Source of the DNA: Candidatus Vecturithrix granuli
GTDB taxonomy: Bacteria; Moduliflexota; Moduliflexia; Moduliflexales; Moduliflexaceae
Assembly: GCA_000739535.1 (NCBI GenBank)
Contig: DF820466.1
Span: 656,234-694,851 of the forward strand
DNA length: 38,618 nt
Direction of reading: 5' to 3'
The notes beneath the pieces were generated by a model. The model ran no database searches, had not been told where the DNA came from, and worked only from the letters and a program-made list of their open reading frames with translations. Shown piece after piece: positions 1 to 38,618 of this stretch. The translations under genes were made by a program, and so were the position numbers. Numbering within the stretch: the stretch's first letter is position 1; each line of letters begins with the position of its first letter.

Positions 1-64
1 AGCACGCAGGCGTTCCCTTCGACTTCGCTCAGGGAACGTGCATCATGTACAGGATACCACTACC
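1..64. repeat. Right half of a palindromic MITE-like element, cut by the window edge
   Basis: These 64 bases are the exact reverse complement of 28331-28394, the left part (on the plus strand) of the 115-bp element inserted in the HEPN gene. The copy ends in the element's terminal repeat CCACTACC at 57-64 and contains the nested palindrome with core CCCTTCGACTTCGCTCAGGG. The rest of the copy lies outside the window, so its target duplication cannot be seen. The element ends 43 bp before the start codon of the amidotransferase gene and could affect its expression. Confidence 0.85.
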
Positions 65-107
65 AAAAATTAATCAAGAAGTAATCGAGTGTATCAGGGA
101 CAATGTT

Positions 108-2150
108 ATGTGTGGAATTTTTGGAATTATCGCCAATAAAGAGGCCGGATTCACGTATAATGTCACCAAACCCATCGTAGATCGGCTTTTTACGCTTTCG
201 GAATCGCGCGGAAAAGAGGCATCGGGCATAGCCATCCTGACTCAGCAAGTGATCCAGGTCATCAAGTCGCCAATGCCAGCTTCAGCTTTTATTCAAACGC
301 CTGAATACCAGGAATTGCTTGAGGTTGTATTTTCAGGGAACGGACAACCTGATACTCGACAACACGAGGAACAGGACTCTTCGTTCGCCATAATCGGTCA
401 TTCGCGTTTAGTCACCAATGGATCTCATCAGATTCACGAGAATAACCAACCAGTGATTGCCGCAGAAATAGTTGGGATTCATAATGGCATTATTACCAAT
501 GTTGATCAACTTTGGCGCCATTTTTCCGACCTTGAAAGAAAATATGAGATTGATACGGAAATTCTGTTACGCCTTGTCCGAAAATTCTTTGAAGAAACAG
601 GCGATCTGGGAGCAGCAGTTCAAAAAGTATATACCTTAATCGAAGGCGCCGCTTCTATTGCTCTCTTGTTCAGTGAATTACACAGTATTCTTCTGGCGAC
701 CAATACTGGATCGCTTTATGTGTATTCAGCGCAAAACAATACATACCATATCTTTGCTTCCGAACGATGGATCCTTCAAAAACTTATTCAAAAAACACCG
801 TTACCACATATCAAAAAAGAATGTAAAATTCGTCATATTGAAGCAAATAGCGGATATATTGTTGATCTCAAACATTTGAATTCTCAACACTTTCTTTTGC
901 ATTCTAATGGGCATGAACATTCTGTCCCCATTTCTTCTTTGACAAGCCGTCGCCTCATCCGCGACGTTTCTTCCCAACAATCTTACAAACAGCATCATGT
1001 TCCAGGACAGGGGCCTTATATCCTGCCCTCTTCATTTAACGATGACTATCCGCGAAATCAGGAACGTATCAAGACGTTACGCCGCTGTACCAAATGTATC
1101 CTCCCTGAAACGATGCCTTTCATAGAGTTTGACGAGCAAGGGGTGTGTAACTTTTGCCATCATCATACCCCCCTTGAATATCGAGGTCTTGACGCACTGC
1201 TTCAAACAATTGCACCATATCGTCGTTCCGACGGTCAGCCGGATTGTCTTGTGACCTTTAGTGGGGGGCGAGACAGCAGTTATGGAGTACACATTGTCAA
1301 AACTGTTCTCAACATGAATCCCGTCACCTATACGTACGACTGGGGAATGGTCACCGATCTTGCTCGCCGCAATCAAATGCGATTGTGTGGGAAATTGGGA
1401 ATTGAACACATTCTGGTGTCAGCAGATATTGCAAAAAAACGCAGCAACATCAGAAAAAATGTGTTAGCCTGGCTGAAAAAACCCGATCTTGGAACGATTC
1501 CATTATTTATGGCGGGTGATAAACAATACTTTTATTATGCGAATAAAATCGGCAAACAAACAGGATGTCAAATGATTATTCTTTGTGAAAACCCTTTGGA
1601 AACGACGCGATTCAAATCAGGCTTCTGTGGAATTGCCCCAGATCATCGTGGACGGCAGACATTCAAATTACGACTCATTGATAAAATCAAGCTCGCCCAA
1701 TACTATGGCAAACAATGCCTGACAAATCCGGCCTATCTCAATTCTTCACTTCTGGATACCCTCGGAGCGTACTGTTCATATTATTTTATCCCGCATAATT
1801 ATTTTGACATCTATCAATACATCAAATGGGACGAAGCAGAAATCATTTCGACATTACGCACTGAGTACAACTGGGAAACGGCTGTAGATACATCGTCCAC
1901 GTGGAGAATCGGAGACGGAACAGCCTCATTTTATAATTACATTTATTATACCATGGCAGGGTTTACGGAAAATGATACATTCCGTAGTAACCAAATCCGT
2001 GAGAACATCATCTCCAGACAGGATGCTCTGGAACTTGTGGAAAAAGAAAATGCACCACGATATGCCTCCATTCAATGGTATTGTGATATTATCGGAATAG
2101 ATTTTGAAGAGACTATCAAGATCATTAATGCCGCTCCGAAACTCTATTAG
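108..2150 (+). CDS. Class II glutamine amidotransferase fused to WbpG-type N-acetyl-sugar amidotransferase
   Basis: I chose the ATG at 108 because it places Cys2 at the N terminus (MCGIFGI), the catalytic nucleophile of class II (Ntn) glutaminases. The upstream ATG at 45 lies inside a repeat and would bury this Cys. The product is 680 residues. Residues 1 to about 265 are the glutaminase, with GHSR at 97-100, NQPV at 113-116 and HNGI at 125-128. Residues about 320-680 match the N-acetyl sugar amidotransferase (WbpG/PseA) family, with CTKC at 327-330, a second Cys pair (CNFC) just after, and the PP-loop SGGRDS at 385-390. WbpG relatives normally take ammonia from separate HisH/HisF-like partners and make acetamidino sugars using ATP. 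Here glutaminase and synthetase are in one chain. With NeuA and NeuB in the same locus, a role in amidino-modified nonulosonic acid or its precursor is plausible but inferred. Confidence 0.85.
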   Translation: MCGIFGIIANKEAGFTYNVTKPIVDRLFTLSESRGKEASGIAILTQQVIQVIKSPMPASAFIQTPEYQELLEVVFSGNGQPDTRQHEEQDSSFAIIGHSRLVTNGSHQIHENNQPVIAAEIVGIHNGIITNVDQLWRHFSDLERKYEIDTEILLRLVRKFFEETGDLGAAVQKVYTLIEGAASIALLFSELHSILLATNTGSLYVYSAQNNTYHIFASERWILQKLIQKTPLPHIKKECKIRHIEANSGYIVDLKHLNSQHFLLHSNGHEHSVPISSLTSRRLIRDVSSQQSYKQHHVPGQGPYILPSSFNDDYPRNQERIKTLRRCTKCILPETMPFIEFDEQGVCNFCHHHTPLEYRGLDALLQTIAPYRRSDGQPDCLVTFSGGRDSSYGVHIVKTVLNMNPVTYTYDWGMVTDLARRNQMRLCGKLGIEHILVSADIAKKRSNIRKNVLAWLKKPDLGTIPLFMAGDKQYFYYANKIGKQTGCQMIILCENPLETTRFKSGFCGIAPDHRGRQTFKLRLIDKIKLAQYYGKQCLTNPAYLNSSLLDTLGAYCSYYFIPHNYFDIYQYIKWDEAEIISTLRTEYNWETAVDTSSTWRIGDGTASFYNYIYYTMAGFTENDTFRSNQIRENIISRQDALELVEKENAPRYASIQWYCDIIGIDFEETIKIINAAPKLY

Positions 2151-2197
2151 CATGTATGCGGAGATAGTAGCCGAAACAATTTCCCCTGAACATTACC

Positions 2198-3481
2198 ATG
2201 AAAAAGCTGGCATCTCATCCTTTACATAATCAAAAATTTCGACAAGACATACTCTGGAACATTGCAAGCCTGACGTTCATGGGGAGTTGTGGAATCGTGC
2301 TGAATTTTGTGATTGCCCGGTTTTACAATCCTGCCGCCTTAGGGAGTTTTAATCAAGTCTTTGCAATCTATATTGTGGCCTCTCAGTTTTCAGTCGTGGG
2401 CATCCATCTTTCCGCTCTGAAACATATCGCCCAATATCAGACTGATTGTCAGACGTACCGGGAGGTTCTGTTTGCAGCTCTTGTTCTCGCAGGTTTTATC
2501 AGCGGAAGCATGGCGTTCGTTCTCTGGCATAGCAGACATGTCATCGGCAATCTGCTTGCCAGCCCTGACGTTAGTTGGGGCTTACAGTATGCCAGTCCTG
2601 CTCTCTTTTTCTTTTCCATAAATAAAGTCCTGTTATTTGGACTCCTCAATGGCTTATCGCACATGCGAGCTTATGCCGTGTATCAAGCACTGCGCTATAT
2701 TTCTTTAATGGGCACATTGATTGTGGTGGCAATATTTAAACTCTCAGGGAATAATCTTCCGATTATTTTGTTGATTGCCGAACTTATCGTATTTGTCAGT
2801 TTTATCCCTGTTTTTTGGAAAGAAATTCGTATCCCTTCGCTGCCTGTATTGCTGTGTTGGTTGAAAATCCACGCTGGTTTTGGTTTTCGGGCCTGCATCA
2901 GCAATATGTTATCAGAGTTGAATAGCCGAGTTGATGTACTCTGCCTTGGTTTTTTCACTAATGACTATTTGGTCGGAATATATAGTCTGGCTGCGGTTCT
3001 GGTAGAGGGCTTCTACCATCTGCCGATTGTGTTGCGCAATATCTATAATCCTCAACTAGTTCACTTGAGTCAACAGCCAGAACATGAACTCGCGCAGTTC
3101 ATCACTCTTAACAGACGTTGGATTTATGCAGCGATGGCCTTCATCGGCGTGACGGCGATTGCCCTCTATCCGATCGGGATGCGATTGGTCATCAGCCAGC
3201 AAGACCTGAAGCAAAGCTGGACGATTTTTGCCGTGCTCATGCTTGGCCTGATCGGAAGCTCAGGCTATATTCCCTTCAGCCAGATTTTTCTGCAAGCCGG
3301 GCGTCCGGGACTCCACAGCATCATGATCTCTCTTCTGGTGCTTGCCAATCTCATTGGGAATATCCTTTTCATCCCATTGTGGGGGGCAATTGGGGCAGCT
3401 TATGCGACGTCGTTGTCTTTTCTCTTGCTTATTGCACTCTTAAAACTTTTCAGCAAAGCGGCGTTGCATATCACAATATAA
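2198..3481 (+). CDS. Oligosaccharide flippase, Wzx/MATE-like polysaccharide biosynthesis protein
   Basis: This 427-residue protein is hydrophobic throughout, with roughly 12 membrane segments. It has the usual layout of the polysaccharide transporter (PST/MVF) superfamily: a first helix with polar residues (DILWNIASLTFMGSCGIVLN), an RFYNP turn, and a last helix pair ending near residue 420. Family members flip undecaprenyl-linked repeat units across the inner membrane. It lies 47 bp after the amidotransferase and shares its strand. The locus also encodes an ABC exporter, so this may serve a second glycan or a lipid-linked intermediate. The start at 2198 (MKKLASHP) has no strong Shine-Dalgarno sequence. 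Substrate unknown. Confidence 0.85.
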   Translation: MKKLASHPLHNQKFRQDILWNIASLTFMGSCGIVLNFVIARFYNPAALGSFNQVFAIYIVASQFSVVGIHLSALKHIAQYQTDCQTYREVLFAALVLAGFISGSMAFVLWHSRHVIGNLLASPDVSWGLQYASPALFFFSINKVLLFGLLNGLSHMRAYAVYQALRYISLMGTLIVVAIFKLSGNNLPIILLIAELIVFVSFIPVFWKEIRIPSLPVLLCWLKIHAGFGFRACISNMLSELNSRVDVLCLGFFTNDYLVGIYSLAAVLVEGFYHLPIVLRNIYNPQLVHLSQQPEHELAQFITLNRRWIYAAMAFIGVTAIALYPIGMRLVISQQDLKQSWTIFAVLMLGLIGSSGYIPFSQIFLQAGRPGLHSIMISLLVLANLIGNILFIPLWGAIGAAYATSLSFLLLIALLKLFSKAALHITI

Positions 3482-3687
3482 TCTCGCGTTTTTTGCGCGA
3501 ACGATGACAGTGTGATGACATTTGGCTTATGCTCTGGACTGCCGGCAGAAATCTATTTCAAGAAAACCCTCTTTTTTGTCTTGACAAAGGCAAGCACTCT
3601 CAAGCAGGAGTTTACAACAAATTTTACGGAAGAACCCGCATTCATAATTGTCAATTGTCACTTTTCAATCAAAAAAAGGATGGCATT

Positions 3688-5493
3688 ATGAACGTTTCGT
3701 ATTCAGATCGGAGAAAACAAGCGATCATGTATGGAGGCGTCTTGTCCTTATTCATCATCGCTGGGGCCGTCTCGTTGTCGTATCGAAGTATTTGGGGCAC
3801 GGACATCAGGGGGTACATTTATCGAGCTGATGCAATTTATTTCAACCACCAACTACCCTCTGCGATAGGCGCCATTTCGTCGGTGCTTTATCCGGTCAAT
3901 ATCGCTCTGGCCTACCCACTTGTGGGTCATACATTATTAGCCACTCATCTTTTTAACCTGCTCATGTGGCTTTTGACTCCAATTCTCTTTTTTTTCCTGC
4001 TGCGACGGATGCTTCATAACGACATCTGGGCCTGGATCGGAGCGATTATCTATTTGGGGTATCCTACGAATTTTGTCTTGCTCAATCAAAATTCCACCGA
4101 GGTCGTGCTCGTCTTTTGGTTGATGGTGACATTCCTGTTGATCGAATACGGCCGTACGCGCCCCGCTCTCCTGTCGCTAGTTGGGATCACATGCGCATTG
4201 ATGGTATTGACGCGCTTGTTTGATGGGTTATTGTTCACAGGGATTCTTGGCATTGCAATATGCTATGATCATCGGAAAAGATTGCCCGTCCGATGGCTTG
4301 CGCTTGGGATAATGCTGTTTATCGGGGTGCAATGGGTATTTTCCGTTATCCTGGGATACTCATTGTTGGAAACTTATGACAAATATATCAGACTGGGAGT
4401 GGACGCCTATTTTCTTCCTACTGAACAGAATTCTTCAGGAGATCGAGGGGTTATACTTAACGCGCTCGCATATACACGGTGGTTTTTGGGGAAAAAATGG
4501 GCTCCGATGTTTCTCCTATGCATTGTGCCTGGTTGCGTTCATCTTCTGAGGAAAAACAGGACTGCTCCGGCAGCCGCTTTTCTGGCATATTCGATGTTCC
4601 TTGTGTTCTTTCTTGGAGGGGTATTCCGGGAACCATTTTTTCTACGTCAGGCCGTCAAAGTGATCGTGCCGCTGGTCATTGTCCTGATCTGCGGCGCAAA
4701 GATGTGGTATGATTGGCTGAATCAGGCGTTGGGCAGAACAGGGAAATGGATTGCGCCATCTGTATTTGTGATCATCTTCTTAGGATGCGCAAGTCTGTTC
4801 TATCACCAAAATTCTGTATTCATAATGATCATGGAAGATATTATCCCGCCAAGTTCCTTGCTCAAGATTATTCGAAGTAATCCGGAATTGCCAGTATTTC
4901 CACCTACCGGGACAGAAGATGTAGAACTGCGTGAAAACATGATTAAAGCCGTGACCGGAGCCTATCGCCCCTCTTATCTTTCAAGAGTGGCTCAACAAGC
5001 CTGGGAAAAAGGGCTACCTCATCAAGAACGCGCACAGGCGGATTTTGCCTATCATGCGACCTTTGAGGATGAAACGAGCTGGAGAACCGACGGCGTCAAG
5101 ATTACGGGAACATCGCCCTTATGGTTAGCGGAACGTCCCGGACATCTGGGGGCGTTTCCGTATCAGGCCGAAGCCACGCTGGTCTTGATGTTCACATTCC
5201 CTCAAAAGGCTCAGAAAATCATGATCAGCGATATTCACAGTCAATGGTCTCCGGGAGATGTGTTACGGATGTGGACTTCCTCAGATGGTCAGCGGTGGAC
5301 CTTACGCCATGATTATGCTCTGCGCTATCGGAAGATGTATTACCATGAGGAATTGACTGAAGAGATTGCCGGGATAAAGACCTTGTATGTCAAATATTAT
5401 TTTTATGCCGGCGATCCGAGTCGGGATGCGTCTGATAATCGTGGAGCCGCATTAGATGAATTTTCTCTGGCAGTCACATTTCAATCGAAATAA
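3688..5493 (+). CDS. Multi-pass membrane protein, GT39/PMT-like, with C-terminal soluble domain
   Basis: The open frame extends upstream to 3529, but AAGGA just before the ATG at 3688 supports that start (601 residues). Residues from about 10 to 385 hold roughly ten hydrophobic helices. The first external loop carries an acidic motif (GTDIRGYIYRAD), as in dolichyl-phosphate-mannose-type glycosyltransferases, which use a polyprenyl-phosphate sugar on the outer face of the inner membrane. Residues about 445-601 are soluble and rich in beta-strand and aromatic residues (WSPGDVLRMWTSSDGQRWTL), resembling a discoidin-like carbohydrate-binding fold. The next frame overlaps its last codons if read from 5456. 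Glycosyltransferase function is inferred from topology and context. A Wzy-like polymerase is an alternative. Confidence 0.6.
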   Translation: MNVSYSDRRKQAIMYGGVLSLFIIAGAVSLSYRSIWGTDIRGYIYRADAIYFNHQLPSAIGAISSVLYPVNIALAYPLVGHTLLATHLFNLLMWLLTPILFFFLLRRMLHNDIWAWIGAIIYLGYPTNFVLLNQNSTEVVLVFWLMVTFLLIEYGRTRPALLSLVGITCALMVLTRLFDGLLFTGILGIAICYDHRKRLPVRWLALGIMLFIGVQWVFSVILGYSLLETYDKYIRLGVDAYFLPTEQNSSGDRGVILNALAYTRWFLGKKWAPMFLLCIVPGCVHLLRKNRTAPAAAFLAYSMFLVFFLGGVFREPFFLRQAVKVIVPLVIVLICGAKMWYDWLNQALGRTGKWIAPSVFVIIFLGCASLFYHQNSVFIMIMEDIIPPSSLLKIIRSNPELPVFPPTGTEDVELRENMIKAVTGAYRPSYLSRVAQQAWEKGLPHQERAQADFAYHATFEDETSWRTDGVKITGTSPLWLAERPGHLGAFPYQAEATLVLMFTFPQKAQKIMISDIHSQWSPGDVLRMWTSSDGQRWTLRHDYALRYRKMYYHEELTEEIAGIKTLYVKYYFYAGDPSRDASDNRGAALDEFSLAVTFQSK

Positions 5494-5512
5494 GTACGTA
5501 AATTTTTTGATG

Positions 5513-6715
5513 ATGTCCATATTCTATATCGCCAATGCGCGTATCCCGACCGAAAAAGCGCACGGCCTGCAAATTGTGAAGATGTGCGAAGCCTTTGCGC
5601 AACAAGGGCTTGACGTGCAGTTGATCGTCCCGTTTCGGCGGCAATCGGTGCAGATGCGACAGGTCGAATCGGTGTGGGAGTATTACGAAGTGACGCCGCC
5701 GTTTGCGCTCAAACGCTTGCCATCGCCGGATTTTATCCGCCTTCAGCGCTTTCTTCCTGCACGACTGATGTTGGTGTGTTATATGTTGCAATCGTTGATA
5801 TTCGGCGTAATGGCAACGGTCGTCACACTAAAGGCGGAAGGCGCGTATTATACGCGTGATTGGTACACGCTGTTCGCGTTGGCGCTGACGAAACGCTGGC
5901 ACGGGAAGCCGATCTTTTTTGAAGCCCATAGGATGCACGGCGCGTCTCAGCGTACATTGCTGCGTTGGCTCTTGCGCCATGTAGATGGATTGATCGTTAT
6001 TACACAAGCATTACAAACGTATTACGAACAATTCAGAATAGTGTCTGACAAGATTTTGACAGCTCCGGATGGGGTTGATGGGCGTCGTTTAAGACAGCAG
6101 ATGCCGACCAAAGAAGCCGCGCGAATCCAACTTGAACTCCCGCTTGATGTAACGATTGTGTGTTATACCGGTCATCTTTTTCGCTGGAAAGGCGTCTATA
6201 CTTTAGTTGAAGCTATGCGCTATCTGCCGGGAAATTATTGGCTGTATATTGTCGGCGGCATGGCAGACGATCGGCAGGCATTGCAACAATTCATCACTGA
6301 ACAGCAATTGCCGCGAATTGTGTTGACAGGGCATGTGCCATATTCTATGGTGCCGCGGTATCTTGCAGCCGCAGATGTATTGGTGCTGCCCAACAGCGCG
6401 ACTGTGAGTATTTCACGAGACTGCACATCGCCATTAAAACTCTTCGAATACATGGCAGCCCAGCGCCCAATTGTGGCTTCAAATTTGCCGTCGCTGCGGG
6501 AAGTCTTAAGACATGACGAAAACGCCTGGCTTGTATCGCCTGATGATACAAGCGCACTTGCTGGAGGGATTCAGCGCGTTATGAACGATTCGTTATTACA
6601 AGCGCGACTTGTTAAAAAGGCTTACACAGATGTTCAGACTTTTACATGGAGTAGCCGGGCGCGAAATATTGTTGATTTTATGAAACGTAATACGCTTACT
6701 ACAAAACCACAATGA
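5513..6715 (+). CDS. Glycosyltransferase family 4 (GT-B fold)
   Basis: The product is 400 residues from the ATG at 5513. The frame is open from 5456, but the conserved opening (MSIFYIANARIPTEKAHG) fits a start at 5513, or 5510 one codon earlier. The N-terminal Rossmann half has the glycine-containing acceptor loop (KAHGLQIVKMCEAF). The C-terminal half has GHLFRWKGVYTLVEAM, a VLTGHVP segment, and the donor-site signature PLKLFEYMAAQRPIVAS, all typical of GT4 retaining enzymes using NDP-sugars. It begins 19 bp after the membrane protein stop. Donor and acceptor cannot be read from the sequence. Confidence 0.88.
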   Translation: MSIFYIANARIPTEKAHGLQIVKMCEAFAQQGLDVQLIVPFRRQSVQMRQVESVWEYYEVTPPFALKRLPSPDFIRLQRFLPARLMLVCYMLQSLIFGVMATVVTLKAEGAYYTRDWYTLFALALTKRWHGKPIFFEAHRMHGASQRTLLRWLLRHVDGLIVITQALQTYYEQFRIVSDKILTAPDGVDGRRLRQQMPTKEAARIQLELPLDVTIVCYTGHLFRWKGVYTLVEAMRYLPGNYWLYIVGGMADDRQALQQFITEQQLPRIVLTGHVPYSMVPRYLAAADVLVLPNSATVSISRDCTSPLKLFEYMAAQRPIVASNLPSLREVLRHDENAWLVSPDDTSALAGGIQRVMNDSLLQARLVKKAYTDVQTFTWSSRARNIVDFMKRNTLTTKPQ

Positions 6716-6730
6716 ATGTGACAGGGACAT

Positions 6731-6802
6731 TGTCATTGCGAGGAGTCTTCGACGAAGCAATCCCCTGATCACGCAGGATTGCTTCGCGTTGCTCGCAATG
6801 AC
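6731..6802. repeat. CATTGCGAG-type palindromic repeat
   Basis: The arms TGTCATTGCGAG (6731-6742) and CTCGCAATGACA (6791-6802) are exact inverse complements, with inner inverted segments GAAGCAATC and GATTGCTTC. This is the REP-like repeat seen between genes in many bacterial genomes. It occupies much of the 196-bp gap between 6716 and 6911, where I see no gene or convincing promoter. It may act as a hairpin or mRNA processing site between the GT4 gene and the DUF2142-like gene. Confidence 0.85.
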
Positions 6803-6911
6803 ACCCCTATCAAAATGAATGTGGTCATGGATTACGGCGAAAAAGTCTGGTAAATAGTTACCGTAAGATTAACATGGGGAATGCTGTCTTCGATAGTCCA
6901 ACCAGAGATCT

Positions 6912-8312
6912 ATGCAAAAAAAATTTTTATGTTCTATAAACATTTTCATTGTCGGCCTCGTAATGCTGCGCGGATTACTGTATTGCCTGGTGATCCCCTT
7001 TGATCAGGCTCCTGATGAAAGACTCCATTTTCTGTTGATCAAGGCAAAACATCTGCAATTAACCGGGGCGTCATTGGAGGAAAAACAGCGTGTTGCCTCA
7101 CAAATCGAGTTTTTCTGGTATCGCTCACTTTACCCGGAAACAAAACGAACTCAGGAAAATTTTACCAGTGGATACCTTCCTAATCCCCCTTCTTCCATGC
7201 ATTTATATTATTTCATGACAGGTTGGTTACTGAATGTGTGTTCGCTTGAACATATCCGCGATGAAATCTATCTGTTGCGTGGCTTTTCGATCCTGTGTGG
7301 CATGATCGTTATTATTTTTGCGATATTAATTGCACGCGAAGTATTTCCAAACGACCATTTTCTCCGGATCGGTATTCCGATATTTATCGCCTTTGTGCCG
7401 CAATTTTCCGCTATGAACGGCGTGATCAACAACGATAAATTAGCCGAGGTCTTTGCGTCCTTGCTTTTCTGGATCCTGGTCAATCTATTCAAAAACGGAT
7501 TGTCATGGCAATCAGGTGCAGCGTATATCATCGTTGCTCTCCTGGGCCTGATGAGCAAACGCACAATGGTTTTTATCCTGCCTTTGTCGCTTATTGCGCT
7601 CTTTGTGTATTATTGGAAAGGACTGATCGGTGTGAAAATGCATCTATTCCTGTTTGGCGGAATCTTCATCATCACACTGTCAGCCTATCTATTGCTCTGG
7701 CATCCGACGCTGCATGATCTGGTGAGCAAGTATGTTATCAGTATTCCTGAATCACCGTATTTGCTGGAAAAGCTCTTTCGTCCGGAATTGTTTTCGAACG
7801 CTACTCTGCTGTATATAGCCAAATTTTTTACGGTCATGTACTGGGGGTTCTGGGGTATTTTCGGCAATATGACGATTCGCCTGCATCATTTCTGGTATGT
7901 TGTTGCGGCCTTTGCCCAGTCGCTTGCCATCGCCGGACTGCTGAAATACACTATGCACACCAAACGCTGTGTGTTCCTCTCTGCTTCAGAGGCGAATCAG
8001 GGCGAGAAGTTGAAGATATGGCAGGCAAAAATTTGCTATCTGTTCGGTGTAAGCATTGTGCTGTGGGTAATTATCCCGGTCTTTCGTTCGATTATCTTGC
8101 GTTTTGATAGGCCGGATTTGACTCAGGGTCGCTACCTGTTTACGGTCATGATTCCGGTGAGCATGCTGACTATGTTTGGTCTGTTCACAATCTTTCCAAA
8201 GAAATATCACCCCTGGGTCGGGGGAATCGGTCTGTGTGCGATGCTCCTTTTTGACACAGTGGCATTTATTAATTACCTTTTGTTGAATTTTCATAATGCG
8301 GCATTTTTTTAA
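6912..8312 (+). CDS. DUF2142-like multi-spanning membrane protein
   Basis: This 466-residue protein has about 11-12 hydrophobic segments. Features recalling DUF2142 and GT-C-like membrane proteins are an early PFDQAPDERLHF motif after the first helix, NNDKLAE in the middle, and a conserved QGRYLF near residue 415. Such proteins occur in polysaccharide loci and are thought to be membrane glycosyltransferases or polymerases. The acidic Asp-Glu pair in the first extracytoplasmic loop fits a GT-C catalytic site. It overlaps the next gene by 17 bp, so the two are probably co-translated. Family placement is from motif memory and activity is inferred. Confidence 0.6.
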   Translation: MQKKFLCSINIFIVGLVMLRGLLYCLVIPFDQAPDERLHFLLIKAKHLQLTGASLEEKQRVASQIEFFWYRSLYPETKRTQENFTSGYLPNPPSSMHLYYFMTGWLLNVCSLEHIRDEIYLLRGFSILCGMIVIIFAILIAREVFPNDHFLRIGIPIFIAFVPQFSAMNGVINNDKLAEVFASLLFWILVNLFKNGLSWQSGAAYIIVALLGLMSKRTMVFILPLSLIALFVYYWKGLIGVKMHLFLFGGIFIITLSAYLLLWHPTLHDLVSKYVISIPESPYLLEKLFRPELFSNATLLYIAKFFTVMYWGFWGIFGNMTIRLHHFWYVVAAFAQSLAIAGLLKYTMHTKRCVFLSASEANQGEKLKIWQAKICYLFGVSIVLWVIIPVFRSIILRFDRPDLTQGRYLFTVMIPVSMLTMFGLFTIFPKKYHPWVGGIGLCAMLLFDTVAFINYLLLNFHNAAFF

Positions 8313-9033
8313 ACAATACAATTATTTAATAACATCGGCGATTTCGATCATGATCCTGCTGGCTGGTGTCTTGTTTTTCTCCGGAAATGGCGTCGTCATC
8401 GGACAACATGAAAACCAAACTGATATTCGTCTTGAAATCGGCTTCTTGTCCAGAGATATGCGGATTGAACAAACTTTTTTAGCCTCGCAAAATAACCTGA
8501 CGCGCATAGATTTCCGGCTCGACTCACATCGTCCGTGGGATACGCCATCTCTGGTTTGCCGCTTATTCGAATTAGACATTCAGGCGCAGCCCGCAGAATT
8601 GTCATATCAATCGCTGAACGAACATCTGATCGAAGTTCGTTCACAACGCTTAGATGGCTGGCTGTTGTCACCGCATACCTATAACACGTTTGCGTTTGAG
8701 CCGATCCCGGATTCCCAGGGGAAACGCTATCTGCTTTCAATTCAGGCACCGGACTTGAAACAAGGCGGGAGTACCATTATCTTAGCCAGTCCTAAAAAAA
8801 GGTTTGAGTCTGATCAGTTTTTTGTTGGCAATCAACCCAAAAACAGCGATTTGGCGTTTCGCGCTTTATATGCCCTGCCCAGATACCAGCTCATCCCCAA
8901 AACTGCCGCCCATGTCGCCCTACAAAAACCGTTTCCCTTCTCACAACCCGCCGTTCTCTATCTTTTAGTCGGCCTTTATTTTACGCTGCTCTTTCTATTA
9001 GTATGGCGGTTGAGCAGATCTGGCGTTTGCTAA
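8296..9033 (+). CDS. Hypothetical membrane protein with large external domain
   Basis: I do not recognise a named family. The 245-residue product has a membrane helix at about residues 12-32, a beta-rich external region of about 180 residues, and a second helix at about 218-238 ending in basic residues (WRLSRSG). The external part contains IEQTFLASQNNLTRIDFRLD, a phrase like those in jelly-roll domains associated with membrane glycosyltransferases. The gene starts inside the end of the DUF2142-like gene, so the two products probably work together, perhaps as a catalytic membrane subunit and a carbohydrate-contacting partner. Confidence 0.6.
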   Translation: MRHFFKQYNYLITSAISIMILLAGVLFFSGNGVVIGQHENQTDIRLEIGFLSRDMRIEQTFLASQNNLTRIDFRLDSHRPWDTPSLVCRLFELDIQAQPAELSYQSLNEHLIEVRSQRLDGWLLSPHTYNTFAFEPIPDSQGKRYLLSIQAPDLKQGGSTIILASPKKRFESDQFFVGNQPKNSDLAFRALYALPRYQLIPKTAAHVALQKPFPFSQPAVLYLLVGLYFTLLFLLVWRLSRSGVC

Positions 9034-9199
9034 AAGAACTGAAATGGAGACGCTATGCTCTTTCATTTTCCTTGACAAGAATGCCTTCTCAGAAAAGAGC
9101 AATACAATATGAGGTGTGACGACGCTGTCAAAGCTGAAATTAATTGTGCTTTCATAACGCGCCGTGTCATGAAAAAACCTGTGAGTATATTGTACGAAC

Positions 9200-10069
9200 A
9201 TGCAAACATTGCATAATATGATGCAGCAGCAAGAATATTGGGATATTATTATCCGCCCCAAACGCCATCTGTTTGATATTGACCTGAAAGAATTGTGGGA
9301 ACACCGCGATTTGCTGATGATGTTCGTGAAGCGTGATATTGTCACGGTCTATAAACAGACAATTTTGGGACCAATCTGGTTCTTTATCCAGCCGATTATG
9401 ACGACCATCATCTATGTGGTCGTGTTCGGCAATATCGCCAAAATTTCGACCGATGGCATTCCACAGCAACTATTTTATCTTGCCGGGATTTTGATGTGGA
9501 ATTATTTTGCCGAATGTTTCAGTCAAACTGCCGATACCTTTGTGCAAAATGCCAATTTATTCGGCAAAGTCTATTTCCCGCGTCTGATCGTGCCGCTCTC
9601 TAAAGTCGTCTCCGGTTTGATTAAATTCGGCATCCAGTTGTTGCTCTTTTTCAGCGTGTATGCCTATATTCTGGTAAACAATCCGCACGTGCGCCCGACC
9701 CGCTGGCTGCTGCTGTTTCCGTATTTTGTGCTGTTAATGGCCGGTATGGGGCTGGCGTTCGGGATCATTTTTACCTCCCTGACCACCAAATACCGGGACC
9801 TGAAATTTCTGCTGAGTTTCGGCGTGCAATTGCTGATGTACGCTTCGCCGGTGATTTATCCGGTCAGTACATTGAGCGAACGGGCGCGGAGGATCATGCT
9901 GCTGAATCCGATTGCTTACGTGCTGGAGGGTTTCAAATATGCGTTTCTTGGCGCCGGCGTGCATACGGGCAAAGGGTTAGCGTATGTTACGATCTTTACT
10001 GTGGTCATGCTGGCCCTCGGCATTGTGATTTTTAACAAAACCGAACAGAATTTTATGGATACGGTATGA
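9200..10069 (+). CDS. wzm: ABC-2 type polysaccharide export permease (Wzm family)
   Basis: This 289-residue protein has six membrane helices and the family opening: a cytoplasmic amphipathic segment (LWEHRDLLMMFVKRDIVTVYKQTILGPIWF) leading into helix 1. Later segments such as FYLAGILMWNYF, KVYFPRLIVPLSK and LNPIAYVLEGFKYAFLG are typical of O-antigen and teichoic-acid exporters. It pairs with the ATPase seven bases downstream to export a completed lipid-linked polysaccharide. Alternative ATGs lie at 9218 and 9221; I kept 9200. The 166 bp upstream (9034-9199) contain no recognisable gene or well-spaced promoter. Confidence 0.92.
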   Translation: MQTLHNMMQQQEYWDIIIRPKRHLFDIDLKELWEHRDLLMMFVKRDIVTVYKQTILGPIWFFIQPIMTTIIYVVVFGNIAKISTDGIPQQLFYLAGILMWNYFAECFSQTADTFVQNANLFGKVYFPRLIVPLSKVVSGLIKFGIQLLLFFSVYAYILVNNPHVRPTRWLLLFPYFVLLMAGMGLAFGIIFTSLTTKYRDLKFLLSFGVQLLMYASPVIYPVSTLSERARRIMLLNPIAYVLEGFKYAFLGAGVHTGKGLAYVTIFTVVMLALGIVIFNKTEQNFMDTV

Positions 10070-10076
10070 TGATCCC

Positions 10077-11384
10077 ATGAACGAAACCGTCATCAAAATC
10101 GAAAACCTTTCCAAACTCTACCGTTTGGGGCAGATTGGCACTGGTACGCTATCACATGATCTAAACCGCTGGTGGGCCAAAGTGCGCGGTAAAGAAGACC
10201 CCTACGCCAAAATCGGACAGGTCAACGATCGCACGAAACAGGCGGCGTCGGATTATGTCTGGGCTTTGAAAGACATCAATCTCGAAGTGAAGCATGGCGA
10301 AGTGCTGGGGATTATCGGCCGCAACGGCGCTGGCAAATCCACGCTGTTGAAACTGATTTCGCGCATTACGGCCCCGACCACCGGCGAAATCAAGGCCAAA
10401 GGCCGTATCGCCTCACTGCTGGAAGTGGGCACCGGGATGCACCCGGAAATGACTGCGCGCGAAAATATTTATTTAAACGGCGCGATTCTGGGTATGAAAC
10501 GTCAGGAAATTGCTCGCAAATTCGACGATATTGTGGAGTTTGCGGGCTGCGCCATGTATGTGGATACGCCGGTCAAACGCTATTCCTCCGGGATGCGCGT
10601 CCGACTCGGCTTTGCCGTAGCCGCCTTTTTAGAGCCGGATATTCTGATTGTGGATGAAGTCCTGGCGGTCGGCGATGCCGAATTTCAGAAAAAAGCGATT
10701 GGGAAAATGAAAGAAGTTTCCACCTCTGAAGGCCGTACTGTGCTGTTTGTCAGCCATAATATGTCAGCCGTGAAAAATCTTTGTAAAAGAATTGTCTTAA
10801 TTGATGAAGGGCATATTATGTTTGAGAGTGACGATGTCGGCGCAGGAATTAGGCACTATTTACATATTGAACAGGATGGACAACTCTGTTCCGGGGAATG
10901 GAGAAACAGACAGGGGATATCAGAGAACCAATATGTTGATTTGCTACGATTTTATGTGACGAATGAAGATGAACATATTTTACGAGATATTCACAGAAAT
11001 AATACTCCTATTTACCTATGTGCCGAGATTAACATAAAACAGTTACATGAATATTTGTCTTTTGCATATTTTTTGTATGATACGGAAGGGGATTTGGTAT
11101 ACTTGTCGAGCTCGGCTGACAAAACTAAACAAGAATGGCCAAGATTTAGGGAAGGATTCCAAAAAGTTTATACTCAAATTCCAGCACGTTTTCTGAATGG
11201 AGGCAGGTACATAGTAGAACTAAAAGCCATCATACAAGGGGAAAGTATTTTGAAGGATATTGAGAAGGCCAAACCGATTATCTCCTTTGAAATACGAGGA
11301 GGAATGAGCGATTCCCCGTTTTGGCCTGAAGGAACACATCGAAAAGGGATCCTGGCTCCTATTTTTGACTGGAAGGTCAGATAA
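10077..11384 (+). CDS. wzt: Polysaccharide export ABC transporter ATPase with C-terminal substrate domain (Wzt family)
   Basis: The product is 435 residues. The nucleotide-binding domain covers about 5-245, with Walker A GRNGAGKST at 81-89, signature YSSGMRVRLG at 169-178, Walker B ILIVDE at 189-194 and switch His227. Residues about 265-435 form a Wzt-C-type beta-sandwich, which in studied systems recognises the non-reducing end cap of the exported glycan. It forms a transporter with the Wzm-like permease. Base composition changes sharply near 10770, at the end of the ATPase domain: the line at 10561 is 37/60 GC by hand count, and those at 10981 and 11041 are 19/60 and 18/60. This suggests exchange of the specificity domain. 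Confidence 0.94.
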   Translation: MNETVIKIENLSKLYRLGQIGTGTLSHDLNRWWAKVRGKEDPYAKIGQVNDRTKQAASDYVWALKDINLEVKHGEVLGIIGRNGAGKSTLLKLISRITAPTTGEIKAKGRIASLLEVGTGMHPEMTARENIYLNGAILGMKRQEIARKFDDIVEFAGCAMYVDTPVKRYSSGMRVRLGFAVAAFLEPDILIVDEVLAVGDAEFQKKAIGKMKEVSTSEGRTVLFVSHNMSAVKNLCKRIVLIDEGHIMFESDDVGAGIRHYLHIEQDGQLCSGEWRNRQGISENQYVDLLRFYVTNEDEHILRDIHRNNTPIYLCAEINIKQLHEYLSFAYFLYDTEGDLVYLSSSADKTKQEWPRFREGFQKVYTQIPARFLNGGRYIVELKAIIQGESILKDIEKAKPIISFEIRGGMSDSPFWPEGTHRKGILAPIFDWKVR

Positions 11385-11413
11385 CCTCCGAATGCCAGGA
11401 GCGTAGCAGCGTT

Positions 11414-12130
11414 ATGACTCAAATTTTTAAAATGCTGATAAAAAAAATACAAAAACGGTTTCAAACATTAAAACGTATACTTTATCAAGGAAGGAGTGAA
11501 AGAAATAATAAACCGAACCCGAAAGACTATTCATCCCTTTTAGGCAAGGGTTCTGTTGTTCCCTGTCAGATCGAAGCCTATTTTTTAGCCTTGAATCACT
11601 ATGTAGATGAAGGAGCGTCGGTATTAGATGTAGGCTTCGGTTTAGGGTACGGCCTGAATATTTTAGCCATTAAGGCCAAAGCCGTCAGCGGCGTGGATGT
11701 AGATGCAAAAGCATATAAATATTGCCAGGACACTTTAGTGGGCAGGAATCCCCGGTTAGTTTACCTTGATGTCTATGATGGTTATACCCTGCCATTTCCA
11801 GATGGCGCATTCAATGTTGTCACGTGTGTTGATGTCATCGAGCATGTCGAAGATTATGATCGTTTTATCAAAGAATTGTTGCGCGTAACCCAAAAAGGGG
11901 TCTTTTTCAGTACACCGAATCGTCGACCGGAATATACAAATCCGGACGGAACGCCCAAAAATTACTGGCATCTGCGCGAATGGAGTTTCGATGAGTTCGG
12001 TACTATCCTTAGAAAACATGGCGAGATTGAATGGAATATGTTGAATGGACCATTCGAAGGGCCATTTTATCGCTCTCAAACGGTACAATCAGATACATTA
12101 ACTCTTTCACCATTTCTTTTCAAAATATAA
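11414..12130 (+). CDS. Class I SAM-dependent methyltransferase
   Basis: This 238-residue protein has motif I VLDVGFGLGYG near residues 70-80, an acidic loop after strand 2 (VSGVDVDAKA), and the post-motif NVVTCVDVIEHVEDYDRF, typical of Methyltransf_11/Ubi-like enzymes. It follows wzt by 29 bp, with AGGAG a little upstream of the ATG. The first 35 residues are basic and may not be part of the catalytic fold. A sugar O-methylation or glycan end-capping role would fit its place beside wzt, because ABC-exported O-antigens are often terminated by methyl groups. The substrate is not evident. Confidence 0.82.
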   Translation: MTQIFKMLIKKIQKRFQTLKRILYQGRSERNNKPNPKDYSSLLGKGSVVPCQIEAYFLALNHYVDEGASVLDVGFGLGYGLNILAIKAKAVSGVDVDAKAYKYCQDTLVGRNPRLVYLDVYDGYTLPFPDGAFNVVTCVDVIEHVEDYDRFIKELLRVTQKGVFFSTPNRRPEYTNPDGTPKNYWHLREWSFDEFGTILRKHGEIEWNMLNGPFEGPFYRSQTVQSDTLTLSPFLFKI

Positions 12131-12249
12131 CTATTTTCTGATGAAATCTCCGAATTCGCGTTGGCAAGATTGCATGGCAGTCTCATTCTTCAACATCCTC
12201 TGCCGCAGAATCGCCGTGTATGATCATTGTAGATTATTGAGGGACGAAT

Positions 12250-13059
12250 ATGCATACCAGTATCAGATTTGATTGGAACATCGAGGAATTTGATCTGTTG
12301 CTTGACTGTTGTCATCGAGATGACGGAGTTCGCCTGGCATTACAATATCTGCCAAAAGATCAACCTATTCTGGAAGCGGGCTGCGGCACTGGCAGAGTCG
12401 TGAAATTCATGCACGATTTAGGATATATAATTGAAGGAATCGAGTTGAATGAGGAAATTGTTCAGCAAGTTAAACAACTCTATCCGGAATTAAGGCTATT
12501 CTCTGGTGATATTTTGAACATACCCAGAAATGATCATTCCTATGGAGGGATTATTTCTTTTGGCGTTGTGGAACATTTTCCTGAGGGACTGCAACGTCCT
12601 TTGGCAGAACTATATCGTGTTCTTAAGCCTGGCGGAATAGCTATTATCACTGTACCCTCACTGAATCGAGTCAGGCAGATTAAATATGTTCTTGAGAAAT
12701 ATCTCAGTTGTCTTCATCCACGAAAAAATAATATGATCAGAAAACTTTTTGGAAAAAAACAATTGCAACGAAATACTCATGGATTTAAATTTTATGTTTT
12801 TCCTCAATTTGGAAAGTTTTTCGAATATCGTTTAACCCCACGAGAATTTGAACGCGAATGCATGAAAGCCCATTTTAACATTCTTCATAGCATTCCTATT
12901 TCTCATATAGATGGTCTTTATCATGAATTCGGCACAATGTTTTGTCAGTTTCGAAATTGGAAATTTTATCCAAATCGAGCGGGGAAATTCTTAAATACGG
13001 TTTTGACGAGAATAGCTTTTTTTCATAATCATATGCATGCTCTTATACTCACAAAATAG
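12250..13059 (+). CDS. Class I SAM-dependent methyltransferase
   Basis: The 269-residue product carries motif I ILEAGCGTGR at about residues 40-49, IEGIELNEE after strand 2, GGIISFGVVEHFPEG at the motif II region, and LYRVLKPGGIAIITVPS, all standard for Methyltransf_11. A strong ribosome site (GAGGGACGAAT) precedes the ATG. The 119-bp gap before it (12131-12249) shows nothing convincing. The C-terminal 90 residues are basic and aromatic and may bind a glycan or lipid-linked acceptor. The DNA is AT-rich, like the end of wzt. It probably methylates a sugar of the exported glycan. Confidence 0.82.
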   Translation: MHTSIRFDWNIEEFDLLLDCCHRDDGVRLALQYLPKDQPILEAGCGTGRVVKFMHDLGYIIEGIELNEEIVQQVKQLYPELRLFSGDILNIPRNDHSYGGIISFGVVEHFPEGLQRPLAELYRVLKPGGIAIITVPSLNRVRQIKYVLEKYLSCLHPRKNNMIRKLFGKKQLQRNTHGFKFYVFPQFGKFFEYRLTPREFERECMKAHFNILHSIPISHIDGLYHEFGTMFCQFRNWKFYPNRAGKFLNTVLTRIAFFHNHMHALILTK

Positions 13060-13068
13060 TGTCAACCC

Positions 13069-14232
13069 ATGTTCAAATGGCATTGGCAACTCATAAAACG
13101 TTATATCGAGACAACGTCTATATACAGACATCAGCAGAAACAGATTTCATTAAAACCGGCGGTTAAAGTCAAAGGAAACGTTCTTCTTTCATACCTTAGT
13201 TCACCATTTCAGATGTCTGAAGAGCAGTTGTTGTCTTATACGCATACGAACTATTGGGAATGTGTGCAAATCGCCAGGACCTTTCTGGATCGCGGGTATG
13301 CTGTGGATGTCATTGATCACAAAAATCAACACTTTCGTCCCAATCGCCAGTACGTCTGTTGTATTGATATTCATCGCAACCTTGAACGGCTATCGCCTCT
13401 GTTACTTCCAGAATGCATTAAAATTTTACATATTACCGGTGCTCACTGGTTGTTTCAGAATCAGGCCGAATATACAAGGCTTTTGGCGTTACAACAGCGA
13501 CGTGGTGTCGCTTTAATTCCGCGGCGCATCGCCCCGGCGATTGCAGGCATCGAACATGCTGATTACGCAACAATTCTGGGAAACCGCTTTACCATGGAGA
13601 CCTTTCGTTACGCTGGCAAGCCGCTATATCGTATTCCGCTTTCCACAACCATCCAATATCCCTGGCCAAAAGAGAAGGATTTTGAGGCCTGCCGTTCTCG
13701 TTTTTTGTGGTTAGGAAGTAGAGGCCTGGTGCATAAAGGATTGGATCTGGTCTTAGAAGCGTTTGCTGATATGCCGGAATATCACCTCACGGTTTGCGGT
13801 CCGGTTCAGAAAGAACAGGATTTTGAACGCGCCTATTATCGCGAGTTGTATCAGACGCCCAATATTCGGACGGTTGGTTGGGTTGATGTTACCAGTTCCG
13901 AATTTCAGCAGATTCTCAAGACCTGTATCGGCCTGGTGTACCCATCCTGTTCGGAAGGCGGTGGCGGGAGTATTGTCACATGTATGCACGCCGGACTCAT
14001 TCCGCTGATTAGTTACGAATCCAGCGTCGATGTTGGAGAATTCGGCATAATTTTCCAGCATTCTTCAATAGAGCATATTCAGGAATCTGTCCATTTCATT
14101 AGCAGCCGGCCGTTATCGGAATTACGGCAGCGTAGCAGGGCTGCCTGGGAATTTGCCAGAACGCATCACACACGTGAACGTTTTGCCGAGGAATATCGAA
14201 AGTTTGTCACTGATGTTTTACATATACCATAA
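13069..14232 (+). CDS. GT-B glycosyltransferase, family 4-like
   Basis: In this 387-residue protein the C-terminal half has the GT4 pattern: FLWLGSRGLVHKGLDLVLEA, then a TVCGP strand, NIRTVGWVDV, and a donor-site region PSCSEGGGGSIVTCMHAGLIPLIS. The last replaces the usual E-x7-E helix with a glycine-rich loop containing Glu. The N-terminal half is divergent (HTNYWECVQIARTFLDRGYAVDVID). It starts 9 bp after the methyltransferase stop and is 11 bp before the next glycosyltransferase. The ribosome site is weak. Donor and acceptor unknown. Confidence 0.8.
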   Translation: MFKWHWQLIKRYIETTSIYRHQQKQISLKPAVKVKGNVLLSYLSSPFQMSEEQLLSYTHTNYWECVQIARTFLDRGYAVDVIDHKNQHFRPNRQYVCCIDIHRNLERLSPLLLPECIKILHITGAHWLFQNQAEYTRLLALQQRRGVALIPRRIAPAIAGIEHADYATILGNRFTMETFRYAGKPLYRIPLSTTIQYPWPKEKDFEACRSRFLWLGSRGLVHKGLDLVLEAFADMPEYHLTVCGPVQKEQDFERAYYRELYQTPNIRTVGWVDVTSSEFQQILKTCIGLVYPSCSEGGGGSIVTCMHAGLIPLISYESSVDVGEFGIIFQHSSIEHIQESVHFISSRPLSELRQRSRAAWEFARTHHTRERFAEEYRKFVTDVLHIP

Positions 14233-14243
14233 ATCAAATTGTT

Positions 14244-15416
14244 ATGAATGTTCTGTATGATCATCAAATTTTCGAGAAGCAGCAATTCGGCGGCATCTCG
14301 CGCTATTTTTACGAACTCTGGCGTCATGCCGAAATTGTTGGTTTTTCGGCTCAGATCGAAATCCGTTATGGGAAAAATGCCTATCTGCTCGAAACTGATG
14401 AGTTTCGAGTGTCAATGCAGCCATTCGACGATCCGTGGCGCGTTTTTTTAGAGCGTACCCATGTTCCAGTGAAGAAACAACTCTTCCGCATTAAACAACA
14501 CCTTGTTCAAGAGCAACAATGGAAACTGAGGCTCAAGGAAAAAAACCGCCTTGCTGCTCTGGAACGATTGACACACGCTACGTATGACATCTTTCATCCG
14601 ACCTATTACGATCCGTATTTTCTTGATACACTAAAAGGCAGACCTTTCGTACTGACGGTCTTTGACATGATACATGAATACTTTCCTGAATATTTCAAAT
14701 TAACCGACCGTGTCAGCGAGAACAAATACCGACTTTGCCAGGCAGCGGCCAGGATTATAGCGATTTCGGAACAAACCAAACGTGATTTGACGACCATTTT
14801 TCGAATCAATCCAGATAAAATAGAGGTGGTACATCTTGCCAACTCCTTAGAGCCGGGTTATGACGCGCCCAATGTTGAACTGCCTGAAACCTATGTGCTG
14901 TTTACCGGCAGCAGAGCAATCTATAAGAATTTTTATTTTCTGGTCAGATCCATTGCGGTAATATTACACAAAAATAACCTGAAACTCGTGTGTTCCGGGA
15001 AAAATTTTTCTGCAGCCGAATACCAGTTTTTTGAATCTTTAGGTGTTCAACATCACATCATGCACGTCGCTGCTGATGACGCGATGCTGGCACATTTGTA
15101 TCAGCATGCACAGGCCTTTGTGTTTCCGTCGCTGTACGAAGGATTCGGTATCCCCGTGTTGGAAGCGTTTGCCTGTGGTTGTCCGGCTATCCTGAGCAAT
15201 ACGTCGTCTCTGTTGGAAGTCGGCGGCGATGCAGCCGTCTATTTCGAGCCGAAAGACCTGCGTTCGATTCAGGAGACGATTGCAAAAGTTATCTCACATG
15301 AAGATGTGCGACGCGATTTGATTGCGCGAGGGTATGAACGGGTGAAGTTGTTTTCGTGGGAAACTACCGCAAGAAAAACGTATGATGTGTATAAAAAAAC
15401 GCTCAATGAATTATAA
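14244..15416 (+). CDS. Glycosyltransferase family 4 (mannosyltransferase-like)
   Basis: This 390-residue protein opens with MNVLYDHQIFEKQQFGGISR, including the GGISR acceptor loop of the WbdA/MtfB-like GT4 group. Further on are VFDMIHEYFPEYF, RIIAISEQTKRDL, and the donor signature FPSLYEGFGIPVLEAFACGC with the E-x7-E pair. Close family members often transfer mannose or rhamnose, but specificity cannot be assigned. It lies 11 bp after the previous glycosyltransferase and 18 bp before the next one, consistent with one operon. Confidence 0.9.
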   Translation: MNVLYDHQIFEKQQFGGISRYFYELWRHAEIVGFSAQIEIRYGKNAYLLETDEFRVSMQPFDDPWRVFLERTHVPVKKQLFRIKQHLVQEQQWKLRLKEKNRLAALERLTHATYDIFHPTYYDPYFLDTLKGRPFVLTVFDMIHEYFPEYFKLTDRVSENKYRLCQAAARIIAISEQTKRDLTTIFRINPDKIEVVHLANSLEPGYDAPNVELPETYVLFTGSRAIYKNFYFLVRSIAVILHKNNLKLVCSGKNFSAAEYQFFESLGVQHHIMHVAADDAMLAHLYQHAQAFVFPSLYEGFGIPVLEAFACGCPAILSNTSSLLEVGGDAAVYFEPKDLRSIQETIAKVISHEDVRRDLIARGYERVKLFSWETTARKTYDVYKKTLNEL

Positions 15417-15434
15417 CAAGGGAAAGAGAATATT

Positions 15435-16349
15435 ATGTCGAATAGGCAAAATATGAATGAGCGTGGACTTTCTGTTGTATTAGGGACATTTAACAGAAAA
15501 CCGTTTTTAAAGAAGACAATTCAAAGTGTGAGAAAAGAATTTGAGCAATGGAATATCCCCCACGAAATTATTGTTATTGATGGTGGTTCGACTGATGGAA
15601 CAATCGCCTGGTTAACCAAACAAAAAGATGTGATTTCGATTATTCAATATAATCGCGGGACATGGCAGGGCAAACAGATCGAACAGCGTTCGTGGGGTTA
15701 TTTTATGAACCTCAGTTTCAAATGTTCCCAGGGAAAATACGTGTGTATGCTCAGCGATGATTGTTTGGTTATTCCTGGTTCATTAAAAAATGGCTATGAA
15801 GAATTCGAAAGACGATTAATGCAGGGCAATAGACTGGGGGCGTTAGCGTTTTATTGGCGGAATTGGCCGACAAGAAAAAAGTATTATGTGACTACAGTAA
15901 AAGGCCAGGTGTACTTGAATCATGGCATGTATCTTCGAAAAGCTCTGGCAGAAGTACATTATATCAATGAAGATGACTATTACTTTTACTGTGCAGACAC
16001 TGATTTGACGTTACGACTTTTAAAAGCTGGATATTCGGTTGAAGCGACCGATAAATCGCTCATTGAACACTCTCAACACATCAATGTGAAAGGGCGACAG
16101 GAGAATAAAGGCAAGAATAGAGAAAAACTTCGTCACGATGAAGCAGCACTCCAGACAAACTGGGAAGACTTTTTTTCTGACACTGAATATGTGAATTCTG
16201 TGGATCGTCATGAAAGCGAAATTGTTCCAGACGATACAATTGCTCGTAAAGGTTTTGGTTATGCTCATTTTATGTATCGGTTACGACAATCTCTTAATTA
16301 TCGTTTGAGCCGTGTTTATAACGTTCTATTTCATGGTGTGTCCCTATGA
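15435..16349 (+). CDS. Glycosyltransferase family 2
   Basis: The product is 304 residues with a GT-A fold. LSVVLGTFNRKPFLKKTIQS begins at about residue 12, the nucleotide-binding IDGGSTDGT is at 48-56, and the metal-binding acidic cluster MLSDDC is at about 105-110. An aromatic acidic stretch (NEDDYYFYCADTDLTLRLLKAGY) forms the acceptor-side ED motif. A good ribosome site (AGGGAAAG) precedes the ATG. Its stop overlaps the start of the following gene as ATGA, which implies translational coupling. Sugar specificity is not evident. Confidence 0.9.
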   Translation: MSNRQNMNERGLSVVLGTFNRKPFLKKTIQSVRKEFEQWNIPHEIIVIDGGSTDGTIAWLTKQKDVISIIQYNRGTWQGKQIEQRSWGYFMNLSFKCSQGKYVCMLSDDCLVIPGSLKNGYEEFERRLMQGNRLGALAFYWRNWPTRKKYYVTTVKGQVYLNHGMYLRKALAEVHYINEDDYYFYCADTDLTLRLLKAGYSVEATDKSLIEHSQHINVKGRQENKGKNREKLRHDEAALQTNWEDFFSDTEYVNSVDRHESEIVPDDTIARKGFGYAHFMYRLRQSLNYRLSRVYNVLFHGVSL

Positions 16350-17548
16350 TTGAAGCGCAAAGTAGTTTTGAAGGCAGACGACATCCTCGTATCCTATTGT
16401 TACGTTCATATAGTAAGGCCCCATTTTCCGCAACAATCGCTCGTGCTTTGAGGCATTATCATGAGGTTGAATTTATGCAATATCCTCCCTGGCCCGCTGA
16501 TCGGCGGGTAAAATTGAATAAGCTTTATCGTGCTGACGAAGCATGGGAAGATTTGCATACCAATCTGATCACCAATCTCGCTGAACTTTCAGGAAAATTG
16601 GCGGAGCGATATTTTGATTTTGCCATATTGGTAGATGATGGCGCACAATTATTTCAGTATCAGCAACTGAACTTTTGGGGGAAATGCCGATATTGGCTGG
16701 GCTTTTTACGAAGTATTATTCGGCAAACTCGCCATCAAGCCTGGGAATCGCTTCAGTATGATTGTTCACTGCCATATTCGCTTGCGGAACTTCGCCAATA
16801 TCTGCCTGTTGTGGCTATAGATATAAGCGATGCGGCCTGTTTGATGCCTCAAAATAGACGGATTTTTGAAGAAAGTACCCTCTATTTTAAGCGTGAGTTA
16901 CCTTATGATCGCTTTTTTCTCTATTATCCTGATCGTCCTGCCCCCTGGAGTGATCGAAGAAAAGAATTGCTACCGAAATTTGAAAAGATCTATGGTATTC
17001 CATTAGGAATAGAAGACGGGAAATATGCTCAATTAAAAACCCAGCGCAAACAGCCCCAGGATATTGATGTGTTTTTCGCCGGTGAGATCACGAACACTCT
17101 GCGAAAGACAGCAGCAATACACTTACAAGAATTAGCTTCCAATACTTCATGGAATATCGTCATAAAACAATCAGTTCCATTCCGAGAATATTGCGAGCTT
17201 ATCGCCAGAAGTAAAATTACGATTTCTATCGCAGGTTCACGATGGGAATGTTTCCGCCATTACGAAGCCGTGGCGTTAGGATCAATTCCCTTCATGAACA
17301 AGCCCACTATTGATGCGGTTTGGTGGCACTCCATGCCGGAACAGATCTTTTTTGAGAATACCTTTATCAATTTTACATCGAGAATTGAGCAATTGTTGAT
17401 CAATGAATCGTTGAGAAAGGCGTGTTTCAAGAAACTTGAGCAACAGGTTGAACAATATATGCTCCATTCCAAAATCGTTGGATATATTATTAACACCTCT
17501 CTGGAAAAACTACCATGCCGCCCGGATTCCCATTCCACAAACACGTAA
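16346..17548 (+). CDS. Probable glycosyltransferase (exostosin/CgeB-like C-terminal half)
   Basis: The start overlaps the GT2 stop (ATGA). The 400-residue protein has a basic N-terminal start and a Rossmann-like opening (PRILLLRSYSKAPFSATIARAL). Its C-terminal half has DIDVFFAGEITNTLRKTAA, then RSKITISIAGSRWECFRHYEAVALGSIPFMNKP. That arrangement resembles the donor half of exostosin and CgeB-like glycosyltransferases, where an aromatic-Glu helix precedes a GSIP-type turn. Two Trp-rich middle segments may form the acceptor side. Function is inferred from fold and neighbours, and family assignment is tentative. Confidence 0.65.
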   Translation: MIEAQSSFEGRRHPRILLLRSYSKAPFSATIARALRHYHEVEFMQYPPWPADRRVKLNKLYRADEAWEDLHTNLITNLAELSGKLAERYFDFAILVDDGAQLFQYQQLNFWGKCRYWLGFLRSIIRQTRHQAWESLQYDCSLPYSLAELRQYLPVVAIDISDAACLMPQNRRIFEESTLYFKRELPYDRFFLYYPDRPAPWSDRRKELLPKFEKIYGIPLGIEDGKYAQLKTQRKQPQDIDVFFAGEITNTLRKTAAIHLQELASNTSWNIVIKQSVPFREYCELIARSKITISIAGSRWECFRHYEAVALGSIPFMNKPTIDAVWWHSMPEQIFFENTFINFTSRIEQLLINESLRKACFKKLEQQVEQYMLHSKIVGYIINTSLEKLPCRPDSHSTNT

Positions 17549-17620
17549 AAATAATCTTGACAAGATTCATGACGCATAAATTCAGTACGTTACGATTTGA
17601 TTGTGCGTATCAATGACGAT

Positions 17621-17636
17621 AACCTGTAAACAGGTT
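17621..17636. repeat. Short hairpin (AACCTG-TAAA-CAGGTT) upstream of neuA-like gene
   Basis: A perfect 6-bp inverted repeat with a 4-base loop lies in the 114-bp gap between the exostosin-like gene and the neuA-like gene. There is no U-run, so it is a poor terminator. It could be an operator or a chance palindrome. A TTGACA at 17560-17565 lies upstream but has no well-spaced -10 box. Confidence 0.3.
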
Positions 17637-17662
17637 GAAAAATCAATACTCTTAGAGAAATT

Positions 17663-18412
17663 ATGGCTTCTCAAAGTAAATTGAACATTCTTGCAATTAT
17701 TCCGGCCAGAGGCGGATCGAAATCCATTCCGCGTAAAAATATCCGCCTGCTCGCCGGCCATCCGCTTATTGCGTACAGTATCGCCGCCGGATTAGCCGCT
17801 AAATCGGTGACGCGCCTGATTGTTTCGACGGATGATCAAGAAATTGCTGAAATTTCCCGCGGCTATGGCGCAGAAACGCCATTTTTGCGTCCGGCGGAAT
17901 TTGCACAGGATGACACGCCTGATTTGCCGGTCTTTCACCATGCCCTGTCGTGGTTAGAAGAACAGGAACGCTATCGTCCTGACATCATTGTCCACATACG
18001 CCCTCCGGCCCCGTTGCGTCCTCCGCAGTTGATTGATGAAGCGGTTAAACTTTTGTGTCAGACTCCGGAGGCAGACAGTGTGCGCGGCGTCGGCATCGCC
18101 CACCACACCCCCTATAAAATGTGGCGCACGAGCGACGATGGATTTCTGACGCCGCTGTTGACAGATACATCCGGCGAGCGATATAATATGCCGCGCCAAT
18201 CTTTGCCGACCGTCTATTGGCACACCGGACATATTGATGTCATGCGTTACGATACCCTGATGTACAAAAACTCCATGAGCGGCGACCAAATTCTGCCGAT
18301 TGTCATCGATCCCCTCTATTGTATTGATATTGATACGGAAGATGAGTGGGTATATACCGAATGGCTTATGATGAGTGGAAAAATCCCTATTTTGCAGCCT
18401 CGGCGCCAATAA
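17663..18412 (+). CDS. neuA: CMP-nonulosonic acid cytidylyltransferase (NeuA/LegF/PseF family)
   Basis: This 249-residue protein has the CTP-binding loop PARGGSKSIPRKN at residues 14-26, VSTDDQEIA, and IRPPAPLRPP, a variant of the family's RPTSPLR. The family C-terminal motif IDIDTEDEW is also present. It activates a nine-carbon acid such as sialic, legionaminic or pseudaminic acid with CMP for transfer to a glycan. It is 9 bp upstream of the NeuB fusion, so condensation and activation are adjacent. The length is typical for single-domain family members. Which nonulosonate is used cannot be read from the sequence. Confidence 0.92.
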   Translation: MASQSKLNILAIIPARGGSKSIPRKNIRLLAGHPLIAYSIAAGLAAKSVTRLIVSTDDQEIAEISRGYGAETPFLRPAEFAQDDTPDLPVFHHALSWLEEQERYRPDIIVHIRPPAPLRPPQLIDEAVKLLCQTPEADSVRGVGIAHHTPYKMWRTSDDGFLTPLLTDTSGERYNMPRQSLPTVYWHTGHIDVMRYDTLMYKNSMSGDQILPIVIDPLYCIDIDTEDEWVYTEWLMMSGKIPILQPRRQ

Positions 18413-18421
18413 GGCAACATT

Positions 18422-20683
18422 ATGATTATCGAAAGAGATATTAGTCCGTATGTGGTGTTAGCGGAGGAAAGTATTTTTAACGCCCTGCAAAAAATTAACG
18501 ACAATCATAGTGCTGTGGTGTTTTCCATCACGGATTCAGGTGTCCTGGAAGGCGCTCTATCAAATGGCGATTTTCGACGTTGGTTGTTGACCCAATGCGG
18601 TACAATTGATCTGGACCAGCCGCTTTCGAACATTTCCAACAAAAACCTCGTTTTTGCCTGGCAAACGGACGATCCAAAGACGATTCAGCAGCGGTTTCGC
18701 GATTGGATTGACTATATTCCTCTTCTTGACCAGCAACGCCGTGTCATAGCGATTGCTCGTAAACGAAAATCTTCCGAAGGTATTCAGGTGGGTTCGTTTA
18801 CGATTGCGGATGATTCGCCAACCTTTGTGATTGCTGAGATTGGCATCAATCATAACGGCAGCTTGCAGATCGCGAAGCAGCTTATTGAAAAAGCGGTGTT
18901 AGCAGGCGCGAATAGCGCCAAGTTTCAAATGCGCAATTTGGCGTCGTTATACCGTAATCAGGGCAATCCCAATGATGCGAATGAGGACCTTGGCGCGCAA
19001 TATACCCTGGATTTGCTCACCCGATTTCAACTCTCCGTAGAAGAAATGTTTGAAGCGTTCGATTATTGTAAGGCCAAAGGGATTCTCCCGCTATGTACGC
19101 CCTGGGATATTGATAGTTTAGAGGTTCTCGAAAAATATGGCATGGAGGCCTATAAAGTGGCCTCTCCGGACTTTACTAACCATGATTTTATTCGACGGTT
19201 GGCTCAAACCGGGAAGCCCTTATTTTGTTCAACCGGGATGACCACTGAATCCGAAATTTTGGAAACCGTGGAACTGCTGAATCGCATTGGCGCAAAATAT
19301 GTGCTGCTTCATTGTAATTCTACCTATCCAACGCCATTTAAAGACGTCAACTTAAACTATTTGACAAAGCTGAAAGAAATCGGTCGCTGTCCGGTAGGAT
19401 ATTCCGGTCATGAACGCGGCATTATGATCCCAATAGCGGCGGTCGCAAAAGGGGCAAAGGTGATTGAAAAACATTTGACGCTTGATAAGGCCATGGAGGG
19501 CAATGATCATAAAGTCAGCTTACTGCCCGATGAATTTGCGGAGATGGTGCAGGGAATTCGGCAGATCGAGGAGGCTTTCGGCACGTCAGTTGAACGACAA
19601 CTTAGCCAGGGTGAACTTATGAATCGGGCGAATTTGGCTAAAAGCCTGATATGCACCATGGAATTAAAGCCTGGAGAGGCCATTACAGAGAAACACATTA
19701 CGATCAAAAGTCCAGGGAGAGGATTACAACCAAACCGCAAAAATGAATTGATTGGATTACGCGCCAAGCGGCACATCAGGGAGGGAGATTTCTTTTTTCC
19801 TAGCGATCTGGTGCAAGAACAGGTGCAACCACGGTTCTACACGTTTTCGCGCCCCTGGGGGGTTCCGGTGCGCTATCACGATTTTAAGACCATCTTAAGC
19901 CATACTAATCCGGATTTTTTGGAGTTTCATCTCAGTTATAAAGATTTGGAATTAGAAATCGAACCATTTTTTGAACGCTCCTATGATCTTGACCTGGTCG
20001 TTCATAGTCCTGATGTTTTCGCAGGAGATCATCTCTTGAATCTGGCGGCAGCCGATGAGGAGTATCGGCGTCGCTCGATCGCCGAGCTGCAACGTGTGAT
20101 TAATACAACGCGAACATTGCAGCAATTCTTTACACGAGCATCACGTCCTCGAATTGTCGCCAGCCTTGGTGGATTCACAACTGAGGGCCTACTGCCTCGT
20201 TCTGCCAGAGAGGAATTGTATGCCCGTATTCACCAGAGCCTGTCAGAATTAGATGCTGATGGCGTCGAGATTATCGGACAAACTTTACCGCCCTTTCCCT
20301 GGTATTTCGGCGGGCAATTATATTTGAATCTCTTTGTAGAAGCAGATGATTCCATCGCTTTTTGCCAACGCTATGGTTACCGGTTGTGTCTTGATATTTC
20401 TCACTCGAAGTTGGCTTGTAATCATTATCACCATTCGTTCAAGGAATTTATCGAAAAAGTGGGAGCCTACACATCACATTTGCACATTGCTGACGCCCAC
20501 GGGTTAGACGGCGAAGGATTACAAATTGGCGATGGCGAAATTGATTTCCCTGCTCTTGCAGAGGATCTGGCACAGTGGGCTCCGAAAGCTTCCTTTATTC
20601 CGGAAATTTGGCAAGGACACAAAAACAATGGTGAAGGCTTTTGGATTGCTTTAGAACGTTTAGAAAGATATCTATATCTGTAA
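18422..20683 (+). CDS. neuB: NeuB-type nonulosonic acid synthase fused to CBS pair, SAF domain and xylose-isomerase-like TIM barrel
   Basis: This 753-residue protein is about twice the usual NeuB length. Residues 1-115 look like a CBS-domain pair (SNGDFRRWL; DYIPLLDQQRRVIAI). Residues about 130-395 are the PEP-dependent synthase barrel, with VIAEIGINHNG at 136-146, AKFQ, CTPWD, KVASPD, STGM, LHCNSTYPTP, YSGHERG and KHLTLDK. Residues 401-465 are the SAF/antifreeze-like lid (GRGLQPN). Residues about 470-753 are a second TIM barrel of the AP-endonuclease-2/xylose-isomerase family, with HSPDVF, LDISHSKLA, HLHIADAHG and GDGEIDF supplying likely metal ligands. NeuB condenses a six-carbon amino sugar with PEP. 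The second barrel may be an epimerase or isomerase acting on a substrate or product. Confidence 0.93.
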   Translation: MIIERDISPYVVLAEESIFNALQKINDNHSAVVFSITDSGVLEGALSNGDFRRWLLTQCGTIDLDQPLSNISNKNLVFAWQTDDPKTIQQRFRDWIDYIPLLDQQRRVIAIARKRKSSEGIQVGSFTIADDSPTFVIAEIGINHNGSLQIAKQLIEKAVLAGANSAKFQMRNLASLYRNQGNPNDANEDLGAQYTLDLLTRFQLSVEEMFEAFDYCKAKGILPLCTPWDIDSLEVLEKYGMEAYKVASPDFTNHDFIRRLAQTGKPLFCSTGMTTESEILETVELLNRIGAKYVLLHCNSTYPTPFKDVNLNYLTKLKEIGRCPVGYSGHERGIMIPIAAVAKGAKVIEKHLTLDKAMEGNDHKVSLLPDEFAEMVQGIRQIEEAFGTSVERQLSQGELMNRANLAKSLICTMELKPGEAITEKHITIKSPGRGLQPNRKNELIGLRAKRHIREGDFFFPSDLVQEQVQPRFYTFSRPWGVPVRYHDFKTILSHTNPDFLEFHLSYKDLELEIEPFFERSYDLDLVVHSPDVFAGDHLLNLAAADEEYRRRSIAELQRVINTTRTLQQFFTRASRPRIVASLGGFTTEGLLPRSAREELYARIHQSLSELDADGVEIIGQTLPPFPWYFGGQLYLNLFVEADDSIAFCQRYGYRLCLDISHSKLACNHYHHSFKEFIEKVGAYTSHLHIADAHGLDGEGLQIGDGEIDFPALAEDLAQWAPKASFIPEIWQGHKNNGEGFWIALERLERYLYL

Positions 20684-20696
20684 GGAGTCGAGTATA

Positions 20697-20727
20697 GAAA
20701 CCGGGTTTTTCGAAAAAACCCGGTTTC
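20697..20727. terminator. AACCGGGTTT-type palindrome, possible terminator
   Basis: This is a perfect 15-bp inverted repeat with a one-base centre (GAAACCGGGTTTTTC and its complement), 13 bp after the neuB fusion stop. Similar palindromes occur at 27891-27924, 34263-34293 and 34412-34444. Only a short U-rich end follows, so termination may be partial. The next gene starts 41 bp downstream. Confidence 0.6.
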
Positions 20728-20768
20728 TTACACGCACGAGTGAAAATTTCATTTACATTGGAGAAATT

Positions 20769-21539
20769 ATGGAGATTGAGAACTGGAGATTGTGGAACCA
20801 TTATAAAAAATATGGCGATCTGTTATACAAACGAGCTATAGGAGAACTTGAGGAAATGGAGTCATCAAAAGCTCTGTGTCAGATTATTGACCGGCTCTAC
20901 CAACCCGGTATGCGTGTTGCCGACGTGGGATGCGGGGCGGGCCATTATCTTAGAAGTTTGCGTCAGCGAATAGATGTAAACATTGATTATACCGGGATTG
21001 ATGCAACCGAATATTATATCGAATTAGCGCGAAAAGCGTTCCCGGAAAAAGTGCAATTCCTGGTAGGTGACATTTTTGAGATTCCCGTTGAAGATGCCAT
21101 GTACGATCTGGTCCTGAATAATAATGTCATTCTACATCTTCCCCCTCCACCAATAAAAGCGTTTGGAGAGCTTCTTCGCATCTCCAAAAAGTATGTCGTC
21201 ATTCGAACAACATTCGGCGTCAGAAATTATATCATCAAAGAAGTGTTGACTCGAGAGGAGGGATTTGAAAGCGTTGAACAATCAGAATCTGCTTTAATCC
21301 AGCCAGATGGCGATTTGTCTCTCTTCCGCTATTTTAATCTGTACACGGAAACCTATATTCGCGAAGTTATTCAGACTCTTGATCCCACAGTTCAAATTGA
21401 AATTATCAAAGATGATATGTGGGCCAGCTTTGATAACCGTGAACTTACTACACAAACCGGAACGCGAATTCTGGACAATATCCAGGTTTCGGGAAATATC
21501 GTTTTAGATTGGAGATTTATTGTTTTGACAAAGAAATAA
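20769..21539 (+). CDS. Class I SAM-dependent methyltransferase
   Basis: The 256-residue product has motif I VADVGCGAGHY at about 50-60, YTGIDATEYYIELAR after strand 2, FLVGDIFEIPVEDAMYDLVLNNNV for motifs II-III, and RISKKYVVIRTTFG for the following strand. A strong GGAGAAATT precedes the ATG. It lies between the nonulosonate genes and the surface carbohydrate gene, so O- or N-methylation of the nonulosonate or a neighbouring sugar is possible. The family is clear but the substrate is not. Confidence 0.8.
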   Translation: MEIENWRLWNHYKKYGDLLYKRAIGELEEMESSKALCQIIDRLYQPGMRVADVGCGAGHYLRSLRQRIDVNIDYTGIDATEYYIELARKAFPEKVQFLVGDIFEIPVEDAMYDLVLNNNVILHLPPPPIKAFGELLRISKKYVVIRTTFGVRNYIIKEVLTREEGFESVEQSESALIQPDGDLSLFRYFNLYTETYIREVIQTLDPTVQIEIIKDDMWASFDNRELTTQTGTRILDNIQVSGNIVLDWRFIVLTKK

Positions 21540-21618
21540 GGCCCTACGTCTTTACATAATTTAAAGGCTCATGCTTGGGAGGAACAGGGACTAAGAAGTC
21601 TTGCCATACGAGGATACA

Positions 21619-22998
21619 ATGAATTTATATCTACCAATTGAAACCAAAGTTCGAGAATTTGACGCCAAGTTCTTACTATCCTGTGTTGCTGCGGAAGCGG
21701 GTTATACTGTGATCCTGGGGCATAAAAAGCTGCTTGATAAACGTCTGGACCAGATGCCGCCGGGCATATTTCTTGATAAGAGTATGCCTGAGCGGAATAT
21801 CTCGAGATATTTGCACTACAAAAAACTTGGATTCACGTTAATCGCCCATGATGAAGAAGGAATTGCTCCTCTGAATCTGGATGAATATCAGAGACGCCGA
21901 CGTTATTCCAATGAGACCCTCGCGCCTTTTGAATATGTCCTGACCTGGGGACAATGGCAGGCGGATTTTATCGCGGCAAAGGCCCCGCTCTATAAGGAAA
22001 AATTGAAGGCTACCGGACACCCACGCGTTGACTTGACACGCAGCGAATTTCGAGCATTTTATGCTGAAGAGGTCCAAAAATTGCGAGAACAGTATGGACC
22101 AATGATTCTGATTAACACCAATTTTATGTTGGGCAATCATTTCCTCGGAGATGATGGTGTCATGGAACTCCTGGAAAAATCCGGGAAAATTCCTGACGAA
22201 GAGCAGCGGCAATATTATCTGGGACTGCAAGAGCACCATAAAATCTTATTCCATGAATTTGCAGCGATGATCGTGAAACTGCAAGAGCGCTTTGCTGATA
22301 GCACCATTATTGTTCGTCCTCATCCGTCTGAAAATCATGAGACCTGGAAACATGCGCTGCCATCTACTGACAAGGTGCAGGTGCTCCATGAAGGCAATGT
22401 GCTGCCCTGGCTTATGGCGGCCCAGGTTATGATTCATAATAGCTGCACCACAGGAGTAGAGGCCTATCTGCTGGAACGACCGGTGATTGCTTACCTTCCA
22501 ATACGCAATGAGGCGTTTGAGGGCTATCTGGCAAATCCTCTGTCAGAAATAGCTTTCACCTGTCAGAAGGTGCTTGACACGGTGGAGCGTTATCTTGAAA
22601 ATGATCTGACTGTACAATCGGATCCTCAAAAGCAGGAATTGGCAAAACATCATATTACTGGTCTGGATGGAGAGCTTGCATCGGATCGAATTGTCAGGCT
22701 CTTGAATACCGTGACGCTCACGCCAGGAAACGTAAACCAGACAGCCTATCAACTGTATCATCGTTTCAAAAAAACCGTACGCAGCAACAAAATATTGCGA
22801 CGCCTGCTATTCGGTACGAGTGTAAATTCCCGCAACAATTTGGCAGAACAGCATAAAAAACAGAAGTTCCCTGGCATTGAACGTGATGAATTATTTGTAT
22901 CTCTGGCAAAACTGCAAACCCTGTCAGGCAGGTTTGCTAGTATTCAGATTGTCTCACTGGCGCCCAATCTGTTCCAAATCACCCGGGGTGAGCGTTGA
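21619..22998 (+). CDS. Surface carbohydrate biosynthesis protein (TIGR04396-like)
   Basis: A TTG at 21601 is in frame, but GAGG six bases before the ATG at 21619, and the conserved opening MNLYLPIETKVREFDAKFLL, favour 21619 (459 residues). The N-terminal half (AGYTVILGHKKLL; LTWGQWQADF; KATGHPRVDL) and the C-terminal half (IIVRPHPSENHETW; MIHNSCTTGVEAYLLERPVIAYLPI) match my memory of the 'surface carbohydrate biosynthesis protein' family. That family has a GT-B-like fold resembling CDP-glycerol glycerophosphotransferases and capsule synthesis enzymes. The RPHPSE and HNSCTTG motifs would form the nucleotide site. It overlaps or abuts the next gene. Confidence 0.75.
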   Translation: MNLYLPIETKVREFDAKFLLSCVAAEAGYTVILGHKKLLDKRLDQMPPGIFLDKSMPERNISRYLHYKKLGFTLIAHDEEGIAPLNLDEYQRRRRYSNETLAPFEYVLTWGQWQADFIAAKAPLYKEKLKATGHPRVDLTRSEFRAFYAEEVQKLREQYGPMILINTNFMLGNHFLGDDGVMELLEKSGKIPDEEQRQYYLGLQEHHKILFHEFAAMIVKLQERFADSTIIVRPHPSENHETWKHALPSTDKVQVLHEGNVLPWLMAAQVMIHNSCTTGVEAYLLERPVIAYLPIRNEAFEGYLANPLSEIAFTCQKVLDTVERYLENDLTVQSDPQKQELAKHHITGLDGELASDRIVRLLNTVTLTPGNVNQTAYQLYHRFKKTVRSNKILRRLLFGTSVNSRNNLAEQHKKQKFPGIERDELFVSLAKLQTLSGRFASIQIVSLAPNLFQITRGER

Positions 22999-23000
22999 CA

Positions 23001-23816
23001 ATGCAATATATAGAATTCCTTGGAATTCCCGGTTCCGGAAAAACAACGGTGATGCAGAAGACACTGGTGGCCTTACAGGCCGAAAAGAAACCGGTGTTTT
23101 CCACCCCTGACGTCCGTAAGATCGCCATGCGTCACACCTTGCAGCGCCAGTCAGGCTTTTGGTGGCAACTCGCGAAAATCACAGCCCTTGTGGGGGAATC
23201 CCGAGTATTGAGTTTGCTCTGGGAGAAAACACGATCGGCCTATATGATTCGTTTTATGCATGCCTATCCCCGACTCAGCCGTCAGGTGATCGAATGTACG
23301 GAACACGTTCATCCGCCGGATTGGATTCCTCGTGACGTGGTCTGCGGTGAAAATCTGCTCAAGTGGCTTTTAGGTGGAGTTGCCAGTTGTTATCAGGCTG
23401 CATATCAGATCTTAGCCTCTGGCGATATTTTCCTTATGGAAGAGGGGTTTTGTCAGTATGCCTATTACTTATTAGCGTTCTATCAGGGCAGTTTTGATGA
23501 ACAGCGACTGGAATCGTATCTTGACCTGATTCCGAAACTAGATCTGCTTGTAGCGCTGCTGCCGCCGCCTGAAGAGTGTGAAAAGCGGATGCACTCCCGA
23601 TCCAAAGGCGTGGCATCTCAGATTTTAACTCCGCTCAGCGTTGAGCAGCGTTTGAACATTTTACGCCATCGCACACGCGTCAATCAAAAAATTACCGCGT
23701 ATATGGAAAAACATCATGTTCCGGTTGTACGCTTAGAAAATACAGATTATCAGACAACCCATGTCATTCTGGCAAGACATCTGAAAAGTTTCTGCTCTGC
23801 TCAGAGTTCAGTTTAG
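23001..23816 (+). CDS. P-loop kinase-like protein
   Basis: This 271-residue protein has Walker A GIPGSGKTT at residues 8-16, in the arrangement of small-molecule kinases (adenylate/thymidylate/gluconate-kinase superfamily). The lid region around ECEKRMHSRSKGVASQ recalls nucleoside-kinase lids. A TTG at 22995 overlaps the upstream stop; the ATG at 23001 is spaced better from GGTGAG. It follows the surface carbohydrate gene with essentially no gap. A sugar, lipid or alcohol kinase for a glycan decoration is possible. I do not recognise a named family, and the Walker motif argues against a sulfotransferase. Confidence 0.7.
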   Translation: MQYIEFLGIPGSGKTTVMQKTLVALQAEKKPVFSTPDVRKIAMRHTLQRQSGFWWQLAKITALVGESRVLSLLWEKTRSAYMIRFMHAYPRLSRQVIECTEHVHPPDWIPRDVVCGENLLKWLLGGVASCYQAAYQILASGDIFLMEEGFCQYAYYLLAFYQGSFDEQRLESYLDLIPKLDLLVALLPPPEECEKRMHSRSKGVASQILTPLSVEQRLNILRHRTRVNQKITAYMEKHHVPVVRLENTDYQTTHVILARHLKSFCSAQSSV

Positions 23817-23840
23817 TCACGTTGGATGCTATTATCCTTT

Positions 23841-24935
23841 ATGAAAATCCTTATTGTCAATCAACATCCCAGGGATGTGATCGGAGGCAGCCAGATCCAA
23901 TGCGACTTGATCGCAACCTATCTTACACGGTCGGGCCACAGAGTTGTGTATCTTGCCGTGAACGGCAAGCAGTCTTCATATAGCACGCCCTACGAGGTTG
24001 AACCGATTCGTCTCGGATTTCGCCCGTTGTGCCGGGCGCTTGTGCGTTATCAACCGGATGTTGTCTATTGGCGATTTAATCGCAGAAAATTGCTCCAGGC
24101 GGTTTTGGCTTGTAAATGGCGTAAAGTGAAAATCGTCTTTGCGATATCTTCTGAAAGCGATGTCATCAAATGGCCGCAGCGGGTCAAGTTCGATCAGCTT
24201 TCATGGCAAGACTTCCTTAGAAAAATGCCGGCTCTGCTGCGCCAACTTTTCACAATGCGCCTCCAGTATGTTGGCTATTATGGCATAGACGGGGTCATCG
24301 CCCAATTAGAACAGCAAACCGGCAAATTGCCAATTCGGCATGAAGTGGTTATTTATAATTCGGTAGAGAACACTGTCTGTCCTTTTCAGTGGAACAAACC
24401 TTTTGTCGCATGGGTCGGAAATTTCAAAGGGATTAAACATCCTGATCTGTTTGTTGAACTCGCCCGGCAATGCCGGGATCTGGATGTTGATTTTCTGATG
24501 GTCGGAGAGATATCGGAAGAATACAGGCAAAAATTCCAACAGATAACTCTTCCTGGAAACTTACACTTGTTGGGACCCAAATCATACTGCGAAGTGAATG
24601 GCATGTTACAATACGCTCTGTGTCTTGTGCATACATCCTCGGTTGATGGTTTCTCGAATGTACTGATTCAGTCGTGGATGCAGGCAACCCCGACGATTAG
24701 CCTCTGGTATGATCCTGATAAGATGGCAACCCGACATCAGATCGGGATGGTATCAGGTACCTTTGAACGCTTGATTAACGACACCAAAATATTACTTGAC
24801 GATGAACAACTTCGGCATAGCATGGGGCAGCGCGCCCAACTTTTTGCGCAAGCTCACTTGCGTCCTGAAGAAAACATACGCAACCTTGAACAGTTTTTGA
24901 AGGCAATTTGTGAAGAATCGCATGGAACTGATTAG
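23841..24935 (+). CDS. Glycosyltransferase family 4
   Basis: The product is 364 residues from the ATG at 23841 (MKILIVNQHPRDVIGGSQIQ); the frame is open from 23826. The N-terminal acceptor loop GGSQIQCDLIATYL and the C-terminal segments FVAWVGNFKGIKHPDLFVEL, NLHLLGPKSYCEVNGML and HTSSVDGFSNVLIQSWMQATPTIS identify GT4. The last replaces the E-x7-E donor helix with a DGFSN-type version found in many GT4 enzymes. It is the last glycosyltransferase before the sulfate-activation genes, 23 bp upstream of cysD. Confidence 0.87.
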   Translation: MKILIVNQHPRDVIGGSQIQCDLIATYLTRSGHRVVYLAVNGKQSSYSTPYEVEPIRLGFRPLCRALVRYQPDVVYWRFNRRKLLQAVLACKWRKVKIVFAISSESDVIKWPQRVKFDQLSWQDFLRKMPALLRQLFTMRLQYVGYYGIDGVIAQLEQQTGKLPIRHEVVIYNSVENTVCPFQWNKPFVAWVGNFKGIKHPDLFVELARQCRDLDVDFLMVGEISEEYRQKFQQITLPGNLHLLGPKSYCEVNGMLQYALCLVHTSSVDGFSNVLIQSWMQATPTISLWYDPDKMATRHQIGMVSGTFERLINDTKILLDDEQLRHSMGQRAQLFAQAHLRPEENIRNLEQFLKAICEESHGTD

Positions 24936-24958
24936 TCACTTATTAACTTCTTCTTATT

Positions 24959-25885
24959 ATGGATTCATATAGCCTTTCTTATCTCAAACAGTTAGAATCG
25001 GAATCAATCCATATCATCCGCGAGGTAGTAGCTGAGTGCAAAAACCCGGTCATGCTCTATTCAGTGGGCAAAGATTCGAGTGTGATGATCCGCCTGGCCC
25101 AAAAAGCCTTTTACCCGGGGAGATTTCCATTTCCTCTGATGCATGTTGATACCGGCTATAAATTTCCGGAAATGTACGACTTTCGTGATCAATTCTGCAA
25201 GCAGATCGGAGCGAAGTTAATTGTAGAACGCAACGAAGAATGGATCGCCAAAGGCGCGCATCCTCTTAATTTGGGCACTGACACTTGTTGTGCGCATCTG
25301 AAAACTCAGGGATTATTAATGGCGCTCAAAAAACATGGGTTTGATGCGGCGTTTGGCGGCGCACGACGGGAAGAGGAAAAATCCCGCGCTAAAGAGCGAG
25401 TCTGTTCGATTCGCGATGAATTTGGCCAATGGGACCCGAAAAATCAACGACCAGAACTCTGGGATTTGTATAATACCCGTCTGAATGAAGGACAATCCAT
25501 TCGCATATTTCCTTTGAGTAATTGGACTGAAATTGACATTTGGAGTTACATTAAACTTGAGAAGATTCCTGTTGTACCATTGTATTTTGCGCAGCAGCGC
25601 GAGGTAATCGAACGCCAGGGCATACTGATTCTGGCTTCTTCATACTCGATAGTCGCCAATAATCCCAAAGCCATGATTGCGCCGAAGGATATTGAAGTCG
25701 CCTCCTGTCGTTTTCGTAGTCTGGGCTGCATGCCCTGCACCGGGGCCGTGCGTTCAACCGCGACAACCGTTGATGAAATCATTGAAGAATTACGTCATGT
25801 CAAGAAATCGGAACGCGAAAACCGGCTCATCGATCTCGGCAGCGACGCGGCCATGGAACAGAAGAAGAAAGAAGGGTATTTTTAA
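24959..25885 (+). CDS. cysD: Sulfate adenylyltransferase subunit 2 (ATP-PP loop)
   Basis: This is a full-length 308-residue CysD. The family opening ([16 protein letters not shown]) is followed by the PP-loop [14 protein letters not shown] at about 34-47. Then come [32 protein letters not shown] and the C-terminal [24 protein letters not shown]. With CysN it makes APS from ATP and sulfate in the cytoplasm. The ATG at 24959 has no clear ribosome site. It sits at the end of the glycan locus. No APS or PAPS reductase gene is in the window, so sulfonation of the glycan is a possible purpose, though assimilation elsewhere cannot be excluded. Confidence 0.96.
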
Positions 25886-25978
25886 GGGACTAAAAGGAGC
25901 TAACGGGACTAAAGGGACAAGTGAGCTAACGCTTGAAGATCTTTCAACTTTAGTCCCTTTAGTCCCGTTAGTCCCTTC
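25884..25978. repeat. GGGACTAA-unit palindrome between cysD and cysNC
   Basis: The gap between cysD and cysNC is filled by an inverted repeat. The left arm is 25884-25918; the right arm (about 25952-25977) has the reverse complement of its outer 9 and inner 16 bases. The left arm carries an extra 10-base unit (AAAGGAGCTA) between them. Units of about 8 bases (GGGACTAA-like) recur. The resulting hairpin in the mRNA ends just before the cysNC start, which has no visible Shine-Dalgarno sequence, so it could affect cysNC translation. Confidence 0.8.
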
Positions 25979-25981
25979 TTC

Positions 25982-27886
25982 ATGATGGAACAGAAAGAGA
26001 AAACACTGCTGCGCTTTGTAACGACGGGGAGCGTTGATGACGGGAAATCCACGTTAATTGGGCGGCTGTTGTATGAAACCAAGACGATTTATGAAGATCA
26101 GCTTGCCGCCGTCGAAAAAACCTCAAAGAAAAAAGGCTATGAAGAAGTTGATCTCGCGCTCCTGCTCGATGGATTGTCGGCCGAACGGGAACAAGGAATT
26201 ACCATAGATGTGGCCTATCGCTACTTTGAAACGTCCAAACGCAAGTTTATCATTGCCGATACGCCCGGACATGAGCAATATACGCGCAACATGGTCACAG
26301 GCGCCTCCACAGCGGATTTGGCGATCATTTTAATTGATGCGCGTAATGGCGTGCTGACCCAATCCAAACGGCATGGATTGCTTGTGTCCTTGCTGCAAGT
26401 GCCTCATCTGGTCGTGGCAGTCAACAAGATGGATCTGGTGGATTATTCCCAGGCCGTCTATGATGAGATCGTGGCAACTTATCAGAGTTTTTCTGAAAAA
26501 CTGGATATTCACGACCTCACCTTTATCCCGGTTTCGGCCTTGAAAGGGGATAACATCATTACCAGAAGTTCCAATATGCCCTGGTATGACGGTATGCCAT
26601 TGTTGCACTACCTGGAACATGTCCATGTAACCCAGGATCGGAATCTGGTAGATACCCGTTTCCCGGTGCAGTATGTGATTCGTCCGCACCAGGATTTTCG
26701 CGGGTTTGCCGGTCGAATGGTCTCAGGCATCTTACGCCCCGGCGAAGAAATTGTGGTGTTGCCTTCCGGGAAAAGTTCAACCATCCGCTCCATCGAGACC
26801 TATGACGGGACGCTTCAGGAAGCCTTTCCGCCTCAATCGGTGGTAGCGACGCTCAATGATGAAATTGATGTCAGTCGCGGCGATATGATCGTGCGTACCA
26901 ATAACTTACCCCAGATCAGTAATCATTTTGGCGCAATTTTGTGCTGGATGGATGACCGGAATTCCTTGTCGCAAAGTACATCCTATTACCTCAAACATAC
27001 CACGCGCACCGTCAAAGCTTTTGTGAGCCGTCTGATTTACAAAATTGATGTCAACACCCTGCACCGTGAACAGACGAACACTCTGAATCTGAATGAAATC
27101 GGCCGAGTTGAAATTAAAACCTCACTGCCGATTTTTTTCGATTCCTATAAAACCAATCGTCAAACTGGCAGTTTTATCCTGATTGATCCGGTAACGCAGA
27201 ATACAGTGGCATCTGGCATGATTCGAGATGTGGTCCGTACCCTTGAAGAGGTGACAGAAGCGCAAAAAGAGGAACAACAGCGGCAAAAATCAACGCATGT
27301 TGTCTGGAAAGATTTAAACATTCCACGCCTGGAACGGGAGCGACGTCATGGGCATAAATCCGCCGTCCTCTGGTTTACGGGTTTATCGGGTTCCGGTAAA
27401 ACGACCATTGCCCGACGATTGGAAAAATTGCTTTTCGAGCGCGGCTGCCAGACCATGCTGCTCGACGGGGATCATCTGCGGCACGGCTTATGCGGCGATC
27501 TTGGGTTTTCTGATGAGGATCGCAGTGAAAATATCCGCCGCGCCGGCGAAGTGGCGCGACTCTTTTTTGAAAGCGGCCATATTGTGCTCTGCACCTTTAT
27601 TTCCCCCTTTAAAAAGGATCGAGAGGCTGTTCGTGCGCTTCTGCCCGCGGGTCAGTTTTTTGAAATTGCGGTGGAATGCGATCTTGAGGTGTGCAAACGC
27701 CGCGACCCCCATGGCCTCTATCAAAAAGCGATTAAAGGAGAAATTGCTGAATTTACAGGGATTTCTTCGCCTTACGAAGCCCCTGAACACCCAGAGCTTC
27801 GCGTTGAAACGGATTTGCAAAGCGTGGATGATATTTTGGAACAGCTTCTGACCGTTTTACACCAACAGACCATATTTCTTTCATAA
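25982..27886 (+). CDS. cysNC: Bifunctional sulfate adenylyltransferase subunit 1/adenylylsulfate kinase
   Basis: The product is 634 residues. Residues 1 to about 430 are CysN, a translation-factor-like GTPase, with P-loop GSVDDGKST at 16-24, DTPGHEQYTRNM from about 93, and NKMDLV at about 148-153. Residues about 445-634 are APS kinase (CysC), with P-loop GLSGSGKTT at 467-475, LDGDHLRHGLCGDLGFS, the substrate-lid SPFKKDREAVRALL, and GLYQKAIKGEIAEFTGISSPYE. CysDN makes APS and CysC phosphorylates it to PAPS, the universal sulfonate donor. The N-terminal ATG ATG offers 25982 or 25985. NC fusions are common in Proteobacteria. Confidence 0.96.
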   Translation: MMEQKEKTLLRFVTTGSVDDGKSTLIGRLLYETKTIYEDQLAAVEKTSKKKGYEEVDLALLLDGLSAEREQGITIDVAYRYFETSKRKFIIADTPGHEQYTRNMVTGASTADLAIILIDARNGVLTQSKRHGLLVSLLQVPHLVVAVNKMDLVDYSQAVYDEIVATYQSFSEKLDIHDLTFIPVSALKGDNIITRSSNMPWYDGMPLLHYLEHVHVTQDRNLVDTRFPVQYVIRPHQDFRGFAGRMVSGILRPGEEIVVLPSGKSSTIRSIETYDGTLQEAFPPQSVVATLNDEIDVSRGDMIVRTNNLPQISNHFGAILCWMDDRNSLSQSTSYYLKHTTRTVKAFVSRLIYKIDVNTLHREQTNTLNLNEIGRVEIKTSLPIFFDSYKTNRQTGSFILIDPVTQNTVASGMIRDVVRTLEEVTEAQKEEQQRQKSTHVVWKDLNIPRLERERRHGHKSAVLWFTGLSGSGKTTIARRLEKLLFERGCQTMLLDGDHLRHGLCGDLGFSDEDRSENIRRAGEVARLFFESGHIVLCTFISPFKKDREAVRALLPAGQFFEIAVECDLEVCKRRDPHGLYQKAIKGEIAEFTGISSPYEAPEHPELRVETDLQSVDDILEQLLTVLHQQTIFLS

Positions 27887-27890
27887 GACG

Positions 27891-27924
27891 AAAAACCGAG
27901 TTTTTTCAAAAAATTCGGTTTTTT
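27891..27924. terminator. Rho-independent-like terminator after cysNC
   Basis: AAAAACCGAGTTTTTT and AAAAAATTCGGTTTTT form a nearly perfect stem with a U-rich 3' end on either strand, 4 bp after the cysNC stop. The minus-strand HEPN pseudogene, read through its internal TGA, ends within this hairpin, so it could terminate both converging transcripts. It belongs to the locus's recurrent AACCGGGTTT-like palindromes. Confidence 0.75.
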
Positions 27925-28555
27925 AACTTGATGACAATGTTTCGACCTCTTGCACCAGTTGTTGTAAAAACGTTTTAAAGCGGCGCAAATCCTCTTGCAG
28001 CAACGGCCAGGCTTGTGTATATTTTTTTTCAATCAGAACTAAACGATCTCAGTCGCAATCAAAGTCAAAATAATACCGCTTGAAATGTCGAAAACGTAAG
28101 ATTTCAGATAAAACATTGTAGGTGGCGTCAGAAATCACAGCTATTCTGACGCCTTCGATGTCAAGCGTCATTTTGTGCAATAAGCTTTTATGCCAGGTCT
28201 CTGATTGAATCGAATTTTCAAAGGTTTGCGCTATGCGGACAAATAACGTTTCGATACTGGTATAAAAATCGCCAAATATTTGAGAATACACCATTGCGGC
28301 CGCGGTACTCTGACCAAGTTTCGGAAAATCGGTAGTGGTATCCTGTACATGATGCACGTTCCCTGAGCGAAGTCGAAGGGAACGCCTGCGTGCTCGTCTC
28401 GACTCCGCTCGACGACCGGTCATCATGTACAAGGTAGCCACTACCGGAAAATCTTTGTGCGTAAATTCCTGAAAAAATTGGACATTCCTGTCTAAAATTA
28501 CGAGGGTCTTCTCAAGTTCAGCGATCAGTTCACGAAGAGCCATCGGTTCTTTCAT
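27923..28555 (-). pseudogene. HEPN-domain protein (HepT-like), interrupted by a mobile element and an in-frame TGA
   Basis: Read from the ATG at 28553-28555 (MKEPMALRELIAELEKTLV), the protein matches the nucleotidyltransferase-associated HEPN family: IFGDFYTSIETLFVRIAQTF, ETWHKSLLHKM, AVISDATYNVLSEILRFRHFKRYYFDFD. The intact family often continues as ..LDWDRL.. Here DFDCD is followed by TGA (28049-28051) and then, in the same frame, DRLVLIEKKYTQAWPLL and 24 more residues to TAA at 27923-27925. A TGG-to-TGA nonsense change is therefore likely. The RxxxxH motif reads RHFKRY, losing the His. A 41-codon insert (28331-28453) lies in frame. Overlaps the MNT gene by 26 bp. Other genes here end in TGA, so recoding is unlikely. 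Confidence 0.8.
28331..28445. mobile_element. 115-bp MITE-like palindromic element with target duplication
   Basis: The ends are GGTAGTGG (28331-28338) and CCACTACC (28438-28445). They extend imperfectly to about 25-bp terminal inverted repeats, GGTAGTGGTATCCTGTACAT against GGTAGTGGCTACCTTGTACA. The element is flanked by GGAAAATC at 28323-28330 and 28446-28453 (9 bp if the adjacent C is counted). Internally it carries two smaller palindromes: one around CCCTGAGCGAAGTCGAAGGG and one around CTCGACTCCGCTCGAC. It encodes no transposase, so it would need one in trans. A second copy lies at 1-64. Element plus duplication add 123 bp, preserving the frame of the host gene. Confidence 0.88.
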
Positions 28556-28928
28556 ATACGAGCCTGCCTTTGCGGCGAATACTTGTCTGGTGTAACGGAT
28601 CAACATGTTCTAATTCCACCAGATCAAGCGGAAAATCGGTTAACGCCTCAGCGTCGCCATACAGCGCAAAAAATTGTTCTGGCGATGCAAGCCCCTCCAC
28701 CGCGAGATCAATATCGGAAATTTCAGAGAATTTTTGTCGATGCAACAAGGATCCCCATTGATACAAACGTACAGGGTGGTATTTTTCAATAATCAGTGCG
28801 ATAATTGCCCGACAATCTTGCCACGCCCGTTCAAAGCGATCATCAAGACGTGCCTGTCGCGCAGCGGCTCGTTGCCTGAATCGCTCTGCTGCCTGGCGAA
28901 TATCAATGTGAGAGTCTGCGGTTATCAT
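28530..28928 (-). CDS. Minimal nucleotidyltransferase (MNT), antitoxin of a HEPN/MNT pair
   Basis: This 132-residue protein has the MNT-family signature WGSLLHRQKFSEISDIDLAVEG: GS, an 11-residue spacer, then the metal-binding DID and a downstream acidic FPLDLVELE. In studied pairs, MntA-type proteins AMPylate and silence the HEPN RNase toxin. A very good ribosome site (GAGGAG) lies 4 bases from the ATG, and the end overlaps the HEPN start region, which is typical of these operons. The N-terminal helix rich in Arg, Gln and Ala is a likely coiled segment. The MNT gene itself shows no lesion although its partner does. Confidence 0.88.
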   Translation of the reverse strand: MITADSHIDIRQAAERFRQRAAARQARLDDRFERAWQDCRAIIALIIEKYHPVRLYQWGSLLHRQKFSEISDIDLAVEGLASPEQFFALYGDAEALTDFPLDLVELEHVDPLHQTSIRRKGRLVYERTDGSS

Positions 28929-28943
28929 TTTCTCCTCTGAAAA

Positions 28944-29008
28944 TGTAGCGCGAAACTCCAGTTTCGCGCACCAGGGCTACGGCCGCGAAACTGGAGTTTC
29001 GCGCTACA
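28944..29008. repeat. Nested palindrome, TAGCGCGAAACT type
   Basis: The arms TGTAGCGCGAAACTCCAGTT... (28944-28968) and its reverse complement (28984-29008) pair over 25 bp. Each arm contains its own near-palindrome (CGCGAAACT-CC-AGTTTCGCG), so the structure can fold either as one long hairpin or as two small ones. It lies 16 bp upstream of the MNT start codon, where it would be in the antitoxin mRNA leader. Confidence 0.88.
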
Positions 29009-29347
29009 TCTCATTTTCATGATGACGGGTAAACGACTATGTTTATGATAACTCCCCTGTCAATGAAATTTGCATTTATGCACGTATGCTCATCGTTTCC
29101 GCTTTAACACACTTCGGCTCAGAAGCTAAGAAGGGTTATTGTGATTCTTCATACGATAGGTTTCACGTTGATGATACTTCGTGAAACTTCTTGTCTGTCA
29201 AGAAAAAAGCGTGGCTACAGTATTACTATCAAAAAATACACTCCTGCCAGACTTTTCATTGACAAACTCATTAGGTGAATGCAGGATATGGACCAGGGTT
29301 TTTTGAGTTTTTACGTATGCAATGATTTTTCTGAAAAATGAGAGACC
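29009..29347. other. Non-coding stretch between MNT and the radical SAM gene
   Basis: No convincing gene is visible. The stretch contains a near-palindrome GTTTCACG...CGTGAAAC (29160-29167 and 29180-29187), the candidate minus-strand promoter listed separately, and a TTGACA at 29259-29264 that could be the -35 of a plus-strand promoter for the radical SAM gene, with only a weak -10 (CAGGAT at 29282). Confidence 0.5.
29171..29201 (-). promoter_or_regulatory. Candidate promoter for the MNT/HEPN operon
   Basis: On the minus strand, TTGACA (29196-29201) is followed after 19 bases by TATCAT (29171-29176). The spacer is two bases longer than ideal. It would start a transcript about 235 bases upstream of the MNT gene, running through the 28944-29008 palindrome. 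It shares the TTGACAGAC extension with other candidate promoters in the window. Confidence 0.35.
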
Positions 29348-30715
29348 ATGAAAATTCTTTTGGTTGTGCCGGGAAAACCGGGATTTAGTACGGAAGGTTT
29401 GCAATCCCTTGGAATTGGCATGATTGCGGTGGTATTGAATCAGGCCGGGCATGAGGTTAAGGTCCGCGATCTGACGGTTCAGCCTCTTCAAAGCGAAGAA
29501 TTCGGAAGGCTGGTACAGCAATTCGACCCGGAGTTTGTGGGCTTCACGGTCGTCACGCCCACCGCGAATCGCGTGTATCATTCCCTGGTTCCGGAAGTCT
29601 ATCAGCATTCGAATGCTCGCATTGTAGTCGGCGGCCCTCATCCGACTGCCCTGCCTGATGAGGCGTTACAGCATGTTGATTATGTTGTCAGAGGCGAAGG
29701 GGAAGAGACCATCCTTGAACTATGCACCGGAAAAAATCCGCAAAGTATGATTCCAGGACTTTCATACAAAGAAGATGGTCGGCCAGTGCACAATCCTACC
29801 CGCCCGTTGATCAAAGATTTAGATACGCTCCCCTTTCCTGCGCGGCATCTATTTCCGCCGTTGACAGCCTATCAAGGGCTGCCGTCGTTTGGCAAAAAGG
29901 TCATCGGCAATCTTGCCAGTTCGCGTGGGTGCGTTGCCGATTGCGCGTTCTGCGACCGGGCGATTTTCGGCAGAGTGTTCCGCGCGCGTTCGGCGGAAAA
30001 TGTCGTGGCTGAATGGGAACTGCTGGTAAAAGAACATCAGGCGCAGGTAGTCACGATCAGCGATGATAATTTTACCACTTCGCCGGGGCGTATAGAAAAA
30101 ATTTGTACTCTATTACAGCAAAAAGGGCTGCACACGATCCCCTGGACCTGCTCGAACGGCATTCGCGTGGAAACCGCTTCGTATGATTTGCTTGCCTTGA
30201 TGAAACGCGCCGGATGCTGCAGCGTCGCCTTTGGCATTGAATCCGGCAGTCAGAAAGTGCTCGATGCCATGCACAAAAATATCACGCTGGAACAGATTCG
30301 CCGGGCCGTAAAAAATGCGAGACAGGCCGGGATTGCCACCCTGACCGGATTTTTTATGTTAGGCACTCCCTGGGATACCGCCGAGACAATGGCGCAAACG
30401 ACTCGTTTTGCCACAGAACTTCCCCTAGATTACGCCCAATTTGCGATTGCCACGCCGTATCCGGGAACGAGAATGTTTGCAGAAGTCAAAGATTTTTTAT
30501 GCGATGTGGCGTATGACGACTATGGCGCGCATGAAGGCGTTGTGTATTTTACGACTCCACACCTTGGCCCTGATGCTGTGAAAGCCGCGTTTCATAAGGC
30601 TTATCGCAGTTTTTATTTACGACCGGCTCTGATGCTGCGGCATGTTCAGCGCGTTATCAGACACCCTTCCACCATTCTAACCTATCTGCATGGCGTCAAA
30701 CGCTTTCTGGCATGA
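29348..30715 (+). CDS. B12-binding-domain radical SAM protein
   Basis: This 455-residue protein has an N-terminal cobalamin-binding Rossmann domain at about 1-140 (VVPGKPGFSTEGLQSLGIGMIAVVLNQAGHEV; VVGGPHPTALPDEAL; VVRGEGEETILEL) without the DxHxxG motif, as is usual for this class. The radical SAM barrel has Cys195, Cys199 and Cys202 (C-x3-C-x2-C in SSRGCVADCAFCDR), then FGIESGSQKVLDAM and MLGTPWDT. Such enzymes catalyse methylations, ring formation or other radical steps on unactivated carbons, often in lipid or tetrapyrrole chemistry. The ATG is preceded by GAGAG. It is flanked by repeats and by minus-strand genes, so it is probably a single transcription unit. Substrate unknown. Confidence 0.9.
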   Translation: MKILLVVPGKPGFSTEGLQSLGIGMIAVVLNQAGHEVKVRDLTVQPLQSEEFGRLVQQFDPEFVGFTVVTPTANRVYHSLVPEVYQHSNARIVVGGPHPTALPDEALQHVDYVVRGEGEETILELCTGKNPQSMIPGLSYKEDGRPVHNPTRPLIKDLDTLPFPARHLFPPLTAYQGLPSFGKKVIGNLASSRGCVADCAFCDRAIFGRVFRARSAENVVAEWELLVKEHQAQVVTISDDNFTTSPGRIEKICTLLQQKGLHTIPWTCSNGIRVETASYDLLALMKRAGCCSVAFGIESGSQKVLDAMHKNITLEQIRRAVKNARQAGIATLTGFFMLGTPWDTAETMAQTTRFATELPLDYAQFAIATPYPGTRMFAEVKDFLCDVAYDDYGAHEGVVYFTTPHLGPDAVKAAFHKAYRSFYLRPALMLRHVQRVIRHPSTILTYLHGVKRFLA

Positions 30716-30723
30716 GTGCGATT

Positions 30724-30816
30724 TGTCAAGATTTGCCTGACGGATTCGTAGTTCCACCTTCAGACTGAAGGACGCGCTAAAGCGCGAACTACGAACCCAT
30801 CAACTCTAACTTGACA
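30724..30816. repeat. Palindromic repeat between converging genes
   Basis: TGTCAAG (30724-30730) pairs with CTTGACA (30810-30816), and TTCGTAGTTC (30745-30754) with GAACTACGAA (30786-30795), with smaller hairpins inside (CCTTCAG/CTGAAGG and CGCGCTAAAGCGCG). By hand, 22 of 31 bases of the two outer arms pair. It fills the gap between the ends of the radical SAM gene and the TPR gene and may act as a bidirectional terminator. Confidence 0.75.
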
Positions 30817-30821
30817 GACCC

Positions 30822-31769
30822 TTATCGCGCATAGCGCAGAATCGCCTCCAATTGGTCTTGCGCTGGATGATCGGGCTGAATATGCAACACCTGCTGAAAG
30901 TAGGCAAAGGCGGTTGAGAGCAGCCCTTGCTCGTAGTAAAATTCTCCCAGTCCAAGCAGGGCTGAGAGGTATTGAGGATCATACTGCAAAGCCTTTGTGA
31001 ATGAGGCGACTTCTTGATCGCGCCAGGCAGGATCATGCGTGAGGCGGTATTTTTCGCGTGCGGCCAGTCCAAGCAGCGTATAGCCCTCGGCTGAACGCGG
31101 AGATTTTTGTAATCCTTGTTGGTATGCCTGGATACCGGCGTCAAGTTGTCCCTGGAGGATCAAGCGGGTTCCCTCAATAAACACCGAAGTCGGGGTAGAG
31201 GGCAGTGTTGGTTTCTTTGGCGGCGCGGCAGGTTTGGCAGAGGGGGCAGGTTTTCTTGCCGCAGCCTGGGCTTGTTGCTGCAGCCGTTCTTGCGCTTCCT
31301 GCGCTTCCACCTTGTTTTTCACACTGCCGAGAAGTTTTTGCGCTGGCTCGTAAGATGAATCGTATTTGAGCGCTTCTTCTAACTGCTGGAGCGCCTTTTG
31401 TTCATGCCCTTGTTCATGGTAAATCATAGCCAGGTTCGTGCGAGCTTTCACATATCCGGGATTGGTTTCAATCGCCATCAGATAGTTTTCAATGGCTTGC
31501 TGATACTGTTTTTGACGATGATAGACCACCGCGAGCGCATTATACGCATCGGCATAACCTGGATCGGCCTGGATGGCTTGTTCCAATTCCAGAATCGCTT
31601 CCTGATAGTTCTCCTGTTTGCCATAAAATACGCCCTGATAATAATGCTCGCGGGCGATACCATGTGCCTTTTGCCCCATTTCCTGAGCCATCAGAGCGAT
31701 AGGGCTGCTTGCAATACCCAACATCAAAAGACTCGAGCACACGAGAAGACTTGTTTGTTTTTTCATCAT
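30822..31769 (-). CDS. Exported TPR-repeat protein
   Basis: The 315-residue product starts with a signal peptide (MMKKQTSLLVCSSLLMLGIA...ALMAQE) cleaved near residue 28. Three to four TPR units follow (about 40-150: YYQGVFYGKQENYQEAILEL, DAYNALAVVYHRQKQYQQAI, KARTNLAMIYHEQGHEQKAL). An Ala/Gln/Pro linker spans about 160-200, then at least two more TPRs (about 235-305). TPR proteins scaffold complexes, here in the periplasm or at the outer membrane. A good ribosome site (GGGAAGGG) precedes the ATG pair. A clear TTGACA promoter lies upstream. It is separated from the kinase gene by a palindrome, so probably monocistronic. Confidence 0.88.
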   Translation of the reverse strand: MMKKQTSLLVCSSLLMLGIASSPIALMAQEMGQKAHGIAREHYYQGVFYGKQENYQEAILELEQAIQADPGYADAYNALAVVYHRQKQYQQAIENYLMAIETNPGYVKARTNLAMIYHEQGHEQKALQQLEEALKYDSSYEPAQKLLGSVKNKVEAQEAQERLQQQAQAAARKPAPSAKPAAPPKKPTLPSTPTSVFIEGTRLILQGQLDAGIQAYQQGLQKSPRSAEGYTLLGLAAREKYRLTHDPAWRDQEVASFTKALQYDPQYLSALLGLGEFYYEQGLLSTAFAYFQQVLHIQPDHPAQDQLEAILRYAR

Positions 31770-31811
31770 CTTTCAATCCCTTCCCCTATTCATTGCTATC
31801 ACATTTTGAAT

Positions 31812-31841
31812 ACAATAGTGTTTTTTTCAGAAGTCTGTCAA
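31812..31841 (-). promoter_or_regulatory. Sigma70-like promoter of the TPR gene
   Basis: On the minus strand, TTGACA (31836-31841) and TATTGT (31812-31817) are separated by 18 bases, with an AT-rich spacer. The predicted start is about 35 bases upstream of the ATG at 31769. The -35 hexamer is a perfect match and the -10 matches four of six positions. The same -10 (TATTGT) occurs at 37806-37811. Confidence 0.6.
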
Positions 31842-31866
31842 GTATTTCTTTTGTTGTGCTGTTGAC

Positions 31867-31917
31867 CGGAGTGCGAAAGCTCTGCTTTCGCTGTCAAAGC
31901 AGAGCTTTGACACTCCG
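31867..31917. repeat. Palindrome after the histidine kinase gene
   Basis: CGGAGTG (31867-31873) pairs with CACTCCG (31911-31917). Inside, AAAGCTCTGCTTT and AAAGCAGAGCTTT pair. It begins 5 bp beyond the kinase stop codon and could terminate the kinase transcript on the minus strand, and lies upstream of the TPR promoter. Confidence 0.75.
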
Positions 31918-31921
31918 AATT

Positions 31922-34216
31922 TCATGGATACAGGGGGAGAACAAGCGTAAATGTAACTCCTTCTCCTGGCTGACTTTGGCAGTGAATGACACCTTTCAAT
32001 TTTTGCGTCACCAAATTATAAACAATGTACATTCCCAAACCGCTTCCTCCTTCGGAACGTCTAGTGGTGAAAAAGGGATCAAAAATTTTGGCAAGATGTT
32101 CCGGGGGTATTCCTCGTCCATTGTCTTGATAGGTAAAAATGAGAGCATCGTTTTTGAGGAGAATATGAACGCGAATTTCCCCTTGCTCTTGTTTTTCAAA
32201 TGCATGAATCAGAGAGTTCATCACCAGATTCGTGATAATTTGAGAGAAGGCCCCCGGAAATGTCGTTATTTCAATGGTTTCAGAACACTCAATGAGAATT
32301 GTATGTTGGGTTTTCTTTAATGTCGGCTGTAAACTCAGAAAAATATCGTCAATATAGGTTTTCAGGTTGATGCGCCTTTTTTCTTCAAGGGATTGATCAA
32401 CTGCCACTTGCTTGAAACTCTGGATCAGTTTGGCGGCACGTTGGAGGTTCGAGAGTACGATGTCTGAAGATTCTTGAGCCGTTTTGAGATAACCTGCCAA
32501 CTCAGATCGTGTTAATACAGATCTCTGAAAGTGTGTCACAATTTCTTGTGTACGCATGTCAAGATAGGATGCAGCGGTTACCCCTACGCCAACCGGCGTA
32601 TTAATCTCATGCGCGACTCCGGCCACCAAACCGCCGAGTGCTGCCATTTTTTCGGCCTGAATGAGTTGAGCCTGGGTTTGAGTCAGGCGTTCAAGAGACT
32701 GGCAAAGGGCTGCATTGGCCTGTTCCAACTCCTGGGTTCGTTCGACGACCCGGCGTTCGAGTTCTTCATTGAGGTGATAAATTTGCTCTTCGACCTTTTT
32801 ACGTTCGGTAATATCACGAATAATTGCCATGATAAAATATGTTCTCGACAATTCTACACGATTTAGGTTGATTTCCGCACTAAAGAGCGTTCCATTGGCT
32901 CGGCAGTGTAACCACTCAAAAAATTGCGGCTGTCCCTCAAGCGCCCGTTCAATTTTTTGCAGGGCTTTTTCTTTGGAATCGCTTCCATCAGGCTGAGTTG
33001 GCGGAGAAAATTCATAAGGGGTGCTTCCAAAAATTTCTTCAGGGGAACAGCCGAACATTTCCAAGGTTCGGGCGTTACAATCCACCACTCGATCATTAGC
33101 CATCAACCAGATAACATCATTTGCCGATTCAAACAATGTGCGATAACGAGTCTCAGAGGCTGCTAATTCAGCCGTCCGGCGTTCAACCTGTTGTTGAAGT
33201 TCCTGCGCATTTTTCTTTACTCCCTGGTGCCGGGTACGAAACACGACGAGACTGATCAACACATACACCGCCGCCAGAAACCCTCCTGAGATAATCCATT
33301 GCAAACGGAGATCCGACAGAGTTTGATCAATCTCAATATCCGGTGCGGAAAGGCAAATCACGAGCTTTTGATACCCCAGGTCGAGGCTGTGCCAGGCAAT
33401 TAATTTGCGCGAAATAGGACCGCCGCGTTTTATGGTAAAGGTATATTCATCCATCCCGAAAGGCTCTTGCACTAATCGCCGGTCAACACGCATGACTTCA
33501 GGGTAATTCGCATGTAATCCATCAAACACATTTCTTCCGATAATAAAGGTTTCATGATCATACACAACATTCCCGTGTCCATCAAGCACATAACCCGCAC
33601 CATATTCTCTCGATCTCATTGTGGCGACGTAACGCTGGATGATCGGCTGTAAATCCATGACCGCTGCCAGAATCCCTGTAAAATGTCCGTTCGTTTGCAC
33701 AGGAAAAAGAAAGCCGATCATCTGATGCTCGGGTGTAATCAAAAAGGGCGGCACAATATATTTATTTTGGAGATGACTCAATTTATCCCGATAAGCCTCG
33801 ACCCATTTGCTCGCGATTTCATAGGCTGCTGTTCCCTGGAGTGTGGAATCTGAATCAACATGGACAAGATGAGAAGAGGCATCATAATAGAGATAACCCA
33901 GAGCATTGGGATACACACTCTGGGCAAACTGAAACAAATTTTGTAACGACGTGAAATCTTTCTTGCTCTGCACAAATTCAGGCAGATCATAACTTGCCAT
34001 CATGCGGGTTCCATCAAAAAAGCCCTGGATGTGATCTTCAATGGCTTGTTTAGCCAGTAAAGTCTGAAGGACTTGCTGCTCATTAAACATCTGTTCATGT
34101 CGTTTGGCCGCCTGATGATTCAAGATCACGGCGATTCCAATAAATCCTCCCGCTGTTATTCCCATCAGCAGGAGCAAGATAGCGATCAGAAAAGTTTTCT
34201 GTTTGTCCCCTGACAT
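31922..34216 (-). CDS. Sensor histidine kinase, Cache-PAS-HisKA-HATPase
   Basis: I prefer the ATG at 34216 (MSGDKQKTFLIAIL; 764 residues) because GGGAGA lies upstream; the frame is open to 34282, but that region is inside a palindrome, and 34234 is another option. Helix 1 (about 8-32) and helix 2 (about 300-325) bracket a periplasmic sensor of about 265 residues with Cache-like features (LQNLFQFAQSVYPNALGYLYYD; GYVLDGHGNVVYDHE). A PAS domain follows at about 355-470. The H-box GLVAGVAHEINTP carries His536, then N-box NLVMNSLIHAF and G-boxes DNGRGIP and GGSGLGMYIV. It should autophosphorylate on His536 after binding a ligand. No response regulator is adjacent, so it is an orphan here. Confidence 0.93.
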   Translation of the reverse strand: MSGDKQKTFLIAILLLLMGITAGGFIGIAVILNHQAAKRHEQMFNEQQVLQTLLAKQAIEDHIQGFFDGTRMMASYDLPEFVQSKKDFTSLQNLFQFAQSVYPNALGYLYYDASSHLVHVDSDSTLQGTAAYEIASKWVEAYRDKLSHLQNKYIVPPFLITPEHQMIGFLFPVQTNGHFTGILAAVMDLQPIIQRYVATMRSREYGAGYVLDGHGNVVYDHETFIIGRNVFDGLHANYPEVMRVDRRLVQEPFGMDEYTFTIKRGGPISRKLIAWHSLDLGYQKLVICLSAPDIEIDQTLSDLRLQWIISGGFLAAVYVLISLVVFRTRHQGVKKNAQELQQQVERRTAELAASETRYRTLFESANDVIWLMANDRVVDCNARTLEMFGCSPEEIFGSTPYEFSPPTQPDGSDSKEKALQKIERALEGQPQFFEWLHCRANGTLFSAEINLNRVELSRTYFIMAIIRDITERKKVEEQIYHLNEELERRVVERTQELEQANAALCQSLERLTQTQAQLIQAEKMAALGGLVAGVAHEINTPVGVGVTAASYLDMRTQEIVTHFQRSVLTRSELAGYLKTAQESSDIVLSNLQRAAKLIQSFKQVAVDQSLEEKRRINLKTYIDDIFLSLQPTLKKTQHTILIECSETIEITTFPGAFSQIITNLVMNSLIHAFEKQEQGEIRVHILLKNDALIFTYQDNGRGIPPEHLAKIFDPFFTTRRSEGGSGLGMYIVYNLVTQKLKGVIHCQSQPGEGVTFTLVLPLYP

Positions 34217-34262
34217 TGCCCGCTGTTCTCCCATGTAAATGAAACTTTCATCCGTGCGTGTC

Positions 34263-34293
34263 AGAAACCGGATGTTTGACACACCCGGTTTCT
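34263..34293. repeat. AACCGG-type palindrome upstream of the kinase gene
   Basis: AGAAACCGG (34263-34271) pairs with CCGGTTTCT (34285-34293). A second, mutually exclusive pairing, GTGTC (34258-34262) with GACAC (34278-34282), overlaps it. It lies in the kinase mRNA leader or promoter. The remaining gap to 34411 shows nothing else. Confidence 0.55.
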
Positions 34294-34411
34294 CTGCCGG
34301 ATTCTTCCTGACTTAAACTTTCAATAAATTCTGTCTTCGAAACATGCAGCAGGAATATCTTTTTTTCAAGGAAAATCGTGCATCAGGAGTACAAAACATC
34401 ACAAAGGTAGG

Positions 34412-34444
34412 AAAACCGGGTTTCTTGAAGAAACCCGGTTTTTT
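34412..34444 (-). terminator. Terminator after the M16 peptidase pair
   Basis: AAAACCGGGTTTCTT and AAGAAACCCGGTTTTTT form a strong stem with a U-run on either strand. On the minus strand it lies 36 bp beyond the stop of the inactive M16 gene, so it is well placed to end that transcript before the kinase gene. Confidence 0.75.
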
Positions 34445-34480
34445 GTTCAGATTTACGTCTATCTTTTCGATGAAGGCAAA

Positions 34481-35905
34481 TTATTCAACAGTTTCCAGAA
34501 CAATTTCTTGTACCTGACCAAAGTCATTCAAGGCATTCTGGATGTCTTCGCGGTTTCCTACCGCTAGGATGACCATCTGGTCGGGGTGTAAGTAGGTATT
34601 CGCTACCCTGAGCACATCCTCTTTAGTTACCTTCATGACATGGTCTCGAAAGGTCTCAAGATAATCGCTCGGATAGCCGACATATTCATAAAACATCTTG
34701 CGCCGAATCACATCATCTACGGTCGCAAATCGAAACACAAAGGAATTCAGATATTGATTTTTCGCTGCGTCGAGTTCTTCATCACGGACTTCCTGTTGCG
34801 TTAATCTGTTGACTTCCTGTAAAATCACAGAAATGGTTTCACGAACAGCATCGTTACGCGTGCTGCAATAAATCAGAAACGCGCCGTACTCTCTGATACC
34901 GGCGCCCAGGGACGATCCGATTGAATAAGTTAGCCCTTTTTCTGTCCGAACAGTTTGAAATAAGCGACTGGAAAATCCGCCGGCCCCTAAAATAAGATCA
35001 AGCACCCGGAGCGCGGGATAGTCAGGATTATCGGCTTTGATCCCGAGATGCCCCAGAGCCAAATTGGTTTGTTCCACTTCTTTGTGAACCAGATACACTT
35101 CACGCGCTATGGCATAGTTCACTGTTTCAACTTCAGGGAAGGTGACTTCCTGGGGTTGCCAATCCTGAAAAACGCTCGTAAGTGTGTGCAGCATCTCTTC
35201 TGACTCGAAATCGCCGGTGACCGCCAGCATGATGTTATTCGGTTGAAAATATCGCTGGTGAAACGCGACAAGATCCTCGCGGGTGATATTCATGATCGTC
35301 TCGATCTGAGGAATACGCGCCAGGGGATGCATTTTCCCATATAACACCCGCATGAACTCCCGGCTTCTAATCTCTGGCGGCGAATCGTTCCGACGCCGAA
35401 TCATTTCCTGCATCTGGTTTTTGGCAAGCTCAACTTTTGCTTGTTCAAAGACCGGGTACCGTAAAATATCAACAAACACCTCCAAACTGGTGGCAAAATT
35501 TTTCTTAAGGGTCCAGAGTTCCACAGAGCCGTTTTCTTCGGCGATATCCGCTTCGACTGAGGCGGCCAAAAATTCTAGCGTCTCATTGATTTCGTCAGGG
35601 CTGCGCGTAGTCGTTCCTCCGGTGCGTATGACTTCCGATGTGATTACTCCCAATCCGATTTTGTCTGCTGGTTCGTAAATCTGGCCGGTTTTGATCAGGG
35701 CATAGATCGAAATTACCGGCAGTTCATGATCCTGAACAAAAAAAAGTTTCAAGCCATTCTCAAGCGTATGCCGTTCGATGTGTGGCGAACTAAACTCTAA
35801 CGGCGGGAATGTCAGATCTTGATATGTCTGTTGCGCAAACGAGGAACTGACCAGCACGATCAACACACCGATATTCATCCATAGACAGAACGATTTTTTT
35901 AGCAT
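34481..35905 (-). CDS. M16 peptidase-like protein lacking the zinc motif (inactive subunit)
   Basis: The 474-residue product has a signal peptide (about 1-25, ending SSFAQQ), then the M16 fold: HTLENGLKLFFVQDHELPVISIYALIKTG, and a second half with LILGAGGFSSRLFQTVRTEKGLTYSIGS. Where active members have HxxEH, this one reads GVITSEVIRT, so the zinc site is absent. The RLFQTVRTEKGLTYS segment supplies the Arg-Tyr pair often carried by the partner subunit. In characterised M16B pairs, the two proteins form a clam-shell protease. It follows the active subunit on the minus strand. A GGAGAAATGTT site precedes the ATG. Confidence 0.9.
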   Translation of the reverse strand: MLKKSFCLWMNIGVLIVLVSSSFAQQTYQDLTFPPLEFSSPHIERHTLENGLKLFFVQDHELPVISIYALIKTGQIYEPADKIGLGVITSEVIRTGGTTTRSPDEINETLEFLAASVEADIAEENGSVELWTLKKNFATSLEVFVDILRYPVFEQAKVELAKNQMQEMIRRRNDSPPEIRSREFMRVLYGKMHPLARIPQIETIMNITREDLVAFHQRYFQPNNIMLAVTGDFESEEMLHTLTSVFQDWQPQEVTFPEVETVNYAIAREVYLVHKEVEQTNLALGHLGIKADNPDYPALRVLDLILGAGGFSSRLFQTVRTEKGLTYSIGSSLGAGIREYGAFLIYCSTRNDAVRETISVILQEVNRLTQQEVRDEELDAAKNQYLNSFVFRFATVDDVIRRKMFYEYVGYPSDYLETFRDHVMKVTKEDVLRVANTYLHPDQMVILAVGNREDIQNALNDFGQVQEIVLETVE

Positions 35906-35919
35906 AACATTTCTCCATT

Positions 35920-36026
35920 GAAACTACATGGATTTTCTATAGGAAGGATTTCTGACGGCGAATTGGTCGGCGTGGCACCGAACCATGCCTCTGAGAATCC
36001 TTCCTACACGAAATCCTTGCAGTTTC
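35920..36026. repeat. Inverted repeat between the two M16 genes
   Basis: The left arm 35920-35951 (GAAACTACATGGATTT...AGGAAGGATT) pairs with the right arm 35996-36026 (AATCCTTCCTACACG...AGTTTC) with a few mismatches. A 44-bp loop with its own GGCG/CGGC-like inversion lies between. In the minus-strand mRNA it sits immediately upstream of the ribosome site of the inactive subunit. It could adjust the ratio of the two subunits. The rest of the gap (36027-36118) shows nothing. Confidence 0.75.
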
Positions 36027-36118
36027 ATGACGTCGGGTGAGCACCCGTTCATGTTAATTCCTATATCAATCCAGGGTTCGATCAAGGTTCAACTAACATC
36101 CGGCATCCAGCATCCATC

Positions 36119-37615
36119 TCATTCAACATTCTTGTTCACCAGCCAGGCGACAGTTCGGTTCTGTTTGGTAAAATAGGTTCGGGCCACGCGCATAATATCT
36201 TCAGCCGTAATCTGTTTAATCTGTTCGACCTGTTTCTCAATACTTCGCCAATCGCCGTACACACTTTGAGCAAAAGTCAGTTGAGCCGCCAATCCGCTAT
36301 TTGACGATAATGAGTTGATAAATCCGGCTTCGACGTTATTGATGACTTTTTGTAATTCCTGCTCATCAACCGATTCTGTCTTTAATTTTTCGAGTTCAGC
36401 GAAAAGAGCAGCTTCAAGTTCTTCGATCGTGTGCGGCGCTAAGGGCACTCCAATCACCATAAAAAGTGTGGGGTATTTCTTGCCGGGAAAGGCAACGATG
36501 GTTTGAACGTGAATAGCGATTTGCTGCTCTTCTACCAGATGTTTGTAGAGTTGGGACGTGCGGCCTGAACTTAACAAAAATGAAATGACATCAAACACCA
36601 GATCGTCTTCATGGTTCACACTGGGGCGATGGTAGCCAATCACCAGGTAGGGATTCGCATCCCATTCCACTTGCACGCGTCGTTCTCCTGGCTGCTGCGG
36701 CTCAACCGTGCGAATTCTCGGATCTGAGGATCGCGCTGGGAGCACGCCAAAATATTTTTCTGCCATCCGAATCACATTATCTGGATCAATATCTCCGACA
36801 ATCGCGATCACCATATTCTGGGGCGCGTAGTAAGCTTCAAAAAACTCCATCAATTGATGGATTGTGAGGTTCTCAATATCCGAAGCCCAACCAATACCGG
36901 GGAATCCATAGGGATGGGCGATAAACGCTGTGGCTAAAAATTGTTCAATTAAGGTGCCGACAGGCGCAGCATCCGTGCGCATACGGCGTTCCTCCAAAAT
37001 CACTTCCCGTTCCTTATAGAACTCACGCGGCACTGTATGCGCCAACCGATCGGCTTCCAACATCATCCAGAGTTCCAGACGATTGGCAGGCAAACTCACA
37101 AAGTATTGGGTTTCATCCCGTGAAGTTGAAGCATTCAAGCCGACCGCGCCGTTTTCTTCCATAATCTTGCTATACGCTTCAGACACCACATATTGCGCGG
37201 CATTCTGCTGGGTTTGCTCAAATTCGCGTTGCAATTGCTCAAGTTTCTGCTGGTCGGCTTTGTCGCCTTTTTGTCGTTCTTGATCAATCTGCTGCCAGAG
37301 TTCATCTAGCTTATCGAGCAACTGTTTTTCCGCCTCATAATTCGTTGTGCCGATAGTTGGCGTGCCTTTAAACGCGATATGTTCGGTTATATGGGCAATG
37401 CCGGTTTCGCCCAGGCGATCGTTGGCCGAGCCTACATTCACGTAAATATGGCAGGCCACGATCGGAGCCTGATGGCGTTCATAGAGCAAAAAAGTTAACC
37501 CATTCTCCAACCTGTGCTCAATCACTTTCCCTTCTAATGATTGGGCTGAAACCCCTGACACACAGATAACGGTTAATAATAAACCGGTTATCACCAGCCA
37601 ACCTGATTTTCGCAT
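36119..37615 (-). CDS. M16 zinc peptidase, catalytic subunit (processing-peptidase-like)
   Basis: This 498-residue protein has a signal peptide (MRKSGWLVITGLLLTVICVSGVSAQ). The inverted zinc motif HITEH is at 75-79 (His75 and His79 bind zinc, Glu78 is catalytic), and a likely third ligand lies in the MMLEADRL helix at about 188. Between them is an unusually long charged coiled segment (about 100-140) rich in Gln, Glu and Lys. The C-terminal half has SSGRTSQLYKHLVEEQQIA, the partner-contact motif. It degrades short peptides, probably in the periplasm. The ribosome site AAGGAGGA is very strong and a TTGACA promoter lies upstream. It is followed by its inactive partner on the same strand. Confidence 0.94.
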   Translation of the reverse strand: MRKSGWLVITGLLLTVICVSGVSAQSLEGKVIEHRLENGLTFLLYERHQAPIVACHIYVNVGSANDRLGETGIAHITEHIAFKGTPTIGTTNYEAEKQLLDKLDELWQQIDQERQKGDKADQQKLEQLQREFEQTQQNAAQYVVSEAYSKIMEENGAVGLNASTSRDETQYFVSLPANRLELWMMLEADRLAHTVPREFYKEREVILEERRMRTDAAPVGTLIEQFLATAFIAHPYGFPGIGWASDIENLTIHQLMEFFEAYYAPQNMVIAIVGDIDPDNVIRMAEKYFGVLPARSSDPRIRTVEPQQPGERRVQVEWDANPYLVIGYHRPSVNHEDDLVFDVISFLLSSGRTSQLYKHLVEEQQIAIHVQTIVAFPGKKYPTLFMVIGVPLAPHTIEELEAALFAELEKLKTESVDEQELQKVINNVEAGFINSLSSNSGLAAQLTFAQSVYGDWRSIEKQVEQIKQITAEDIMRVARTYFTKQNRTVAWLVNKNVE

Positions 37616-37689
37616 AACCTGTTCCTCCTTATCAAGATTCTCTTAAAGTTCCTATTCGTCTTCATCGCATTTCCATGCAATATTTATAT

Positions 37690-37717
37690 ATGTTATGGAC
37701 ATCTTCCGAGCTGTCAA
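37690..37717 (-). promoter_or_regulatory. Sigma70-like promoter of the M16 operon
   Basis: On the minus strand, TTGACA (37712-37717) is followed after 16 bases by TAACAT (37690-37695), and an AT-rich stretch lies around the expected start about 65 bases before the ATG at 37615. A perfect -35 and four of six -10 positions support it. Confidence 0.55.
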
Positions 37718-37782
37718 GAAAAACCCGGGCAATCTCTGAGTGAGATCGAAAAATATGTTCTTATGAAACCTCTCCTTTTCTA

Positions 37783-37811
37783 TTGACAGACTCGGCAATT
37801 TTTCTTATTGT
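37783..37811 (+). promoter_or_regulatory. Sigma70-like promoter facing the small exported protein gene
   Basis: TTGACA (37783-37788) and TATTGT (37806-37811) are separated by 17 bases. Transcription would start at about 37817, exactly at the left end of the 37816-37969 palindrome, giving a leader of about 210 bases before the gene at 38026. Confidence 0.6.
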
Positions 37812-37815
37812 AATT

Positions 37816-37969
37816 TACCAGGGTTTTTCGCTGTAGGTGATACGGTATTGTGGGAAAAATGAGACTCTCCCCCTCATCCAGTATTCGCCGTAGGCGATCC
37901 ACAGCACAACCGCTACGCGGGAAGGAGATAGCTACAATACTCTATCGTCTATGGCGAAAAACCCTGGTA
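37816..37969. repeat. 154-bp inverted-repeat element with TACCAGGG ends
   Basis: The left arm starting TACCAGGGTTTTTCGC (37816-37831) pairs with the right arm ending GCGAAAAACCCTGGTA (37954-37969); the pairing continues imperfectly for about 38 bp. The central part contains further small inversions (CGCCGTAGGCG; CCGCTACGCGG). It encodes nothing. It may be a non-autonomous mobile element; no target duplication is evident. It fills most of the 410-bp gap 37616-38025 with the promoters. Confidence 0.8.
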
Positions 37970-38025
37970 CATCGTTACGAAAAATGTGAGGTAGTGAAGG
38001 TATTTAATGTTTAGAGGGGTAAAAG

Positions 38026-38559
38026 ATGCTGTATATAAAACATTTGACCGTTTTTTGTGTCTGCGTGGGTTTTTTTCTGATTCCTTTCAATTTTGCTCAT
38101 GCCAGTGACGCTGACATGCTGGATTTTTTGCCTGAAGATGAAGAAATTTCCGGCTGGCTGCGCGACGGAGACCCGATGCTGGCGACGGATCTGGATGCAT
38201 TAACCATGCTCATTAATGGAGCAGCGCCATTTTATCTTGAGCGAGGCGTTGTTGAAGTCCTCTTTCAAGATTATGTCAATGATAGTGATGTTTTTCTGAC
38301 TCTGGAAATTTATCGAACACAATCTAAAGAACAGGCCAGGAGCGTGTATACTAATATCTATGCCGAGAATCCTGAAGCGGTTGAAAACCTCGGACATGAA
38401 GCGCGTCTCATGAGCGGCTTGATTGGTGCTTACCTGCTTGAATTTTGGCAAAAAACATTTTTCATCCGCTTGACAATCACTGAAAAGTCAGAATACTCAA
38501 GGGAGGCTGTTGTGAACTTTGCGAACCATGTTTCCAACCAAATTTCACAACATGAATAA
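38026..38559 (+). CDS. Small exported protein, DUF6599-like
   Basis: This 177-residue protein has a signal peptide (about 1-26; FLIPFNFAHASDAD), so it is exported. The mature part has LPEDEEISGW, LINGAAPFYLERGVVEV and VFLTLEIYRTQSKEQARSVY. These recall the INGGAELYLEYGF and EIYxMGSPExAxGVY phrases of the DUF6599 family, whose function is unknown. A good ribosome site (GAGGGG) precedes the ATG. It appears monocistronic and follows a promoter and a palindromic element. After the stop at 38559 the window ends without another gene. The family assignment is from memory and tentative. Confidence 0.7.
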   Translation: MLYIKHLTVFCVCVGFFLIPFNFAHASDADMLDFLPEDEEISGWLRDGDPMLATDLDALTMLINGAAPFYLERGVVEVLFQDYVNDSDVFLTLEIYRTQSKEQARSVYTNIYAENPEAVENLGHEARLMSGLIGAYLLEFWQKTFFIRLTITEKSEYSREAVVNFANHVSNQISQHE

Positions 38560-38618
38560 CTCACATTACGCACTCATATAAAAAAGTCAGATATTATACA
38601 TTGTTTTTAACTGTGTTA

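Follow-up and report, generated by a model that had tools for sequence, protein, structure and literature searches.

Introduction

Sialic-acid-like sugars are found on flagella, capsules and LPS, and surveys predict bacterial nonulosonates by whether NeuC, PseB/G or LegB/G is present. The closest described synthases, Neisseria NeuB/SiaC, Campylobacter PseI and LegI, are formed by a NeuB domain and a SAF (antifreeze-like) domain, with catalytic residues for PEP, the metal and the sugar hydroxyls. In Neisseria NeuB the SAF-domain Arg314 is highly conserved and holds the ManNAc N-acetyl group in position (PMC6795526). A second type is known from the Kdn-9-phosphate operons, where Man-6-P is condensed with PEP and the product is then dephosphorylated to Kdn. 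In Bacteroides thetaiotaomicron the operon consists of a phosphatase, a synthase and a CMP-Kdn synthetase, and a Kdn-9-P synthetase is described from Prymnesium parvum (PMC6200933).

Here, we analyse a gene from Candidatus Vecturithrix granuli that shares the NeuB and SAF domains with these enzymes and in addition contains a CBS pair and a second barrel. It lies in a stretch of 38,618 nucleotides, referred to as the window. In the open full-text literature, which is a part of the whole literature, we found neither a description of this four-part architecture nor a characterised member.

Results

A four-part protein in a surface-glycan cluster

The gene is a single, uninterrupted, ATG-initiated frame of 753 residues on the forward strand (18422..20683), according to the ORF reading of the window. 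The protein consists of a CBS pair, a NeuB synthase, a SAF domain and a xylose-isomerase-like barrel, in this order. The N-terminal CBS pair covers residues 1-117 (18422..18772, +). The NeuB synthase TIM barrel follows at residues 119-400 (18776..19621, +), where Pfam NeuB (PF03102) matches residues 154-389 with an E-value of 1e-82 (277.6 bits, cut-off 22.1) and the sequence can be aligned with the solved NeuB, PseI and SpsE. The SAF domain (19622..19822, +) is matched by PF08666 at residues 409-464 (E 5e-9, 37.1 bits, cut-off 21), so that both curated cut-offs of a NeuB protein with SAF are passed. The C-terminal barrel, residues 471-753 (19832..20680, +), is matched by AP_endonuc_2 (PF01261) at residues 519-736 (E 9e-19, 68.6 bits, cut-off 31.1). 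Three Pfam domains over the cut-off in one frame agree with the four parts that the preliminary description had proposed, as does a 77-sequence family alignment. The full-length AlphaFold2 model has a pLDDT of 92.2 and a pTM of 0.69, and the barrel alone a pLDDT of 95.8; the domain arrangement of the full-length model was left out of the evidence.

The four-part gene begins 10 bases behind a NeuA/PseF-type cytidylyltransferase (17663..18412, +; CTP_transf_3, PF02348, E 3e-17). Its best NCBIfam model is PseF, below the cut-off (153 of 205.7 bits), and it is the likely partner for CMP activation of the product. Directly downstream of the four-part gene there is a methyltransferase (20769..21539, +; Pfam Methyltransf_31, 4.5e-17), followed by a TIGR04396 surface carbohydrate biosynthesis protein (21601..22998, +; 368 bits, cut-off 125), which assigns the gene to a surface-glycan cluster. 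In the wider window there are glycosyltransferases and an ABC exporter, and PAPS-forming genes follow downstream. These (24959-27886) lie where the glycan cluster ends and code for a CysD-like protein with a PAPS_reduct domain and for a fusion of CysN with APS kinase; the glycan may be sulfated. A small P-loop protein at 22995-23816 has weak AAA/dTMP-kinase similarity and no family over the cut-off; it may be kinase- or sulfotransferase-like. Two adjoining proteins of 466 and 245 residues (6912-9033) have no Pfam match at 1e-5.

The source genome (8.38 Mb) belongs to a sparsely sampled phylum. On another contig it has a separate NeuC adjoining a short canonical NeuB frame of 267 residues (G000 C17:197195-199064, L002). 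This is a second nonulosonate route, whose NeuB is perhaps damaged or short.

Distribution and relatives of the family

We scanned 84,980 species genomes with two motifs of the barrel. This search confirmed 457 relatives, and the best 80 of the 457 were read. In 71 of these 80 loci, from many phyla, the CBS pair, NeuB, SAF and barrel are found in one frame; in the rest the CBS pair is absent or the gene is cut by a contig end. The family is present in Cyanobacteria, Bacillota, Proteobacteria, Verrucomicrobiota and others. A protein from the Ensifer canadensis plasmid pT173e aligns over the whole length with 52% identity, and its gene is also located directly behind a NeuA gene. We considered a chance fusion, a frameshift artefact and an assembly join, and rejected them because the same order of parts recurs in 71 of 80 loci and because of the full-length Ensifer match.

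The barrel is almost never separate. At an E-value of 1e-12, no stand-alone barrel was detected in evenly sampled sets of 244 cyanobacterial and 274 gammaproteobacterial genomes. The four-part family itself has a clear member in 16 of the 244 cyanobacterial genomes, together with one distant member lacking the CBS pair, and it is found in 3 of the 274 gammaproteobacterial genomes. Only L073, among the loci read, has a barrel without NeuB in its frame. In this Arsukibacterium MAG (L073:9000-10858) a NeuB-type frame and a separate barrel frame are present, probably split by a frameshift. A search of a phage collection gave no relative of the four-part protein.

The four-part sequences are monophyletic, with a support of 0.96 in one tree and 0.989 in another. 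Forms without the CBS pair are scattered over at least four places in the tree, which indicates that the CBS pair is dispensable. The counts contain some duplicates: L117-L119 repeat L076, L055 and L040, and the L079 and L081 sequences are the same. The 87 aligned sequences therefore correspond to about 83 distinct ones. L079, from a MAG labelled Actinomycetota, and L081, from Sphingomonas corticis, have the same length and an identical N-terminal part, a probable contamination of the MAG. In L065, L079 and L081 the stop-to-stop frames exceed 1000 residues. A further N-terminal fusion with NeuA was considered for these and rejected, as the extra stretch has no domain match; it probably represents the adjacent gene in a different reading frame.

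Neighbour clusters were built from mechanical ORFs. Among the 72 loci with sufficient room, 60 have a NeuA homologue at a distance of up to 1.5 kb from the four-part gene, in 59 cases on the same strand. A methyltransferase cluster is found in 19 of 82 homologous loci. In cyanobacteria the neighbours include Wzm/Wzt exporters, and in Sporolactobacillus they include flagellin, FliD/FliS-like genes and an MptE-like (Maf-type) protein. Near some of the copies there are PtmA-like SDR and Gfo/Idh genes.

The synthase part differs from canonical NeuB at the SAF arginine

The active-site residues of NeuB are kept (E139, K167, Q169, S328, H330, E349, H351), each at least 97% conserved in the 77-sequence alignment. 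The family differs from Neisseria NeuB/SiaC, PseI and LegI at three other sites. At the position of the SAF arginine there is a serine, Ser430 (codon 19709-19711); it is Ser in 86 of the 87 aligned four-part sequences (about 83 distinct), whereas Arg is found in 24 of 26 canonical synthases. The surroundings of the metal-binding His read SGHE instead of the canonical SDHT, and Asp250 takes the place of a Glu. These motifs presumably resemble those of the animal sialic acid 9-phosphate synthases, a likeness that was not used as evidence.

Among the NCBIfam equivalogs, the best model is the N-acetylneuraminate synthase NeuB_NnaB (TIGR03569), below its cut-off with 317.3 of 399.65 bits, and PseI (TIGR03586) is below its cut-off as well (239.8 of 340.25 bits). 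A plain N-acetylneuraminate or legionaminic acid synthase to which accessory domains have been added would fit the identity of the best model and the separate NeuC of the source genome, but both equivalog cut-offs are missed and a serine has replaced the arginine of the N-acetyl site. On account of this replacement a ManNAc/GlcNAc-type substrate, suggested in the preliminary description, is unlikely, the more so as the nearest relatives lie in operons of the Kdn-9-phosphate type.

These relatives form the sister group of the four-part clade with a support of 0.999. Its members are synthases without SAF, about 290 residues long, and a cytidylyltransferase-NeuB-SAF fusion, L146, which shares the Ser at the SAF Arg position. 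A KdsC-type HAD phosphatase is adjacent in all four sister loci examined, compared with 1 of 82 four-part loci (Fisher, 2e-6). Of the sister-locus HADs, three were compared with NCBIfam, and each of the three is over the KdsC-subfamily cut-off; that of L146 also passes the Kdn-9-phosphatase equivalog (KDN-9-PPhBT, 242.7 bits, cut-off 180), while those of L121 and L151 pass the subfamily cut-off only. In L146 (787-2532) the cytidylyltransferase, NeuB and SAF are found in one protein, and the Kdn-9-phosphatase-type HAD is located about 0.6 kb downstream. L121, L122 and L151 are Bacteroidota homologues without SAF, directly behind the KdsC-type phosphatase. Many SAF-less NeuB frames were seen, several of them with a single in-frame stop within the aligned part, close to the expected gene end.

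The likeness of the four-part family to the Kdn-9-P type consists of the common NeuB fold, the linked or adjacent cytidylyltransferase and, via the sister group, the KdsC-type phosphatase next door together with SGHE (in SAF-less members) or the SAF Ser (in L146). The comparison was made through the sister loci. In contrast to the Kdn-9-P operons, the four-part family has a fused CBS pair and a second barrel, and 81 of 82 loci are without an adjacent phosphatase. The sole locus with an adjacent HAD is L080, a weak match of 58.9 bits. At the genome level, a KdsC-type phosphatase over the cut-off is found in 4 of 19 four-part genomes and is absent from the other 15, including the source genome.

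Suppliers of the six-carbon substrate

We checked 29 genomes with a four-part gene, mostly without completeness values, for canonical NeuB, NeuC (TIGR03568) and PseG (TIGR03590). NeuC or PseG is over the cut-off in 16 of the 18 genomes that have an additional canonical NeuB, compared with none of the 11 in which the four-part NeuB is the only one (Fisher, 2e-6). PseB and LegB are likewise not over the cut-off in any of these 11 genomes; three of them, the drafts G022, G030 and G031, contain LegB-like genes that come close to the cut-off without reaching it. The NeuC of the source genome adjoins its own canonical NeuB. These results support that the four-part NeuB does without the known suppliers of the six-carbon substrate, as was suggested earlier, and the lack of dependence on NeuC/PseG sets it apart from Neisseria NeuB/SiaC, PseI and LegI. 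They also argue against the plain N-acetylneuraminate or legionaminic acid synthase.

The CBS pair

In the window copy, CBS at residues 8-56 is below the Pfam cut-off (20.1 bits, cut-off 24), but homologues pass it (44.4 bits in L065). The first repeat has the T/S-x-x-D ribose motif of CBS (Bateman) modules, S47 and D50. T/S at position 47 and D at position 50 are found in all 77 aligned members having the module. The half-site thus has a nucleotide-binding motif, in line with the nucleotide sensing suggested before. Judged by this motif, the CBS pair is likely a nucleotide-sensing module.

The second barrel has an altered metal site

The nearest solved folds to the barrel model are the D-tagatose-3-epimerase-like MJ1311 (3wqo, Z 24.6), an L-ketose 3-epimerase (5h1w, Z 24.1) and endonuclease IV (5zhz, Z 23.3). 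The three lie within about 1.3 Z and agree with the PF01261 assignment. In the isomerases and epimerases of this fold, the first Glu is both a metal ligand and the catalytic base. Endonuclease IV is a phosphoesterase of the same fold that uses three zinc ions, and the relatives also include dehydratases needing one base.

In an alignment with E. coli Nfo, UlaE, FrlC, Hyi, YcjR and YgbM, and in a profile match to MJ1311, the superfamily Glu falls on Gln620 (codon 20279..20281, +), which is Gln in 87 of 87 family sequences. D658 (20393-20395), H661, H688 (20483-20485) and E728 (20603-20605), spanning 20393..20605 (+), are each invariant in the same 87. The metal-binding motifs expected from the preliminary description are therefore present for three of the four classical ligands (D658, H688, E728), and the first is lost. 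Glu616, a candidate ligand picked by eye, was rejected because it is N, V or K in distant members. Also invariant in the family are R484, D487, E501, H503, H528, W627, E698 and H733, of which R484, D487, H503, H528 and H733 are family-specific.

The barrel shares the fold, the Asp-His-Glu part of the metal site and the DxxH motif with the ketose 3-epimerases and MJ1311. It differs from them by the Gln in place of the first Glu, by the invariant R484, D487, H503, H528 and H733, and by always being fused to NeuB. The site thus reads Gln620, D658, H688, E728 rather than Glu-Asp-His-Glu with two catalytic Glu. A standard two-glutamate epimerase is for this reason unlikely, and the isomerase or epimerase is not supported in the form first put forward. 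With endonuclease IV (Nfo) the barrel shares the fold and the positions of D179, H182 and H216; unlike Nfo, it has Gln at E145 and no counterpart of H109 or of the insertion with D229 and H231, and it lacks a DNA context. Its site is enzyme-like, as read from the conserved residues, but neither that of a textbook epimerase nor that of endonuclease IV.

Discussion

Our best explanation, to which we assign a probability of roughly 0.45, is that the protein is a Kdn-9-phosphate-type synthase whose fused barrel does one further step and whose CBS pair tunes the flux, forming a two-gene route with NeuA. The NeuB part would be of the sugar-phosphate type rather than a Neu5Ac/Leg/Pse synthase. It would form a nine-carbon 2-keto-3-deoxy acid by condensing PEP with an aldose of six carbons that lacks a 2-N-acetyl group; this aldose would most likely be a hexose 6-phosphate, for instance mannose 6-phosphate. 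The barrel would then perform a step needed before activation of the product by NeuA, the CBS pair would sense a nucleotide, and the two genes together would provide a CMP-nonulosonate for a surface glycan or flagellin. We infer substrate, product, barrel reaction and CBS ligand from sequence comparison, the substrate from the relatives and one residue. The SAF Ser, the KdsC/Kdn-9-P operons of the sister group and the lack of NeuC, PseG, PseB and LegB in the 11 of 29 genomes with only this NeuB point to a hexose-phosphate synthase as the most likely reading, while the LegB-like genes near the cut-off in three of these genomes speak against it.

For the barrel, the single most likely role is removal of the 9-phosphate in place of a separate KdsC-type phosphatase, a proposal that we make tentatively. 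As the four-part loci lack the phosphatase of the sister group, the pathway would most simply be completed if the barrel took over the absent step. However, the Asp229/His231 insertion and His109 of endonuclease IV are absent, L080 has both a barrel and an adjacent, weakly matching HAD, which means that the barrel does not have to stand in for the phosphatase, and general sugar phosphatases have been argued to be redundant (PMC6200933), so a missing KdsC homologue proves little. Somewhat less probable is that the barrel makes the six-carbon substrate by isomerising or epimerising a common sugar or sugar phosphate into the aldose of NeuB. Ketose 3-epimerases at Z 24, the missing suppliers and the SDR and Gfo/Idh genes near some copies would agree with this, but the invariant Gln removes one of the two acid/base glutamates, Glu616 is not conserved, and a ketose 3-epimerase alone would yield no aldehyde for NeuB.

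It is less probable again, and in our judgement unlikely, that the barrel acts on the nonulosonate, for instance by C4 epimerisation or by a beta-elimination dehydration beside the 2-keto group, with a rare compound as the result. On a 3-deoxy acid, epimerisation at C3 cannot occur; the C-terminal location after the synthase, the one-base dehydratases of the fold, the kept second Glu (E728) and the invariant Arg484, which could hold a carboxylate or phosphate, are all compatible with this role. A catalytically dead, structural or regulatory domain, bringing the synthase together with NeuA or the CBS pair, would explain both the Gln and a barrel that is always fused, yet R484, D487, H503, H528, H661, H688, E728 and H733 are invariant to distant members. 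So many polar or charged positions are not expected of a dead domain, and we regard this as improbable. The plain N-acetylneuraminate or legionaminic acid synthase appears equally doubtful.

Returning to the Kdn-9-phosphate-type synthase, NeuA and the four-part NeuB might in a broader form, held with some reserve, constitute a widespread two-gene pathway from a central hexose phosphate to a CMP-nonulosonic acid, in which the Glu-to-Gln barrel would be a new phosphatase or other catalyst and the CBS pair would exert nucleotide control. A self-contained synthase with a metal-barrel step could make CMP-Kdn or a new nonulosonate accessible by a simple enzymatic route. By annotation the family would pass for an N-acetylneuraminate synthase, yet in the phyla named above it is found without NeuC, PseB/G and LegB/G genes, so the survey predictions of nonulosonates would be wrong for these carriers.
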